DNA of 64,000 nt from Promethearchaeota archaeon (lineage in GTDB: Archaea; Asgardarchaeota; Lokiarchaeia; Sigyniarchaeales; SOKP01): contig JABXKD010000008.1 of NCBI GenBank assembly GCA_013375475.1, forward strand, positions 1-64,000. The letters run 5' to 3'. Numbering within the stretch: position 1 is the stretch's first letter; every line of letters starts with the position of its first letter. The position numbers and the translations under genes were made by a program. The notes under the pieces were generated by a model, which was not told the DNA's origin, did not search any database, and was given only the letters and a program-made list of their open reading frames with translations. This document shows, one piece after another, positions 1-64,000 of the stretch.

Positions 1-749
1 ATTAAGTTCGTCATGTTTCTATTCCCTAAATAATAAGCATCAGTACAATTGCCATAACCTTTTAACCAAATAGGTGTTTCTGTCATTTTCTTAGCTACAT
101 CTTCTTTTGCCAAAAGCATAGCAACTGCTCCGTCTGAAAATGGGGGAAAGTCTAGTTCTTTTAGAGGATACGCCATCATCTTCGAATTAATTACATCGTC
201 AATAGTTATTTTTTCTTGCAAATGTGCGTAGGGATTGTTGAGGGCATTTCTCCGATTTTTAACCACAACTTTAGCTGCTTGTTCTTCGGTCACACCATAT
301 TTATTCATATACATGTTAGCCATTAAACCAGCTGATGAAATTTGATCAAGTCCTAAGTGCCTTTGATAATATGGATCAAATATTGTGTTGTTTACGAGGT
401 ATTGGTTTACTTCAGAACATTTACAATGTGAAACTACCATTACGGTATCGTAAGATTCTGATAAAATCCTCATTGCACCATACACAAAAGCGAAAGCTCC
501 GTCCCCAGAAACCCTTGATTCTGCTTTTCTCACCGATCCTACAGCATCTTGTATTGCCATGTTTGCAATTGTTCGCCCATCATTAAAATCATTAGAGCCA
601 GTAATTACACATCCAACATCATCGTTGGTAATGCCTAATTCATTGTGCAACTTCTTAACAACTTCGAATACAAGTTCAGAATAAGTTTGATCTATCTTAT
701 CTGCTTCATATTTTGTTTGTGCACATCCAACTACTGCAACTTTATCCAT
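1..749 (-). CDS. Thiolase-fold (SCP-x type) acyltransferase, 3' part outside window
   Basis: Reading from the ATG at 749 down to base 1 gives about 249 open codons without a stop, so the gene continues beyond the window. The N-terminus (MDKVAVVGCAQTKYEADK) and the block VSGDGAFAFVYGAMRILS near residues 80-97 match SCP-x/thiolase-superfamily proteins that act on acyl-CoA. The ACASG-type motif that carries the nucleophilic cysteine in true thiolases is not evident; the aligned segment reads roughly ESRVSGDGA. It may therefore be a non-thiolytic member such as an aldolase-like protein. It sits upstream, same strand, of nothing else visible; the acyl-CoA ligase at 918 is also on the minus strand. 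Superfamily is secure; reaction is not. Confidence 0.8.
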   Translation of the reverse strand, partial: MDKVAVVGCAQTKYEADKIDQTYSELVFEVVKKLHNELGITNDDVGCVITGSNDFNDGRTIANMAIQDAVGSVRKAESRVSGDGAFAFVYGAMRILSESYDTVMVVSHCKCSEVNQYLVNNTIFDPYYQRHLGLDQISSAGLMANMYMNKYGVTEEQAAKVVVKNRRNALNNPYAHLQEKITIDDVINSKMMAYPLKELDFPPFSDGAVAMLLAKEDVAKKMTETPIWLKGYGNCTDAYYLGNRNMTNL

Positions 750-917
750 TTTTATTTGTCCCTTTTTTTTTTTATTTTACTATGAAAATTAATTATATAA
801 TTGATTGAATCATCTATAAAGGCTTTTAAAATTGGATTTTAACCAATAAAACGCTTTCAAATGAGTATAAAAAATGAAATAAAAAAAAGTGAAAGTAAAG
901 TAGAAAAGACAAGTATA

Positions 918-2471
918 CTACTTATCATCAAAAATTTTACCAGTTTTAACCTCTTCTTCTTCACGAAGTGGTTGTTTCATAATCTTCCCGGTAGGAGTTT
1001 TAGGCAAATCATCCCGGAATTCCACATATTTCGGTACTTTAAAATCGGCTAAATGTTTTTTGCAATATTCGATAATTTCTTCTTCAGTGACAGATTCTCC
1101 TTCTTTCAATACTATGAACGCTTTCGGTAATTCTCCATATATCTTGTCGCGCACTCCAATAACCGTTCCTAACGAAACTGCTGGATGGGAATATATTACT
1201 TCTTCGATTTCTCGTGGATAAATGTTTTCCCCTCCCCTTATAATCATATCTTTTTTGCGATCAGTTATATAAAAAAAGCCATCTTCATCCATGTGACCAA
1301 TGTCTCCTGTATACAACCACCCGTCTTTAAGAGTTTCTGCGTTCGCTTCTGGATTTTTAAAATATTCTTTCATGACATTATCACCTTTAACAACAATTTC
1401 ACCCTTACTGTTTGGTGGTAGTTCATTACCTTCGCTATCTACAATTTTCATTTCATTACCTGGTAATGGTAAACCGATGCTCCCTATTTTTCGCCTATCT
1501 TCGGTTTCGGTCGGTAGAGGATTAACCGAAGAAGCACATGTACCTTCTGTGAGGCCATAACCTTCAACAACTTTGCATTTAAATGTGTCCTCAAATGCTC
1601 GAAATACTTCCACAGGTAGAGGAGCTGCTCCACATATCACAAACTCTAATGATGACAAGTCTAGATTTTCGTGTGGCATTCTAAGTAAAATTGAAAGCAC
1701 TGTTGGGACACAACTGAATGTAGAAGCCTTGTATTTCGCAACAGTATCCCAATGAGTCTGAGCTGAAAATCCAGCAGTTAAAATGCAACTCGCTCCTATT
1801 GTAAATGGTCCCATGATAGTAACTATTTGAGCATTTACATGAAACATTGGTAAAATTAGCATAAATCGATAGTGTTCTTTCACTTGGAGGAATTCTTTTA
1901 TCATCTCTGCGTTTCTTCTAATATTGAAATGAGTTTGTAATACACCTTTAGGAAAGCCAGTAGTCCCCGATGTGTAGAGAATAGCAGCAGGGTCCTCTTT
2001 TTCATCAATATCAACTTCAGGAGGATCTTCAGATGAAGCTTTTTGCATTAATTCAATATAATTTAAAGTGCCTTCAATTACTTCTCCAATTACGATTATA
2101 TGTTTTAAATTGGGAAGATCTCCTTTAATTTGGTTTACAACTGGCATTAACTTTGGAATCGTTATAAGAACTTTCGCTTCTGAATGACCAACCACAAACT
2201 TGACTTCTCTCGGTTTAAATAACGCGTTTACAGGACCAGTTACCGCGCCTAGTTTAGGAATTCCTAGATATAAATATACGTATTCAAGCATATTTGGTAA
2301 GTAAATACTTACTTTATCTCCTTTCCGAATTCCTAAATCATATAAAAAGTTAGCGACTTTATTTGTTTTCTCGTCCAATTGAGAATAAGAAATTTCTACA
2401 TCTTGCCAATATAAAAATGTCTTGTTCTTATACTTTTCTGCTTGTTTTTTAACTAATTCTCGTAGATTCAT
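918..2471 (-). CDS. AMP-forming acyl-CoA ligase (ANL superfamily)
   Basis: A 517-residue protein of normal length for the family. It activates a carboxylic acid with ATP to an acyl-adenylate and then to the CoA thioester. Visible signatures are ILYTSGTTGFPKG (residues 164-176, ATP/phosphate loop), EGYGLTEGT (about 304), YTGDIG (about 388), DRKKDMIIRGGENIYP (about 404, hinge region) and PKTPTGKIMKQPLR near the C-terminus with the adenylation lysine. The start ATG at 2471 follows a GAGGAT element. It is divergent from the BKACE gene at 2629, so the 157-base gap probably holds promoters for both. Whether the substrate is a short, medium or long chain acid cannot be read from the sequence. Confidence 0.93.
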   Translation of the reverse strand: MNLRELVKKQAEKYKNKTFLYWQDVEISYSQLDEKTNKVANFLYDLGIRKGDKVSIYLPNMLEYVYLYLGIPKLGAVTGPVNALFKPREVKFVVGHSEAKVLITIPKLMPVVNQIKGDLPNLKHIIVIGEVIEGTLNYIELMQKASSEDPPEVDIDEKEDPAAILYTSGTTGFPKGVLQTHFNIRRNAEMIKEFLQVKEHYRFMLILPMFHVNAQIVTIMGPFTIGASCILTAGFSAQTHWDTVAKYKASTFSCVPTVLSILLRMPHENLDLSSLEFVICGAAPLPVEVFRAFEDTFKCKVVEGYGLTEGTCASSVNPLPTETEDRRKIGSIGLPLPGNEMKIVDSEGNELPPNSKGEIVVKGDNVMKEYFKNPEANAETLKDGWLYTGDIGHMDEDGFFYITDRKKDMIIRGGENIYPREIEEVIYSHPAVSLGTVIGVRDKIYGELPKAFIVLKEGESVTEEEIIEYCKKHLADFKVPKYVEFRDDLPKTPTGKIMKQPLREEEEVKTGKIFDDK

Positions 2472-2628
2472 TCACATATCCTCATTTATTAGTTATACTT
2501 AATTTAATTCATTAATTTATAAATTTAGATAATCTTTTCTATTTAAAATTTAAATATTATTAAATTTAATTTTTAATCAACAAATTATATAATTAAATTC
2601 AAAAAATAAATGGAGTTTTTTAAAAAAA

Positions 2629-3528
2629 ATGTCAGAATCGAACCCAGAAAATAAGTTAGTTATTTCAGCAGCATTAGCTGGTGCAGTTACAACTAAAGCT
2701 AATAATCCAAATGTTCCATATACAGCAGAAGAATTTGGAGATGAAGCGAAAAAATGTTATGATGCGGGTGCTGCAATTGTCCATATTCACGCTCGAGATC
2801 CGGAAAAAGGCAATCCAACACATGATTTAGATTTAATAAAAGCAGTGTTAGGTAATATAAAATCAAAAGCACCCGATTTAATAATCAATTTAAGTTCTGC
2901 AATTAGTACAGTTGCCACTGATAAACAAAGAATAGCGCCAGTTCAAACCTATAAGCCACCTTTGGCTTCATTAAATACTGCGTCTATGAACTTTGCAGTT
3001 GGTGATTACAGAACCGGAAAAGTTGGTATGGGAGCAGGAAACATTTTTACAAATACGTTCAAAACTATTTCGAAATTTGCAAAAGAAATGAAAAAAGCAG
3101 GGACTAAACCAGAGATGGAAATTTATGACTTAGGTGGTCTGTATAATATGCTTTTCTTAAATAGACAAGAAGGCACATTTACACAACCTCTTCATTTTCA
3201 ATTTGTATGGGGCGTGCTCGGAGGAATTCCATTCACACCAAAGAATCTCGCTTTACTACTCGATTTGATACCTCTAGAAGCTACTTGGAGCGTATGTGGT
3301 GTGTCTAAGCAACAGTTTCAAGCAGGATTGTGTGCTGCAGCTATAGGAGGTCATATTCGTGTTGGTTTAGAAGATAATACTCGCGTTATTACAGGTGAAT
3401 TAGCTAAAGGCAGTTATGAGCAAGTAACATGGGCCAAAAAAGTTGCAGAGGCTGCAGGACGAGAAATTGCTCAAGGTGAAGAAGCAAGAAAAATATTTCA
3501 TCTAAAGCAAGAACATGTGACACTATAA
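2629..3528 (+). CDS. Beta-keto acid cleavage enzyme (BKACE, DUF849)
   Basis: 299 residues, the usual length for the BKACE family, whose founding member is 3-keto-5-aminohexanoate cleavage enzyme of lysine fermentation. Family members condense a beta-keto acid with acetyl-CoA, giving acetoacetate and a new acyl-CoA, using a divalent metal. The start SAALAGAVTTKANNPNVPYT, the metal-binding VHIHARDPEKG (about 52-62) and GGHIRVGLEDN (about 241-251) are diagnostic. Neighbouring acyl-CoA ligase, thiolase-fold and acyl-CoA dehydrogenase genes fit a role in breaking down a carboxylic or amino acid to CoA esters. The true keto-acid substrate varies across this family and cannot be assigned here. Confidence 0.9.
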   Translation: MSESNPENKLVISAALAGAVTTKANNPNVPYTAEEFGDEAKKCYDAGAAIVHIHARDPEKGNPTHDLDLIKAVLGNIKSKAPDLIINLSSAISTVATDKQRIAPVQTYKPPLASLNTASMNFAVGDYRTGKVGMGAGNIFTNTFKTISKFAKEMKKAGTKPEMEIYDLGGLYNMLFLNRQEGTFTQPLHFQFVWGVLGGIPFTPKNLALLLDLIPLEATWSVCGVSKQQFQAGLCAAAIGGHIRVGLEDNTRVITGELAKGSYEQVTWAKKVAEAAGREIAQGEEARKIFHLKQEHVTL

Positions 3529-3555
3529 GGAATAGACTAAATACACTCCTAATTT

Positions 3556-3583
3556 CATTTTTTTTCCATTATATTTTTTTTTC
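3556..3583 (+). terminator. T-rich tract after the BKACE gene
   Basis: Two runs of eight to nine T lie between the stop at 3528 and the convergent DUF35 gene. Archaeal RNA polymerase terminates on U-rich tracts, so this is a plausible terminator, but no hairpin was found and the region is T-rich in general. Confidence 0.35.
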
Positions 3584-3631
3584 AATTAATCATCTTAAAA
3601 AGAATTAAAAAAAATAAAAAAAAATTTAAAG

Positions 3632-4231
3632 TTAAAAAGTAAAACCTTCAGGTAGTTCTGATTCTGGGGTTCCTTCGACAACGAACCTTAGATCAGGGAT
3701 TGTATATGTGGGTGCTTTGGTATTAAAAATTGGCACTACTTTTTTATCAATTTCAGGTTCTCCAACCGCCAAGACACTCATTAAGATGGTTACTACTCCT
3801 TCAAACTCTACATTTATGAACTTTATTGGTTTTGGAAGAGAATTAAATGCACCAGATCTATGAGTGATAATGTAGGAATGAATTATTGCTGTAGTTTTTG
3901 CGATATCCGTCATATCAATAATTGTATTCTTCCTCAGACAATCCGGACAATAAATTCTGAAAGGTTGATATATAGAACCTTGTGTGTCGCATTTGTCGTT
4001 ATCACATCGGGTTGCCATTAATTTTCCCTTTCCTAGACCTTCGAAAAAAGGAGCTTCTCCACCGTAAGAATGTATGTAAGTCATATCACGAGGATTTGTT
4101 ACACCTGCTAATTTCCCCGTATCTTTGTTAAATATTGGCTGATTTGCTTCTGAGATATGAAAAACTCCTGTTGGTTTATATCTTCCATTTATGATATCAA
4201 CAAATCCTTTTTCTTTTTCAGTTTTTGGCAT
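3632..4231 (-). CDS. Zn-ribbon/OB-fold DUF35 partner of thiolase-like protein
   Basis: 199 residues with a zinc ribbon (CDNDKCDTQG...YCPDC, about residues 76-98) followed by a beta-rich C-terminal OB-fold, as in the DUF35/ChsH2 family. Such proteins form complexes with thiolase-fold enzymes and shuttle acyl-CoA; in archaea one copy bridges acetoacetyl-CoA thiolase and HMG-CoA synthase, and in actinobacteria another bridges a hydratase to an aldolase. It starts three bases after the stop of the thiolase-like gene at 4235, so the two are almost certainly co-transcribed and their products form a complex. No HMG-CoA synthase gene is present next door, so the mevalonate role is not indicated by context. 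Confidence 0.88.
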   Translation of the reverse strand: MPKTEKEKGFVDIINGRYKPTGVFHISEANQPIFNKDTGKLAGVTNPRDMTYIHSYGGEAPFFEGLGKGKLMATRCDNDKCDTQGSIYQPFRIYCPDCLRKNTIIDMTDIAKTTAIIHSYIITHRSGAFNSLPKPIKFINVEFEGVVTILMSVLAVGEPEIDKKVVPIFNTKAPTYTIPDLRFVVEGTPESELPEGFTF

Positions 4232-4234
4232 CTT

Positions 4235-5656
4235 TTAATCCTCCTTTAATAAGTTATTTGGACTCACTAATATTGTTGCTGTAACATGCGAACCAACTCC
4301 AGCGTGACTTATTGCTAAGCCTCGTTTAGCGTCTTTTACTTGTAAACTAGCCCAATCATCGGGTTTTTTACGACCAAACGCGTCCCATTTCTCTTGAGGC
4401 TCATGGATTTCATCCCAGCGATTCCAAATGTGGTAACCAATCTCAGCGATTTGCATTAATCCCGTAGCCCCTACGGCATGCATGCATCCGATTAATCCTC
4501 CACTTAAATTACTTGGTAACTTACCTGGTTTTTTGGTTTTAGGATTGATCAGATAAGCATCTCCGGATTCAATGTAATCTCTACCCTCACCATATGGGCG
4601 TAGTCCTACATCTTCATAAGATTGAATATCGCTAATGGTGAATGCATCATGAAGTTCAATTACATCAAGGTCCTCAATTGGGTCTTTAATGCCTGCCATT
4701 CTATAAGCATAATAGGCTGCCATTCTAGCTGCCAAAAACCCTGTGAATCCTGGATACCTATCAGATCCAGGGAATCTTTTCCCTAAATCTTTGTATGTAT
4801 CAGGTGTTTCGTTTGGTAATAGCGGAATTGTCATATTTCTTCGATCAGCAACTCTTAAGGTATGACTCCCTGCTGCGATATAAATCCTAAGGGGATTATC
4901 TGTGATTTCATAAGCTGTTTTTTCGTCGCACACGATACCACAAGCAGAACCTACGCTCATCAAACAACAATCCAATGCTCTAAGTGGATAAGCAACAATC
5001 GGCGAGTTTTTGACATCTTCAATTGTAATCTTCATTGGCGCTTGAGCGTGGGGATTCATACGCGCATATCCACGATTTTTTACAGCAATTTCTGCCATCG
5101 TATCGCGAAATGAATCTTCTTCCTTTCCAAAGATTTTCCAATACCTCTGAGCCATGACCGCGTAGTAACCTGTGTAGATATGTCCTAGGGGCGTTTCCCA
5201 ATCTTTATCTGCAGCAGCAGAAATGAGGTGGTTTCCCTCATCTGTAGGTACTTCATCCATTCTCTCCCAACCTAATGCAAGGGTACAATCACTATATCCT
5301 GACGCTACCGCTTTTACGGCCTCCCACATTGTTGAACCTCCTGTAGCTCCTCCCGTTTTTACTCCGATGTTTCCAAGGGGATCTAATCCTAATCTATCGT
5401 GAATTACTGATTCTCCTAAGAGTTGATCACCAAAATGGTCAGCAAAATGTCCGTAATAACATGTATGAATGTATTGTTTTAACTCTGACGGGGTCATATT
5501 AACGAAATCAGCAGCAGCAGTGAACGCTTGTATACAGAGTTCTTCAGTACGAGTTTCTGGGAATGCACGATCGAACTTAGACATTCCTACTGTAGCTAAA
5601 TATACAGGTTTCATTAATTTGGGAATTTTCAACTGTTTATCGCTAAATTTTATCAT
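4235..5656 (-). CDS. Thiolase-fold protein apparently lacking the nucleophilic Cys
   Basis: 473 residues of the SCP-x/thiolase superfamily. The C-terminal histidine motif is present as MHAVGATGLMQ, and the glycine-rich end GLAISHAGVGSHVTATI is typical. At the position where catalytic thiolases have ACASG, this protein reads TGGATGGSTM (residues 101-110), with glycine where the nucleophilic cysteine would be. Thiolase-like proteins without that cysteine but paired with DUF35 subunits include the steroid side-chain aldolase Ltp2, so a retro-aldolase or other carbon-carbon lyase is a possible alternative to thiolysis. The DUF35 gene follows after three bases. Family is clear, activity is open. 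Confidence 0.88.
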   Translation of the reverse strand: MIKFSDKQLKIPKLMKPVYLATVGMSKFDRAFPETRTEELCIQAFTAAADFVNMTPSELKQYIHTCYYGHFADHFGDQLLGESVIHDRLGLDPLGNIGVKTGGATGGSTMWEAVKAVASGYSDCTLALGWERMDEVPTDEGNHLISAAADKDWETPLGHIYTGYYAVMAQRYWKIFGKEEDSFRDTMAEIAVKNRGYARMNPHAQAPMKITIEDVKNSPIVAYPLRALDCCLMSVGSACGIVCDEKTAYEITDNPLRIYIAAGSHTLRVADRRNMTIPLLPNETPDTYKDLGKRFPGSDRYPGFTGFLAARMAAYYAYRMAGIKDPIEDLDVIELHDAFTISDIQSYEDVGLRPYGEGRDYIESGDAYLINPKTKKPGKLPSNLSGGLIGCMHAVGATGLMQIAEIGYHIWNRWDEIHEPQEKWDAFGRKKPDDWASLQVKDAKRGLAISHAGVGSHVTATILVSPNNLLKED

Positions 5657-5834
5657 ATATTCTTCACTTTTATTATCAAATTCTTGTTTTAACGTTAGAT
5701 TTTATTTATCTAATAGATAAGATATTTTAATCTCACTTTGTTTATAAGATTTCGAATAGTAATTACATTAAAATAATGGGAAAAGATTCCAACAATTACA
5801 GTGGAAGATAATTTTAATATTTTAAGAAGACAGT

Positions 5835-7178
5835 ATGATAATTATGGATACTAGAATTAGAGAGTTTGAAAAAATTAAAATTCAGAAATATATCCCTGAA
5901 CTAGATTTACTCAACAATCCCGTACTTAACGCTCAAGAAAAAGAATTCTTAGCAGAACTGTATGGATTTATTGAAAAAGAACTCGATCCCGAATTCAGAA
6001 AGCTCGAAGATTTGAATTATCTCGTAGAAGAACCTACTCAAGATAAAAAAAGAGATATTGTAATTAATATAATGAAGAGATTGTCCGATAAAGGCTATTA
6101 TTCCACAATCCTCAATACCGATGAATATGAAGTAGGAAGAATTACCAGAAACGCGTTAATAGCCTATGCAATATGTGGTGGCAGATGGAGTGAGTACAGT
6201 GAGCGATATATTGCTGGAAATTACAGTGTAGAAATGGGAAGACTTTCTGGAGGTACACTTTATTGTAATCCTGTTAATTATGCGTCGAATGATGCACAGA
6301 AAGAAAAATTTTTGATTCCTGTAGCAAGAGAAGGTAAAATTGCGGCTTCTGCTATGACTGAATTTAACGCGGGTTCTGACATTTTCAGAATGGAATTAGC
6401 TCTACAAGAAAGAAATGACAATATTGTCGCAAAAGGCAAGAAATTGTTCATAACGAACGGTATGATTGCTGATTTCATTATTCTATATGGAAGGTTAAAT
6501 AACGGACAATTAGCTGCGGTTGTTGTGGATACAGAAGAGCAACAACTAAAAAACTTTCGAAGTACACGAGTAAGAACCTATGGTATGACTGATGCTTTCG
6601 TTAGTCGATTAATATTTGATAGAGTGGAGCTCCCAAAAGAGAATCTTCTTCAAGGTCATGGATTAGATATAGCTTTCCATCAATTAACAGAAGAAAGGTT
6701 AGTTATAAGTGCCGAAGCATTAGGGGACACTATGAAAAAATTACTATACTCTCATGCATACGCTCTCCAGCGCAGGCAATTTGAGCAAAGATTACATCAA
6801 TTTCAAGTAATACGATTTCCAATTTCTCAAAAAATCCGCGAACTGAATTTGTTAATTTCTGCTATGATCCAATATGTACGACAGTTAGATAAACATCCCG
6901 AATTAGCAGGCTCAAAATTAATGGCTGCTAACACAATGGGCTTAAAAATTAGTTCTACAGAACTTGGGTTCGAAAGCTCAATTCATTGCTTTAGAACTAT
7001 GGGTGGACGAGGCTTTACAAGACAATACGCCAATGAAATCGGCTTATTTGACCCCTTTTGCATGATACATGGAGGAGGTAGTAATTATGTATTGGAAGAT
7101 AGCGAATCTCGTAGATTCTTTAAATACAAACCTCCTCGTAGAGAAATTGAGGATACAATACCTAAAGTTGATTATTAG
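5835..7178 (+). CDS. Acyl-CoA dehydrogenase family flavoprotein
   Basis: 447 residues with the three-part acyl-CoA dehydrogenase layout: an alpha N-domain, a middle beta-domain with AASAMTEFNAGSD (flavin/substrate region, about 172-184), and a C-domain with ALQRRQFEQRLHQFQVI and FRTMGGRGFTRQY. FAD-dependent alpha,beta-desaturation of acyl-CoA is the normal role. The usual C-terminal EGTSE segment carrying the catalytic glutamate is replaced by IHGGGSNYVLE, so the base may come from elsewhere, as in isovaleryl- and long-chain types, or the reaction may differ. Two in-frame ATGs (5835, 5844) are both possible starts; the second is better placed after GTATGAT. It is divergent from the thiolase-like gene. 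Confidence 0.85.
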   Translation: MIIMDTRIREFEKIKIQKYIPELDLLNNPVLNAQEKEFLAELYGFIEKELDPEFRKLEDLNYLVEEPTQDKKRDIVINIMKRLSDKGYYSTILNTDEYEVGRITRNALIAYAICGGRWSEYSERYIAGNYSVEMGRLSGGTLYCNPVNYASNDAQKEKFLIPVAREGKIAASAMTEFNAGSDIFRMELALQERNDNIVAKGKKLFITNGMIADFIILYGRLNNGQLAAVVVDTEEQQLKNFRSTRVRTYGMTDAFVSRLIFDRVELPKENLLQGHGLDIAFHQLTEERLVISAEALGDTMKKLLYSHAYALQRRQFEQRLHQFQVIRFPISQKIRELNLLISAMIQYVRQLDKHPELAGSKLMAANTMGLKISSTELGFESSIHCFRTMGGRGFTRQYANEIGLFDPFCMIHGGGSNYVLEDSESRRFFKYKPPRREIEDTIPKVDY

Positions 7179-7253
7179 CTCTCTATTATTTAGTTTTACT
7201 ATAATTTAACACCGATCAAGTTATTAAAAAGAATAACTTTTTTAATATAGACA

Positions 7254-8225
7254 ATGGACTACTATTACAATTTCGAAACATTTGATATTACTCACATAGC
7301 AGATCAATACAAGGATAAGAAAATCGAAGACATCTTTCGCAATCATAACATTGTGCGTAACCCCATGGGACAGTTCATGGAAATTATATGGAAAGAAGAC
7401 AATTTTCAATGCGATTTAAAATTGTCGCTCTCAAAGAAAAAAATACTTCGAAATTTAAAGACAGTTTATTATATTGGAGAAACATTGGAGCGCCAGCTTA
7501 ATAGGAAAGGCGTTAAGTCATTATATGATTTAAGAATTAATTTGAAGTACAACCTTTCAGCACACCGAGTCTTAGACCTTATAGAAAACAAAGAGTACAG
7601 AAGTTTATACAGAAACAAAAATATTTACGACTTGGATGTGGCCTTTTGTTTTGATTTAGAAGAATTACTTTTTCTCGATATTGAGACTTTAGGGTTATAC
7701 GATAGTCCAATAATCATGGTAGGGCTAGGATATTTTAAAAACAATAAGTTTGAAATTCATATTTTATTCGCGAGAGATTTGGAAGAAGAAATTGCTATGT
7801 GCGAACATCTTAAAACAGATATATTGCCAAATTACAAGTGTTTTATTACTTATAATGGTAAAAGTTTTGATATTCCTTACATTGCGAACCGGTTTCTCTA
7901 TTTTTTTGACGAAAATCCCATGATCTCTGAAGAAGAAGAACCTTACGAGAGATTTAATAGTAAATTACATCACATAGATTTATACCACAACTGCCGTAGG
8001 AAATATAAAGGGTCCTTTGAGAGCTTCACGCTTACAGATATGGAAGAAAGGTTATTAAACTTGAGAAGAGAAAACGAACTACCCAATAGTTTAGTTGGTT
8101 TGTGCTACAAAAAGTATTTAGAAACACCCCAAAGATATGTAGGTTTAGTAAAAGAGATTATTGATCACAATTATTGGGATATTTATTCTATGCCTCTGAT
8201 TCTTCAAAAATTATTGGAAGATTAA
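7254..8225 (+). CDS. RNase H-like DEDD exonuclease domain protein (YprB-like)
   Basis: 323 residues. The C-terminal half carries LLFLDIETLGLYDSPI (about 138-153) with the D-x-E pair, CFITYNGKSFDIPYI (about 201-215) with the second acidic site, and HNYWDIYSMPLI near the end with the final aspartate, which together match the YprB type of RNase H-like 3'-5' exonuclease. Nucleic-acid trimming or repair is the expected role. The N-terminal 130 residues contain a short helical segment (ETLERQLNRKGVKSLYDL) resembling a helix-hairpin-helix-like module, which would fit DNA binding, but this is a weak reading. Its neighbours are metabolic genes, so context does not refine the call. Confidence 0.8.
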   Translation: MDYYYNFETFDITHIADQYKDKKIEDIFRNHNIVRNPMGQFMEIIWKEDNFQCDLKLSLSKKKILRNLKTVYYIGETLERQLNRKGVKSLYDLRINLKYNLSAHRVLDLIENKEYRSLYRNKNIYDLDVAFCFDLEELLFLDIETLGLYDSPIIMVGLGYFKNNKFEIHILFARDLEEEIAMCEHLKTDILPNYKCFITYNGKSFDIPYIANRFLYFFDENPMISEEEEPYERFNSKLHHIDLYHNCRRKYKGSFESFTLTDMEERLLNLRRENELPNSLVGLCYKKYLETPQRYVGLVKEIIDHNYWDIYSMPLILQKLLED

Positions 8226-8459
8226 TTTTATATAATTGTTAGGTTATATAGATAATTTTAAAAATTATATATTAAATCTAAAGATATTGCTTGGAAATAT
8301 ATAGGAATGACATTTTCTTCAAAGAGCTTATTGAGACGGGGAAGAAAGTAAGTATAACTTAAATATATTCAAATATTCCGTACAAATAATCTAATTATTA
8401 AGTTTTTTAAACAAAATTTAAATTATTTTAACTAAAATTAAATGAAAATAGTGTAAAAA

Positions 8460-9452
8460 ATGGAAAATAAAGGTAAAAATAATAAAATGAAAGCTGTAGT
8501 TTACAAAAAATATGGTCCTCCTGAAGTCATGAAGATAGAAGAGGTAGAAATACCTACTCCTAATAATGATGAGGTACTAGTCAAAGTTCATGCAGTATCG
8601 GTAAATTTTGCCGACTGGACTTTTGTGAGAGGAAAACCACGTTTTATGCGCCTTATGGGGGGTTTTCCAAAACCAAAATATAAGACACTTGGATCTGACA
8701 TAGCAGGAACAGTTGAAGCGGTTGGCAGTAATGTGGAGCAATTTCAAATTGGTGATGATGTGTTTGCAGATTCATCCGATAATGGGTGGGGTGGTTTTGC
8801 TGAGTATATATCTGTTCCTGAGAATATATTAGTAACGAAACCAAGTAATTTAACATTCGAGGAGGCAGCAGCCGTACCTCAAGCAGCGGTGGTCGCCCTA
8901 CAGGGGCTTCGTGATATCGGAGGAATTCAGTCAGGACAAAAAGTTTTAATTAATGGTGCGTCTGGGGGTATAGGTACATTTGCTGTTCAGATTGCAAAAT
9001 CATTCGGAGCTGAAGTAACTGGTGTGTGTAGCACTAAGAATTTAGAAATGGTGAAATCTATAGGAGCTGACCATGTTATTGATTATACTCAAGAAGATTT
9101 CACCAAAGGTGAGCACCTTTATGATCTTATACTTGATGTTGTGGCATTTCGTTCGATTTCAGATTATAAACGGGTATTAACTCCTAATGGAAATTATGTC
9201 CTGACGGGAGGTTCAATGTATCGAATAATCCAAGCTATTATCTTAGGGGGTAAGAAAGTGAAAAACTATACAGCGAAATCAAATCAAAAGGATCTGGTTT
9301 TCATGAAAGAGCTTATTGAAGCGGGGAAAGTCGTACCCGTCGTAGATACATGTTATCCGTTAAGTGAGGTTGCTGAGGCTGTTCGCTATTATGGGGAAAG
9401 ACATGCCAAAGGGAAAGTCGTAATAACTGTGAAACATAAAAACAAAACCTAA
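8460..9452 (+). CDS. Zinc-free MDR-type NAD(P)H:quinone oxidoreductase-like protein
   Basis: 330 residues of the medium-chain dehydrogenase/reductase superfamily. Features are MKAVVYKKYGPPEVMKI at the N-terminus, DIAGTVEAVGSNV (GroES-like fold), and the nucleotide-binding AAAVPQAAVVALQGL and VLINGASGGIGTFAVQIAK (Rossmann glycine motif, about 162-180). The residues that hold catalytic zinc in alcohol dehydrogenases are not seen, placing it with quinone oxidoreductase, crotonyl-CoA reductase-like and related enzymes. A second ATG at 8487 begins the conserved part and may be the true start. Substrate cannot be predicted; nearby acyl-CoA genes make an enoyl-type substrate possible. Confidence 0.86.
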   Translation: MENKGKNNKMKAVVYKKYGPPEVMKIEEVEIPTPNNDEVLVKVHAVSVNFADWTFVRGKPRFMRLMGGFPKPKYKTLGSDIAGTVEAVGSNVEQFQIGDDVFADSSDNGWGGFAEYISVPENILVTKPSNLTFEEAAAVPQAAVVALQGLRDIGGIQSGQKVLINGASGGIGTFAVQIAKSFGAEVTGVCSTKNLEMVKSIGADHVIDYTQEDFTKGEHLYDLILDVVAFRSISDYKRVLTPNGNYVLTGGSMYRIIQAIILGGKKVKNYTAKSNQKDLVFMKELIEAGKVVPVVDTCYPLSEVAEAVRYYGERHAKGKVVITVKHKNKT

Positions 9453-9465
9453 CAAAATGTATGAC

Positions 9466-9485
9466 AGCAATTTTTTTTGGTTGCT
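9466..9485 (+). terminator. Hairpin plus T-rich terminator
   Basis: The arms AGCAA (9466-9470) and TTGCT (9481-9485) flank a loop of eight T and two G and are followed by ATTTTT. It lies 14 bases after the oxidoreductase stop codon, the expected place for a terminator. The stem is short. Confidence 0.45.
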
Positions 9486-9657
9486 ATTTTTAATTAGATA
9501 ATAAAATTCTAAAAAATAGGGTTATAACCAATTAATTTTCTATATTTATCGAAATTGAACTTCATAAATGGATGAAAAATTAAACATTATTTCATTAAAC
9601 AGAAAGGCGCAAAGAACGTTTGGACAGCTTTGAATAGCGCATTAATCACTTAAAATA

Positions 9658-10089
9658 TTAGATGCTTTGTAAAAAATCGTTCAAAACGAATGTAATTGCT
9701 TGAAGATCCATTAGAGCTTCACTACCACCATCAAAGCTGACATCTCCGGCTTCATGTGCTTCAGAAATTTCAATCGTTCCAAACAGAATCCCCGTAAAAA
9801 TATCCATATTTGTTGTAAAGGATAATGTTGGATTATCACTATCACCTTCTCCATAATCTACTTTTCCATCTTTAAATTTAAGCCAAAATTTCTTGTTTTC
9901 ATTTGATATTAGTATTTGTCCTAAAAAGTCCATATCTAACATGGCCATATCATCGAACTCTTCTCTTAACTCCGCACTTTCTGATGAGATCTGTTTATAA
10001 ATTTCAAAAAGTTTAAGACAATCTCCAGTTGTAGCACTACCATCAGATAATTTTAATTGTATCTCATTTAATAATTCTGAATCTACCAT
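9658..10089 (-). CDS. SCP2 sterol-carrier-like lipid-binding protein
   Basis: About 143 residues with the SCP2-fold signature FWLKFKDGKVDYGEGDSDNP followed by LSFTTNMDIFTGILFGTIE, and a C-terminal GDVSFDGGSEALMDLQAI typical of the family. SCP2 domains bind fatty acyl chains or acyl-CoAs in a hydrophobic pocket. Two in-frame starts exist, GTG at 10098 and ATG at 10089; the upstream GTGAT is well placed as a Shine-Dalgarno element for the ATG, so 10089 is preferred. It is divergent from the glycerol-3-phosphate dehydrogenase gene, which would fit a role in lipid handling, though that link is only positional. Confidence 0.82.
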   Translation of the reverse strand: MVDSELLNEIQLKLSDGSATTGDCLKLFEIYKQISSESAELREEFDDMAMLDMDFLGQILISNENKKFWLKFKDGKVDYGEGDSDNPTLSFTTNMDIFTGILFGTIEISEAHEAGDVSFDGGSEALMDLQAITFVLNDFLQSI

Positions 10090-10216
10090 TTTTATCACTT
10101 TATATTATAGAACAAATATAGATTACATCTTTATCAACTTATTTATCTTAGAAAACCAAGTAATTCAATAACGGTAGCATTAAGAAACCTTATTTATTTT
10201 CAAGAATTTACTAAAA

Positions 10217-11914
10217 ATGGTTAAAATGGTAGATTTGGGAAAAAAATTATTTGATCAATCTTGGACATTCAAAAACAGAGAAAAAATCATTTCTAACATG
10301 CAAGAAATTCAATATGATGTCGTAATAATCGGAGCTGGGATAACGGGGGCGGGAGTAGCAAGAGAAGCAGCAATGAGAAACTTAAAAGTCGCTATAGTAG
10401 ATATGCAAGATTTCGCAGCAGGAACTTCGTCGAGAAGTACAAAATTGGCTCACGGCGGAATTAGATATGTAGCACATAGCGAAATGGATTTAGTTAAAAG
10501 TGCTACTCGTGAAAGAAATTGGATGAGGGTTCAGATACCCCATTTAGTTAGACCTCTTCCTTTCTTTTTACCATTTCTGGAAGGAGGAAAGTATAAAAAG
10601 CGTATTTTACAAAATGCTGCTAAAATTTATGATTTTTTAAGCGATGATAAATCCGAATTTAAGAATTTCAAAAAAAATGAATCATACACTGCTGAAGAAG
10701 TTTATGAGCTTGAACCCGAATTTAATAGAGAAGGTCTTCATGGTGGCGTAATTTATTACGATACAAACATCGACGACGCTCGGTTAACCATCGAAGTCTT
10801 GAAGGAAGCAATAATTAGAGGAGCAGATTCAATAAATTACTGTAAGGTTTTTGGTTATATCAAAAACAACGGGAAAATTGTTGGGATTAAATGTAAAGAT
10901 CTAGAAAAAAAATCCGATTTTGAGATTCGGGGTAGCTTAGTAATAAATGCGACAGGTATCTGGACAGATAATCTAATAGAAAATTACCCTGATTCCATTC
11001 CAAAGCCGTTAATTAGACCAACTAAAGGAGTTCATCTTTTATATAAGCGTGAAAATATAAGAAATAACATGGCATGTGGTCTTTATTCTAGTATTGATAA
11101 CAGATTTTTTTTTGTCATCCCGAGGAATAAAAAGTATACACTTGTAGGAACAACCGATACTGATTTTCAAGGTGATCTGGCAAATCCATTTTGTGAAAAG
11201 GAGGATGCAGATTACTTAATTGAATCTGTTAAGTTATACTTCCCGACCGCAAAATTAGATTATGGAAATATTCTTTCTACATATGCTGGAATCAGACCGT
11301 TAGTAATGCAAAAAGGAAAGCCAGAAAGCGAAGTATCGCGAAAACATATAATCTTTTTCTCTGATGATAATTTATTAACAATTACAGGGGGGAAACTAAC
11401 AGAATGGCGCGAAATGGCTGAAGATTTATTTGAACATGTAGAAGAAAAGAAAATTTTTCCCGATATCCATAAAGATAAACATTGGTCCAGACAACCATTT
11501 ATAATTACGCTCGAAAAAGATGAATGGTTAGATGAACTAGAAAAGTCAGGTGTCACATTAGATGAAGAAATCTCAGATCACCTATATCAACAATATGGGA
11601 AAGGCGCGATCCAACTCCTCGATATGATAAAAGAAGATGAGTCTCTAAAAGAACGAATTATAGATGAAAATGATTTTATCAATGCAGAAATTCTATACGT
11701 ACTCAAGTATGAGTTCACACCTCATTTAATTGATGTATTTTGTCGGAGGACTGAAATGTCGCTTTGGATACATCATCGAAGAGCTTCTGAAGCCGCAGGA
11801 AAAGTCGCAGAAATTATGCAAAAGGAATATTCGTGGAACAATGAAACAAAGAATAAAGAGATTCAAACATACTTAGATTATGTAAAAAAAGCAGTTTCCT
11901 TTATATTAGAATGA
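10217..11914 (+). CDS. glpA: FAD-dependent glycerol-3-phosphate dehydrogenase (GlpA/GlpD)
   Basis: 565 residues. The dinucleotide-binding VVIIGAGITGAGVAREAA (about 36-53), the family hallmark GTSSRSTKLAHGGIRY (about 75-90), LVGTTDTDF (about 313) and the GGKLTEWREMAED segment (about 393-405) identify the aerobic/anaerobic glycerol-3-phosphate dehydrogenase family. It oxidises sn-glycerol-3-phosphate to dihydroxyacetone phosphate and passes electrons to a quinone or, with GlpBC-type partners, an iron-sulfur chain. No glycerol kinase or GlpBC genes are adjacent. In archaea the stereochemistry of lipid glycerol phosphate makes this gene interesting, since the substrate is the enantiomer used in bacterial and eukaryotic lipids. 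The C-terminal helical domain is complete. Confidence 0.92.
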   Translation: MVKMVDLGKKLFDQSWTFKNREKIISNMQEIQYDVVIIGAGITGAGVAREAAMRNLKVAIVDMQDFAAGTSSRSTKLAHGGIRYVAHSEMDLVKSATRERNWMRVQIPHLVRPLPFFLPFLEGGKYKKRILQNAAKIYDFLSDDKSEFKNFKKNESYTAEEVYELEPEFNREGLHGGVIYYDTNIDDARLTIEVLKEAIIRGADSINYCKVFGYIKNNGKIVGIKCKDLEKKSDFEIRGSLVINATGIWTDNLIENYPDSIPKPLIRPTKGVHLLYKRENIRNNMACGLYSSIDNRFFFVIPRNKKYTLVGTTDTDFQGDLANPFCEKEDADYLIESVKLYFPTAKLDYGNILSTYAGIRPLVMQKGKPESEVSRKHIIFFSDDNLLTITGGKLTEWREMAEDLFEHVEEKKIFPDIHKDKHWSRQPFIITLEKDEWLDELEKSGVTLDEEISDHLYQQYGKGAIQLLDMIKEDESLKERIIDENDFINAEILYVLKYEFTPHLIDVFCRRTEMSLWIHHRRASEAAGKVAEIMQKEYSWNNETKNKEIQTYLDYVKKAVSFILE

Positions 11915-12048
11915 TTAAGATATATCTTATTGCAAATTATGCTTGAATTTAAAGTAATTTAAAAATTGGACTAGATATAATATAAATACTTGAAAAGTGT
12001 TATGCAACATAATAATAAATTTAAATTAATTTGAAGAAGTGAAATTTA

Positions 12049-12708
12049 TTGATATATCAATTTGATTTTAAGGTAGGATTTTTAATACCGTTAGCGGAAA
12101 TGGCTGGTTTCTTTGTTTTAATATTGGGAATAATGTGGTTAATTTATGGGGTACATGAGGCAAAACGAAGAGGCTCTGTAAAGGAGAGGAAAATCGAGGA
12201 TTGGGATTTTAAATTAACGAAATTTTTGAAAGTTTTAACTTATCTAGGTTTTATTGTCGGTGTTTTAAGCATATTAAGCGGCGTTGCGGGGTTGTTGTAT
12301 AATATACCCCCAAGAGGATTCGAAGGCACGGATGTAAGCATTTTTACTTCGGTTTTACTTATCATTCTAGGTGTTCTAACCTTTTTAAAACCAATGAACG
12401 ATATCCCCATTTCAAGCGTAGTTGGCCTTATGGCTGGAAGTGCAGTTGTAGCTATTATTGTGATAGCATTACCTGGAGAAGCCTATGAAATCATAGGAAT
12501 ATTTATGAATCCTACGGTATTCTTTGTTATCCTGTTTATAATCGTCTTTGCTATTGTTGCTCTCACTGCTAAATTTTACATAGGGACATTAATGGCAATT
12601 TCAAAATTAATTTCATGGCCTATTTTTGCCCTCATAGTCGCTGGATTCTGTATGTTGCAAGCTTTCTTAGTTTTAGTTATAGGCGTTTCAATAACAGGAT
12701 ATTTTTAA
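12049..12708 (+). CDS. Integral membrane protein of unknown function
   Basis: 219 residues that start at TTG 12049; GAAGAAGTGAAA lies just upstream. There appear to be about six hydrophobic segments: roughly 9-33, 61-85, 98-113, 124-146, 154-174 and 188-215, with a basic cytosolic-type loop (HEAKRRGSVKERK) after the first. No catalytic or transport motif was recognised. It stands alone on its strand between the glycerol-3-phosphate dehydrogenase gene and the convergent radical SAM gene. Function is unknown. Confidence 0.7.
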   Translation: MIYQFDFKVGFLIPLAEMAGFFVLILGIMWLIYGVHEAKRRGSVKERKIEDWDFKLTKFLKVLTYLGFIVGVLSILSGVAGLLYNIPPRGFEGTDVSIFTSVLLIILGVLTFLKPMNDIPISSVVGLMAGSAVVAIIVIALPGEAYEIIGIFMNPTVFFVILFIIVFAIVALTAKFYIGTLMAISKLISWPIFALIVAGFCMLQAFLVLVIGVSITGYF

Positions 12709-12774
12709 CTTAACTATCTAATCTTTTTTATTATTATTTCATTTTTCTTAAAAGAAGCTGAATCCTTAAGAAGA

Positions 12775-13860
12775 TTATCTCTTAATTTCGCCTTTAATAT
12801 CCTTGCTTAAATCATACTGGCAATTTGGGCATGTTTTCGATTCGGATATATCAATTTTTGTGAAGCTGTATCCGCTCCTCCCTAAAATTAAGTGGTTACA
12901 ATTTGGACAATAAGTATTTCCTCCTTTTTCGTGACTTAAGTTCCCTACATACACATATTTAATACCTTCTTTTTTGGCGATTTCATACGCTCTGTCTAAT
13001 GTTTCAAATGGTGTTCTTTTCAAGGATGGTTGCTTAAAATCAGGATGATATGCTGAAAAGTGGACGGGAGTATCTTCCCCAAGATTTTCTGTAATCCATT
13101 TTGAAAGAGTGCCAATTTCGTCATCACTATCATTCAAATCAGGGATGATGAGATTAGTGATTTCTACATGAATTCCATGAGATTTAAATCTTTTTGCTGT
13201 ATCCAATACCGGTTGGACTGATTTAACACCACAGATAGTTTTATAAAATTCATCTGACATAGATTTAATATCTATGTTTGCAGCATCAATTCCGACATCT
13301 ATCAACTCTTTCGTAGCTTCTAGCGTAGAATACCCATTTGTTACTAATATTGTCTTTATATTTTCTTTCTTAAGCAAGCTAGTTGTATCTAATATCCATT
13401 CATGCCATATAAGGGGTTCATTATAGGTATAGGCAAGCGTTTTAGCACCACTTTTAATGACTTTTTTTACTAATTGTTCTGGAGTCATTTCAACTAACGA
13501 CATCCCTCGATCCTCATATCCCTTTAGGTCATAAAAACCTTTTTTTCCGTTATCTGTTGGATTTGCTTGGCTAATAGACCAATTTTGACAGTTTTGACAC
13601 TTAAAAGAACACCCAATTGAAGCAATCGAATAAGCAGTAGCACCTGGCCAGAAATTATATAAAGGTTTCTTTTCAATTGGATCTAAACTGCCAGATGATA
13701 TCATCGAGCCATAAATTAAAGTGTATAATTCTCCTTCAAGATTCTTTCTTGTCCTACATATCCCTACCTTATCTGGTAGAATAACACATTCGTTAGCACA
13801 TACATGGCATCTAACCTTATTTTCTTCAAGTTTATCAAATAATCTTGCTTTTTTCTTCAT
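12775..13860 (-). CDS. AmmeMemoRadiSam-type radical SAM protein
   Basis: 361 residues similar to pyruvate formate-lyase activating enzyme-like proteins of the AmmeMemoRadiSam system. An N-terminal cysteine cluster VRCHVCANECVILPDKVGIC (about 17-36) is followed by the radical SAM motif CSFKCQNCQNWS (about 83-94), giving the 4Fe-4S cluster that cleaves S-adenosylmethionine, and a C-terminal zinc-ribbon-like NTYCPNCNHLI...KTCPNCQYDL (about 315-350). The physiological substrate of this family is unknown. The partner genes AMMECR1 and Memo, after which the system is named, are not in the window. It is divergent from the C_GCAxxG_C_C gene, another redox-cysteine protein. Confidence 0.87.
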   Translation of the reverse strand: MKKKARLFDKLEENKVRCHVCANECVILPDKVGICRTRKNLEGELYTLIYGSMISSGSLDPIEKKPLYNFWPGATAYSIASIGCSFKCQNCQNWSISQANPTDNGKKGFYDLKGYEDRGMSLVEMTPEQLVKKVIKSGAKTLAYTYNEPLIWHEWILDTTSLLKKENIKTILVTNGYSTLEATKELIDVGIDAANIDIKSMSDEFYKTICGVKSVQPVLDTAKRFKSHGIHVEITNLIIPDLNDSDDEIGTLSKWITENLGEDTPVHFSAYHPDFKQPSLKRTPFETLDRAYEIAKKEGIKYVYVGNLSHEKGGNTYCPNCNHLILGRSGYSFTKIDISESKTCPNCQYDLSKDIKGEIKR

Positions 13861-13982
13861 ACTAAATCCCTATGTCAAGAAAATGTTCGCTTAATCTTTC
13901 TATAAATATATAATAGAAAAGAAATTTTATATTTCTTATAGGTTTAAAATGTAATATTCAAAACATAACTGAGTTATTTTAA

Positions 13983-14417
13983 ATGTCAAGAATAGAAGAA
14001 GCTCTTTCATATTTTGGAGATAATTTTAATTGTGCTCAATCAATATTCGGTGCTTTTGCACCTCATTATGGATTGGATACAGATAAAGCTTTGAAAATAT
14101 CATCAGGATTTGGGGGAGGAATGGGACGTAGCGGTAGAGCTTGCGGCGCTGTGACTGGAGCATATATGGTAATTGGATTAAAAAACGGTATGGGAATAAA
14201 TAAGGATACTGAAGCGAAAGATAAGACTTATCAAATAGTAAGTGAATTCTCTAACCATTTTCAAGAAAAAAATGGTTCGATGATGTGTAAGGAAATACTT
14301 GGTTGCGACATAACAACTCCTGAAGGCATAGCTTACTTCACTCAAAATGAATTATTAGAAAAAAAATGTTTCCAGTGTGTAAAGACCGCAGCAGAAATTT
14401 TAGAAGAACTTCTATAG
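13983..14417 (+). CDS. C_GCAxxG_C_C family redox protein
   Basis: 144 residues with the family pattern: FNCAQSIFGAFAPHYG (about 15-30), FGGGMGRSGRACGAVTGAYM (about 43-62), and conserved cysteines in MMCKEILGCD and KKCFQCVKTAAEI. These proteins occur in anaerobes, are often adjacent to or fused with redox enzymes, and probably bind a metal or iron-sulfur centre; no reaction has been firmly assigned. It is divergently placed next to the radical SAM gene, with a 122-base shared upstream region. Confidence 0.88.
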   Translation: MSRIEEALSYFGDNFNCAQSIFGAFAPHYGLDTDKALKISSGFGGGMGRSGRACGAVTGAYMVIGLKNGMGINKDTEAKDKTYQIVSEFSNHFQEKNGSMMCKEILGCDITTPEGIAYFTQNELLEKKCFQCVKTAAEILEELL

Positions 14418-14460
14418 CCCGTTTTAATTTATTTAAAAACAATTAGATTCCTTCCTATAT

Positions 14461-15381
14461 ATGAACGAAGATAGAGACGAGTATACTCGAGAAGAATTAG
14501 AGGATATTCTTAAAGAGAAATTAGTTAATTTGAAGGTATTGGAAGAATTTGGTAAAGACTCCAACTATATCCGAGAACTAAGTGATACAGCATTAATTCA
14601 GCTACAACTAGCCCTATTTAAAGAAGCTGAAAAGAATTATTTACAATGTTTAAAACATTTCCAAGTACAGAAAGATCGTCTAGGGCAAGCAGCTGTCTAT
14701 GCTATATTGGGTACGCTATATTTTAAAAAGGGTGACTACCAAAAATCAATTGAACACTATGAAAATGCTCTCGAAATATATGACGATTTAAAACAGGTTC
14801 AAGAACAAATCACTTGCTTAAAAGGAATAGGTAACAGCTTTATCAAATTAAACCAATATGATGAAGCTTGTGATATTTTACTTGATTGTAGCGCCTTATG
14901 CTCCGATAACGACGATATATACAATTTACTAGATTGTTTAGGTAATTTAATTCAAATTTATGAAAAACAAGAAAACTGGGATGTAGTCTTTGAACTTTAT
15001 ACAAAAACTCTTGAAGCTTTTAAAGAGTTAGGAGATATTAAAGGTATTATTGTTTCCTACTTTAATTTAGGAATTCTTAAAAAAAAAGAAAATGATTTTC
15101 ATCAATCGCTTATTTATTTTAAGCAAGGAACAAATAAAGCAATTGATTCGAATTATACAGAGTTAATTCTAAAGGGATTAAGTTATGTCGGGGAGATTTT
15201 GGTCTATCAAGGTGAAATGAAACAAGCAAAGGATACATACATTAAAGCTTTGAATATTGCTGAGAAAATAAAAGCTAAGAATTCAATTCTTCAGATAAGA
15301 ATCCTATTAAATTCTTTAGGATTAAATGAGGAAGAAATAGATAAAGAGTTAACCACATATATGAACTGTAGAAAAAACTAG
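14461..15381 (+). CDS. Tetratricopeptide repeat protein
   Basis: 306 residues made mostly of TPR helices. Clear repeats include AVYAILGTLYFKKGDYQKSIEHYENALEI-type segments near residues 80-113 and again near 117-150, 155-190, 195-230 and 235-270. TPRs build superhelical protein-binding surfaces. No enzymatic domain, signal peptide or membrane segment was seen, so it is likely a cytosolic scaffold. It follows the C_GCAxxG_C_C gene by 43 bases and precedes another TPR gene, and the pair may act together. Confidence 0.88.
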   Translation: MNEDRDEYTREELEDILKEKLVNLKVLEEFGKDSNYIRELSDTALIQLQLALFKEAEKNYLQCLKHFQVQKDRLGQAAVYAILGTLYFKKGDYQKSIEHYENALEIYDDLKQVQEQITCLKGIGNSFIKLNQYDEACDILLDCSALCSDNDDIYNLLDCLGNLIQIYEKQENWDVVFELYTKTLEAFKELGDIKGIIVSYFNLGILKKKENDFHQSLIYFKQGTNKAIDSNYTELILKGLSYVGEILVYQGEMKQAKDTYIKALNIAEKIKAKNSILQIRILLNSLGLNEEEIDKELTTYMNCRKN

Positions 15382-15493
15382 CATTTGTGAAAATACAAGA
15401 TAGCAATCAAGTTTTAAATCAGTTTTTAAAAAATTATAAATGAACGAATTTTCATTTTTAATTAAACTAGTATAAATAAAACATCGCTTTGAA

Positions 15494-16936
15494 ATGAATA
15501 ATTGTCCATTCTGTAAGAAGCCGATCGAGAGTTACTGGACTTATTGTCGAAATTGTAATAAACCCTTAATTACAAATATAGACGAGGAACTTAATAACCG
15601 ATTATTTACTCATTATGATGGTATTTCATACCATTCAAACGATTCTGAAGAAGAAGACTTTTTCGATATTAACGTTATTGATGACGAATCTATCGAACTT
15701 GAGCTGACTCAACTAGAAGAACAGCTTACCGAGAGCGAAAAATTAGGAAAAAATATGGGCGATCTTCTTTTGAAGAAAGCAAGTTTGTTTTACAAAAAAC
15801 GAGACTTTCCAAAAGCTTTAAAAAATTTAGAACTTGCTTTAGAAAACTTTCTTGAGGAAAAAGATTTTTTAAACGTGGTTATAAGCCATAACGAATTAGG
15901 ATTAATTCACGAGGAAACTGGATTTTTTGATCAAGCAATTTATCATTTTGATAGAGCTCTTAGCACTTTAGAGGATCTTAGCGATAATATAAAGAAAATC
16001 CAAATTTTGAATAACTTAGGTAATGTTTATTATTTAATTAATGATTTTGAACACTCTTACAAATATTATCAAGATGCATTAAACCTTGCGGAAAAGGAAA
16101 ATATGGAAGTAGAAGCTATTAAAAGTTCTAGTAATTTAGTTGAAGTTTTGCTTTCATTAAAAGACTTTGATCGCGTTAAGAAAATATTGAAAAGAAATTT
16201 AGAGTTTTTTACTCAAAATGAGGATGTGTATGGGATTATCCAGACACGCATCAAGTATGGAAAATTGTATTATTATCTTGGAGAAGACTATTATGATCAG
16301 TCTTATAATTGTTTAACAGGTGTACTAAAGCTAATTGATACAATTAAAAACCAAATTTCTCTTTTTACAAAGACAAAATTAGAATGGGAGTGTTTTCTTT
16401 ACTTAGGGCATTTACATTCTTTATGGGATAACGATTTAGAAGCAGAAGACTACTTTCTGAAAAGCCTAGAGGCCGTGAGAACATTTGAAATTCAAGAAAA
16501 TATTAAGGAAGGAATAGTCTTAGAAGCGATCGCTAAATTTTACTCCTTAAAAGGAGAAGATGGTAAAGCTATTGATTATTATCGCTATTCAAACGATATT
16601 TATCAAAAATTCGGAGATAAGTCAAAGATAGGTGAAATGAAATATCATGTGGCAACAATTTTTCAAGATTACATCCAAGATGAGCAAAAAGCAATACTCT
16701 ATTATGAAGAAAGTTTAGAAATTTTTGAAAGTTTAAACAACGCAAAGATGGCTGCAGAAATTCTAAATAAATTAGGAGATCTTTTTGTCTCTAAGCAAAT
16801 GTTTGAGCGAGCTATAGACTATTTTGAAAGAGCAAAAGACTTTTTTGCTAAATTAGAAGACAAATACAATAAGAACATAATAACTGAAAAAATCAATTCT
16901 TTGAAAGATAATGATTTTAATTTATCTAATCTTTAG
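15494..16936 (+). CDS. Zinc-ribbon plus TPR repeat protein
   Basis: 480 residues. An N-terminal zinc ribbon (CPFCKKPIESYWTYCRNC, residues 4-21) is followed by an acidic linker (about 45-85) and then about eight to nine TPR units to the C-terminus, for example DQAIYHFDRALSTL and RAIDYFERAKDFF. Zinc-ribbon plus TPR proteins are common in Asgard and other archaea and are expected to be adaptors; no target is known. Its last 11 bases overlap the 3' end of the convergent acyltransferase gene. It is probably related to the TPR gene at 14461. Confidence 0.88.
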   Translation: MNNCPFCKKPIESYWTYCRNCNKPLITNIDEELNNRLFTHYDGISYHSNDSEEEDFFDINVIDDESIELELTQLEEQLTESEKLGKNMGDLLLKKASLFYKKRDFPKALKNLELALENFLEEKDFLNVVISHNELGLIHEETGFFDQAIYHFDRALSTLEDLSDNIKKIQILNNLGNVYYLINDFEHSYKYYQDALNLAEKENMEVEAIKSSSNLVEVLLSLKDFDRVKKILKRNLEFFTQNEDVYGIIQTRIKYGKLYYYLGEDYYDQSYNCLTGVLKLIDTIKNQISLFTKTKLEWECFLYLGHLHSLWDNDLEAEDYFLKSLEAVRTFEIQENIKEGIVLEAIAKFYSLKGEDGKAIDYYRYSNDIYQKFGDKSKIGEMKYHVATIFQDYIQDEQKAILYYEESLEIFESLNNAKMAAEILNKLGDLFVSKQMFERAIDYFERAKDFFAKLEDKYNKNIITEKINSLKDNDFNLSNL

Positions 16937-18077
16937 TATTCCCGCCTAATTTATCCATTATCCAATCTAGTGAAAGGATTGATTTACTATTGTTTTGCCA
17001 TAAAAAAAATAACACACTCAAAATCGCGATGTAGAGTATTAAAAAGGGAAAAAACAGAAGTAATGTAATTCTCTGATAAAGAACTACTATAAATAAAAAT
17101 TGAACGAAAAATATTGTTATTGAATGTCTCCCATAGATACTTAAAATCCGAAAAAGTTTACCATTCTGAAGTAAAACATCTGAATAATAAAAAAATAATG
17201 CGATAATAAGTAATGCTAATCCCATTAACAAAAAAAGATTAGAAGGGGTGCCTTTTAATAAAAATAAGGGCAATCCAGGGATATATGGCACATTATGAGC
17301 TGTTAATATGGGAATTGACTCTTGAAAGGGATACATAGAAGAGTTAAAATTATCTGCCCCAACTACTAGACCAATATCAATAAATGGAAGAAACAATCCG
17401 CATACCAATAAAACTAAACCATATTTTAGAATGGAGTGAGTTAAGTGTAGACTTGCCCTGTTTGAATCTAAAGCGATAGATTCAAACATAAATTCTCCGA
17501 AAACAGGAGCAAAAAAAGAGATTGAAGCAAACGGTAGCGGTGAATAATTGGGAAAGGGAGACACTGTTATAAAATGTATTACTTCCATAATTATATTAGC
17601 ATCTTTTGCGATAAATAGTAATTCGCGATATCCAGATGTTAAAAAAATTATACTTAATCCGATTACGAGTCTTGCCCATCGTACTAATCTATATGCTAAA
17701 TAACATAAAATTTGGGAGAATCCTAAAAAGACAAGGACATTCCAGCCCCACAGATTTACGGGAAACCCTAGATTCGGATTTATTATTACGTTATATAAAC
17801 ATCCTAATAAAATTAGAAAAAGAGCCTGCTTTAGGATTTTATTTCGATATATATTTTCAGTATAGGTTCCCATTTTTTTATTTAAAGTGAATGAAATTGA
17901 GAGTGACCCTACAAAAATATATAAAGATGGGCCTATAACCTCTAAAATAGTAATTATAAAACCATAAATGTTCTTTAACTCGTCTCCGAAAACTAACCAA
18001 TAATTTAAAGAATTTGAAATAAGAACTGCTAAAATTGAGAATCCTTTTACAATTTCTATACTTTTTAGCTTTAGCGT
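16926..18077 (-). CDS. Membrane acyltransferase-like protein (DUF1624/HGSNAT-like), probable ACG start
   Basis: A polytopic membrane protein of about 383 residues. The first ATG is at 17873, but the same frame stays open up to a stop at 18105-18107 and encodes the family's conserved beginning (LKLKSIEIVKGFSILAVLI), which matches the S-I-D-x-x-R-G start of heparan-alpha-glucosaminide N-acetyltransferase-like/DUF1624 proteins. The upstream part has no ATG, GTG or TTG. The best start is ACG at 18077, eight bases after the Shine-Dalgarno element GAGGTG. About nine to ten hydrophobic helices follow. The family transfers or is thought to transfer acyl groups across the membrane onto sugars. The next gene on this strand, a GNAT acetyltransferase, is 36 bases upstream. 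Confidence 0.7.
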   Translation of the reverse strand, partial: TLKLKSIEIVKGFSILAVLISNSLNYWLVFGDELKNIYGFIITILEVIGPSLYIFVGSLSISFTLNKKMGTYTENIYRNKILKQALFLILLGCLYNVIINPNLGFPVNLWGWNVLVFLGFSQILCYLAYRLVRWARLVIGLSIIFLTSGYRELLFIAKDANIIMEVIHFITVSPFPNYSPLPFASISFFAPVFGEFMFESIALDSNRASLHLTHSILKYGLVLLVCGLFLPFIDIGLVVGADNFNSSMYPFQESIPILTAHNVPYIPGLPLFLLKGTPSNLFLLMGLALLIIALFFYYSDVLLQNGKLFRILSIYGRHSITIFFVQFLFIVVLYQRITLLLFFPFLILYIAILSVLFFLWQNNSKSILSLDWIMDKLGGNTKD

Positions 18078-18084
18078 AAAATTT

Positions 18085-18092
18085 CCACCTCT
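18085..18092 (-). promoter_or_regulatory. Shine-Dalgarno element for a non-AUG start
   Basis: AGAGGTGG on the minus strand is complementary to the archaeal anti-Shine-Dalgarno and sits eight bases before ACG 18077, where the conserved acyltransferase sequence begins. No other RBS-like sequence precedes the ATG at 17873 in a useful place. Confidence 0.55.
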
Positions 18093-18113
18093 ACTGATCT
18101 CAAATTAATAGTT

Positions 18114-18758
18114 TTACGAGTCTGTATAAAAATCTTCACTTTTGTATGTTTTCCTAGCATATTCTACGAATCCGATTGATTTGATGAAATCATATGAGAC
18201 TTTATTTTCTTTATATACTTCGCATCTCAGTTCTTTTACGCCTTTTTTTTTAAAGTGATTCCACGCTGCCAACCCTATTACGGTTCCAAGCCCCTTCCTT
18301 TGAAAGCGGGGTAGAACGCCAAGTCCAGCAATTATCCCATATTCTTTATTCGAACCCTCATAGTCAAGTATAACAAAAGCAGCGTCAGATCCATATGCTT
18401 TAGCTATCAAAAATAATGTTTCGGGATATTCATAGATTATCCGTAAAGTTTCTTTCGTTATAGATCTAAATGGTGTACTAGACACTAACCAACTTCTATT
18501 ATATAAATACATAACACTCTCTAAATCCTCCAGATTAGCTTCCCTAATTTTCGCTTGGAGAATATTATGTTCAACTTTTTCCCTAAGTTTATCCTCAACT
18601 TCAGGAGTTATTTTAGAAACAGGAAGTTTCATCTGAATGTATTCCAAACCCTTTGTAAGCAGATCGTTCTCTATCTCTTTTTTTGTTATGTCTTTCTTCT
18701 CAAATGCTAGAAAAAAGCTACGAATATGCGATTTTTTCAAATTAAGTTTCCTTTTCAT
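18114..18758 (-). CDS. GNAT family N-acetyltransferase
   Basis: 214 residues. The GNAT core begins near residue 75 (IREANLEDLESVMYLYNRSW) and includes the acetyl-CoA-binding motif GLGVLPRFQRKGLGTVIGLAAW (about 144-165, containing Q/R-x-x-G-x-G) and the C-terminal CEVYKENKVSYDFIKSIGFVEYAR. The N-terminal 70 residues are basic and helical (MKRKLNLKKSHIRSFFLAFE) and are not part of the normal GNAT fold. Acceptor substrate is unknown. The downstream membrane acyltransferase-like gene is on the same strand. Confidence 0.87.
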   Translation of the reverse strand: MKRKLNLKKSHIRSFFLAFEKKDITKKEIENDLLTKGLEYIQMKLPVSKITPEVEDKLREKVEHNILQAKIREANLEDLESVMYLYNRSWLVSSTPFRSITKETLRIIYEYPETLFLIAKAYGSDAAFVILDYEGSNKEYGIIAGLGVLPRFQRKGLGTVIGLAAWNHFKKKGVKELRCEVYKENKVSYDFIKSIGFVEYARKTYKSEDFYTDS

Positions 18759-18909
18759 GATTTAAATCCCACAAACCATAAAAATTACTAATCTACTAAA
18801 TATATTAAGAGTTAGTTAGAAATAAATATTATATATAATCTCTTTTTAGAGTTTACGAACTTCTTTTAAAGATCAAGTTTTTTTGCCCAATTATTCTTCA
18901 GTAGAAATA

Positions 18910-20547
18910 TTATCGCGTTAGTAATGAATCTAATTTACTTCTAATTTTATTTTCCATGTCGCCATTAATTATAGCGCTTCTCCTTAAAATTGAAATTCCT
19001 TGTTGAATTTTCTTGCTTAAACTCGAATCCTCAAGAATATTCCTACTTTCACATGAAAATTCAAAATTTGATCTCAGCGCCATATCTTCTTCAACTCTTT
19101 CAGTAACAGCTTGCTTTAAGTTGAGCATTGCTCCAGAAACTTCTTTGTAAATGTTGTTCGGATCGCTTGTAACAAATCCAGGGAATACTGAGACCATTTT
19201 TTCTTCCATCATTTGCTCATTTTCAACAAACATAACATATAAAGGCATATAGATCCACACGATTGGCCGAGAAAACAACTCGGATTGGTTGTCAACTAAC
19301 GACCAAGACACTAAATCTTGAGCTTCTTGCAGACAATTTCCATTTTTTAATTGGACAATAGCTTTTATTTGGGAATAGAAGTCTTCAATCTTATTTTGTA
19401 GAGCTTTAATTTCTGAAATTTTTTCTTGTTTTTCTTCTTCAAAAGCAGACAAGTTTTTATCTCTATCTTGAAGTTTCATGTCTAATGAGGATTTTAATTC
19501 TACCAATTTTTTTTCTGCTTCAATGTCAATTTCAAAAACGCTCTCTTTCAATTCCATGTATTTCTGAGTAAAGGATGTGATTGAACTTACAAAGTTATTA
19601 CCTTCATCTATTAAAAATTTGAAGTGGTTTTCAAAAGGGTTAGTAAGATCCTTAAAAACCTTACCTTTTAGTATTTCTGTCTGTGTAAAGCTTTTATTCT
19701 TTTTTATTATATCTTCTAACTGTCTTTCTGCAGTTTTAAACAAGACAGAAATATTTTCAATTACTCTCCTTTTCTCGTTAACTTTCCATTGGTCAATTTT
19801 ATCGCCTTCTAAATCGATCGTATTTTTCACTTGACCTGAATCAATTAACTGGGATGTTTTTGTAATCTGAGAGGAGAAACGGGAATTAATGTCTTTTAAT
19901 TGGACATTAACTTCAATTAGCCATTTATCAACTTCTTTACTGATTAATTCAATCTGAGTGTTCCACCTTAATGCATTACCCCTCATATAATCAACTGAAT
20001 TCCGATAATTATCTGCAATCTCTAAAGCTTGCTCTGTCGTAAAATTCGGTTCTAAAGGCATATAATCTGCGACGGGTTTAAATTCCGTAAAGGGCATTAA
20101 ATTTACTAATGTTTGAAGAAATTCTGGATCAACTAAGGATTTAATCTTTAGCTTCTGAAATTCTGATTCTTCGCTTTCGCCTAATGATTCTGCTTCACTA
20201 TCTGTGTATTTCAATACTTCAATTATTTTCTGTAGCTGCTCAATCTGCGTTCGATTCTCTATATTTCTTAAAAGATGACCGATTAGAGGTTGCCGAGGTG
20301 GATTAGAAAGTTTACCCTTTTTTGAAAAAACATTTAACCCATCTAAGATTATATGTGTACTAATAACACCTTGAACACAGAGGAATGGCCATAATAACCT
20401 AGAAAAAGATGCAATTTTCTCGTTTGGCTTTAGATCTTTTGTTAATAAATAAAATGCTAATGTTAATTCATCATGTTCATTAATGGGGGGTATAATTTGA
20501 GGTGTCTTAAATAGGGGTAATATATATTGATTGCCATGGATCGACAT
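18910..20547 (-). CDS. Large coiled-coil protein of unknown function
   Basis: 545 residues. Residues about 1-110 are mixed alpha/beta (GNQYILPLFKTPQIIPPI). Long charged heptad-like helices run through about 185-400 (e.g. FEEEKQEKISEIKALQNKIE), followed by a hydrophobic segment IVWIYMPLYVMFVENEQM (about 427-444) that may be a buried strand and helix or a single membrane-associated patch, and a helical C-terminus. No known domain was recognised. It is flanked by a GNAT gene and a membrane protein gene on the same strand, separated by 150 and 120 bases. A structural or membrane-remodelling scaffold role is possible but is speculation. Confidence 0.75.
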   Translation of the reverse strand: MSIHGNQYILPLFKTPQIIPPINEHDELTLAFYLLTKDLKPNEKIASFSRLLWPFLCVQGVISTHIILDGLNVFSKKGKLSNPPRQPLIGHLLRNIENRTQIEQLQKIIEVLKYTDSEAESLGESEESEFQKLKIKSLVDPEFLQTLVNLMPFTEFKPVADYMPLEPNFTTEQALEIADNYRNSVDYMRGNALRWNTQIELISKEVDKWLIEVNVQLKDINSRFSSQITKTSQLIDSGQVKNTIDLEGDKIDQWKVNEKRRVIENISVLFKTAERQLEDIIKKNKSFTQTEILKGKVFKDLTNPFENHFKFLIDEGNNFVSSITSFTQKYMELKESVFEIDIEAEKKLVELKSSLDMKLQDRDKNLSAFEEEKQEKISEIKALQNKIEDFYSQIKAIVQLKNGNCLQEAQDLVSWSLVDNQSELFSRPIVWIYMPLYVMFVENEQMMEEKMVSVFPGFVTSDPNNIYKEVSGAMLNLKQAVTERVEEDMALRSNFEFSCESRNILEDSSLSKKIQQGISILRRSAIINGDMENKIRSKLDSLLTR

Positions 20548-20667
20548 AAAATGAGCTCTTCTGATTTAAATTTAATTATTTAATGTTGTATAAGGATATC
20601 TAACTAATACAATAAATTTTATTTAAAATTATTTTTTAAAATAATGATAAAAAGAAAAATTAGAAAA

Positions 20668-21525
20668 TTATCTAAGTTGTTCATAATTGTTTGCAATCAC
20701 TATTATTAATAACGATAGTAAGATTAATAGTGGGGGTAAAATGGCTCTTACATGAGGAAATCCAAAGGTTTCTAGTAATCCTTGAATTATTCTTCCAAAA
20801 AAATAGATAAAGAATCCTATTGCATTTAAAGCGTAAGATCGTCTTAAAACTCCAAATGTTTTTAGCGCTAAATATACGAATATGAATGGAATTAAGAATA
20901 CCATTAAAGGTAAGAGAATAAAGTTAATGACAGCTCTACCCGCAGGGTACCAATCGAAAATTGTTACCAATTGAAAAGATGGAACATATTGATCTCTTAT
21001 ATCTGGATCCATTAAAACTGCATCTGGTAATGTCAAAGCTAGAATGGCAACAATTATAGGGATCGCTATCAAACACATTTTAAGTAAAAATCTTAAATTC
21101 TTATTTTTTAGAATTTTCTTAATTTTTGCTTTAATATCTGTTTTGTCAGAACTAGCTCCCATTTCTGTTATTGGGGGAAAAATTAGAGTACCAAATACAC
21201 CCATTAAGCAAGCAATTCCCATCCAAGTAGAAAAGGTAGCTAATCGATATAATAACATCATTATACCAACTAATTCTAAATTACTCATCGTACCAAACAG
21301 TTCGGGAGCGTAAAAATAATAAACAATAAAGAAACCTCTCCCGGCGGCTAGAAATAGAAATAAAACTGAAAAATAAAGCCAAAAGAGCTTTTTTGAAACT
21401 CTATATCTCATTAAAAGGAAGTATGCAAATATTAGAAAATAAAAACCTACAATTGCGTAATAAAGACCTGACTCAATACCATCCCATATAGTAAAAAATT
21501 GAAAAATGATGTCTTGAAAAATCAT
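20668..21525 (-). CDS. Polytopic membrane protein of unknown function
   Basis: 285 residues with about seven hydrophobic segments (approximately 23-40, 47-68, 82-112, 145-166, 190-218, 228-250, 258-280). A charged cytosolic loop (SSDKTDIKAKIKKILKNKNLR) sits between helices three and four. The arrangement resembles small sensor-like or 7TM archaeal proteins, but no diagnostic motif is visible. It lies upstream of the coiled-coil gene on the same strand and could be its membrane partner. Confidence 0.72.
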   Translation of the reverse strand: MIFQDIIFQFFTIWDGIESGLYYAIVGFYFLIFAYFLLMRYRVSKKLFWLYFSVLFLFLAAGRGFFIVYYFYAPELFGTMSNLELVGIMMLLYRLATFSTWMGIACLMGVFGTLIFPPITEMGASSDKTDIKAKIKKILKNKNLRFLLKMCLIAIPIIVAILALTLPDAVLMDPDIRDQYVPSFQLVTIFDWYPAGRAVINFILLPLMVFLIPFIFVYLALKTFGVLRRSYALNAIGFFIYFFGRIIQGLLETFGFPHVRAILPPLLILLSLLIIVIANNYEQLR

Positions 21526-21733
21526 GATAGATCAAGGATTAATTTTATTATGTTAATTAATTTGAATTTAAAACTTAAAATTATAATAATACTATCTTTT
21601 AGTTATATAAAAATTTACTTTATAAAATTTGAATCTCAAAATAACCGATTACTACCTTTAATTTAACATATAATCTTAAAATACAAATAGGAACAATGAT
21701 TCTAATAACTAATTTAGTAAGGATTTGATAAAA

Positions 21734-23218
21734 ATGAAGATAGAGGATAAGATTGATACTTTTAATTCGTTACTCCGTCGTCGTGGTTTTATTTGGGGTC
21801 CTTCTCCAGAGATTTATGGTGGTTTAGCGGGGTTTTATTCATACGGTCCAGCGGGAAAGGCTCTGAAAAACAACATCTTATCGATATTTAGACGTGAACT
21901 TAGAGCTTATGGATTTAGTGAAGTTGAATGCCCAGAAATTTTACCCAAAATAGTATGGGAAGCATCTGGTCACTTAGAACGATTTATTGATCCAGTTTTT
22001 CGTTGTAAAAAATGCGAAACAATGGTAAGAGCAGATAAGTTTCTTCAAGAACAGCTTCCAGATCATTCTATTGACGGTTTATCTTTTGAGGATATGAATA
22101 AACTATCACAACAGCACGTATTAAAATGTCCAAAATGTGATACGCTTTTTGAAAAAATTGAAGAATATAATCTAATGCTACAAACTTCTGTTGGAAGTGG
22201 TATAACAGCCTTTTTACGTCCAGAAACCGCTACTACAACTTACCTTTTATTTAATCGGTTAAATCAAGATGCACGTAGGCAATATCCTATAAAAGTATTT
22301 CAATACGGGAAAGCATTTAGGAACGAGATTTCACCTAGACAGTTAGTTCTTCGAATGAGAGCTTTTGATCAATTCGAAATTCAGCTATTTATTGGAAAGG
22401 AGCAAGAATTAAATTTCGAAGAATACGATGAAATTAAACATAATCTCCTACCTTTATTGGATTGGAAATCTCAAGAAAACAAAACCTTAATACCAAAAAA
22501 AATTGCTTTAAAAGACGCTATCGATAAAGGAATTCTTAAAAAGCCAGCTTTTGCGTATTGTATCTTTTTAGGTCATCATCTAACTTCAAAGTTGGGTTTT
22601 CCAGAAGAATCGATTCGATTAAGGCAACACTCTCCTCATGAGATGGCTCACTATGCTGATGATGCTTGGGACTTAGAAATAAACACTAAGCAATTTGGAT
22701 GGGTTGAAATTTGCGGGATTCACGATAGAACAGACTACGATTTGAAAAGACACGAGGAATTTTCTAATCAAAACTTTAAGATTTCAATGGGAACAGACCC
22801 AAACTCAAAGGAAATTCCACAAATACTTGAAATCGCATTCGGTCCTGATAGAATTATTTATACTCTCCTCGAGACTACTTTTAACATAGTGGACGAACGA
22901 ATAGTCTTAAATTTAAACGCCCAACTTGCTCCTAACCTTGTTGCTGTATTTCCATTAGTGAAAAATAAAGAAAAAATCCTGAATCTAGCAAAAAAAATAC
23001 ACAAATTATTACTAGATAATAGAATCTCTTCTTTTTTTGATTCTGCAGGATCAATTGGTAAGAGATATAGAAGACAAGATGAATTAGGAACGCCGTTTTG
23101 CATTACAATAGATTATGATTCACTAGATGATAATACCATCACTATTAGATATAGAGACACAATGGAACAGAAGAGAGTATTAATTTCAGAAATTTTAGAT
23201 TATATTGATAACAAATAA
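21734..23218 (+). CDS. glyS: Glycyl-tRNA synthetase, archaeal/eukaryotic alpha2 type
   Basis: About 494 residues. Class II motifs and Gly-specific blocks are clear: RRRGFIWGPSPEIYGGLAGFYSYGPAG at the N-terminus, the zinc-binding FRCKKCETMVRADK and LKCPKCDTLF (about 92-140), FLRPETATTTYLLF, QYGKAFRNEISPRQ (motif 2), AFGPDRI (motif 3), and the C-terminal anticodon-binding domain starting at LAPNLVAVFPLV. It charges tRNA-Gly with glycine. It is somewhat shorter than many archaeal homologues because the insertion between motifs is compact. A TTG at 21725 is in frame, but GGATTTGAT before ATG 21734 favours the ATG. It is an essential gene in a stand-alone position. Confidence 0.97.
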   Translation: MKIEDKIDTFNSLLRRRGFIWGPSPEIYGGLAGFYSYGPAGKALKNNILSIFRRELRAYGFSEVECPEILPKIVWEASGHLERFIDPVFRCKKCETMVRADKFLQEQLPDHSIDGLSFEDMNKLSQQHVLKCPKCDTLFEKIEEYNLMLQTSVGSGITAFLRPETATTTYLLFNRLNQDARRQYPIKVFQYGKAFRNEISPRQLVLRMRAFDQFEIQLFIGKEQELNFEEYDEIKHNLLPLLDWKSQENKTLIPKKIALKDAIDKGILKKPAFAYCIFLGHHLTSKLGFPEESIRLRQHSPHEMAHYADDAWDLEINTKQFGWVEICGIHDRTDYDLKRHEEFSNQNFKISMGTDPNSKEIPQILEIAFGPDRIIYTLLETTFNIVDERIVLNLNAQLAPNLVAVFPLVKNKEKILNLAKKIHKLLLDNRISSFFDSAGSIGKRYRRQDELGTPFCITIDYDSLDDNTITIRYRDTMEQKRVLISEILDYIDNK

Positions 23219-23343
23219 TAAAAAATAAAGTCAAAATATCCTTGAATACCAGAGATTTTCAGAAAAAAATTTTAAAGAGAAGAACATTTTTCTAAAAAAT
23301 ATATCGATATTAAAAAATAATTTAAATCGTATGTAGATTTATT

Positions 23344-26118
23344 ATGAATTACAATAACACTTTTGCTTTGAGATTAAAAAGGAAAAAGAGAAATGGAAAC
23401 GCCAAAATTCTTTTCTGTGTCTTCTTCCTTATTTTGTTTATTTTTAATGTTTTCTATTTTAACGATAACCTATTACATGATAGTATTAATGAGAGTGATA
23501 ATTTCTCTCTTGATAATAAAAATCTTGATATAACCGACATTAGTCTATCCGCAGGTCCAGAAATTTTTGTAGATCCTTTTAAAATTAATTTTACGAAGAA
23601 ATGGAATTTTTTTGCTTCTAAATTTAAATCCGATATAGAAATGGATATTGACACATATTATAGAAAAGGGGATAGTCTAGGAGTAATAACTCATGATAAA
23701 GTATACTCTATTGACAATATGCTAGTATATAAAACTCTACTGAAGGATGATACTGATGCATATGACACTTTTGATTCATACTTAAAATTAAGAGCTTCAC
23801 CCTTATGGTATCAAGACAGTGTGGATCCAAGTAATTATGGGTTCATACATTCGGTTGACAACACTACAGGGCAAGCGTTTGACGATACGCGTTATTTAAT
23901 AGATAATCTCATGCCGATTTTTCTGTTAATTGATAATATCGGAAATGAAATTAACAGTTTTAATATTAATAGTGTCTACCCTAAAGACTCAATCGAAGAA
24001 ATATTTCATTTGATAAACTCATCTCAATTTTGGGACAATACTTACGAAGGTTTCTATGATCATAACTCTACAACTGATAAATACGCAGAAAGTAATATGT
24101 ATGCTATATTGGCTGCTCTTGAAATTCGACGGATTTATGAGGAACTCAATTTAGATAGTGCAATTAAGAATAGGGCATATGAAATAGCCAATATCACTCT
24201 AAACAAACTTTTAAACGAATTATGGGATAATACTGACGGAGGTTTTGAATATTATCGTCTAAATGATTGGGGAGCTGGAGCAGCAGGAGATTCTTATAAA
24301 TATTTACAAACCAACGCATTAGGTATTATAACACTGTTAGAATATTGGATTGATTCTGGAATGCAAAGCGATTCTACTTACCTTAAAAATGCTACCTTCC
24401 TATTTAGCAAAATGGAGGCATTATGGGATTCAGGATTTAATGCTTATGAACAATTCCGCGATTCTGATTGGACTGGAACCCCAATAGTAAATGCCACATT
24501 TGTAGAATTGGAAGCAAATTCTGCCATGATGTCGGCTTGTTTAAAGCTTTTTGAGTATACGGGAAATCTTACTTATTATGATAGAGCTTGGCAATTATAT
24601 GATACTTTTGAAAGTTCCTTTTACGATACTTCTGTTAATTCTTATAGAAAATCAATAGATCCAGTTGATAATGATAAAGACTTATATATTAACCTTAAAT
24701 TGTGCGAAGCTTATTTAGAAGCGTTTAAAGTTTACAATAGTACGAGGTTAGATTCGTTTTATAATGTGACTGATCTCATTCCAGATTTTATATTTAATCA
24801 AGACACCCTAAATATTACAAGCATTTATTCTTACATAAAAACAGATAACTATTTTAACACGACAACCGATCAATATGAAACATTTACAGTTGAATACAAG
24901 ATTGATGATGCTTCTATTAATTACATATTCAAAAACCCTAAGGAAGTAATATTTGATACAATAACACAACAAATTACGGATACATCTACTACATTATTAT
25001 ATGATATTACTGACAGCTTGGAAATAGGAAATGGCTATTATCTTCAAATTTTTGCCAACTCTACTAATTTTGGTACATCTCATATATTAAAACATTTTAA
25101 TGTAATTTCTGGCTTAGTAAACTTACCTATTCTAGGGCTACCTCAGATTCTATATCAAGGACCCATAGTAAATATCACAATTCCTATTAACAACACTCGT
25201 TCGAAAGATGTTAACCTAACTGCTTCCATAGAAGGAACCGAAATCGTTGTTGAGGTTCAAAATATAACTTTTATCTCTAATGTATTAACGAACGTGATGT
25301 TTAACTTAACAACTATTTTTGATGCTGTTATCGGCTCTCACAACATTAACTTTAAATTCAAAGAAGGGAATATAATCTATTTAGAAATAAACCAAAGCAT
25401 AAATATTGGACATTCATTCGATTACTCAAGTTTTATTTACGAAAGTTCAGTAGTAAATGGAGAAATCGCTTTCGTTTCTATGAAACTAACTAATTTCTTA
25501 CCCAATAATACACAAACATTTAATGTTAGTTTTATTCAGGATGATTCCGTAATTTTAGAGGAAGAAATATTTTTATACGAAAAGGAAATCAGAACGATGT
25601 ATTTCATTTTGTACTATTCTGCTATCGAGGGTAATAGTATTAATATAACAATGGAAATTTCAAAAGGTAGCACAATTTTCTATAATAGACAATTCAATGT
25701 TGAAATAATACCAAAGTATGAAATACTAAGCGTATCTTTTCCTGAAAATATAGAACAAGGCGTAACTGCTCAGTTTATCCTAATTATTCAGAACAATCAA
25801 GATAAATCTGAATCATTTACACTTTATGTAAATGGAAATTCAGTAGCAACAAATCTCGACGGATTTGGGCCTGGTATCAATAGGATTACGTTTGATGTAA
25901 TTCCTAGCATAAATCCTTATGATTTTGGAAAAAAGTCTTATATATTCGAATTAAAAGACGGTTCTAATAATCCTATTGCAAGATATTACTATGAAGTACA
26001 ATTGGAACTATCTCCATTCAATTTAATAGTATTTTATATTCTTCCTGTGTTGATTCCAGTATGTATTGCTTTAATATACAAAAATAAAGAAATTAAACAT
26101 AAATTATTAAGAAGATGA
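23344..26118 (+). CDS. Large membrane-anchored surface protein with six-hairpin-like domain
   Basis: 924 residues. An N-terminal hydrophobic segment (ILFCVFFLILFIFNVFYF, about 22-39) is a signal anchor; a C-terminal transmembrane helix (LIVFYILPVLIPVCIALIY, about 894-912) is followed by a short basic tail. The extracellular part has many N-x-S/T sequons. Residues about 100-470 contain repeated W/Y-rich helical units (LWDNTDGGFEYYRLNDWG, ALWDSGFNAYEQF) that resemble an alpha/alpha six-hairpin toroid as in glycosidases and epimerases; the rest is beta-sandwich-like. Function could be glycan binding or hydrolysis at the surface, but no catalytic residues were assigned. The next gene begins seven bases later. 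Confidence 0.75.
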   Translation: MNYNNTFALRLKRKKRNGNAKILFCVFFLILFIFNVFYFNDNLLHDSINESDNFSLDNKNLDITDISLSAGPEIFVDPFKINFTKKWNFFASKFKSDIEMDIDTYYRKGDSLGVITHDKVYSIDNMLVYKTLLKDDTDAYDTFDSYLKLRASPLWYQDSVDPSNYGFIHSVDNTTGQAFDDTRYLIDNLMPIFLLIDNIGNEINSFNINSVYPKDSIEEIFHLINSSQFWDNTYEGFYDHNSTTDKYAESNMYAILAALEIRRIYEELNLDSAIKNRAYEIANITLNKLLNELWDNTDGGFEYYRLNDWGAGAAGDSYKYLQTNALGIITLLEYWIDSGMQSDSTYLKNATFLFSKMEALWDSGFNAYEQFRDSDWTGTPIVNATFVELEANSAMMSACLKLFEYTGNLTYYDRAWQLYDTFESSFYDTSVNSYRKSIDPVDNDKDLYINLKLCEAYLEAFKVYNSTRLDSFYNVTDLIPDFIFNQDTLNITSIYSYIKTDNYFNTTTDQYETFTVEYKIDDASINYIFKNPKEVIFDTITQQITDTSTTLLYDITDSLEIGNGYYLQIFANSTNFGTSHILKHFNVISGLVNLPILGLPQILYQGPIVNITIPINNTRSKDVNLTASIEGTEIVVEVQNITFISNVLTNVMFNLTTIFDAVIGSHNINFKFKEGNIIYLEINQSINIGHSFDYSSFIYESSVVNGEIAFVSMKLTNFLPNNTQTFNVSFIQDDSVILEEEIFLYEKEIRTMYFILYYSAIEGNSINITMEISKGSTIFYNRQFNVEIIPKYEILSVSFPENIEQGVTAQFILIIQNNQDKSESFTLYVNGNSVATNLDGFGPGINRITFDVIPSINPYDFGKKSYIFELKDGSNNPIARYYYEVQLELSPFNLIVFYILPVLIPVCIALIYKNKEIKHKLLRR

Positions 26119-26125
26119 TTGAAAA

Positions 26126-27838
26126 ATGAGTAGACGAAAAACATCAACAAAGTTATTTTTGATACTTTTTATTTTCGCAACAATATTTTTATCCACTTGG
26201 TTAGCCTCAATAAATATAAACAACGGTACTGATCTAGGCTCTGAACAAGAAAGTGCGCTTTATAATTTTCAGTATGTTACTGATTTGAAAAGTTCGGCCA
26301 ATGGAGATTCTTTAGATTATTCCTCTATACATCAAAATAGAACAACAGTTTATAGGCTCTTTGAATCTATTGAGTTCAACATTAACGCATCAAAATTTAC
26401 CAACCCTAATTATACTATTATGCAAATTCATTATTCAAATAACGATATAGAGAATTTTAACATGGAATATGTGTCTGGTACGGATACAAATTTTACATAC
26501 TCCTATACTCCGAGATATTACGATCCTATGGGATTCCAAAACGTGAGTTTCTTAATATATAACCTCACGAATAGCCTTCTTAGTTCTTCAACTCCAATTA
26601 CTAATTTTACGATAGAATCTAACTATTTGTTATTACTTAACAGCACAAAATACAGTAGAGATGACACTCTTTTCGCGGAGTTAATTGTTAACGACGAACC
26701 TCAACCTTACGACTTTAACTGGAATGTGACTGTAGTTGATAGCGATAATGAAACTCTTCAAAGAAACTTATTTGATGTTGGCAACAATTTAAATCAATTT
26801 TCTTTTGCGATCGATGACAGATTTAATTTTACTAACGATTTATATTACATCAAGATCAATATTACGGACGCTTTGAGAAATACTAAAGAAGCAGCATACT
26901 ATCCTTTTAGCGTGTTAAATTCATTACCAGAGATCGTAGAACCTTCGATTGATTTTTCAGTTAATCCACTAATGAGAACAGAAGATTGTATTCTTAATTT
27001 AAATGTTACCGATGAGGACAAATACACTTTACCTGAAAATCTTACAGTTTTTCTAACAATTCAAGATTCTACTGGTATAAAAGGTACCCCGATACCTTTA
27101 ACCAATAATAACAATTGGACTTTTACTACAACTTTTTCAATAGATATAGCTAAACCCTTAGGAAGATATCAAATGCATATCGTAGTTGAAGACCAGTACG
27201 GTGGACAAGACAATGTAAGTGTATCCATTACGGTTTTAAATAATCCTCCTGAAATCCAAGGGTACTACATTAATGGATTTAGTATGGATCAGGCAATCTC
27301 AGTAAATTATGGAGAAGATTTAGACTTTACTTTTGATGTTAGTGATACCGAAAATACGATTGATTACATAACAGTTTCCCTTTTAGATGAAGAAAACAAC
27401 TGGTATAATATAACAAAAAAATACGGAAGCGGCTTAAAAATTACAATCAGAACGGAAGAATTAATAACTGGAATTTGGTACGTATATGTTTCTGTTACTG
27501 ATGTTGATGGCGCAACTACTAACCTTCATTCAGACTATAGTTTTGCTCCTCAAGAAATTAATGTAATCCCCGATTTACTAACACCTGTTCTTCCATGGTT
27601 AGGATTTTCAATTGGATTACTAATCGGTATTTTAGTTGGCGTAGGAATTCTCTATAAGAAATTTAAAACCAAATATATCGAACCAAAAGAAATCCAACCA
27701 AAGAAACCTTCAAAGTCACCGAAAACTGCTCCATCTAAAAAGATTATAGAGAAAGTTGAAACAAAAAAAATTGAAGCAGAGGAGCGCGAAGAAATCCTTA
27801 AAGAACCTCAGAGAAAGATAAAAAGAAAATTAAAATAA
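26126..27838 (+). CDS. Surface protein with Ig/cadherin-like repeats and basic cytosolic tail
   Basis: 570 residues. N-terminal signal helix (LFLILFIFATIFLSTWLASI, about 9-28), then beta-sandwich domains with cadherin-like phrases such as VTDEDKYTLPENL and VSVTDVDGATTNL, and many N-glycosylation sequons. A single transmembrane helix (LPWLGFSIGLLIGILVGVGILY, about 489-510) precedes a lysine- and proline-rich cytoplasmic tail of about 55 residues (KPSKSPKTAPSKK). The topology is that of a type I receptor or adhesin. It is co-transcribed with the upstream surface protein (seven-base gap), and the two likely form one cell-surface complex. Ligand unknown. Confidence 0.75.
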   Translation: MSRRKTSTKLFLILFIFATIFLSTWLASININNGTDLGSEQESALYNFQYVTDLKSSANGDSLDYSSIHQNRTTVYRLFESIEFNINASKFTNPNYTIMQIHYSNNDIENFNMEYVSGTDTNFTYSYTPRYYDPMGFQNVSFLIYNLTNSLLSSSTPITNFTIESNYLLLLNSTKYSRDDTLFAELIVNDEPQPYDFNWNVTVVDSDNETLQRNLFDVGNNLNQFSFAIDDRFNFTNDLYYIKINITDALRNTKEAAYYPFSVLNSLPEIVEPSIDFSVNPLMRTEDCILNLNVTDEDKYTLPENLTVFLTIQDSTGIKGTPIPLTNNNNWTFTTTFSIDIAKPLGRYQMHIVVEDQYGGQDNVSVSITVLNNPPEIQGYYINGFSMDQAISVNYGEDLDFTFDVSDTENTIDYITVSLLDEENNWYNITKKYGSGLKITIRTEELITGIWYVYVSVTDVDGATTNLHSDYSFAPQEINVIPDLLTPVLPWLGFSIGLLIGILVGVGILYKKFKTKYIEPKEIQPKKPSKSPKTAPSKKIIEKVETKKIEAEEREEILKEPQRKIKRKLK

Positions 27839-27883
27839 AATTTTTTATTCCATTTTTAGGAATAAAATACTATTTTTTGCTGG

Positions 27884-28795
27884 TTAAGTTAATATATCGT
27901 ATAAGCGATACTGAAACTTTCCAAGTTCGCCACCATAATTACCCGCACTGATTTTATTAACTCCCGGAATTTTGACAGATGCTTGAATTCCTAACTTCAT
28001 TGCCTTTTTAACAGCATCTTCGGTAGCGCCATCTAGAATTATTTCATAAACGCAATTATCTTTTTCCCCTAATAAAGACCCCTCAATTTTATTACGGAGA
28101 GTTGGACAGAGAGGATCGTTTGTTGATGCGTTTAAAAATTTATATTGTGATCCCACTTTAGAACCAGATCGCGCAATTCCTCCTGGGAAAGGAGCAATCA
28201 CATTTTCTACTTCTTTAATAGCGTCTATCGCCTTTTCAGCAGCTTCTAAGGCAGCTTCTTGCGTTTCACCAAATATTAAAAAATTTCCGCCTGCGATTCC
28301 TTTTCCAACTTTAAAATTACTCTGAACAACGAACTCCCCATCCATAACTGGAATTTTCCACGCTTCAAAATTATAGAGTCCTTCTGCCATTTCCTCAAAT
28401 TTGTCACCAAAGAATTTAAGTTTGTACCCCGTTTTTATTTCAAAATCTTTTTCTGGAGCGAGAGAACCATTTAAAGCGTCAAAACACGCAGTAGTAGGGC
28501 AAGTTAATATACACTGCCCAATTCTATTCAATAATACTTGATCCATCTTATCTTTTTTAGTCTTAAAAAACATCAACACAACTCCCGGGCGTTTATCGGG
28601 AGTATCATTAGGAGAAACAAAAACATCCACTCCTGCTTCTGAATCACAGTGGATTGTCGATGTACCATAACCTGTCGCGATTTGACTAGCAATTTTAACC
28701 CATTTTGTATTAGTTGCTGTCACTAAAATTCTCGTAAAAACAGCTCCAAAGGCTTCACAAAAAGTATCTTCAATTTCCACTCCATTTATTTCCAT
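27884..28795 (-). CDS. ftr: Formylmethanofuran:tetrahydromethanopterin formyltransferase
   Basis: 303 residues, the normal length. It transfers the formyl group between formylmethanofuran and tetrahydromethanopterin in the archaeal methyl branch of the Wood-Ljungdahl pathway. The N-terminus (VEIEDTFCEAFGAVFTRILV) and the segments IATGYGTSTIHCDSEAG, PGGIARSGSKVGS and GVNKISAGNYGGELGKFQ are highly characteristic. It is divergent from the F420-dependent Mtd gene, which sits two steps later in the reductive direction of the pathway. The 176-base intergenic region is very AT-rich and probably carries both promoters. Confidence 0.96.
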   Translation of the reverse strand: MEINGVEIEDTFCEAFGAVFTRILVTATNTKWVKIASQIATGYGTSTIHCDSEAGVDVFVSPNDTPDKRPGVVLMFFKTKKDKMDQVLLNRIGQCILTCPTTACFDALNGSLAPEKDFEIKTGYKLKFFGDKFEEMAEGLYNFEAWKIPVMDGEFVVQSNFKVGKGIAGGNFLIFGETQEAALEAAEKAIDAIKEVENVIAPFPGGIARSGSKVGSQYKFLNASTNDPLCPTLRNKIEGSLLGEKDNCVYEIILDGATEDAVKKAMKLGIQASVKIPGVNKISAGNYGGELGKFQYRLYDILT

Positions 28796-28971
28796 TTTTT
28801 ATCAACATTTCTATTTTGTAATTCAAATCCTATTAATTATTATAAATTTTAATAGAACGCAATAATATATAAAATTTTTAACAAAAAAAACTAAAAATTT
28901 TAATTAATTATAAATTTAAGAAATTCATAGCAGAATCTCTATGATTTTCATTAACTTTAAAGTTGTTTAAA

Positions 28972-29811
28972 ATGAGTGAAGAAAAATTTTTGAAGATTGG
29001 AATTCTAAAGAACGGAACGATTGGTTCCTCGTTATTACTTGCTTTTTTAATGGATGAAAGGGCTGAAGCTACTCGAATTAAAGTGCGAGAAGTTACCTCG
29101 GGAGCGAAGATGAATCCTCCAGAAGAATGCATAGAAACAATGCAAAAATTATTGGAATTTGAACCAGAGTTAATTTTAATGTCCAGCCCAAACGCGGCAT
29201 TAAAAGGACCTAAAGCAGCAAGAGAATTAGCGGGTAATATTCCTACAATTGTAATCTCCGATGCTCCAGCAAAAAAGGCTATTGAAGAATTTAAGGAAAA
29301 AAATATGGGTTATATTATTGTCGGTTGTGATTCTATGATAGGAGCAAGGCGTCCATTTCTAGATCCTATCGAGATGAGTTATTTCAATTCAGATCTATTA
29401 AAGGTTCTTTCAATTACTGGCGCGTTTAATATAATAACTAACGAATTAAATAAAGTTATTATGGATATGTTAGAAGGGAAGGTTCCTACTTTACCTCAGA
29501 TTGAAATTAATGCCACTAATGCTACAAACGCAGCAAACTTTTCAAATCCTTACGCACAAGCTAAAGCTATTGCAGCTTTTGAATTAGCAGCTTCAGTTTC
29601 TAAGATTACCGGAAGAGCGTGCTTTGTTTTAAAAGATAGAGTCGATTATATGCCTTTATTAGCGGCATCTCACGAAATGATGAAAACTGCTGCTGAATTA
29701 TGCATACAAGCTAGAGAAATAGAAAAATCGAACGATACAGTATTGAGAAGACCTCATAACACTAAGCAATATCTTTTAACCAAAAGAAAACTACATGAAA
29801 AAGAAGAATAA
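28972..29811 (+). CDS. mtd: F420-dependent methylenetetrahydromethanopterin dehydrogenase
   Basis: About 279 residues. It reversibly reduces methenyl- to methylene-tetrahydromethanopterin with F420H2. Diagnostic blocks are KIGILKNGTIGSSLLLAFLM, VREVTSGAKMNPPE, VGCDSMIGARRPFLDP (about 108-123), EMSYFNSDLLKVLSITGAF and YMPLLAASHEMMKTAAELC. An in-frame TTG at 28963 exists, but ATG 28972 begins the conserved protein. It is divergent from ftr and near an NAD(P)-type dehydrogenase gene at 32169 that could act on the same substrate. Confidence 0.96.
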   Translation: MSEEKFLKIGILKNGTIGSSLLLAFLMDERAEATRIKVREVTSGAKMNPPEECIETMQKLLEFEPELILMSSPNAALKGPKAARELAGNIPTIVISDAPAKKAIEEFKEKNMGYIIVGCDSMIGARRPFLDPIEMSYFNSDLLKVLSITGAFNIITNELNKVIMDMLEGKVPTLPQIEINATNATNAANFSNPYAQAKAIAAFELAASVSKITGRACFVLKDRVDYMPLLAASHEMMKTAAELCIQAREIEKSNDTVLRRPHNTKQYLLTKRKLHEKEE

Positions 29812-29855
29812 CTATTATTATTAAACCATATTTTTAAAATTCTTATTTTTTTAAC

Positions 29856-32126
29856 TTACCTGTAGATATCCTCAACAGTTTCTTTAATAGTTTCTTTATA
29901 AGCCCTTTTAGCTTTACTGGCACCTAATTGTACTTTTTCTATTGCTTTTTCAAAATCAGTTTGTGAAATTTTAACCTTTTTATATGAGTCCGGATTTAGT
30001 GTATCTATATTATCGTCAACAATGCCTTTGCGAATGGCCATCAGGGTGGCTTCTTCGCAGATGGCTCTTATATCTGCTCCTGTATTTCCTTCTAATCTTT
30101 CAGCTAATTTTTCAATATCAATATCATTATCAATTGGACGATTAGCAAGGTTTATTTTAAAAATCTTAATTCTAGAGGTTAGATCTGGTAATGGAACTTC
30201 AATATGCCTTCCAAATCGCCCGGAACGTAAAATTGCGGGATCAAGAATATCAGGTCTATTTGTAGCTGCTATCAAAATAACATCGTTTAATTCTTCTAAA
30301 CCATCTATTTCTGTTAAAAATTGTGCTACAACTTGCTCAATAACCCTTGAATTTGATGATAGAGACCTCCTTGTTGCAATTGCATCAATTTCGTCAAAAA
30401 AAATAATACAAGGCGCCGCCATTCTTGCTTTTCGAAATATCTCTCTTACAGCTTTAGCACTTTCACCAACCCATTTAGATAAGAATTCAGATCCCTTTAC
30501 TGAAATAAAATTAATTTCGGTTTCATGGGCTAGCGCTTTAGCTATCAATGTCTTACCTGTTCCAGGAAGACCAAATAATAAAATTCCCTTAGGGGGTCTT
30601 GATTTCATATGCTTATAGAACCCTGGGTAAATAAATGGCCATTCAATTATTTCTCTTAATTGCAGCTTTGCATCTTCTAATCCACCAATATCTTCCCAAG
30701 TTTCAGTTGGTTGTGTAATGAGTACTTCTCTTAATGCAGATGGTTCAATACTATTTAATGCTGTAATAAAGTGCGTTATTTTGATTATTAACTTGTTTAA
30801 AAGCTCTTCCGGTATAGGTTTATCTAGATCAATATCAGGTATTATCTCTCTAATCGCAAGCATAGCGGCCTCTTTACATAAAGCTTTTATATCTGCACCA
30901 ACAAAACCATGCGTTTTTTCAGCAATAAGATTTAGATCAATATCATTATTTAAAGGCATTCCGCGAGTATGGATCAATAAAACTTCATAGCGACCTTTGG
31001 TATCAGGAACTTTAATTTCAATTTCTCTGTCGAAGCGTCCTGGTCTTCTTAATGCGATATCAATATTATTTACTTTATTCGTTGCACCAATTACTATGAC
31101 TTCACCTCTCCCTTCTAAACCATCCATAAGAGATAAAAGTTGAGCAACAACCCTTGATTCTACTTGATCTTTATTATCATCGCTCCTATGAGCAATTGAA
31201 TCTAATTCATCTAGAAAAATAATAGAAGGGGCGTTATTTTTTGCTTCTTCAAATCTCTTTCGGAGGTTTTCTTCACTTTGACCAAAAAATTTGCTCATTA
31301 TTTCAGGTCCACTGATATTTATAAAATATGCATCAGTCTCATAAGCTACTGCTTTTGCTAGTAATGTTTTACCTGTACCTGGAGCTCCATGGAGTAGAAC
31401 CCCTTTTGGAGGATCAATTCCAATTCTTTCAAAAAGTTCGGGATGTCTAATAGGAAGTTCAATTATTTCTCTAACCTTTTGAATTGTATCCTCTAAACCT
31501 CCTATATCCTCATATGTTATCTTTCCCTGAATTTCTTGTAATCTCTGTTCAAAATCACTAATCCCTTCATATACTATTTTTTTTTCTAATTTGTTATTTT
31601 CTTGAGTTGATTTTTCACTAAAAAAAATTTTTGTATCAAGTCGGATTTTAACAGCTTCAGAATTAGGAGTGTAATCTACGACTAAAAGGTCAATTCTTCT
31701 TGCCATAGCGTAGAAGCTTAAACTGTCTCCCTTTGTTATTACTCTATTTTCTAATTTTCTTGATAAGGCTTGAGGATCTCGCGGGATTAATGAATTATCT
31801 AACCCAGTAAAGGTTATTGTATTGGCAATATCTACTTGGATTTTTTTAAATTCAACAATATCATCAATTGAGGCTCCTAAATTTCGTCTTAGGGAAGGAT
31901 CCAAACGAATAATCTTTTTACCTTTATCGTCATTTTTTCCAGTTGACAAAGAAGCAACAGTTTTCTTATTTCCTACTGGATGGAAAATTTCAATTACATC
32001 GCCAACTTTAAGATGTAAATTTGAAATAATCTCAGGGTCTATTCTTACAATACCTCTACCTGCGTCTTCTTTGAATGCGTCCTTAATCCTTCCTTTCCTT
32101 AAAATTCCATTAACACTCTCAACCAA
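29856..32126 (-). CDS. Cdc48/VCP-type AAA ATPase
   Basis: 756 residues with full Cdc48 architecture: N-domain (about 1-185, double-psi barrel features such as [10 protein letters not shown]), then two AAA modules. D1 has Walker [10 protein letters not shown] and Walker [12 protein letters not shown] with the arginine-finger [10 protein letters not shown]2 has Walker A GLPGTGKT, Walker [12 protein letters not shown] and RSGRFGRH. It is expected to form a hexamer that unfolds and extracts proteins, upstream of the proteasome in archaea. It sits between mtd and an MtdB-like gene on the minus strand; nothing visible ties it to C1 metabolism. The 3' end lies 45 bases from the convergent mtd gene. 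Confidence 0.95.
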
Positions 32127-32168
32127 TTTATTACCTCCTCTACTAAATAATAAAAAAAAATTTAGAAT

Positions 32169-33182
32169 TTAATTCTTAGATAACAATTTTTTAGCAACTT
32201 CGAAGGCATAGTTATAATCAAATACCTTTGTTCCTTTAGTTTTTGCGGCTTCTTTTAATATTTCTCCTTCCGAATTTGCTTTTAAACGACCTAATGCTAA
32301 TGCTCCGATTCCAAAAATTCCTGAAGATATTTCTTCATTATCGTGTTTTGGTCTTAATCCCTCAATACCATAAGGAGGAACTAAATTGATATCTACTACA
32401 ATTTTCTTACCATCTAACCTTTTAATTAGATCGCTTGATAAAATTTCAACACCAGCACCAGCTAGAGACCAGATAATAAACGCATCTTTAGCAATTTCAT
32501 ATCTTTGTTCCTTTTCAGGCGCAAATACTCCTTTAATCTCGGTTGCCTCCTCCCCAGCTTCTTTGTTTAGGTCCTTAACAAGGTTTTTTATAAAAATTTC
32601 GTTCGATTTACCCCAAGTTTCAACTAAAAATGTATTCAACCCTTGTTTTGCTGCTAATATGGCTGCAATTCTGGCAACTGGTCCTGCCCCATAGATTACG
32701 ACTTTTTCGCCTTTTAAATCACTAATTTTATGCAAATTTTTAGCATCGTATAAAGTCTTAGCTACAACTGCAGAAGCAGTAGTATGAGAACCCCTTGGAT
32801 CTATTATTACCGGACATTCAAATGGAGGTACTAATGATTCAATAACTTTCTTTGCAATTTTTTCCCCTTCTTTTACATCAGATCCCCCAATAAAAAATGT
32901 TGTGGATGCTTTAGGTTTACGTGAAAATATGGCATCTTGAACAAGTTTAGGGACTTGATCCGCTCTCATTCTACTTATAGGCACAACAATATCAAAACCT
33001 GCATCGTAAGCCATGTTAATATCAAACGGAGAAGCATTATCATCCGTATCAAAAAAATAACATATCTTATCTGATGTATCCTTTTTCTTTATTTTAATTG
33101 GTGTCAATTCTATTATTGCTTTTTTACCAAGAATACTCTCAATTTTATTTTCAATTTCACTATTTTGTGTAATTTTCCTCAT
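32169..33182 (-). CDS. NAD(P)-type methylene-tetrahydromethanopterin/-folate dehydrogenase (MtdA/MtdB-like)
   Basis: 337 residues. The N-terminal domain has the MtdA/MtdB-like KICYFFDTDDNASPFDINMA, DAGFDIVVPISRMRADQV and the STTFFIGGSDVKEGEKIAKK, VPPFECPVIIDPRGSHTTAS blocks. The Rossmann part follows with KVVIYGAGPVARIAAILAAKQG (about 177-198), and the end FDYNYAFEVAKKLL is also family-like. MtdB uses NAD(P) to oxidise methylene-tetrahydromethanopterin in methylotrophs. The cell therefore carries both an F420-type (mtd) and a pyridine-nucleotide-type enzyme for this step. The gene is 42 bases upstream of the Cdc48 gene and directly downstream of the two unknown paralogues at 33.2-34.6 kb, and these probably form one operon. 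Confidence 0.85.
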   Translation of the reverse strand: MRKITQNSEIENKIESILGKKAIIELTPIKIKKKDTSDKICYFFDTDDNASPFDINMAYDAGFDIVVPISRMRADQVPKLVQDAIFSRKPKASTTFFIGGSDVKEGEKIAKKVIESLVPPFECPVIIDPRGSHTTASAVVAKTLYDAKNLHKISDLKGEKVVIYGAGPVARIAAILAAKQGLNTFLVETWGKSNEIFIKNLVKDLNKEAGEEATEIKGVFAPEKEQRYEIAKDAFIIWSLAGAGVEILSSDLIKRLDGKKIVVDINLVPPYGIEGLRPKHDNEEISSGIFGIGALALGRLKANSEGEILKEAAKTKGTKVFDYNYAFEVAKKLLSKN

Positions 33183-33220
33183 CTCAAATCATTAATTCAT
33201 TTATAAAATTCAAAAAAAAA

Positions 33221-33952
33221 TTATTTAGAAATCTCAAGTTCAATTTCATCTTCATAAACTTTTTCAATTTCTGCAGTTTTAATAGTTCTTTTAATTTTAA
33301 TTCTTTCTGTATCGATGTCTAAATCGTTTGCTAACTTATCAAAGCCCTCAAAGTGTCTTAAATCGCAAATAAACAACCCTGTTAATTTTTTCCCTTTAAT
33401 CTCTTTGGCAAGGTTTAAAATATTCATCATCATCCAAGCCTCTCTAACTTCATATCGAATTTGATCTTCCTGTAAGTCATAATCTTGGTTGAGATATTCC
33501 TTCCATAAAACTAATTGTTGAAAAAGCACATTTTCTGAAGGAGCACTACCATTTTCTGTAATTATCTCTCCAATTCGCTTTTCAAGTGCTTCTAGCATAG
33601 TTCTATGTTCATCCAATGCTGCAGAAAGATAAGATTCCGCATTTTCAGAGATATCGGCATGTTTAAATCGAATTCCCTTCTTTTTGAAGAGTGTTTTTAG
33701 AGGATCATTTGGGTTTAAAGAGTCATCCCAAAAATTTGGTTTTTCTTCTAAGGCAAAATGAGGTAAGTATTTATCTGTTAAATTGTTGATGAGTTGAAGA
33801 TATTCTTTGCTAATAAGATGTAAAGACCATACCAAATCTTCCTTTTTTTCTTCAGGGACATTGAACCACCAATCTATTGGAAACTCACTTTCTATCATGA
33901 TGAGCTTTAGATGCTTATCTTTTAATGGCTTTAATTCTAATACTTCTGGCAT
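33221..33952 (-). CDS. Unknown protein of the C1 block, paralogue of the next gene
   Basis: 243 residues, alpha/beta and acidic. It begins PEVLELKPLKDKHLKLIMI, and the gene at 33977 begins EVLDLKPVKNKKLIAYM. The two align again at GIRFKHADISENAESYL / GIPYIQVDIPDYAMGYL and in a C-terminal helix-strand unit (VREAWMMMNILNLAKEIKGK / LRPQWIVKKMLDFAKHFEN). The part REAWMMMNILNL...LFICDLRHFEGFDKL faintly recalls TraB/PrgY-like proteins, but this is weak. No metal or nucleotide motif was found. Gene order (paralogue, this gene, MtdB-like, Cdc48) with gaps of 24-42 bases points to an operon, so a role near tetrahydromethanopterin metabolism is a reasonable guess. Confidence 0.75.
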   Translation of the reverse strand: MPEVLELKPLKDKHLKLIMIESEFPIDWWFNVPEEKKEDLVWSLHLISKEYLQLINNLTDKYLPHFALEEKPNFWDDSLNPNDPLKTLFKKKGIRFKHADISENAESYLSAALDEHRTMLEALEKRIGEIITENGSAPSENVLFQQLVLWKEYLNQDYDLQEDQIRYEVREAWMMMNILNLAKEIKGKKLTGLFICDLRHFEGFDKLANDLDIDTERIKIKRTIKTAEIEKVYEDEIELEISK

Positions 33953-33976
33953 ATTTTTTTTACCCCTTTTTTTTAA

Positions 33977-34594
33977 TTAAAATATAATATTTTGAATTGT
34001 GTGTTTTTTAGTATAGGAGATTACTTTAACTCCTAAGTTTCTTAAATCTGATACGACTTGAGGACAAATATCCTCACAAATATCCTCTTGAACAAAATGT
34101 ACAAAAGAAACAACTTCATTTTCAAAATGCTTTGCAAAATCTAACATTTTTTTCACGATCCACTGTGGTCTTAGCTTTAAGCTTAAAAAAATTTCTTTTT
34201 CTTGAATTTCTTCGCTTAACATATCAATCCAATTTTTTAGACTTTGTCCTTTTAAAGATTCTTTATCACTCATATTGTCGTATTCTTCAAATAATTCATT
34301 TTGAAGTTCCTGTTTTTCAACAATTTCTTCGTAAAGATATCCCATTGCATAATCTGGAATATCTACTTGAATATATGGTATTCCAAGTTTATCTAATGTT
34401 AGTGCAAAAGGTGTTTTCTTAAATTCTTTCATATCTACTTGAAAATCTACCGTTACAAAATTAACCCCTTCCTTTTTAAGAAAATCGGTTAATCTTGATG
34501 TATCTTCATTTTGAAAATACTTGCCATTTTCTTTTGAGGACATATATGCTATTAATTTTTTATTTTTAACTGGTTTCAAATCCAAAACTTCCAT
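33977..34594 (-). CDS. Unknown protein of the C1 block, first gene of operon
   Basis: 205 residues from ATG 34594, which follows a strong GGAGGTG Shine-Dalgarno at the proper distance; an in-frame GTG at 34606 lies inside that element and is unlikely to be used. It is a shorter relative of the gene at 33221: N-terminal EVLDLKPVKNKKL, a central helical hairpin rich in Glu/Lys (about 105-155), and a C-terminal strand-helix part (VVSFVHFVQEDICEDICPQV). Two cysteines occur in that last segment. It is the first gene of the minus-strand operon and is divergent from the wHTH-HdrA gene, sharing its 300-base control region. Function unknown. Confidence 0.75.
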   Translation of the reverse strand: MEVLDLKPVKNKKLIAYMSSKENGKYFQNEDTSRLTDFLKKEGVNFVTVDFQVDMKEFKKTPFALTLDKLGIPYIQVDIPDYAMGYLYEEIVEKQELQNELFEEYDNMSDKESLKGQSLKNWIDMLSEEIQEKEIFLSLKLRPQWIVKKMLDFAKHFENEVVSFVHFVQEDICEDICPQVVSDLRNLGVKVISYTKKHTIQNIIF

Positions 34595-34675
34595 AGAATA
34601 ATACACCTCCTTTATTTTAACTTTCTAAAAAAGTTTTTACTTAATTGAAATATCAAAATCCTATAATATTAAGAC

Positions 34676-34721
34676 TTTGACAAGAAAAATTTTTAACATA
34701 CTGATAAGAAAAATTGTCAAA
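34676..34721. repeat. Paired direct repeats within a TTTGACAA/TTGTCAAA inverted repeat
   Basis: TGACAAGAAAAATT (34678-34691) and TGATAAGAAAAATT (34702-34715) differ at one base and are spaced 24 bases apart. The outer ends also form a perfect inverted repeat, TTTGACAA (34676-34683) and TTGTCAAA (34714-34721). A further TTGTCAAA occurs at 34854-34861, close to the HdrA start. This is the kind of layout seen for operators, but no binding data exist and the region is AT-rich. Confidence 0.5.
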
Positions 34722-34784
34722 ATCTTTTCTAAAACAATTTTTTTTGTTAATCAAAAATCGTCATTTATATTGGTGGAATTCGCA

Positions 34785-34796
34785 GATCACATGATC
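34785..34796. repeat. GATCA-N2-TGATC palindrome
   Basis: Perfect five-base arms GATCA and TGATC separated by CA, located 120 bases before the wHTH-HdrA start and in the least AT-rich part of the gap. It may be a protein-binding site; a chance palindrome of this size cannot be excluded. Confidence 0.35.
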
Positions 34797-34812
34797 AATT
34801 TCAAACAAATAT

Positions 34813-34833
34813 ATATATGTTTACAACATATAT
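34813..34833. repeat. ATATATG-N7-CATATAT dyad
   Basis: Seven-base arms ATATATG (34813-34819) and CATATAT (34827-34833) around TTTACAA. ArsR-family operators often are AT-rich dyads of this kind, and the downstream gene starts with such a domain. The arms also look like TATA-box material, so a promoter is an equal alternative. Confidence 0.35.
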
Positions 34834-34915
34834 TATCATAATGAAAAATTCATTTGTCAAAAAAAAGTTTTAAACAAAATAAATTTCAAAAAAAAATCAA
34901 TAGGAGAGCTCAAAA

Positions 34916-37462
34916 ATGGATGTTTATTCAATTTTAGCCCATCCGATGAGAAGAAAAATCTTATACCTTCTAGAAGAGGGGGGTTTTATTCCATATACCG
35001 AATTAATGGTGAAGTTAGGTGTAAAACAAACAGGACAATTAAATTTTCATTTGAAAAAGCTTAATAATTTAGTAAGTAAGGACAAAAAATCGTATTACTT
35101 AACAGATGATGGGAAAAGAATTCTACGGATGATAGGATTAAACAAAAGAATTTTATCTGGAGAAGAAATAGACTATTTGAAATCAAAAGGGAGTGAAATA
35201 AACAGAATAGGTGTTATTATTTGTAACTGTAATACAGAAGTTTCGAATGTGCTTAACACTAAATCTTTATATAATTATGTAAGTAAAATAAATGATGTTG
35301 TCTCAGTTAAAATCTTTGATAATTTATGTCAAGAAAAAAACCAAGACAAAATAAATAATTGGATTAATGATAATTTCATAAATAAAATTGTTATTGCTGC
35401 TTGTTCTCCTAAAACACATCAACACATATTTGAAAGTCTTTTCCAAAATATAGTTGATCGTGCAAATATTGAGATTGCAAATATAAGAGAACAATGTTGT
35501 TGGGTACATTTTTCAAGCAAGAAGGATAATAATAGTCTTTTAGTTCTGAAAAAAGCACAATTAATTATAGAAGCTTCAGTTAATCGAGTAAGGCTTCAAA
35601 AAAGAATTAAAATAAAAAGAGTTGAGGTTGAAAAAAGTTGTGCTATTGTTGGAGGTGGGATTGCGGGTATGAAAATAGCTTTAAACTTAGCAAGGACAGG
35701 TATCAAGTGTTATCTAATAGAAAAGTCTCCAACATTAGGAGGAAAGGTATCAAGATGGCAAAGACTTTCTAATATGGGAGATTGCTCTGCATGTTTCATC
35801 TCTGAATTAATTGGGGAGATTGTAAAAGAAAAAGAAATCGAGATCTTGACAAATACGGAAATAGTTAGTGTATCGGGAGAAGTTGGCAATTTTACTATAG
35901 GTTTAATTAAAAAACCTCGCTATGTAGATGAGGCTAAATGTACAGGTTGTAAGCAATGTATTGATATTTGCGCTCAAGAGAAATTTAATAAGTATGAATT
36001 TGAATTAACAAAGAGAAAAATAATTCACTTTCCTTTTCAATACTGTTATCCTTATATTCCCGTTGTTGATAAAGAAGATATTGCAGATTGCCTTGAATGT
36101 GGGATATGTGAACGAGCTTGTGCAAATAAGGCAATAGATCTATTAGAAAAGCCCCAGAAAATAAGGATTAAAGTAGGTGCAAAAGTTATAGCTATTGGTT
36201 CAGATCTTTATTCAAATTTAAAGGAATATAATTATAATCCACAAAATGATGTGATAACTTCAGCAGAATTTGAAAGAATTTTAAGTTCAGATGGCCTAAC
36301 TGGTGGAAAAATCGTAAAATTATCAGATGGGAAACCAGTAAAAACATTATCAATTATCCAAGAAGTAGGATCTTCAAACTATCTGTGTGAATATTCAGAT
36401 ATTTTAGCCCTAAAGTATATAGATGTTATTAGGGTTAAGAACCCTAATTGTGAAGTTAATGTTTTTTACGATTTAAGTAAACTCAAAGAAAAAGACGAGA
36501 TAATACTAAAATCCACTCATCCGAGATTTCTTTATGCTAATAAAATATTAATTGAGACAAGAGAGAGTTTTAATTATGTAGTTGCGGATTCTATTGAGTT
36601 TCCGAGTGATTTGATTGTTTTAAATCTTAAACTAATTCCAAATAAGGATTTAAAATCTCTAAGAAAGATTATGCACTTCACATTAAACGATCATGGTTTT
36701 ATGAGTGAAGAAACTTTAGCTTCTGGTATCTATGGTGTTGGAACAATATTTGGGCCATTAAATTACCACTCAACCGTAGCAACTACCAATAACATAGCGT
36801 TAAAAGTAATATCGCTTCTTTCAAACAACATGTTAATAACAGAATATACCGGAATAGAGATTAATGAAGAAAAATGTGGAATGTGTAAACTCTGTGTAAA
36901 TTCTTGTCCTTACAATGCAATTAGTATAAACTCTGAAAAGTTGATTATTGATAAGTTTAAATGTAAAGCTTGTGGGATGTGCGTAAGCGTTTGTCCTACA
37001 AATGCTATCGAAATGAATATAAATACCTCGGAAAAGATTCTAAAATCGATCGAGGTTTTCTCAAAATTCAATGAAAAACCAAAAATCATCGCATTTTGTT
37101 GCCAATCGTGTGGTTATGCTGCCGCTGATGATGCAGGATTAAAAAAATTGTTATATCGCCCTAACGTTTTTATAATCTCTGTTCCTTGTGCTGGCCGTAT
37201 TGATACTGAATTCATTATTAAATCTTTTGAAATGGGATTTGATGGAGTTATGGTTATAGGTTGTAGAAATGATTCTTGTAGATATATTGATGGGATTGAA
37301 AAACTAAAAAGAAGAGTTAGGCTTTTAATAGAAATTCTAGGAAGAAAGTTTAAAAAGCGGATAATAGTGATGGGCGTAAATGGAGTAGAAGGAAGTGTAT
37401 TTTCTGAACTTGCTAATAAATTCTATAATTTACTAAAGGAGGAGATTAAAATTGAAGCTTAG
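34916..37462 (+). CDS. hdrA: Fusion of winged-helix domain, HdrA and MvhD
   Basis: 848 residues, four parts. Residues 1-75 are an ArsR-like winged helix (DVYSILAHPMRRKILYLL; LNFHLKKLNNLVSKDKKSYY wing). Residues about 96-205 are the HdrA N-domain with CNC, AACSPKTH and NIREQCCWVH. A FAD fold follows (VGGGIAG at 245-251, GGKVSRWQ, DCSAC), with ferredoxin-like clusters at 342-353 and 392-402, and two standard 4Fe-4S motifs at 654-664 and 683-693. Residues about 725-845 are MvhD with CCQSCGY, VPCAGRID and GCRNDSC for a 2Fe-2S centre. HdrA bifurcates electrons and MvhD connects it to hydrogenase; mvhG and mvhA follow directly. A DNA-binding domain on this enzyme is unexpected. HdrB and HdrC are absent here. 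Confidence 0.92.
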   Translation: MDVYSILAHPMRRKILYLLEEGGFIPYTELMVKLGVKQTGQLNFHLKKLNNLVSKDKKSYYLTDDGKRILRMIGLNKRILSGEEIDYLKSKGSEINRIGVIICNCNTEVSNVLNTKSLYNYVSKINDVVSVKIFDNLCQEKNQDKINNWINDNFINKIVIAACSPKTHQHIFESLFQNIVDRANIEIANIREQCCWVHFSSKKDNNSLLVLKKAQLIIEASVNRVRLQKRIKIKRVEVEKSCAIVGGGIAGMKIALNLARTGIKCYLIEKSPTLGGKVSRWQRLSNMGDCSACFISELIGEIVKEKEIEILTNTEIVSVSGEVGNFTIGLIKKPRYVDEAKCTGCKQCIDICAQEKFNKYEFELTKRKIIHFPFQYCYPYIPVVDKEDIADCLECGICERACANKAIDLLEKPQKIRIKVGAKVIAIGSDLYSNLKEYNYNPQNDVITSAEFERILSSDGLTGGKIVKLSDGKPVKTLSIIQEVGSSNYLCEYSDILALKYIDVIRVKNPNCEVNVFYDLSKLKEKDEIILKSTHPRFLYANKILIETRESFNYVVADSIEFPSDLIVLNLKLIPNKDLKSLRKIMHFTLNDHGFMSEETLASGIYGVGTIFGPLNYHSTVATTNNIALKVISLLSNNMLITEYTGIEINEEKCGMCKLCVNSCPYNAISINSEKLIIDKFKCKACGMCVSVCPTNAIEMNINTSEKILKSIEVFSKFNEKPKIIAFCCQSCGYAAADDAGLKKLLYRPNVFIISVPCAGRIDTEFIIKSFEMGFDGVMVIGCRNDSCRYIDGIEKLKRRVRLLIEILGRKFKKRIIVMGVNGVEGSVFSELANKFYNLLKEEIKIEA

Positions 37463-38216
37463 ATTTTTAATTACATCTTTAACATCTTGTACTGGATGTA
37501 TAACAGCATTAATATCGCTGGATATCTTTCCACAATTTCTTGAGAGAACGAAAATCGAACACTTTCCATTTATATTTGATAATTTAAACATAAAAGAATG
37601 CGATATAGCGCTAGTAGAAGGGTGTGTGTCCGAAAAGAACCAGATCAAATATCTTCATGAAATACGAAAAAATGCAAAAAAACTATATGCATTCGGTACT
37701 TGCGCAGCATTTGGGGGGATTCTTAGTCTCTCAAATAAGAAAGAAGCGTATCCCATTTCAAAATTTGTAGATGTTGATGGAGTAATACCTGGATGTCCTC
37801 CTCCCGCCATACTTCTAGGTAATTGTTTATTAAAGCTAGTTGAGAACAAAAAACTCAAGTTAAACTTAAAAAATATGTGTTCAACTTGTCCTTTAAGCAA
37901 CCAAGTGCCATTGGGGTTATCGTTAACGATAAAAAAAATTAAACCAAGAAACGATGAAATTCAATTTCCAGAAGAAAATTTATCGTGTTTTTTGAATGAT
38001 GAGATTTTATGTTTAGGTCCCGTTACTCGAGATGGCTGCGATCATCTTTGTATACACTACGGATTACCCTGTGAGGGATGCTTAGGACCGGTTTCAAAAG
38101 ATTTTACATCGAATTTTATCAATTTCTTAAGCCTTTTTAACCTTTCTAAAGATTTAAGAAAATATAAAGGGATATATAATAGGTTCTCAAAATCACTTTT
38201 AGGAGGGAAAATTTGA
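37452..38216 (+). CDS. mvhG: F420-non-reducing-type [NiFe] hydrogenase small subunit
   Basis: 254 residues. It begins at TTG 37452, preceded by a strong GGAGGAGA element inside the end of the HdrA gene, and overlaps that gene by 11 bases. Ligands for the proximal 4Fe-4S cluster are visible: SCTGC (12-16), VEGCV (about 56-60), GTCAAFGG (about 82-89) and PGCPPP (about 113-118). A second cysteine group NMCSTC and CDHLCIHYGLPCEGCLGPV (about 195-213) supplies further clusters, as in group 3 MvhG subunits. It passes electrons from the Ni-Fe subunit to MvhD/HdrA. There is no Tat signal, so it acts in the cytoplasm. Confidence 0.92.
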   Translation: MKLRFLITSLTSCTGCITALISLDIFPQFLERTKIEHFPFIFDNLNIKECDIALVEGCVSEKNQIKYLHEIRKNAKKLYAFGTCAAFGGILSLSNKKEAYPISKFVDVDGVIPGCPPPAILLGNCLLKLVENKKLKLNLKNMCSTCPLSNQVPLGLSLTIKKIKPRNDEIQFPEENLSCFLNDEILCLGPVTRDGCDHLCIHYGLPCEGCLGPVSKDFTSNFINFLSLFNLSKDLRKYKGIYNRFSKSLLGGKI

Positions 38217-39517
38217 TGGATAAAGTTGTAGTACCGTGCACAAGAGTTGAAGGTCATGGGAACTTAAACATTTATTTAAAAAATGATGAAATTTATCAAA
38301 CTGAATTGAACTTTTCAGTATTCAGAGGATTTGAAAATATTTTATTAGGCAAAAAGTTAATAGATATTCCAAATATAGTATCTAGAGTTTGTGGCTTGTG
38401 TTACGTTTCTCAAACAATTGCTAGTTGCAAAGCAATTGAAGCTATATACGGAATAGAACCATCACATGAATTAAGTTTGCTTAGAAGACTTCTATTATCT
38501 GGAGAATTAATAAAGTCGCACATTATGCATTATTTTTTTCATTCCTTGCCAGATCTACTAAAAATATTTAATATTTACGGTAACATTGATGAACGTTATA
38601 ATTTAATTAATTACAATCCCCATTTAACAAGTAATATTTTTAATTTAATAAAAATTAGTTCAGAAATAAATAAATTAATGGGAGGAAGGGTAATACATCC
38701 AATTACACCTTTGCCTGGAGGAATAATATTCAATCCGGGTCAAAAAAGCCTAATCTTTGTAGAGAAATACCTAAAAAAGGGAATTAGTAATATAGAAATT
38801 GTAATTGAGAATTTTATTGATTTATTTTCTGCTTTTGATCCTCCTGCAGAATTTGATCTTTCAAATCCTATCTATTTTGGCTTAAAAAATGATATAGATT
38901 TTGATAGATATGAAGGAAACCTCATACTTAAACAAGATGAAACAACCTACGACGATTTTCAAGCAAAAAATTATTCAAAATATTTTGATAAAGACCCTAA
39001 TCTTTATGGGATTATGTTTAAGACGAAATCAAAAAATAAAATCTTAACAGGGCCATTAGCGCGCTATAATTTAACTCAAAATTATGGGATAGATAAAATA
39101 TCCGAATATTTAAGCAATTTTGGAAAAAAATGGAAAAATAGTTTATTATTTTTAAATTTTTTACAATTAATCGAAATTTACTACGAAATTGAAAAAAGCA
39201 TTGAATTAATAACTACAATTTCATTTAAAAGTAAATATAAACTTAAGCAACTGAATTCAATAAAGGAAACAAATGGAATAGGGGTTATCGAAGCACCAAG
39301 AGGTATTTTGATGCATCATTATCATTTAAATAAAGCTAAAATCGTTGACCAAGTAAAACTATTCATTGCAACAGAAATAAATTTGCCTATTCTTAATAAA
39401 ATGATAACTGAATATGCTAAAAAGTTATATGAAAAAGAAGATATAGATTCTGTTAAAGAAAAAATACAAATAATGATAAGAGCATTTGATCCTTGTATAT
39501 CGTGTGCTTCTCATTAA
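38216..39517 (+). CDS. mvhA: [NiFe] hydrogenase large subunit without C-terminal extension
   Basis: 433 residues from ATG 38216, which overlaps the mvhG stop in TGATG and follows AGGAGGG. All four nickel ligands are present: RVCGLC (C59, C62) and DPCISC (C427, C430). The protein ends exactly at DPCISCASH, the residue at which maturation proteases normally cut; no tail remains to remove. The N-terminal motif reads CGLCYVSQ, with glutamine where most large subunits have histidine after the second cysteine. Together with MvhG and the HdrA-MvhD fusion it should oxidise or evolve H2 in the cytoplasm. No hydrogenase maturation gene is in the window. Confidence 0.92.
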   Translation: MDKVVVPCTRVEGHGNLNIYLKNDEIYQTELNFSVFRGFENILLGKKLIDIPNIVSRVCGLCYVSQTIASCKAIEAIYGIEPSHELSLLRRLLLSGELIKSHIMHYFFHSLPDLLKIFNIYGNIDERYNLINYNPHLTSNIFNLIKISSEINKLMGGRVIHPITPLPGGIIFNPGQKSLIFVEKYLKKGISNIEIVIENFIDLFSAFDPPAEFDLSNPIYFGLKNDIDFDRYEGNLILKQDETTYDDFQAKNYSKYFDKDPNLYGIMFKTKSKNKILTGPLARYNLTQNYGIDKISEYLSNFGKKWKNSLLFLNFLQLIEIYYEIEKSIELITTISFKSKYKLKQLNSIKETNGIGVIEAPRGILMHHYHLNKAKIVDQVKLFIATEINLPILNKMITEYAKKLYEKEDIDSVKEKIQIMIRAFDPCISCASH

Positions 39518-39575
39518 CACTAAAATCCACAAAATTTAAGTACAATAGATTTAATGAAGAAGAGAGTTATTTAAT

Positions 39576-40139
39576 TTGAAAAGAAATCTCTTAAATAATG
39601 CCAAAATTAAGAATTCATTTAGAGAATTGTGTGAAATTTTTTTATTTTATTTTGATGAGACTATAGGGCATGTCTCTCTTCTAATCCGTCCAGAAAATGC
39701 GCTAGATCATGATTCGGGAAAATTACGTCTCTTAAAATACCATCCAATTTGGTTTTTAGAACTTAAAGATGAAACTACAATTAACCGAATCGATTTAGAA
39801 TATTGTAATCAAATGTATCTTGCGAAAAAGTTTGTTATTGAATCTAAGAGAGTAAAAAAAAGGACAGAGTCTTTTCAGAAATTGGGTGAAACTATTGTGC
39901 TGATACTTGTGTTACCCACAGATTTAGATGTTTTTGGAGGAGAAGTATTAAACTTGTTAACGAAAAAATTAATCGAAAAATTTGATAAGACACTTTATCA
40001 TGTAATCGAGTCAGAAATTGCGAAACTAGAAATAATAAAAACGGAGAATTTAATCAATAAGATAAAAAAAGGAGATCAAATAAAAGCAGAAATAAACGCT
40101 ATAATTAACCTTACTTTTGGGAATATTTTTCATCATTAA
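39576..40139 (+). CDS. Small longin-like protein, unknown function
   Basis: 187 residues starting at TTG 39576. The segment FYFDETIGHVSLLIRPENAL, then HPIWFLELKDETTINRIDLEY, AKKFVIESKR and ETIVLILVLPTDLDVFGGEVLNLLTKKLIEKF suggests an alternating strand-helix fold of the longin/roadblock sort, followed by a long C-terminal helix. Asgard archaea carry many such proteins, often near small GTPases. It lies next to a Rag-like GTPase gene (convergent) and 58 bases after mvhA. It could regulate that GTPase or be part of the hydrogenase operon; neither is shown. Confidence 0.6.
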   Translation: MKRNLLNNAKIKNSFRELCEIFLFYFDETIGHVSLLIRPENALDHDSGKLRLLKYHPIWFLELKDETTINRIDLEYCNQMYLAKKFVIESKRVKKRTESFQKLGETIVLILVLPTDLDVFGGEVLNLLTKKLIEKFDKTLYHVIESEIAKLEIIKTENLINKIKKGDQIKAEINAIINLTFGNIFHH

Positions 40140-40473
40140 TTAAAAAAACTGATGCGACATCTTTAAAATTGCAGGAACTAATTTCTTAGTTAACATTTAA
40201 AGGCACTTATATTGACCATATTGTTATAAACCCTCAAAATGAATCGTTTTCTAAAATTCGATCAGGCTATTCAAAGTTCTCATCATTCAAACTACATACT
40301 ATAAGAATTTTTTGAAAAAGAGCTATTGAACGAAAAAGTTGAAAAATGCCTTCCCGAAGAAGAATTATTGTTTGTGACTCCTTTAATTAAAAAAATACTA
40401 AATATTATGCTTTCCATTATTGAAGAACATTCTAAAAGAACAATATTTTCTGATAGAATTGATTTAAAATTAA
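40140..40473. other. Gap with one interrupted ORF
   Basis: The only structure seen between the longin-like gene and the Rag-like GTPase gene is the interrupted reading frame at 40239-40493, described separately. No RNA gene or clear promoter was recognised. Confidence 0.5.
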
Positions 40474-40493
40474 TTAATAATCAATCTTATTAA
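40239..40493 (+). pseudogene. Interrupted small gene or decayed fragment
   Basis: A frame starting at ATG 40239 (MNRFLKFDQAIQSSHHSNY) runs 21 codons to TAA at 40302-40304 and then stays open for a further 62 codons (EFFEKELLNEKVEKCLPEEE ... DLKLINNQSY) to TAA 40491-40493. The composition on both sides of the stop looks protein-like and helical. It overlaps the end of the convergent GTPase gene by 20 bases. It may be a recently broken gene, a remnant of a longer one, or a downstream ORF with a TTG start. Confidence 0.4.
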
Positions 40494-41427
40494 GGAATTT
40501 TTTCAGATTTTTAAAATCTTCTCCATCTAAAGAACTAATAACAGTGTTAAATGTTTCTTCACTTTTACTCTTAGTAACTATCATCAACACAGATCCGTTA
40601 CTTACTTCCCTTACTAAAATATAGTTGTTATCACTTTCATATATAACTGTGGATAATTCTAAAGGAGAAATAGCAGAATCAGATAAGTTCATAATTTTTG
40701 TAAAAATCTGATAGATATTACTATCAAGAGTTCCTATCTCAAATTTCATGAATTGGAGAGGTTTGTGCTCAAATTTACCTAAAGTTGAAGCTATTAATAA
40801 ACCATCAGGTTGATTGAATAAAAAGTATTCAGAAAGCGTACCTAACTTCATTTGATCTAACATATGCCTTATTTTTCCAAGTTTTTGTAAAGCTAATGTA
40901 TTCTGTTGAATTTTGTAATCAAGAATTTCGATCAACCTATGTTGGGCACTTCCTTCTTTCACCGATACAGGAGTAAAAGCAACCTTGCTTTTTAAATCAT
41001 CCGTTAAGCCTTTAATCAAGAGTTCATAAATATCATCTTCTTTTGACTCTTGAAGATCAATTTTATTCAACAAAACATATACTATTTCAACTCCAGGACT
41101 ATATTCAAAAATATATTTCATGAAATTATCAAAGATTTCTTTTAACTTAGGTTCCTCTGCCGCTGAATCAACCATGAATACTGCTGTCATCACTTCAGAA
41201 AAAATAAGCTCACGCTTTTTTTCTGAAAAATAACTGTCCATATAGAGTTGTTGCCCTCCCAAATCCCAGATGGATAGTTCCATAATCCCTCTAAAAATAA
41301 AATTTTCTCTCGAGACTCCTTTAGTAGGTTTCAGATTAAGGACTTTCATAAAGTTATATCCTAAGCAAGTAGTCCGCATTAAGGATGTTTTACCCGCACC
41401 ACCCGGACCAAACAGAAGTACCTTTAT
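40474..41427 (-). CDS. Rag/Gtr-like GTPase with C-terminal roadblock-type domain, probable AUA start
   Basis: About 317 residues if counted from AUA 41427. G motifs: P-loop GPGGAGKTS (about 7-15), WDLGGQQ (54-60, glycine rather than alanine as in Rag/Arf), NKID (121-124). Switch phrase MDSYFSEKKRELIFSEV resembles RagA/Gtr1. The last 120 residues (DGLLIASTLGKF ... NLKKFLNKIDY) look like a roadblock/longin fold, as in eukaryotic Rag GTPases. The first ATG, at 41379, would remove the P-loop. Upstream of it the frame is open only to TGA 41434-41436 and holds no ATG, GTG or TTG. GGTG at 41435-41438 is placed as a Shine-Dalgarno for AUA 41427. Alternatively, a four-base insertion has broken an ATG start at 41439. 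Role by homology: nutrient or membrane signalling. Confidence 0.82.
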   Translation of the reverse strand: MKVLLFGPGGAGKTSLMRTTCLGYNFMKVLNLKPTKGVSRENFIFRGIMELSIWDLGGQQLYMDSYFSEKKRELIFSEVMTAVFMVDSAAEEPKLKEIFDNFMKYIFEYSPGVEIVYVLLNKIDLQESKEDDIYELLIKGLTDDLKSKVAFTPVSVKEGSAQHRLIEILDYKIQQNTLALQKLGKIRHMLDQMKLGTLSEYFLFNQPDGLLIASTLGKFEHKPLQFMKFEIGTLDSNIYQIFTKIMNLSDSAISPLELSTVIYESDNNYILVREVSNGSVLMIVTKSKSEETFNTVISSLDGEDFKNLKKFLNKIDY

Positions 41428-41434
41428 TTTATTT

Positions 41435-41438
41435 CACC
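41435..41438 (-). promoter_or_regulatory. GGTG Shine-Dalgarno before non-AUG start
   Basis: GGTG lies seven bases upstream of AUA 41427 on the minus strand. The spacing matches that of the GGTG before ACG 18077. It is short, and an ATG (ATGACGGTGAAA) begins four bases farther upstream in a different frame and is stopped after four codons. Confidence 0.4.
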
Positions 41439-41653
41439 GTCATTCTTTTTTAGTATTATTGAAAGAGATAATTGAGTTTAAATTAATTAATTAAATCAAC
41501 TAATATATTTTTTATGAATTAATGATTATTTAATCTTTTTCTAATTATTATACGATTTATGAGATTTTAAATGCATGGACGATTGAGTTAAATATAATTT
41601 TAAATTACTTTAAATACAATTTAATTTAAATGTAAAAAAGAATGTGATCAACT

Positions 41654-42181
41654 ATGAATTTGGAAGATTATATTAGAAATGTCCCTAATTTCCCAATCGA
41701 AGGAATTCAGTTTAAAGATGTTACGACTTTATGTAAAGTTCATGCTTCTTTTAAAGAATCTTGTGATCAATTAATTACTTATTTTAAAGATAGGGGAATC
41801 ACGAAGGTCTGTGCTGTTGAGGCTAGGGGGTATATATGGGGCGGTGTTTTAGCTTATCAGTTAGGTGCGGGATTTATTTTAATCCGAAAACCTGGAAAAC
41901 TGCCTGCTGAAACCATCAGTGAGACTTATGAACTTGAATATGGTACAGATACAATTGAAATGCATAAAGATGCAATAGAAAAGGATGATAAAGTCCTATT
42001 ATTTGACGATTTATTAGCAACTGGTGGTACGGCAAAAGCAGCATGTAATTTAATAGAAAAAGCAGGGGGTATTGTCGAAGGAATTGCATTTGTTATTGAA
42101 CTTACTGGGAGTTTACATGGGAGAGATAAATTAGAAGGTTATAACTTAGTTAGTTTAGTTAAGATTCCTGTAGAAGAATAG
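41654..42181 (+). CDS. apt: Adenine phosphoribosyltransferase
   Basis: 175 residues, the standard length. It converts adenine and PRPP to AMP. The phosphoribosyltransferase motif LLFDDLLATGGTAKAA (about 116-131), the start YIRNVPNFPIEGIQFKDVT, and VEARGYIWGGVLAYQLGAGFILIRKPGKLP (split here into VEARGYIWG and FILIRKPGKLP) are diagnostic. Adenine from the two methylthioadenosine phosphorylases at 46.7-48.4 kb could be salvaged by it. Confidence 0.94.
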   Translation: MNLEDYIRNVPNFPIEGIQFKDVTTLCKVHASFKESCDQLITYFKDRGITKVCAVEARGYIWGGVLAYQLGAGFILIRKPGKLPAETISETYELEYGTDTIEMHKDAIEKDDKVLLFDDLLATGGTAKAACNLIEKAGGIVEGIAFVIELTGSLHGRDKLEGYNLVSLVKIPVEE

Positions 42182-42330
42182 CAAAACAATTAGATTCACT
42201 TGTTTCTCTGAATTACGAATGACCCATTTTTTTCCCTTAAATATCTCCCTATTTTTTAGTCTGAAAATTTAAATAATTCTCTGTACTTTATACTCACAAT
42301 ATTAAAATAAACACTTTATTAGGTGTGAAT

Positions 42331-43419
42331 TTGACTACGAACCTAAAAAAAACTCCTTTCTACAATATCCATTTAAAATCGGGAGCAAAAATGGTAGATT
42401 TTGCTGGTTTTAGTATGCCAGTTCAGTACGATAGCATTATAAAAGAGCACGAAGCAGTACGTACTAAAGCTGGAATATTTGATGTTTCTCATATGGGCGA
42501 GTTTCTGTTGGAGGGGAATGATGTAATTGATTTTCTTCAATATGTCATGATAAATGATTTGAACTTACTCGAACCGTCAAAAGGTCAATATTCTTGCATG
42601 TGTTACGAAAATGGGACGGTTATTGACGATCTTGTATATTATGAGGAAGCAGCTGATCGATTTAGAATGATTGTCAATGCTGGTAATATCGAAAAAGATT
42701 TTCAATGGTTAAACGAGCATATAAGTGGTAAGGATGTAAAAATAACCAATCTATCCTCAAAACGTTGTCGTTTAGCGTTTCAAGGACCTAAAACTGACGA
42801 ATACCTCCAACCTCTAGTAGATGTAGAATTATCGACCATAAATAGATTTTACTTTGCTCGTTGCATGTTAAGTAGTATGCCTATTTTTATAGCTAGAACC
42901 GGGTATACGGGTGAACGCGGATTTGAAATATCATTTGAAAATGAATATGCTGAAAAAATCTGGGATGAGTTACTAAAGGTGGGAGCATCACCAGCGGGGT
43001 TGGGAGCTCGAGATTCGTTAAGACTTGAAGCAACTTATTCCTTATACGGTCACGAAATAAACGATTCTATAACGCCTGTTGAAGCTGGATTATTCTGGCT
43101 TGTTAAACCAAAAAAAGGGATTGAATATATTGGTAAAAAAGTGTTATTAAAGCAAAAAACTGAAGGAACCGATCGAATTATAGTTGGATTAAATCTATTA
43201 GATAGGGGTATTATAAGGGAAAACTTTAAAATTTTTAAAGAGGGTGAAAAGATTGGATATGTCACATCAGGCGGCTATTCACCAACCCTTAAAAAGACAA
43301 TAGGTCTAGGATTAATCAGCAAACAACATAAAGAAGAAGGAACTGAACTTGAAATTGAAGTCCGGAATAAATTACTTAGAGGAGTTGTCGTATCTACACC
43401 TTTTTATCGTAATGTTTAA
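42331..43419 (+). CDS. gcvT: Glycine cleavage system T protein (aminomethyltransferase)
   Basis: About 362 residues. It moves the aminomethyl carbon from the H protein to a tetrahydropterin, releasing ammonia. Motifs: KTPFYNIHLKSGAKMVDFAGF, MPVQYDSIIKEHEAVRT, FDVSHMGEF, IARTGYTGERGFEI (about 188-201) and LGARDSLRLEA. GTG 42325 is in frame, but AGGTGTG is better read as the Shine-Dalgarno for TTG 42331. It is first of a four-gene operon (T, H, P-alpha, P-beta). In this organism the acceptor could be tetrahydromethanopterin, since Mch and Mtd are encoded nearby. Confidence 0.95.
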   Translation: MTTNLKKTPFYNIHLKSGAKMVDFAGFSMPVQYDSIIKEHEAVRTKAGIFDVSHMGEFLLEGNDVIDFLQYVMINDLNLLEPSKGQYSCMCYENGTVIDDLVYYEEAADRFRMIVNAGNIEKDFQWLNEHISGKDVKITNLSSKRCRLAFQGPKTDEYLQPLVDVELSTINRFYFARCMLSSMPIFIARTGYTGERGFEISFENEYAEKIWDELLKVGASPAGLGARDSLRLEATYSLYGHEINDSITPVEAGLFWLVKPKKGIEYIGKKVLLKQKTEGTDRIIVGLNLLDRGIIRENFKIFKEGEKIGYVTSGGYSPTLKKTIGLGLISKQHKEEGTELEIEVRNKLLRGVVVSTPFYRNV

Positions 43420-43453
43420 ACAAAAAAAATTTTTAAATTAAATGGTGAAAATA

Positions 43454-43849
43454 ATGGAATATGAATTTCCTAGCGAACTTATGTATCTCCAAACGCACGA
43501 ATGGATTCGAATTGAAGATAAAATTGCTACTATAGGAATCACGGATTTTGCTCAACATCAATTAGGTGATATTGTCTATGTGGAATTGCCTGAAATCGGA
43601 ACCACTATTGATAAAGGCAGTAATGTTGCTGAAATCGAATCCGTAAAAGCAGTTGGTGAATTGATAATGCCATTGTCTGGTAAAATCATTGAAATTAATA
43701 CTGCTCTTGCTGGTAAACCCGAATCAGTGAATTCTTCTCCCTATGGAACGGGTTGGATAGTGAAGATAGAAATTAATAACAAAAGCGAAATTGAAGATCT
43801 ATTGACTGTGGAAGCGTATAAAGAAGTTGTAGAGGCAGAGAAAAAATAA
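43454..43849 (+). CDS. gcvH: Glycine cleavage system H protein
   Basis: 131 residues. It carries the lipoyl arm between P, T and L proteins. The lipoylation site lies in VAEIESVKAVGELIMPLSGKI (split: VAEIESVKAVGEL), with the modified lysine in SVKAV. Start: an ATG at 43442 overlaps GGTGAAA, which functions better as Shine-Dalgarno for ATG 43454, giving MEYEFPSELMYLQTHEW, the usual beginning. It is 34 bases after gcvT. A lipoate-attachment gene and the L protein are not in the window. Confidence 0.95.
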   Translation: MEYEFPSELMYLQTHEWIRIEDKIATIGITDFAQHQLGDIVYVELPEIGTTIDKGSNVAEIESVKAVGELIMPLSGKIIEINTALAGKPESVNSSPYGTGWIVKIEINNKSEIEDLLTVEAYKEVVEAEKK

Positions 43850-43907
43850 ACTTTTATTCAAAATCTTAATTTTATTCCTTATATTTTTAAAGTTTGAGTT
43901 GCATAAT

Positions 43908-45248
43908 ATGGATTTCGTATCTCACGATGATGATACTATTACTGAAATGCTCAAAGTAATAGGAGTTAATAAAATAGAAGATCTCTTTAAAGATATTCCT
44001 AAAGATCTGATAATCAACGGGTTAAATCTTCCAGAAGGTTTATCAGAACCGGATGTTTTGAAGAAAATGAAAGAGATTGGTAAGAAAAATACAATCAGCA
44101 CGAATTCTTTTTTAGGAGCGGGATGTTACTTTCATTATATTCCTACTATAGTAGATTTTATAATCAGTCGTTCAGAATTTTATACTTCTTACACACCTTA
44201 TCAAGCAGAAGCGAGTCAAGGGTATTTACAAGCAATCTATGAATATCAAAGCGTAATATCTCGGCTTACTCAAATGGATATAGCCAATGCAAGTATGTAC
44301 GATGGTTCAACAGCTCTAGCGGAAGCCGCTATAATGGCATCTATCATAACACGGAAAAATCAAATAATTATATTAGAAGGAGTTCACCCTGAATATATCG
44401 AAGTAGTTAAAACTTACTGTTGGGGACAAGATATAACATTTAAAATTGTCGCCCTAGATAAAATAGGGAACGAATTAAATCAAGAAATAGCAGCAGTCCT
44501 ATTTCAAAGTCCCAACTTTTTTGGTGATGTAGAAGATGTATCCGTTTTAGTAAAAGAAATTAGAGAGAAGTCTCCAAATTGTCTAATAATCCAGTGTATG
44601 ACTGACCCTACCTGTTTAGGTATTCTAAAACCTCCTGGTGAAACAGATATAGATATTTTTGTGGCCGAAGGGCAATCATTTGGAATTAGTCCTTCATTTG
44701 GTGGACCGGGACTAGGTATTTTTACAGCGAAAAAAAAATTTCTTAGGAAAATTCCTGGGAGATTAGTTGGTAAAACAAAAGAAATTAACGGAGAGCGCGA
44801 GGGTTTTCTTTTAACTTTACAAGCTCGAGAACAACACATACGAAGAGAAAAAGCTAGTTCAAACATTTGCACAAATCAAGCATTATGTTCCTTGTCGGCA
44901 CTGATTTATATTATTTCATTAGGAAAAACTGGATTACGTGAAATTGCTACTCAAAACATTCAAAAAGCTCATTATGTAAAAAATAAGCTACACGATATTC
45001 CTGGGTATGAAATCTTAAACACTAAACCCACATATAACGAGTTCATTGTAAAATGCCCTAATGTCGATTCTTTAATTCAAGAATGTAAAAAACTCAACTT
45101 ACTTGCTCCTTTTTCACTATCAAAATATTATCCCAATATGAGGGATGTGGTTCTTGTTTGTGTAACTGAATCGAATTCCCTGGAATCCATTGAAAAGTTT
45201 ATCAAGGCTTCAGAAGCTGCAATTAAAAATAAGGAGGGGTGTGTTTAG
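43908..45248 (+). CDS. gcvPA: Glycine dehydrogenase (decarboxylating) subunit 1
   Basis: About 446 residues. N-terminal half of the split P protein, found in archaea and many bacteria. Motifs include FLGAGCYFHYIPTIVD, YTPYQAEASQGYLQAIYEYQ, NASMYDGSTALAEA and AEGQSFGISPSFGGPGLGIF, and RAREQHIRREKASSNICTNQAL-like sequence (here LQAREQHIRREKASSNI). With P-beta it decarboxylates glycine and loads the aminomethyl group on H. TTG 43899 is also in frame; ATG 43908 is preferred. Its TAG stop overlaps the GTG start of gcvPB. Confidence 0.96.
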   Translation: MDFVSHDDDTITEMLKVIGVNKIEDLFKDIPKDLIINGLNLPEGLSEPDVLKKMKEIGKKNTISTNSFLGAGCYFHYIPTIVDFIISRSEFYTSYTPYQAEASQGYLQAIYEYQSVISRLTQMDIANASMYDGSTALAEAAIMASIITRKNQIIILEGVHPEYIEVVKTYCWGQDITFKIVALDKIGNELNQEIAAVLFQSPNFFGDVEDVSVLVKEIREKSPNCLIIQCMTDPTCLGILKPPGETDIDIFVAEGQSFGISPSFGGPGLGIFTAKKKFLRKIPGRLVGKTKEINGEREGFLLTLQAREQHIRREKASSNICTNQALCSLSALIYIISLGKTGLREIATQNIQKAHYVKNKLHDIPGYEILNTKPTYNEFIVKCPNVDSLIQECKKLNLLAPFSLSKYYPNMRDVVLVCVTESNSLESIEKFIKASEAAIKNKEGCV

Positions 45249-46684
45249 TGGATAAAAAAGATTCTTTGATCTTTGATAAAGGTAATAAGAATGCTCAACT
45301 CAATTTTGTTCCGAAAATGGATGTTGAGTGTGATAAAATCGAAAATATTATTCCTAAAAATTTAATTCGAGATGAAATTCAAATTCCAGACATTCCCGAA
45401 GTGGAGATTGTTCGCCATTACATTAAATTAAGTAAAATTAATTACGGTCTTGATACTGGTATTTATCCATTGGGTTCCTGTACAATGAAGTATAACCCTA
45501 AAATTAACGAGCACATAGCCCGATTAGCTGAATTTTCACAAATTCATCCTCATCAAGAAGAAAACGAAGGAGCACTTCAAATAATACATAACCTCTCAAA
45601 TATGTTAAGTGAAATCACAGGCATGGACGGATTTACACTGCAACCTGCTGCTGGAGCTCATGGAGAACTAGTTGGATTATTAATAATGAAAAAGTTTTTT
45701 GAGACTAAAGGAATAGTAAAGAATAAAATTATAGTTCCAGACTCTGCTCATGGAACTAATCCTGCGTCGGCCAAAATGGCGGGATTTTCGATAATTGAAT
45801 TGCAATCAAATGAAGAAGGAGAAGTTCCGTTAGATCACCTTGAATTTGCAATGCAACAAGGAGATGTTGCGGGAATTATGCTTACTAATCCTAATACTTT
45901 AGGTGTTTTTGATAGGCAAATTAAGGATATAACTAAAATCGTCCATAAATACGGTGGATTATGCTATTACGATGGAGCAAACTTGAATCCCATGTTAGGG
46001 ATTTGTCGCCCTAGAGATATGGGCTTTGATATTGTTCATTTAAATTTGCATAAAACTTTTTCAACTCCTCACGGAGGAGGAGGTCCTGGCTCCGGACCAG
46101 TAGGGGTAACAATTGAATTGATCCCATTTCTCCCCATACCTTGCATTATTTCATCGGAAAATGGCATTGTCTGTACTCAGGACAAAATTCATTCAATAGG
46201 GAGGATCAAAGCTTTTTGGGGTAATTTTGGGATAATCCTACGCGCCTATATATACATTCTTTCATTAGGAGCCGAAGGTTTAAAGAGAGTCGGTCAAATA
46301 GCCGTATTAAATGCAAATTATCTGAGAGTTCAATTACAAAAAAAGTTTAATCTTCCATACAACCGAATATGTCAACACGAATTTGTTTTATCAGATAAAG
46401 ATATGCCAAATGACATTACTACTGAAGACATTGCTAAAAGAATACTAGATTATGGCTTATATGCTCCAACTATTTACTTCCCCTTAATTGTAAATGGAGC
46501 ACTAATGGTTGAACCTACTGAAACAGAATCTAAGACTTCTTTAGATAATTTTATTGAAGTTATGTATAAGATTTACGATGAGTCGTTAAATAAGCCGGAA
46601 ATTTTGAAAAAAGCGCCACTGAATACTCCTGTCGGGCGATTAGACGCAGTCACTGCTGCAAGAAATCCTATCTTAAAAGAATAA
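45248..46684 (+). CDS. gcvPB: Glycine dehydrogenase (decarboxylating) subunit 2
   Basis: About 478 residues. C-terminal half of the split P protein, carrying the pyridoxal phosphate. The cofactor lysine is in VHLNLHKTFSTPHGGGGPGS (about 256-275). Other blocks are YPLGSCTMKYNPKIN, LQPAAGAHGELVGLL and PDSAHGTNPASAKMAGF. GTG 45248 is chosen because AGGAGGGGTG lies six bases before it and because it overlaps the P-alpha stop (TAGTG), consistent with translational coupling; another GTG at 45239 lies within the Shine-Dalgarno. Confidence 0.96.
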   Translation: MDKKDSLIFDKGNKNAQLNFVPKMDVECDKIENIIPKNLIRDEIQIPDIPEVEIVRHYIKLSKINYGLDTGIYPLGSCTMKYNPKINEHIARLAEFSQIHPHQEENEGALQIIHNLSNMLSEITGMDGFTLQPAAGAHGELVGLLIMKKFFETKGIVKNKIIVPDSAHGTNPASAKMAGFSIIELQSNEEGEVPLDHLEFAMQQGDVAGIMLTNPNTLGVFDRQIKDITKIVHKYGGLCYYDGANLNPMLGICRPRDMGFDIVHLNLHKTFSTPHGGGGPGSGPVGVTIELIPFLPIPCIISSENGIVCTQDKIHSIGRIKAFWGNFGIILRAYIYILSLGAEGLKRVGQIAVLNANYLRVQLQKKFNLPYNRICQHEFVLSDKDMPNDITTEDIAKRILDYGLYAPTIYFPLIVNGALMVEPTETESKTSLDNFIEVMYKIYDESLNKPEILKKAPLNTPVGRLDAVTAARNPILKE

Positions 46685-46713
46685 TAGCAAAAAAAAGTAA
46701 TCTTTTACTTCTA

Positions 46714-47577
46714 CTATAATAAAGCGTTTGTAAGGGAGTGATGACAATGGCAATCTCTTTCCATATCAATTTTTTGAATACCTAATTCAAGCATCTTCTT
46801 TAAATTTTCAGCATTTTTAACCATCGTTTCTAAGACTTCTGGTACATTAACAGATAGCTTATTTACGGTTCCATTACAATTTTCACATTTTTGAGCATAC
46901 TCAACAATTCCACATTCTGAGCATTCACCTGCCCAAACATCTAAATCAGTAACCATCGCAACACAGCAATAACAAATTTCTTTTTCTGCTGAAAGAACAA
47001 CTTCGGGGTAAGTTGTCATTCCTACTATATCTCCTCCCCATTGGCGAAACATTTGTGATTCTGCTCTTGTCGAAAACCTTGGGCCTTCAATACAGATGTA
47101 AACACCTCCCTTTTGAATGTCTAAATTCATTTCTTGCCCTGTTTCAAAGAAAAGATTGTTTAAATATTCACAGTATGGATCTGCTTGTTCAATATGACAT
47201 AATTGACCACCTTCATAAAAAGTTTCAGTTCTTTTTTTAGTTCTATCTATATATTGGTCTACTAAGATAAAATTCCCTTTACTATGCGTTTTTTTTAACG
47301 ATCCAACAGCTGATGGAGATATTATGAACTTCACACCTAATTTTTTTAAGGCCCAGATATTTGCTCTGAAATTTATTTTATGAGGTGGAATAGAATGATC
47401 GATGCCATGCCGAGGAATGTATGCTATCTTCATTCCCTTAAAATCACCTATAGTTATTGCTGCTGAGGTACTACCATATGGGGTATAGACTTTTATTTCT
47501 TCTACATTATCAAGAGAGATATCAGAACCAGTCCCTCCTATTATTGCCAAATCTGCTGTTCCTTCTATATTTTTCAT
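46714..47577 (-). CDS. mtnP: Methylthioadenosine phosphorylase paralogue with zinc-ribbon-like insertion
   Basis: About 287 residues. N-terminal LAIIGGTGSDISLD, RHGIDHSIPPHKINFRANIWAL, and ICIEGPRFSTRAESQMFRQWGG with GMTTYPEVVLS are characteristic of methylthioadenosine/purine-nucleoside phosphorylases. A cysteine-rich piece CSECGIVEYAQKCENC (about 214-229) is inserted near the C-terminus and looks like a zinc ribbon, not found in the neighbour at 47684; the protein ends with a His-rich HCHHSL. The start at ATG 47577 follows GTGAT. It could act on methylthioadenosine, inosine or guanosine; paralogue pairs with different specificities occur in archaea. Confidence 0.9.
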   Translation of the reverse strand: MKNIEGTADLAIIGGTGSDISLDNVEEIKVYTPYGSTSAAITIGDFKGMKIAYIPRHGIDHSIPPHKINFRANIWALKKLGVKFIISPSAVGSLKKTHSKGNFILVDQYIDRTKKRTETFYEGGQLCHIEQADPYCEYLNNLFFETGQEMNLDIQKGGVYICIEGPRFSTRAESQMFRQWGGDIVGMTTYPEVVLSAEKEICYCCVAMVTDLDVWAGECSECGIVEYAQKCENCNGTVNKLSVNVPEVLETMVKNAENLKKMLELGIQKIDMERDCHCHHSLTNALL

Positions 47578-47683
47578 AATCAAATCACATTGTTTTTATT
47601 CTATTAAAACAAAATAAAATAAAATTTGAGCAATTTTAAATATTATACAAATTATAATTTAAGAACTTGGTATAGTGAGTATA

Positions 47684-48433
47684 ATGGTTAAGATCGGAAT
47701 AATAGGAGGTTCTGGATTAGATAATCCTGATATTTTAAAAGATGTAAACGAAGTAGAAGTCAATACACCATATGGAAAACCAACTTCTTCTCTAAAATTA
47801 GGGAAGATTAATGATATTGAAATTGTTCTTGTAGCAAGACATGGGCGAGACCATACTATTCCACCAACGCAGGTAAATTATAGAGCTAATATTCAAGCTT
47901 TGAAAGATCAAGGATGCACTCATATTTTAGCTACTACAGCTTGCGGTAGTTTGAGAGAAAAAATTGGACGAGGTGATTTCGTCATTCTAGATCAGTTTAT
48001 TGATTTTACTCGGTTAAGGAAAATAAGTTTTTTTGATGAATTTCCAGCTGGCGATGCTAAGCATACCACAATGGCTTACCCTTATTCGGAAGATTTAAGG
48101 AAGATTCTTATTGAAACTGCTAAGGGACTCAATCTCAAATATCACGAGAAAGGAACTGTTATTACAATTGAAGGTCCTAGATTCTCGACTAAAGCGGAAT
48201 CAGAAATGTTTAGGATCTGGGGTGCTGATGTAATAAATATGAGCATAGCTCCTGAAACAATTTTAGCAAACGAAGCAGGAATTCCATATGCTGCTGTAGC
48301 AATGTCTACAGATTATGACTGCTGGAAAGATGATGAAGCTCCTGTAACTTGGGCTGAAATTTTAGAAATTTTTGGCAAAAATGTTAATAATGTTGTCGCT
48401 TTATTAACAAACGCAATAAAGAAAATAAAATAA
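47684..48433 (+). CDS. mtnP: Methylthioadenosine phosphorylase
   Basis: 249 residues. Blocks IGIIGGSGLDNPD, VARHGRDHTIPPTQVNYRANI, TACGSLREKIGRGD and TIEGPRFSTKAESEMFRIWGADVINMS followed by DYDCWK (the aspartate pair DYD binds the purine 6-amino group in MTAPs) support methylthioadenosine phosphorylase. It releases adenine and methylthioribose-1-phosphate from the by-product of polyamine synthesis. GTG 47675 is in frame but functions better as part of the Shine-Dalgarno for ATG 47684. It is divergent from the second paralogue, with about 106 bases between the starts. Confidence 0.92.
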   Translation: MVKIGIIGGSGLDNPDILKDVNEVEVNTPYGKPTSSLKLGKINDIEIVLVARHGRDHTIPPTQVNYRANIQALKDQGCTHILATTACGSLREKIGRGDFVILDQFIDFTRLRKISFFDEFPAGDAKHTTMAYPYSEDLRKILIETAKGLNLKYHEKGTVITIEGPRFSTKAESEMFRIWGADVINMSIAPETILANEAGIPYAAVAMSTDYDCWKDDEAPVTWAEILEIFGKNVNNVVALLTNAIKKIK

Positions 48434-48544
48434 TCATTCCTTTTTTTTTAAGATAATCAGAAGATTGAAATTTTTTGAAAGTTTATCCAAATTAATCTCT
48501 TGAAAAGAGATCTTATATTTTTTTTTGCCTAAAAGAGGTTATCA

Positions 48545-49849
48545 ATGACACTTATAAAATTCCTTGGTGGATGCAGAGAAGTAGGGCGTTCAGCAGTTCT
48601 AATTGAGTCAAAAAATGGAGCACAATGTATACTAGATTATGGTGTACGATTTAAAGGTGAGGAGAGATTACCTTCCAACGGAGAGATTAATAATCTTAAA
48701 GCTATTGCGTTATCTCATTGCCACATAGATCACTCGGGAGGGATACCCCTATTATATAAAAATAAGGATATTCCCTTGTTTACTAATCCGTTAACACTAA
48801 GAATTTCAGAAATATTACTAGAAGATATGATTAAAATCTCGAAATATCCGTACCCCTTTGGATATAGAGAATTACAAAAAACCCGAAAAAATGCGCTCTT
48901 TTTAAAAAATAATGTCCGTCAGAAGATTGCTGAAAATTTCTTTATTACATTTTTTGATGCGGGGCACATCCCTGGGAGTGTATCTATATTAGTAGAAGTA
49001 GATAATAGAAGAATTCTCTATACAGGTGACATAAACACTCAAGAAACGAACTTGATTCCTCCCGCTAACCCTCTTGAATTACCTGAAATTGATGTTTTAA
49101 TAATAGAATCAACTTATGCTCCAAGAGAACATCCCCTAAGGATAGATCTTGAAAAAAAATTTATTACTGATACTTTAAATATAATTGAAAACGGTGGAAA
49201 TGTTCTCGTTCCTGCTTTTGGGGTCGCCCGTTCACAAGAGATATTAATGACTTTAGAGAAATACAATTTTAAAAGCGATATCTTCATTGATGGATTAGCT
49301 AGAAAAATATTAACTGAATACTCTCAATTCCCGGATTCGATGAAAGATTTCGCAAAATATAGGGCGGCTATGAGACAAGCTAAATTAGTCTCTAAGGAAT
49401 GGAGAAGAAAACTTAAAAAAGGGACGAAAGGTTTAATAATATCCCCCTCAGGTATGTTAAAAGGAGGAGCTGCTCTTGAATACATTCCAACTTTTTTAAA
49501 CGATCCTAACTCAGCTGTATTTCTGGTAGGATATCAAGTTGAAGGGACTCCAGGAAGAAAATTAATAGATGATAGAATTTTCGAATTTAAAGAAGATAAA
49601 AAACAAAAATATGTATCTTATGACCTATCAATTAAGGCAAAGTGTAAAATAGATTATTATGATTTTTCAAGTCATGCTGATAAAATTCACTTAAACAATT
49701 ACATTAACGACATTACATTTCGAAACGAGGATAAATTTATTTTTTGTGTACATGGTGACGAAAAATCAACGACCTCATTCGCTCACGACTTAACAAAAAG
49801 AAATTTTAATTCTGTAGCACCCGAAACTGGAGAGATTTATAAGATATAG
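48545..49849 (+). CDS. Metallo-beta-lactamase/beta-CASP family nuclease
   Basis: 434 residues. Metal-binding motifs: SHCHIDHSGG (57-66), DAGHIPGS (about 140-147), TGDINT (about 162-167) and IESTYAPREHP (beta-CASP start, about 189); a C-terminal FSSHADKIHLN and VHGDEKSTTSF complete the fold. It lacks N-terminal KH domains, so it is not FttA/aCPSF1; it is closer to the short archaeal beta-CASP RNases (aCPSF2/RNase J-like). It probably processes RNA 3' or 5' ends. GAGGTTATCA just before the ATG is a good Shine-Dalgarno. Confidence 0.92.
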   Translation: MTLIKFLGGCREVGRSAVLIESKNGAQCILDYGVRFKGEERLPSNGEINNLKAIALSHCHIDHSGGIPLLYKNKDIPLFTNPLTLRISEILLEDMIKISKYPYPFGYRELQKTRKNALFLKNNVRQKIAENFFITFFDAGHIPGSVSILVEVDNRRILYTGDINTQETNLIPPANPLELPEIDVLIIESTYAPREHPLRIDLEKKFITDTLNIIENGGNVLVPAFGVARSQEILMTLEKYNFKSDIFIDGLARKILTEYSQFPDSMKDFAKYRAAMRQAKLVSKEWRRKLKKGTKGLIISPSGMLKGGAALEYIPTFLNDPNSAVFLVGYQVEGTPGRKLIDDRIFEFKEDKKQKYVSYDLSIKAKCKIDYYDFSSHADKIHLNNYINDITFRNEDKFIFCVHGDEKSTTSFAHDLTKRNFNSVAPETGEIYKI

Positions 49850-49873
49850 AAAATAGAGGTTGGCGTATTAGTT

Positions 49874-51391
49874 CTATTTACTTTCCAATTGTTTTTTAAT
49901 TACTAAATCACAATTATCTAAAAAGATTTCAATTTTACTAATAGGTACTTTTGTGCCTGCAGCTGGAGGGTGTCCTCCTCCTAATGCCTTTAGATTTGAA
50001 AGCTCCAACGCTTCTCTAATTGCTTCTGAAAGATTTACACCCTTTTTTACAATACTTTCATGTGCTCTCCCAGATATTTTATAAACTTCTTCATCTTTTC
50101 TTTTGGCACAGCCAAAAACAGGTTTTGATAGGTCAATATCTCCGCTTTTACTAAATATCAACATTGAAGCAATTGTACCAATTATATTCTCGGGAATGAT
50201 ATCTTCTCCAAAAAAGAATTGTATATAATCTTTATACTGGATTTTATTTTTATCTTGTATCCACGACAATGCTTGAACTAAAGACTTTTTGTAATTTATT
50301 AGATGGTCTTTAGCTTTATTATAAGCCATTCTTCTATCCCCCATTGCAATAGCAATTCCTAACGACCCATTATTACTCCTTCCACATGAGTTTAAGAGAT
50401 AAGAAAATTCTTTTAAATCGTGTAACTCGGAACCTACTACCTCATTTTTCAATATATACCTATTTATTATGAGTTTTTTTATAATTTCAGAGGGATCTAT
50501 ATCAAGTTTAAGAGAAATATATTCAATAATCGCAGAAGAAACCTTTTGTTTCTCGTCTTGATTAAGATCATTTAAAGTTTTTATACTACCATCTGAATTT
50601 TCCATTAAAATTCCTAGAGATTGTAGGAATTTTAGCATTTTACTAGAATTTTCACTTAATCCTGGTAAGTTAATTTCGCTTGAATAAGAAATTGCTTCAT
50701 TTAAAGGCTTAATAGGAGAAAAGTTCAAATCGCTAATCACTTCGACCAGATTATTTTTGATCGCATGCTCTAAAATAGTAGAATTTAATCCAGTAAAAGA
50801 ATTATTAGGACCTTGCCGTTGAATATCGCCGGTGGCTCCTACAAGAGCGATTGGAGATAAATCTAGATTTCTCTCATTTAAAATTTTAGCAAAGAAATAG
50901 CTTAGCCCTGCACCTGAGATTTCCGTACTACCATCCACATTGTAAAAATAGGGATTAATATGCCACGGTCTTGAATTCGCGTATATCTCTTTAATTTTAT
51001 CGTCGTCTTTATTTGGTATATCTTGCGGTAAATGGTGATCCAGAATAATAAAAGAGGTCTCCTCATTTTTAGCATTCAGTTTTTCAATAAGCTCTAAATA
51101 TTGTCCACTTCCGAAATCAGAAAATATCATGAAACTTTCGTTATCTTGATTTAAGGTTGCAATTCTTGTGATTTCCTCTCTTTCTAATTGCCTTAAAACA
51201 GAAATCTGAAAAGGAATGGTTTCACGATATAAGGCTTTCCCAAGAATTGCCCCAGATGATAAACCATCTGCATCTAGATGGGTATAAATATGAATGGAGG
51301 TTTTAATTTCTTGTATCTGGTCTAAAAACCATTTCTTTGTCTCATTTAAATCAGAATTTAAGAGTTTAAGGTTACTATTTGCTTTGCTCAT
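49874..51391 (-). CDS. DHH-DHHA1 phosphoesterase, RecJ/GAN-like
   Basis: 505 residues. The DHH domain shows IYTHLDADGLSSGAILG (about 36-52), MIFSDFGSGQYLE (about 87-99) and ILDHHLPQDI (about 116-125, the DHH motif); the end has GGGHPPAAGTKVP of DHHA1. Archaeal relatives (GAN/RecJ1/2) degrade single-stranded DNA or RNA and associate with the CMG helicase. It is divergent from mch and convergent with the beta-CASP gene, and is not part of a metabolic operon. Residues between about 220 and 350 form a family-specific insertion. Confidence 0.9.
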   Translation of the reverse strand: MSKANSNLKLLNSDLNETKKWFLDQIQEIKTSIHIYTHLDADGLSSGAILGKALYRETIPFQISVLRQLEREEITRIATLNQDNESFMIFSDFGSGQYLELIEKLNAKNEETSFIILDHHLPQDIPNKDDDKIKEIYANSRPWHINPYFYNVDGSTEISGAGLSYFFAKILNERNLDLSPIALVGATGDIQRQGPNNSFTGLNSTILEHAIKNNLVEVISDLNFSPIKPLNEAISYSSEINLPGLSENSSKMLKFLQSLGILMENSDGSIKTLNDLNQDEKQKVSSAIIEYISLKLDIDPSEIIKKLIINRYILKNEVVGSELHDLKEFSYLLNSCGRSNNGSLGIAIAMGDRRMAYNKAKDHLINYKKSLVQALSWIQDKNKIQYKDYIQFFFGEDIIPENIIGTIASMLIFSKSGDIDLSKPVFGCAKRKDEEVYKISGRAHESIVKKGVNLSEAIREALELSNLKALGGGHPPAAGTKVPISKIEIFLDNCDLVIKKQLESK

Positions 51392-51473
51392 TTTTTTAAA
51401 AATTTTTAAAATATACTTATATAATTATATTAAAGTAAGAATTTAATATTAAATACTCAATTAAAAAATACAT

Positions 51474-52481
51474 GTGAAAAATTTGACACACCATATTAAA
51501 ATAAACGATTTAACTTTAAAACTTGTTCAAAAGATAATAAAGAGAAAGGAAATTTATAAAGCTGAAATAATTAAATACGATAGCGGAGCAACTGTCTTAG
51601 ATATGACAAAAGCGTCGTGGAGAGGTGGAAAATTGGTTGGTGAAATTTGTATGGGTGGATTAGGGACAGTCGATTTTACTTCTTATAATCTAGATGGTCA
51701 TTTCTTACCGAGCGTTAATGTTTATACTTCCCATCCTTTAATCTCTTGCATGGCATCTCAGCTTGCTGGATGGAGTGTGAAACTAAAAAAAGAGATTGAA
51801 AAGGATGGTGTAATGAAAAAGAAAACGGTTTTTGAATCCTTAGGCTCAGGACCGGCGAGAGCTAAAAGTAAAGTTGAAAAATTATTCGCCAAACTTGACT
51901 ATAATGATGATTCTGATTGTGCTATCATCGTTTTTGAAACTGCAAAATTACCTAACGAAGAAGTGATGACCCTAGTGGCTGAAAAATGTGGAGTGGCACC
52001 GAACAAGACCTATGCCATTTGTGCGCCAACTGCGTGCTTAACAGGGTCAATTCAAGTTGCAGCAAGAATTGTTGAAACCGGTATTCATAAACTACATGAG
52101 ATAAAATTTCCGTTGGGCGTTATTAAAGATGGATTTGGTACTGCTACTATTGCTCCTATTGCAAAAGACGATTTAGGAGCAATGGGTCGCACAAATGACT
52201 CAATAAGCGCTGCGGGTATGACATATTACACTATCGAGGTTGAAAAAGACGAGCAAGATGAAGTTTTTGATCTATTGAAAAAAGCTCCCGCAAATACTTC
52301 ATCTAGTTATGGTAAACCTTTCATAGAAACATTTAAAGCAGCTAATTATGATTTTTATGTAATAGATCCCGGATTGTTTGCCCCTGCTGTATATACAGTG
52401 ACGAATATTAAAACAGGAAAAAGTGTCTCTGTTGGGGAAATTAACCATGCGTTACTAAAAGAATCTTACAAGCTAAATTAG
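51474..52481 (+). CDS. mch: Methenyltetrahydromethanopterin cyclohydrolase
   Basis: 335 residues. It interconverts 5-formyl- and 5,10-methenyl-tetrahydromethanopterin, the step between Ftr and Mtd. Highly typical pieces are VNVYTSHPLISCMASQLAGW, FESLGSGPARAKSK, APTACLTGSIQVAARIVETG and IAPIAKDDLGAMGRTNDSI. GTG 51474 is the first start; TTG 51483 after GTGAAAAAT is an alternative. It stands alone, away from ftr and mtd by 22 kb, so the pathway genes are not in one operon here. Confidence 0.96.
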   Translation: MKNLTHHIKINDLTLKLVQKIIKRKEIYKAEIIKYDSGATVLDMTKASWRGGKLVGEICMGGLGTVDFTSYNLDGHFLPSVNVYTSHPLISCMASQLAGWSVKLKKEIEKDGVMKKKTVFESLGSGPARAKSKVEKLFAKLDYNDDSDCAIIVFETAKLPNEEVMTLVAEKCGVAPNKTYAICAPTACLTGSIQVAARIVETGIHKLHEIKFPLGVIKDGFGTATIAPIAKDDLGAMGRTNDSISAAGMTYYTIEVEKDEQDEVFDLLKKAPANTSSSYGKPFIETFKAANYDFYVIDPGLFAPAVYTVTNIKTGKSVSVGEINHALLKESYKLN

Positions 52482-52543
52482 AATTTAGTATGTTAATAAT
52501 TCTAATTATCTCATTCATTTTTTCTTAAAAATGATAAAATGAC

Positions 52544-53695
52544 TTAAAAATTAGTTAATTCATCTTGGTATTTGAGAATTTCAGCATCAGAAATATCTCT
52601 ATCAACAGTTATTTGTTTTTGGATACCTAAGTAAGCACATGCGATTTTTGCAGCCGCAGCGATTTCTGCTTTTTTTAATGTTAAAGAATATTCATCAATT
52701 GAATGTGCTGATCCGTTGTCTAATGAATCGTCATACCTCAAATTATCATAATTTTTGTTTTCCTGCAATTGAGAAGATCTTTCGTTTTTCATTTTAAACA
52801 ATAAAGAACCCATCTTATCAACAACATTAAAAGGTAAACTGTTTTTATCAATTAATCTGATAATATTGTTTATATCAAAATAATTTAAAGTGTCATATTT
52901 AACCCTTAAAAAACTCTTGAGGTTGTCAGAATTTGTTTGGCACTCAATCTCTGTCCAATCGTGAATTGCTAATCTTCTTCTAAAAAAGATTAATTCCCAA
53001 TCAATTCCTAACTCTTTTATAAACTCAAGTAACTTGTCATCGTTCGGTTTTTTTGATTCTATTATGATAAATAATTGTAAGCCGTAATATTTATGTTCCT
53101 GTTGAAGAAAATAACCTCGCTGTTGCATTGAAGCAAGTATCATGATTTTAACCGAATAAATGTTATCAGAAACATCTCTTTTTTCGCATTTCAAATAAAT
53201 AACGTTCCCTTCTTCGCTTATATATTCGCTATCTAAAAAACCTAAGATGCTATCGCTATTCTCTTTTATAAAGTCTCTTAAACCGCTTAAAGTCGGTTTT
53301 ACATCATATTTTATCAAATCTTTCTCTCTGATTGTGACATAATCGTCATTGCTTCCACCAACAGCAAGCTTAATGGAACGTAGCTTTAACTCTTTTTCCT
53401 CTCCAAAAGTAATTTTAAAAGCATCTAACAAAGGGAAAATTTCTGCTTCTAGTATATTAAGGCTAGCCATTGAACTTTCAAAAGGCTGAGGACTTTCCAA
53501 TAATGTATTTAATACGGGTGCTTCTGAAGAATCGACCTCAATTTCGTAATCTTTTGCTAGATTCTTACGGATTACGCAGACCGATCTCCTTTTTTCGTTG
53601 TACATAGAAAGAGAGGTAGAACTGTCTATAACCGCTCGAAATTCTTCAGTGAATCTCTCGTCAGAATTTTTAGATTTAAGCTTTCTTTTTCCCAT
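52544..53695 (-). CDS. Protein of unknown function
   Basis: About 383 residues from ATG 53695; TTG 53707 is an alternative. It is mixed alpha/beta with a central core (KIMILASMQQRGYFLQQEHK, LQLFIIIESKKPNDDKLLEF) and a low-complexity, polar stretch (NERSSQLQENKNYDNLRYDD) before the last 60 residues, which are alanine-rich helices (LKKAEIAAAAKIACAYLG). No enzymatic or nucleic-acid binding motif was recognised. It is convergent with mch. Its function is unknown. Confidence 0.7.
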   Translation of the reverse strand: MGKRKLKSKNSDERFTEEFRAVIDSSTSLSMYNEKRRSVCVIRKNLAKDYEIEVDSSEAPVLNTLLESPQPFESSMASLNILEAEIFPLLDAFKITFGEEKELKLRSIKLAVGGSNDDYVTIREKDLIKYDVKPTLSGLRDFIKENSDSILGFLDSEYISEEGNVIYLKCEKRDVSDNIYSVKIMILASMQQRGYFLQQEHKYYGLQLFIIIESKKPNDDKLLEFIKELGIDWELIFFRRRLAIHDWTEIECQTNSDNLKSFLRVKYDTLNYFDINNIIRLIDKNSLPFNVVDKMGSLLFKMKNERSSQLQENKNYDNLRYDDSLDNGSAHSIDEYSLTLKKAEIAAAAKIACAYLGIQKQITVDRDISDAEILKYQDELTNF

Positions 53696-53707
53696 AAACT
53701 TTATCAA

Positions 53708-54206
53708 AATTTTATACTTTCTCTGTTGAAATAAAAAAATGATAATCTTATAATTTTATGTCTTTTAATTTAAATATTTCGTTAAATAAGCTTTTAATTT
53801 TTGCATATTAAAACTAAAATAGAGACATAATTTATCGTTTCTTTACATTATAAATCGAACAATTTTCAAATTCTAGTTTTTTACTGATTTAATTCGATTT
53901 AAAGTTAAAATAGTAAAACTACAAAACAAATTAGTATCATAAAAGATTCGGGTATTAATCTAATTCTGTCTCTAGGTAATAACCATCGTCCTTTTTGTAA
54001 TACACCACAGTAGAACCGAAATTATTACGTACCGTATATTTTTCTCCTTCAACATCCAATAATTCAATCGAATAAGGCAACCTTCTATTCCTTAAAATTT
54101 CTTCAACGATTATTTTTTCTTCAATAGGATCCATATTATTGATTTATCAAGCAAATAAAAAAAATTTTATGATTCTATGAATCTTTGTTATAAATTTTCA
54201 AAATTT
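53708..54206. other. AT-rich gap with one small gene
   Basis: About 500 bases between the unknown gene and the PNPOx-like gene. The only coding signal noted is the 59-residue ORF at 53955-54134 on the minus strand. The remainder is very AT-rich with no RNA gene or repeat recognised; it should hold the promoter for the gene ending at 52544. Confidence 0.5.
53955..54134 (-). CDS. Small acidic protein, unknown
   Basis: A 59-residue ORF from ATG 54134 to TAA at 53955. It starts MDPIEEKIIVEEILRNRRLP and continues with a pattern of strands (YSIELLDVEG, KYTVRNNFGSTVVYYKKDDG, YYLETELD), which reads like a compact beta-rich protein rather than random translation. Codon use is like neighbouring genes. 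No family was recognised, and no strong Shine-Dalgarno was seen. Confidence 0.5.
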   Translation of the reverse strand: MDPIEEKIIVEEILRNRRLPYSIELLDVEGEKYTVRNNFGSTVVYYKKDDGYYLETELD

Positions 54207-54689
54207 CTATTCTGAAGCCTTCCCTGTAATTTTCTTAATGCGCAATCTCATAATACATGTGTCAACATAAGATTTTTCATTTTTAAGAAATTTCTTTTTC
54301 ATTTCGATTGGATTTTCTTCTAAATGGTTTAAGAGCACGTTAAAACCGTGTTTTTTTTCTTCAATGTCTTGTACTATTACCATTTCGCCCCAAAATACGA
54401 TAGAGCGATATTTATGAGAACAAGCGCTTTTAACATAGCCTAAATCTTCAATAACAACACCACATACATTAGAATTATCCTTTAGGATATCAAGTTTTAA
54501 CCCTAGATTTGCGCTATGAAAGTATAAAGCATTTTTATCTTCGTCAAAACCATAGCTTAACGCAACAATATAAGGTTCCTCCATTCTACACATCGAAATT
54601 GTTGCATACTTACCGTTCTTCAGGATTTGTCCTATTCTGGCTTTGTCTGTTATTTCTCTTTCTTTTTTTTGCATATGATAACTCTGCAT
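54207..54689 (-). CDS. Pyridoxamine 5'-phosphate oxidase-like flavoprotein (NimA type)
   Basis: 160 residues with the split-barrel flavin-binding fold of the PNPOx/NimA group: GKYATISMCRMEEPYIVALSYGF (split: KYATISMCRMEEPYIVALS), LYFHSANLGLKLDIL, VIEDLGYVKSACSHKYRSIV and VFWGEMVIVQDIEEK. Family members bind FMN, F420 or haem and reduce small molecules; some confer nitroimidazole resistance. An alternative ATG is at 54674. No partner genes are adjacent. Confidence 0.85.
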   Translation of the reverse strand: MQSYHMQKKEREITDKARIGQILKNGKYATISMCRMEEPYIVALSYGFDEDKNALYFHSANLGLKLDILKDNSNVCGVVIEDLGYVKSACSHKYRSIVFWGEMVIVQDIEEKKHGFNVLLNHLEENPIEMKKKFLKNEKSYVDTCIMRLRIKKITGKASE

Positions 54690-54960
54690 AAATTTTTCTA
54701 CCTAAATAGTTAAAGCATAAATCTAAAATAACTATGACTAAAAGTGTGAATTTATGATAATTCCTCTGGATATTACTACAATATTGAAAAAAATAAAATT
54801 AATTCCAAATAATCATATATAAAATTAACCATTTGCACGGTTTTATTAAGAAACCGTGAAAATTTTAATAAAAGAAAGAGTTTAATTAGAAACAATTTAA
54901 CTAGATATATGTCTATATATATATAATACTATTATTAATATCTATTTTAGGATTCTGATT
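54690..54960. other. AT-rich gap before the glycosyltransferase gene
   Basis: About 270 bases without an ORF. A long run of alternating TATA (about 54905-54925) lies 35-55 bases before the glycosyltransferase start and could serve as its TATA box. Nothing else was recognised. Confidence 0.4.
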
Positions 54961-56208
54961 ATGGTTAAACAAGCTCTTGACATTGGTTTTTTTAGTACTA
55001 TGTATAGTCAGATAAACGGGACAGCTCATGCTGTTAGATTCCTTTCAGAAGCAATTGCAAATCTTGGCCATAATGTTCACGTATTTGCACCTCGAATTCA
55101 GAATGGGTATAAAATACCGAAAACCTTGCATTTTCACGAAATTGGAGGTGCTATTATCGGTCATAATACAGGTTTCGTTTTAAGTGCTCCTTTGCATAAA
55201 ATCTTTTTTTGCCAACATGATTACTTAGATGTTGCTCACATCCATACACACGCAGTAGTGGGGTCTATGGCTATCAATTGGGCTAAATATTTAGGAATCC
55301 CTATGATAGGAACTCACAATAGCCCTATGCAATATTATACAGCTCAATATGTACCTGTGATAGGTAAACTTTTAACTAAAGGTGATCTTATTTGGAGATA
55401 CGAACGACATATTGTCGATAAATATGATTTTGTTCATGTAGCTACTAAATCTAAAAAACAATTACTAAGAGATTACCGGTTTAAGGAACCTATTGTATGT
55501 ATGACTAATGGAATAAGAGATTTATATTACACAAATCTAAAAGAGAATGGAATTCGCGAAAAATATGGTTTAGAGGGGAAAAAGATTCTTCTATATGCTT
55601 CGCGATTATCTCCCGAAAAACACCCAATAGATATTATTAGAACATTCAAAAGAGTACATGACGAAGTCCCCGATGCTCACTTGTTATTTGTGGGTAGTGC
55701 TGGTCCTTCAAAAGATCAAGTGAAACGGATAATAAAGAAAAAACAATATAGAGATTTTGTGTCTTATGCAGGTAGGGTTCCCTTTCCGGATTTGTTAAAA
55801 TTGTATAATACAGCAGATTTAACTTGTCTATGGTCGTGGATCGAAGCTGAAGGGCTTGTATTACTTGAAGCGATGGCCCAAGGGACACCTAATGTTGGAG
55901 CGAATGCGTGTGGTATTAGTAATATAATTCGCCATGGTAAAACAGGGTACTTAGCCAATAATCTTGATCAATTCAAAGATTATGTTGTAAAATTGTTAAA
56001 AGACGACGATCTAAGAGCAGAATTTGGAAAAAATGCCAAAGAAGTTGCTCAAAATTATAGGGTAACTGAAATAGCGAAAACCTGGACGAAGTTATATAAA
56101 TTCACGATTGATCAGCTTTATCCTTTACGTTATCATAGTGAAGATAGAAAAGTTAGAGTTGAGCTAATTAAAGAATTCATCCAAGACTTACCTAATGTGA
56201 CATTTTAA
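54961..56208 (+). CDS. GT4-type glycosyltransferase
   Basis: 415 residues with GT-B fold. Markers: DIGFFSTMYSQINGTAHAVRFLS and GHNVHVFAPR in the acceptor domain, HIHTHAVVG, GTHNSP, then LLYASRLSPEKHPIDIIRTF and the nucleotide-sugar binding EAEGLVLLEAMAQGTPNVGANACG (about 297-320, E-x7-E motif). Relatives include diacylglycerol glucosyltransferases and mannosyltransferases of phosphatidylinositol-like lipids. It could make glycolipids or act on glycans of surface proteins. It is alone on its strand and overlaps the convergent archaemetzincin gene by four bases. Confidence 0.9.
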   Translation: MVKQALDIGFFSTMYSQINGTAHAVRFLSEAIANLGHNVHVFAPRIQNGYKIPKTLHFHEIGGAIIGHNTGFVLSAPLHKIFFCQHDYLDVAHIHTHAVVGSMAINWAKYLGIPMIGTHNSPMQYYTAQYVPVIGKLLTKGDLIWRYERHIVDKYDFVHVATKSKKQLLRDYRFKEPIVCMTNGIRDLYYTNLKENGIREKYGLEGKKILLYASRLSPEKHPIDIIRTFKRVHDEVPDAHLLFVGSAGPSKDQVKRIIKKKQYRDFVSYAGRVPFPDLLKLYNTADLTCLWSWIEAEGLVLLEAMAQGTPNVGANACGISNIIRHGKTGYLANNLDQFKDYVVKLLKDDDLRAEFGKNAKEVAQNYRVTEIAKTWTKLYKFTIDQLYPLRYHSEDRKVRVELIKEFIQDLPNVTF

Positions 56209-56891
56209 AAGTTACTTCTTGTTCTTATATTTTCTAAATACAATTTACACTTCTCGCATAAATGATTCGATTTTCTATCAATTTCTTTAGTATTAGCAGA
56301 AAATTGCATAACGCAATTTTCATTAAAACAATGCTCAAGACCCAATATTATGTGACCAATCTCATGAATAACTTCTTTAATTAATCTGAGTTCAGTTGTT
56401 TCACTTTTATTTAAATCTACTAAATTGTGAGTTGAAACTATGGCACATTTATGTTTAAGATTTGCTTCCCCAAAAAGAAAGAGTAGCTTCTCATCGCTAC
56501 TAGAATAAATTGGAACATTAGTCAATCCCAAACCTATAACTGTTCTTTCTATAACCATATGGGTTTTCATTATTGAATAAAACCCGTTTGTCGGAAAAAG
56601 AACTACTTCTTCTGTAGTCTCGTCTAATAAGTTATATTCCACTTTTGTGTGGGTATTGTATAAACATGTTTCTACCTTCTTCTCACCGAAAAATTTGATA
56701 TCAAAAAAAAATGAATGGAATACTAATTCTATTTGAATTTTTAATTTTTCTAAAATAGATGTAGATATCTTACCAATAAAGAAAATTCCCAGATTACAAG
56801 GATAAAGGTTCTTAATATAAGTTTTCTGATTTACAGGTAAACCTAAAGCTCGTTTGACTAAAATTTCTTGCTCATTTCGATATTTTGACAT
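56205..56891 (-). CDS. amzA: Archaemetzincin (M54 zinc metalloprotease)
   Basis: 228 residues. The zinc-binding signature is HEIGHIILGLEHCFNENCVM, an HExxHxxGxxHC variant with a C-x4-C-x-M extension, followed by SNHLCEKCKLYLE, giving the two-cysteine partner of the structural zinc site. The N-terminal 100 residues are the usual fold support. The family occurs in archaea and vertebrates; biological substrates are unknown. The sequence has leucine rather than glycine variation around the third zinc ligand (IILGLEHC), which still keeps G and H. The gene stands between a glycosyltransferase and the presenilin-like protease. Confidence 0.9.
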   Translation of the reverse strand: MSKYRNEQEILVKRALGLPVNQKTYIKNLYPCNLGIFFIGKISTSILEKLKIQIELVFHSFFFDIKFFGEKKVETCLYNTHTKVEYNLLDETTEEVVLFPTNGFYSIMKTHMVIERTVIGLGLTNVPIYSSSDEKLLFLFGEANLKHKCAIVSTHNLVDLNKSETTELRLIKEVIHEIGHIILGLEHCFNENCVMQFSANTKEIDRKSNHLCEKCKLYLENIRTRSNF

Positions 56892-57000
56892 AATAGAATT
56901 ATTTTACCATCCGGATATACTATATTATAAATCATTATTATTATATATTTAAGTTATTATTAATTTTATAATTTTAAATAAAATCTTTTTAAGTATTATC

Positions 57001-58065
57001 ATGCCAACTAATTCTAAGACTATAGATATTCAAGATGATGATCGAGAAAATCCTGAGCCAACCTTGGAAAGTACTGAATATCAAAAAGAAATAATAGAAA
57101 AGGATTTTATCCCACATTTTCTTCCTACATATCGAGTGAAATCATCTTTTTATCCTATACCTATTATTATAGCCATACTGATTGCAGGGATATTAGCTTA
57201 TCTTGCAATTTTTGTCGCTGGCGTAGAAGTAGAGGAAAGTTACTTCCCTGAAGATGATTTTGGAGCCTTAGGGGTCATATTGAATGGAGTTATTTTCACA
57301 GTAATTGCTGCAATTTCAGCATTTACAATAATTTTCTTAATGCGGAAATTAGGCGTAGGAATATTAAAATACATATTTGGATTGAGTTTTGGTTTTGTTA
57401 GTTTTTTCATCACATTGATGTTTTTAGATATTATAATATTTTTAATATTTGTTCAATTTCCTGAAACAGCTTCTTTACTCAGGCTTTATTTTTTATTTAC
57501 GAATATCTATATCCCGGTTTTTACTGGAATTTCTGTCTTTCTACTCATATATGGTTATTTTACATCAAAATCTATTAAAACTAAAAATTTTATCGTATTA
57601 TACATTAGCTTGCTCGTGAGCGCCTCAATGAGTATCGTTTTACCATTTTGGAGCACACTGGCGATATTAATAGGAATTTCGTTATGGGACATCTTTGCTG
57701 TCCTTTACAAGCGTGGGCCGATTAAAACGATGATCGATATAATATCTGATAGCGGCGATGAGAGTGGTCCGAGTAATGCTGAAATAGAAGAGAAAGTCAA
57801 AAGCGGTGAAAGTGTATATGATACTTCCAAATTAGAGATAGGAATCGGAGATTTGGCGTTTTATAGTCTACTTACCTCTTCCGTCCTTCTTTTTACTAAC
57901 AATATATTCATTGTAATTTTGACAACAGTTGCGATACTAATTGGAACAGGAATTACGATTTCGGGATTAAAGCGCAACAAAATTTTGCCTGGGCTCCCAA
58001 TTTCGATATTTATGGGGATAGGTACTTTTGGAATATGCCAATTGATAGTAACTTTTTTTATATGA
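57001..58065 (+). CDS. Presenilin-type intramembrane aspartyl protease
   Basis: 354 residues with about nine hydrophobic segments after a charged 50-residue cytosolic N-terminus. The three presenilin signatures occur in order: WDIFAVLYKRGPIK (D230, transmembrane segment six), GIGDLAFYSLL (G281-D284, segment seven), and KILPGLPISIFMG (about 328-338, corresponding to PALP). A polar loop of about 40 residues, where presenilin is self-cleaved, separates the two aspartates. From memory, these read closer to eukaryotic presenilin (YDLVAVLCPKGPL, GLGDFIFYS, ALPALPIS) than to signal-peptide peptidases. It should cleave membrane helices. Tryptophan takes the place of the usual tyrosine before D230. 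It is alone, 77 bases from the next gene. Confidence 0.85.
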   Translation: MPTNSKTIDIQDDDRENPEPTLESTEYQKEIIEKDFIPHFLPTYRVKSSFYPIPIIIAILIAGILAYLAIFVAGVEVEESYFPEDDFGALGVILNGVIFTVIAAISAFTIIFLMRKLGVGILKYIFGLSFGFVSFFITLMFLDIIIFLIFVQFPETASLLRLYFLFTNIYIPVFTGISVFLLIYGYFTSKSIKTKNFIVLYISLLVSASMSIVLPFWSTLAILIGISLWDIFAVLYKRGPIKTMIDIISDSGDESGPSNAEIEEKVKSGESVYDTSKLEIGIGDLAFYSLLTSSVLLFTNNIFIVILTTVAILIGTGITISGLKRNKILPGLPISIFMGIGTFGICQLIVTFFI

Positions 58066-58141
58066 TTCTTACTTTCTACTTATAAGAACACATTTTCCAC
58101 ATTAATTTTATTAAAAGAACTAATTACGGCTGAATATATAA

Positions 58142-59332
58142 ATGGTAGATACAAGTCACATTAAAACGTTTGTTGTTATTGGCGCGGGGACTATGGGCAG
58201 GGAAATAGCGCAAGTCGCCCTAATGTCGAATAAGTTTGACAAAATTATTTTAAATGATGTTAATGAGAATGTTCTTAACACAGCAATAAGTTATATAGTG
58301 AAAGGCCTTGAGAAAATTGAATCAAAAGGAAAATTGGGTCAAGACTTAACAACGGATTTATTAATGAAAAAGCTCATTACTTCGAAAAATCTAATAATGT
58401 CAGTAAAAGAAGCTGATTTTATTGTAGAAGCCATACCTGAAGTGATGAAATTAAAGCAAGAATTATTCAAAGAACTAGGGGAATATGCGCCAGAACACGC
58501 GATACTGGCAACTAACACTTCAACTATGAGCATATCCGATATTGCCGAAGCATCCAACAGACCAGAAAAAGTAATTGGTATGCATTTTTTTACTCCAATT
58601 CCTTTACTACGGTTAATTGAATTAATAAAAGGGGAAAAAACATCGCAAGAAGCATTTGACATAGGAGTAGCAATTGGTCAAAAACTACCAGCACTCAAAG
58701 GTAAAAGATATATTGCAAAAATTGAAAAAGAAAGTCCAGGATTTATCGTTAATCGCTTAACCATTGCGACAAGCCTCCTATTTAATTGGATTTTGGATAT
58801 GGCTGCTAATAAAGGAATTCCCTACGAGAAGATCGATAATGATTTTGTGTCTCCCCCTGAATTGGGACCCTTCGCTAAATGGGATTTTTTAGGTTTAGAT
58901 GTTATTTGCGATGTTATGAATTATTTTGTTGAAAAAATATCGCCTGAGTTTGCTCCAGGTAAAACATTAACAAATCTTCTCAAAGAAGGTAATCTGGGAA
59001 GAAAAACGGGGAAAGGTATATACGAATGGGTTGAAGGAAAACCTAATATTAAAACTAATGAAAAAGCAGGATTATTCAACCCAGAACAATATTACGCAAT
59101 TCAATTAAATGAAGGTTGTAGGTTATTAGACGAGGGGATTGTCAGTGGATATAAGGTAATTGATGATACGATGCTAGCGGGAATGGATATGCCTGGACCT
59201 TTTGGAGCCGGTAAAAATATTTACGAAAAATGGTCAGGAATGCTTGAAGAACTCGCTGAAACAACTCAAATAAACTATTTTAAACCCTGCGAAATGATGA
59301 AATCTGGAGCTTTTCTTAAACTTAAAAAGTAA
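58142..59332 (+). CDS. 3-hydroxyacyl-CoA dehydrogenase
   Basis: 396 residues. N-terminal NAD-binding VVIGAGTMGREIAQVALMS (about 12-30), the catalytic-histidine segment VIGMHFFTPIPLLRLIELI (about 144-162), and the C-terminal helical domain with PGFIVNRLTIATSLLFNW and a second, partly duplicated C-domain (AIQLNEGCRLLDEGIVSGY ... GPFGAGKNIYEKW). It oxidises 3-hydroxyacyl-CoA to 3-ketoacyl-CoA. There is no fused enoyl-CoA hydratase domain. The start ATG is directly preceded by AT-rich sequence. Confidence 0.93.
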   Translation: MVDTSHIKTFVVIGAGTMGREIAQVALMSNKFDKIILNDVNENVLNTAISYIVKGLEKIESKGKLGQDLTTDLLMKKLITSKNLIMSVKEADFIVEAIPEVMKLKQELFKELGEYAPEHAILATNTSTMSISDIAEASNRPEKVIGMHFFTPIPLLRLIELIKGEKTSQEAFDIGVAIGQKLPALKGKRYIAKIEKESPGFIVNRLTIATSLLFNWILDMAANKGIPYEKIDNDFVSPPELGPFAKWDFLGLDVICDVMNYFVEKISPEFAPGKTLTNLLKEGNLGRKTGKGIYEWVEGKPNIKTNEKAGLFNPEQYYAIQLNEGCRLLDEGIVSGYKVIDDTMLAGMDMPGPFGAGKNIYEKWSGMLEELAETTQINYFKPCEMMKSGAFLKLKK

Positions 59333-59429
59333 TCCATTTCAGAACTGAAATACACGCTAGAAGCGATATTAAAACTAAAGTATGAGTATTAAATATCCTA
59401 AATCTTTATTTAAAGTATATAAAAATTAG

Positions 59430-59726
59430 TTGAATCATAATATTTTGGACGATAAAAATACTTCACCAAAAACGGGATTCGAAAAAATCATAGGTTTTTT
59501 TAACGAAAATATAGAACTTAATCATCCGATTGCAATAGCAGAAGTTGTTGAAAGAACTGGCTTCTCGTGGAGTTTTGTGAAAAAGACTCTATCCAAAATA
59601 AAGGAAGAGTATGATGGATTTTATTTCGAAAAGTCTGGTAGTACTTGGATAATATGGAAAGATCGAGATCATATTATTAAGAAATTAGATGAAACATGTT
59701 CTCGTTTTTTAGATGAAAATGATTAA
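59430..59726 (+). CDS. Small winged-helix-like protein
   Basis: 98 residues starting at TTG 59430. The core ELNHPIAIAEVVERTGFSWSFVKKTLSKIKEEYDGFYFEKSGSTWIIW has a helix-turn-helix followed by a beta wing, typical of small DNA-binding or adaptor winged-helix proteins (shown here as AIAEVVERTGFSWSFVKKTL). It is convergent with the 126-residue gene at 59732. Likely a transcriptional regulator with unknown target. Confidence 0.7.
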   Translation: MNHNILDDKNTSPKTGFEKIIGFFNENIELNHPIAIAEVVERTGFSWSFVKKTLSKIKEEYDGFYFEKSGSTWIIWKDRDHIIKKLDETCSRFLDEND

Positions 59727-59731
59727 TAATA

Positions 59732-60112
59732 TTAATGCTTCTCTATTAGATCAGTTTTATCACTTAGTTTAGTGAAGAACTTTCTTAATTTTTTGAGCAA
59801 AGAGTTTTGAGCTCCGAAAGTTATCCCATACATGTTGCCTCCCCCTGCTATTGTGATGTGAACCCCCAGATGGTTAGTATTTTTCAGTTCAAATAGAATT
59901 GTGGCGCTTATATCAGAACTCGATCTTAAAAAAAATCTTTCAATAATATAAACATGGACATCTCCTTTAGCAATAATAAATTTAGCATCGGGTTGAAACT
60001 CATAGCAAAATCTCTCAATTACTTGGTTCGCGTTAATTCCTTCTATACTTAGGTCTTGTTGGATCATATCCAAATAAATAATAAGGACTTGGATATTTAA
60101 AAGTTTCTTCAC
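59732..60112 (-). CDS. Small protein of unknown function
   Basis: 126 residues. The centre has KFIIAKGDVHVYIIERFFLR and ISATILFELKNTNHLGVHIT, then IAGGGNMYGITFGAQNSLLK and a C-terminal helix. The strand-rich pattern with GGG-x-x-YGITFGAQNS recalls small archaeal/bacterial uncharacterised proteins, but no family was named with confidence. It lies 154 bases from the roadblock gene on the same strand and could be transcribed with it. Confidence 0.65.
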   Translation of the reverse strand: MKKLLNIQVLIIYLDMIQQDLSIEGINANQVIERFCYEFQPDAKFIIAKGDVHVYIIERFFLRSSSDISATILFELKNTNHLGVHITIAGGGNMYGITFGAQNSLLKKLRKFFTKLSDKTDLIEKH

Positions 60113-60266
60113 TGCGCCTAATTTTTAGTGGGTGACGAAAATTGTTGCTAAAGTTAGGATTAAGTATTAGATTTCGCTAACTTTCTACATCTCTTCCCAG
60201 AAAGGTACAAGATACAGCAACCAGAACAGACTGATAGTAGGCTATTTTGACTGAGTTTAAAGTAAT

Positions 60267-60641
60267 CTACAAAGCTACTAAATGGTCATGGTGGCTGGAA
60301 AAATATGTTTGAATAGAAGACACATCGAGTTTGTTTAAAGCTGCTGCATTATTACAAGAGGCTACTAAGATTGCTTCCTGATTAGGGAATGATTGGATTA
60401 AAATTACTCCATCACTGCAATCGACTAACATACGCTTAAGATTACTATTTGTTGTTTCTTGAATAAGCTCTTTGCTGACACACTTTAAAGCCGTACACAT
60501 TCCAGATATGAGCGTTTTATCGGTGAATCTAGTAATAGATGATGCAAGAGGAAATCCTTCGTTACTTATAATAATAAGACCAGTTAGGTCATCGTTTTCA
60601 CTACACAAATATTCTAAATATTCTGCTAGATTAGAATCCAT
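60267..60641 (-). CDS. Roadblock/LC7 domain protein
   Basis: 124 residues with the complete roadblock pattern: DDLTGLIIISNEGFPLASSI, a helix region ALKCVSKELIQETTNS, and LKRMLVDCSDGVILIQSFPNQEAILVAS with the final helix. Roadblock proteins dimerise and bind small GTPases (MglA/MglB, Ragulator, dynein light chains). GAGGTAAT before the ATG at 60641 is a good Shine-Dalgarno. The Rab-like GTPase gene is 1.3 kb away, so the two may work together. Confidence 0.88.
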   Translation of the reverse strand: MDSNLAEYLEYLCSENDDLTGLIIISNEGFPLASSITRFTDKTLISGMCTALKCVSKELIQETTNSNLKRMLVDCSDGVILIQSFPNQEAILVASCNNAAALNKLDVSSIQTYFSSHHDHLVAL

Positions 60642-60946
60642 TAATATTACCTCGGTTTTCGCTTTGAAAAATTTAACCAGAGTATATTAAGAAACTTAGA
60701 TATATATATATTTGTATTGGAAATAGTTAATCAAAATGGCTTATTTTTTCGTCTTATTTTGAGCTTCAATAAAGTAAATAAATTTTTCCTGCTTAAAATA
60801 TGGCAAACTTTAACGCATTATTCTTAAACTCGCATTACATACAGAGTGTGAAATTTCATTTAAACTTTAAATGCCATGATTTATTTTACTAATCAATAAT
60901 AAACGATTAAATAATTGTAATTAAATCAGAAAAGTGATTTTAAACT
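60642..60946. other. Gap without a recognised gene
   Basis: About 305 bases between the divergent roadblock and FrhB-like genes, presumably with both promoters. An AT-repeat (about 60700-60710) near the roadblock start may be a TATA box. No RNA, repeat or small ORF was supported. Confidence 0.45.
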
Positions 60947-61888
60947 ATGAAGATTGAAAAATCTAGTCAAGATCTTGAAAACGAAGTTATCTTTGGGGAA
61001 TTATGCATTCATTGCGGGAGTTGTAACGCATTTTGTCCACATATGGATTTCGATATGGAAACTGGACAAGCTTATGTCGTCGATGAATGTGCTGAAACAG
61101 TAGGTTTGTGTTATAATGCCTGTCCACGGTCTTTTCTTCCTATTTCTGAAATCGAGCAAAAGATGTTTGGTCAAACTCGCGTTGATTTAGGTGTAGGAGT
61201 ATATAAAGATATTATCCAAGTAAAATCTAAAAATAAAGATGGTATCCTATATAATTTGGTCTTAGCTGCCTTTGAGTCCGGAGTAACAAAACACTTTGTT
61301 TTATCCGAACCTAAAACCACAAAACCTCCCGTAGCGTTTCCTGTAGTCGTTGATGATGCTAAATCGGCAAAAAAATACATACCTAAAAAAACAATGGATA
61401 ATGCGGGTCCTCTGATTACTGGAATTGGCCAAGCCTATTCAGATAAGAAACGAGATATTGGGATCATAGCAAACCCATGTCATCTTCAAGGACTCGCTAA
61501 GATACTAACGAGTGATTTTAACACAGGGGCAGAACGAACTTCATTAAAAATAGCGTTTGCATGCTCATCTGGTGGTATGACTGGTTGTAAATATTGTACT
61601 GATTTCTCAGGAGAATTTTCAGATATTTCTTTCAGCCCATGGGGCGCGCCTAAAGGTTCTGGTGAAGCCTTTTTGATTATTAGAACTGAAGTCGGTCAAA
61701 AAGTTGTCGACAAAGCAATAAAAGATAAGTTGATCGAAATTACATCTAAAGAACCCGATCTCAGTGCAATGAAGAACTTTCTGGATAAGAAGAGGAAGAA
61801 AAACTTCATTAACTTAATTGGAAAGGATTTGCTTACTGCAAAATATCTTAAACTTAATATTGATGAGTTTAAAGATATCCTACAATAA
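60947..61888 (+). CDS. FrhB/FdhB-like F420-linked oxidoreductase subunit
   Basis: 313 residues. The N-terminal cluster motif reads CIHCGSCNAFCPHMDF (about 21-36) and a second group CAETVGLCYNACPR (about 48-62) is present, followed by the FrhB C-domain with FESGVTKHFVLSE, IIANPCHLQGLAKI and FACSSGGMTGCKYCTDFS. FrhB family proteins carry FAD and 4Fe-4S clusters and exchange hydride with F420 in hydrogenase, formate dehydrogenase and HdrA complexes. No catalytic partner subunits are adjacent. Because Mtd uses F420, this subunit could link F420 to another redox system, for instance the hydrogenase-HdrA complex. Confidence 0.88.
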   Translation: MKIEKSSQDLENEVIFGELCIHCGSCNAFCPHMDFDMETGQAYVVDECAETVGLCYNACPRSFLPISEIEQKMFGQTRVDLGVGVYKDIIQVKSKNKDGILYNLVLAAFESGVTKHFVLSEPKTTKPPVAFPVVVDDAKSAKKYIPKKTMDNAGPLITGIGQAYSDKKRDIGIIANPCHLQGLAKILTSDFNTGAERTSLKIAFACSSGGMTGCKYCTDFSGEFSDISFSPWGAPKGSGEAFLIIRTEVGQKVVDKAIKDKLIEITSKEPDLSAMKNFLDKKRKKNFINLIGKDLLTAKYLKLNIDEFKDILQ

Positions 61889-61905
61889 ATTTTTAACTTA
61901 ATATT

Positions 61906-62451
61906 TTATAATAATTCTCTTTTTTTTAACATTGCTTCTGCGAGCATTTCAAACACATTTTTATTGTTTTCGCCCGTTTTTGAGCTCGTTTCGATAATAT
62001 AAGGAATATCTAGTTCATTTTGTAGTTCTTCAGCTTCTTCTTGTTTAACTGTACGTCTATACGAAGCGAGATCTGCTTTGCCCCCTACAAGCACAAATAC
62101 AGTATCAGTTTTAGTATTTTCTTTTACTATATCATACCATTCTTTGAGATTTTGAAAGCTAGTATATCTTGTTATGTCGTAACATAGTAAGCAACCTTGA
62201 GCACCTCTTGCATAATTAGGTAAAAAGAATCGAAATCGACGCTCACCAGCAAAATCCCATATCTGTAACTTCACGGAAATGTCTTCATATTGCATGTCGT
62301 ACGAGGCTAAGTCAGTACCAATTGTTATCTTCATCGGTACAAAGTTTCCTGTAATCAAACGCTGGATCATGGTGCTCTTACCGACGCCACCGTCTCCTAC
62401 TACAACAATTTTAAAGAGATATTGTCGTTTTTGATCCGTTTGTTGCGACAT
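61906..62451 (-). CDS. Rab/Ras-like small GTPase
   Basis: 181 residues from ATG 62451 (TTG 62457 is an alternative). G1 GDGGVGKS (19-26), G3 WDFAGE (65-70) where Rab proteins have WDTAGQ, and G5 ETSSKTGE. G4, normally NKxD, reads GKAD (124-127), with glycine for asparagine. Effector-side phrases YDITRYTSFQNLKEWYDIV are very Rab-like. There is no C-terminal cysteine for prenylation. Asgard archaea are rich in such proteins. It lies next to roadblock and FrhB-like genes. Confidence 0.93.
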   Translation of the reverse strand: MSQQTDQKRQYLFKIVVVGDGGVGKSTMIQRLITGNFVPMKITIGTDLASYDMQYEDISVKLQIWDFAGERRFRFFLPNYARGAQGCLLCYDITRYTSFQNLKEWYDIVKENTKTDTVFVLVGGKADLASYRRTVKQEEAEELQNELDIPYIIETSSKTGENNKNVFEMLAEAMLKKRELL

Positions 62452-62532
62452 TTCCAAGCAAATATTTGATTTTTATATACAATTAATTAAAATTATAATG
62501 GATTCTGCTTTTTTAAAGTTTTATTCTTTAAA

Positions 62533-63414
62533 TTATTCTGTATCTAAATCATGTTTAAATTTGGTATTAATTTTAGCAAAGTTGTCAATCAACTGTTTCC
62601 GGACTTCTTCCGGTAATTCTTTAAAAGATCTGACTAAATCAGCGGGCGTTATGCTATTTAAATCCTTATAAATAAGGGAGAACAATACGCTAGCAATTAA
62701 AGGAGACATCCAAATAAAAATAAACGGCATAATTGAAACGAATAATGGCGATGAATTTTCGATTCCTGTTCCGGGTAAATAATATGCAAATCCTGATAAT
62801 ATATTATTATCAATAAGTAATCCAAAGAATATATTTAATATATTTAAGAGTAAAAAAGTAATTAAATTTGCAATGGATATCAACCGAAAAAGTCTTATGT
62901 TTAGAAAAGATAGTGTCTTGTTAGTATTAATTTTCTTTAAACTGATTGCTATCTTTGCATATTTCCATATATCGATGAAAATCCAATAAAACCCAAAAGT
63001 AAAAAAAAGGAAAAAAAATATGTTAAAGAACAAATCGTAAGTTTCAATAAGTTGAGGATGATAAAAAGATTCTGCTCCAATCCAAAATAGTAAAATTAGC
63101 TGGACTAGCGTAGCGAAGTTTAGTCTATTTGCGTGTTTTCTTTCCAATCCAAGGGGATTATATGTAATTAAATCGGTAACTAAAATATATCTATGTTTGT
63201 TCGAATTAATAATTCTGAAAAAGAAAGAGAAGCTAAATGTAATAATCGGAAATAATAATAAGAAGATATTAGTCCAAGATTGAGAGAGGATAAATAGATA
63301 AAAAACAACAAATATGAACACATCTCTTAGGAGTGTTTCGTTGATTATTTCTCTTACTCGTAAAAAAACTTCGTTAGAATTATTTTCACTCATTTTTATA
63401 GTAAAAGAACGCAT
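62533..63414 (-). CDS. Polytopic membrane protein of unknown function
   Basis: 293 residues with about six to seven hydrophobic segments (approximately 33-47, 50-66, 102-118, 128-148, 178-200, 208-224, 236-257) and a charged C-terminal tail (FKELPEEVRKQLIDNFAKIN). No motif was recognised. It lies directly upstream of the Rab-like GTPase on the same strand, and the two may be one transcript, in which case it could be a membrane anchor or partner for the GTPase. An internal ATG at 63393 is an alternative start. Confidence 0.75.
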   Translation of the reverse strand: MRSFTIKMSENNSNEVFLRVREIINETLLRDVFIFVVFYLFILSQSWTNIFLLLFPIITFSFSFFFRIINSNKHRYILVTDLITYNPLGLERKHANRLNFATLVQLILLFWIGAESFYHPQLIETYDLFFNIFFFLFFTFGFYWIFIDIWKYAKIAISLKKINTNKTLSFLNIRLFRLISIANLITFLLLNILNIFFGLLIDNNILSGFAYYLPGTGIENSSPLFVSIMPFIFIWMSPLIASVLFSLIYKDLNSITPADLVRSFKELPEEVRKQLIDNFAKINTKFKHDLDTE

Positions 63415-63496
63415 TAATAAATAAACTTATATGGTCTTTACTAATATAAATTCTAAATTATACTAAATTCTATAAGAAAACTCACGATTTCTGTTT

Positions 63497-64000
63497 ATGA
63501 ATTATTCAATATTCTTCCCATATGAGCAATATAGGCAAGATCAAGAGAAGATCATTATTCAAATTGAACAAGCTTCAGTTGATAAAAAGAACTCATTATT
63601 ATCTGCTCCAAATGGCACCGGTAAGACCATAATTGCTTTAAGTGCGCTACTACCTTTAGCGTTCAAAAATAAATTAAAGATCATCTATCTATGCCGAACT
63701 CACTCTCAAAATGCAAGAATAATTAAAGAACTCACGAAAATTTCGGAACTTTTAAAGGCAAATAACCTTAATATCAAGGTAAACGGTCTTTCCATCAGGG
63801 GTAGGAACGAAATGTGCCTTAATGAAGTACTTTTATCTTTAAAACTTAAACCTCGCGAATCAATGGCTGTGTGTGGAGACCTTAGAAAAAACAAAAGTTG
63901 TAAATATTTTCTTAACTTATTAAAGAAAAAAGATACGCACGATAATCTCATCAATCTAGCTCCCGAACTACTGAATAAACCAGTTGATGCAGAACAGTTA
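63497..64000 (+). CDS. XPD/Rad3-like 5'-3' helicase, truncated by window end
   Basis: 168 codons are visible, beginning at ATG 63497. Walker A SAPNGTGKT (36-44), motif Ia IYLCRTHSQ (about 63-71), and iron-sulfur cysteines C107 (NEMCLNE), C126 (AVCGDL) and C135 (KSCKYF) match the XPD family, whose 4Fe-4S domain is inserted after motif Ia. The full protein should be about 600-650 residues. It unwinds DNA 5' to 3' and serves repair. The upstream start (PYEQYRQDQEKII) is the Q-motif region of these helicases. Confidence 0.92.
   Translation, partial: MNYSIFFPYEQYRQDQEKIIIQIEQASVDKKNSLLSAPNGTGKTIIALSALLPLAFKNKLKIIYLCRTHSQNARIIKELTKISELLKANNLNIKVNGLSIRGRNEMCLNEVLLSLKLKPRESMAVCGDLRKNKSCKYFLNLLKKKDTHDNLINLAPELLNKPVDAEQL

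Follow-up and report, generated by a model that had tools for sequence, protein, structure and literature searches.

A conserved fusion of a winged helix with HdrA and MvhD in Lokiarchaea, a candidate hydrogenase-linked regulator of its own and a divergent operon

The organization of the locus is given below. All coordinates refer to the analyzed stretch of 64,000 nucleotides from a lokiarchaeal contig (the window), and the evidence for individual features is added in brackets.

32169-33182, minus strand: MtdA/MtdB-like methylene-tetrahydromethanopterin dehydrogenase with an Mpt_N domain
33221-33952, minus strand: u243, unknown family, related to u209
33977-34606, minus strand: u209, leading the divergent operon, of unknown family
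34702-34719: predicted operator O1, TGATAAGAAAAATTGTCA, exact (TGATAA-N6-TTGTCA), u209 side
34821-34838: predicted operator O2, TTACAACATATATTATCA, one mismatch, directly 3' of a TATA-like stretch, fusion side
34842-34859: predicted operator O3, TGAAAAATTCATTTGTCA, one mismatch, the weakest
34916-37462, plus strand: HTH-HdrA-MvhD fusion gene, 848 aa (ORF, profile matches, orthologs, AlphaFold, PDB fold matches)
34916-35140, plus strand: winged helix (DUF7347), residues 1-75 (profile, conservation, AlphaFold)
35030-35071, plus strand: predicted recognition helix, residues 39-52, TGQLNFHLKKLNNL (alignment and AlphaFold)
35141-35200, plus strand: disordered linker, about residues 75-95 (pLDDT < 50, alignment)
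35201-37054, plus strand: HdrA, residues 96-713 (profile, alignment, PDB fold match)
36353-36421, plus strand: site of the lost HA4 ligands, residues 480-502 (alignment)
37079-37441, plus strand: MvhD/FlpD module, residues 722-842 (profile and PDB fold match)
37452-38216, plus strand: MvhG-like [NiFe]-hydrogenase small subunit (profiles)
38213-39517, plus strand: MvhA-like large subunit of the [NiFe] hydrogenase, with conserved Ni ligands (profiles, alignment)
38384-38413, plus strand: L1 motif RVCGLCYVSQ, with Gln67 in place of the His (comparison with HoxC and HoxG of C. necator)
39488-39517, plus strand: C-terminus DPCISCASH followed by the stop codon, no maturation peptide (comparison with HoxC and HoxG)

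The fusion gene (34916-37462, plus strand) is a single ORF, uninterrupted by stops over its 848 codons. Residues 2-73 match the Pfam family DUF7347 (PF24038; E 7e-13 for the head scanned alone) with 43.8-49 bits against a gathering cut-off of 27.6, and profile scans assign residues 97-842 to HdrA2 and residues 724-841 to FlpD/MvhD. The AlphaFold model of residues 3-80 (pLDDT about 83) has the order helix-strand-helix-helix-wing-helix, with helices at 10-22, 27-34 and 39-52, a two-strand wing at 53-62 and a further helix at 64-80. The HdrA part, whose best PDB fold match in this model is 5odc_A, comprises an N-terminal cluster domain, a FAD domain with an inserted ferredoxin and a C-terminal ferredoxin; the MvhD part matches 8rvu_F. 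The HdrA-matched region begins at residue 96, and the head therefore represents an addition.

The initial annotation had described an ArsR-like winged helix joined in frame to complete HdrA and MvhD modules. Its in-frame junction is borne out by the single ORF, the DUF7347 profile and the predicted fold, and the checks that it had named agree, because the HMM searches matched DUF7347, HdrA2 and FlpD/MvhD and the structure prediction of residues 1-75 gave a winged helix. The proposed ArsR likeness stood only in part: the winged helix is there, but the similarity to ArsR, HTH_20 and HTH_5 is sub-threshold in the profile scan (29.6 bits for the ArsR NCBIfam model against a cut-off of 55). Residues 1-95 of the f1 orthologs contain no Cys in the alignment and none is conserved in the winged helix, in agreement with the earlier remark that the wing holds no thiol sensor. 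An ArsR/SmtB metalloregulator was ruled out by the sub-threshold score and the lack of a Cys metal site.

The fusion is real and conserved. A search for it across 228 Asgard genomes, as the initial annotation had advised, recovered 57 headed proteins in 56 genomes, and two fusion-bearing genomes are closed on a single contig (G154, G155). Within the first set of relatives, headed orthologs occur in 30 of the 58 genomes (29 besides the genome of the window). Outside Asgard there is at least one, in the Bathyarchaeon L128, a lower bound for the spread beyond this group. In the phylogenetic tree, whose long branches make the exact internal placement less sure, a branch with 100/100 support separates the fusion proteins from 31 headless HdrA proteins. 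The fusion has one origin. In the ortholog alignment, the mean column entropy is lowest over residues 1-75 (0.74), followed by the C-terminal ferredoxin domain (0.76), and reaches 0.91-0.93 in HdrA-N, the FAD/ferredoxin region and MvhD; by this measure, the winged helix is at least as conserved as any of the enzyme domains. The predicted recognition helix keeps T39, G40, L42, N43, F44 and H45 without exception in the Lokiarchaeal orthologs, from f1 through f4. A head under such constraint is functional, and the recognition face is the part that has been kept.

The redox part exhibits the fold of a bifurcating HdrA with its FAD and the N-terminal, inserted and C-terminal cluster ligands. Apart from HA4, no cluster of HdrA or MvhD has lost its ligands in the alignment, and C103, C105, C138, C163, C194, C342-C352, C392-C402, C654-C693 and the GGGxAG motif are invariant (alignment A2). 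All four HA4 cysteines, equivalent to positions 386, 399, 403 and 404 of 5odc (counted from the alignment), are missing, and the window protein reads QEVGSSNYLCEYSD versus the canonical QCVGSRD..YCSNVCC. The HdrA part, initially annotated as complete, is not. In solved complexes, HA4 takes the high-potential electron en route to CoM-S-S-CoB (PMC12350162). Its motif QC...YCSxxCC is kept in canonical HdrA and in the f21, f27 and Bathyarchaeal fusion orthologs but gone from f22 and all Lokiarchaeal fusion proteins. The loss in Lokiarchaea removes the electron exit towards HdrBC, and the retention in f21 and f27 documents that loss of the bifurcation branch was not required for the fusion. Neither HdrB nor HdrC is located beside the fusion gene of the window; the CCG-type HdrB motif is absent from the Asgard loci scanned, bar one weak match 6 kb away in L235, and among all loci scanned HdrB and HdrC genes lie only near the HA4-keeping Bathyarchaeal gene of L128. 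Since HA4 of the high-potential branch has been lost in the lineage and no HdrB or HdrC lies alongside, the window protein should not be called electron-bifurcating, as it initially had been, and canonical bifurcation was ruled out on the same grounds.

The hydrogenase large subunit carries RxCGxC and DPCxxC, the CxxC Ni ligands, at both ends of complete copies. With these CxxC pairs and ShyA and VhuA (group 3) as its best models, although far below the equivalog cut-offs, it is a group 3 [NiFe] large subunit. The subunit was compared with HoxC of the regulatory hydrogenase and HoxG of the energy-converting hydrogenase of C. necator (pHG1, NC_005241), and two deviations emerged. The L1 motif RVCGLCYVSQ resembles RVCGICSVSQ of HoxC, whereas HoxG (RICGVCTGCH) has His at this position, as does the other [NiFe] large subunit of the same genome; and the protein ends with DPCISCASH, as HoxC ends with DPCMVCTVH, whereas HoxG has a tail. 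Gln for the L1 His is present in f1, f4 and f5 (masked in f6), and a short C-terminal tail is kept in f4, f5, f21, f22 and f27 but lost in f1 and f6. The changes within the family are nested, with the head in all, HA4 loss in f22 and the Lokiarchaea, then Gln, then tail loss, a correlative pattern of the sort that gradual evolution from enzyme to sensor would be expected to leave. Gln for His and a missing C-terminal extension are described traits of H2-sensing hydrogenases (PMC5665086, PMC10073562), but the former was reported not to be needed for sensing in the RH itself (PMC5665086). The likeness to regulatory hydrogenases appears to be a resemblance by convergence, not group membership, and the two traits make H2/redox sensing more likely. 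No kinase was found among the neighboring genes scanned.

The u209, u243 and MtdA/MtdB-like genes adjoin the fusion in most orthologous loci. A weak u209 match is present in only five of the 22 relatives without a high-score fusion ortholog (one of them, G038, has a truncated copy), so retention or loss of the u209 operon tends to go with that of the fusion. u209 and u243, about 20% identical to each other, have no Pfam or NCBIfam match. Assigning a function to u243 by its fold was abandoned, as the AlphaFold model is of moderate quality (pLDDT 75) and matches no PDB entry with E below 0.29.

The intergenic region from the start of u209 (34606) to the start of the fusion (34916) holds one exact and two one-mismatch copies of the palindrome TGAYAA-N6-TTRTCA. 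Taken alone, the window provides weak evidence for a predicted operator (five sites at one mismatch or fewer versus 1.95 expected; five of 100 shuffles reach five), and it is the comparison with relatives that makes the case strong. A count of every 5-mer palindrome with spacers of 0-20 in 19 divergent upstream regions ranked GATAA with spacer 6 first, the motif having first been spotted by eye in the very sequences used to test it. The full motif is exact in 14 of the 19 divergent representatives (Markov control mean 0.01), occurs at other spacers in 0 or 1 of these regions, and is present in two or more copies in the promoter regions. In the own genome (3.9 Mb) there are three exact sites, one of which is the fusion promoter, and a wider regulon was rejected at exact-match stringency because the other two lie inside coding ORFs. 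The sole exact site in the genome of the relative G014 is again the fusion promoter. An exact match at 39983-40000, downstream of MvhA and within the coding frame of u187, was taken as chance.

The predicted operator follows both operons when rearrangement separates them. The f21 fusion proteins are only 37-38% identical and their genes lie in another order (fusion-MvhG-MvhA-u-mtdB, all in one direction); each of the three f21 loci has an exact site at -57 to -62, and both f22 loci have one at about -96. The Lokiarchaeal subgroup with a FrhB-like gene inserted before the fusion has exact sites at about -1500 and -1340, ahead of the FrhB-like gene, and the relocated u209 operons (L235, L117, L125) have further sites at a distance of about 100 bp from the start of u209. 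Of the 44 exact sites in all the fusion loci retrieved, 43 are intergenic, although ORFs of at least 100 aa cover 84% of this sequence. Among the f4 loci, L035 has a one-mismatch site and L036 and L037 have only two-mismatch sites at matching positions. Exact sites are absent from six loci of headless HdrA paralogs, one of which holds a one-mismatch match, and from the u209-like loci of fusion-less genomes. The f27 orthologs, the Bathyarchaeal L128 locus and the truncated G038 copy have no operator at one mismatch or fewer, and L230 has no operator site; the best candidate in f27, TGTAAA-CAAAAA-TTATCA, was discarded with two mismatches. The operator data support autoregulation together with control of the neighboring mtdB-like operon, and the earlier suggestion that the protein controls its own or the divergent C1 operon thereby gains a conserved predicted site at both promoters.

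The best reading, with a probability of about 0.6, is that a hydrogenase-HdrA complex has been made into a one-component regulator that responds to H2 or redox state. The DNA-binding redox flavoprotein would act in complex with the MvhG-MvhA-type [NiFe] hydrogenase, and its winged helix would bind TGAYAA-N6-TTRTCA as a dimer at its own promoter and that of the u209-u243-mtdB-like operon. HdrA complexes are dimeric; the present one is presumably dimeric as well, so that its linker-borne heads could occupy the two half-sites. The signal would be how far the FAD and Fe-S clusters of HdrA are reduced, by H2 via the hydrogenase and/or by ferredoxin, and reduction may alter the position, spacing, exposure or dimerization of the heads on the flexible linker. 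DNA binding by the fusion protein is strongly suggested by the comparative evidence, and its winged helix is very probably what binds the operator; that redox or H2 is the signal has about an even chance. At the fusion promoter we infer repression from the position of the operator, downstream of the TATA-like stretch (ATATATATATG, ending near 34818) and ahead of the start codon. On the u209 side the operator lies upstream of the TATA-like stretch on the minus strand, a position that suits either sign. The most specific version must be regarded as tentative and falls somewhat short of even odds: a group-3-derived hydrogenase of convergently regulatory type would feed HdrA-MvhD, whose winged helix would read the H2/ferredoxin state at the promoter with no kinase or second messenger.

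Precedents exist for each ingredient, namely, PutA, HoxBC and HdrR, but the open-access papers searched describe no complex that combines them, nor an HdrA with a DNA-binding domain or winged helix in Asgard. PutA, which senses proline and moves to the membrane, likewise has an N-terminal DNA-binding domain on a redox flavoenzyme. The folds are unrelated (RHH and PRODH/P5CDH versus winged helix [DUF7347], HdrA and MvhD), which limits the analogy to the design, and the predicted cofactors of the fusion are FAD and many Fe-S clusters plus an associated hydrogenase. PutA is an autogenous repressor of its own regulon, and the redox state of its flavin is tied to function switching (PMC5293562). 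HoxBC/HupUV, with the kinase HoxJ and the regulator HoxA, share the L1 Gln and the lack of a C-terminal extension with the large subunit of the window; however, they belong to another hydrogenase group and signal via a separate kinase and response regulator, whereas here the large subunit is of the group-3 type and it is the electron-transfer subunit that carries the DNA-binding head. HdrR of Methanosarcina barkeri is a winged-helix protein that binds a palindromic promoter element and controls the hdrBCA operon (PMC11218639), but this stand-alone activator, likened here by its description, is unfused to Hdr and has no redox module. HdrABC-MvhAGD of methanogens (5ODC) and Elp-Hdr (8RVU) share the HdrA and MvhD folds, the FAD site and most cluster ligands; the fusion locus differs in its winged-helix head, the fusion of HdrA with MvhD, the loss of HA4, the lack of HdrB and HdrC at the locus and the regulatory-type large subunit.

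The strongest competing explanation, which we nevertheless consider unlikely, is a working H2:ferredoxin (or C1-linked) oxidoreductase of PutA-like design, whose head represses the operon only while the subunit is surplus, unassembled or free, with no signalling role for redox. The conserved Ni ligands of MvhA, clusters of MvhG and all other cluster ligands of HdrA and MvhD make intact electron transfer probable, and the operator at its own promoter would suit such an enzyme. It leaves the FAD with no obvious terminal partner once HA4 is lost, however, and fits poorly with the regulatory-type traits of the hydrogenase and with a second operon under the operator. Distinctly less probable is a winged helix that docks a protein (e.g., u209 or u243) instead of DNA, with a separate transcription factor owning the sites. 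Winged helices can act as protein-interaction modules, the fusion and the u209 operon co-occur, and f27 has the head without the operator; yet the recognition helix does not vary, no DNA-binding domain other than the fusion head was recognized among the locus genes scanned, and the site is missing from the six HdrA-paralog loci and from the u209-like loci of genomes without the fusion.

The match of the HdrA and MvhD folds to solved complexes would also be expected of an ordinary electron-bifurcating Mvh-Hdr enzyme with an incidental N-terminal extension, but this explanation is very improbable in view of the lost HA4 ligands, the failure to find HdrB/HdrC at any scanned locus other than the HA4-keeping Bathyarchaeal one, and the deep conservation of the extension. 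A sequencing or assembly error that merged two genes, the caveat of the initial annotation, has a negligible probability. The window comes from a fragmented MAG whose contamination is 6%, but the same chain recurs in 56 Asgard genomes, some of them closed, the same N-terminus is found in the Bathyarchaeon, and the fusion is set off by the maximally supported branch; the 57 orthologs and the closed genomes led us to rule out an artefact.

Known H2 sensing via HoxBC-HoxJ-HoxA requires a kinase relay, and there is continuing debate on how the signal leaves a regulatory hydrogenase. If true, the one-component regulator would constitute a direct physical link from a hydrogenase electron chain to a promoter, the cell might read H2 or redox state directly at the DNA, with no sensor and messenger in between, and the covalent design would make the question of signal hand-on testable in one complex. 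A hydrogenase-based one-component regulator may even deserve a kind of its own. Lokiarchaea are close archaeal relatives of eukaryotes and proposed H2 syntrophs with few characterized regulators, and the locus would offer an operator-level view of their metabolic control. The ortholog series from fusion via HA4 loss and Gln for His to the loss of the maturation peptide may record an enzyme turning into a sensor.

Some further observations concern neighboring and paralogous genes. The u209/u243 genes travel with the MtdB-like gene and the fusion and are sometimes duplicated (L058, L059, L239). In the Bathyarchaeal MtdB-like protein (L128:10720-11865, minus strand), the N-terminal stretch LHIAAKSKEHLEGLEALMAELDIKTEQI resembles, by eye, the C-terminus of u243, a possible fusion. 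A Rag/Gtr1-like small GTPase gene (40474-41379, minus strand) encodes VLNLKPTK within its N-terminus, like the VLxLKPxK start of u209/u243. Many HdrA paralogs in the genomes of the relatives are open only with TGA read through (e.g., G000:C282:7647-9563 and G007:C112:15579-17462), which is consistent with selenocysteine-containing HdrA. In L235, L236 and L237, a gene for a FrhB/FdhB-like F420-dehydrogenase subunit is located ahead of the fusion in the same operon, thus suggesting F420 input in some lineages.
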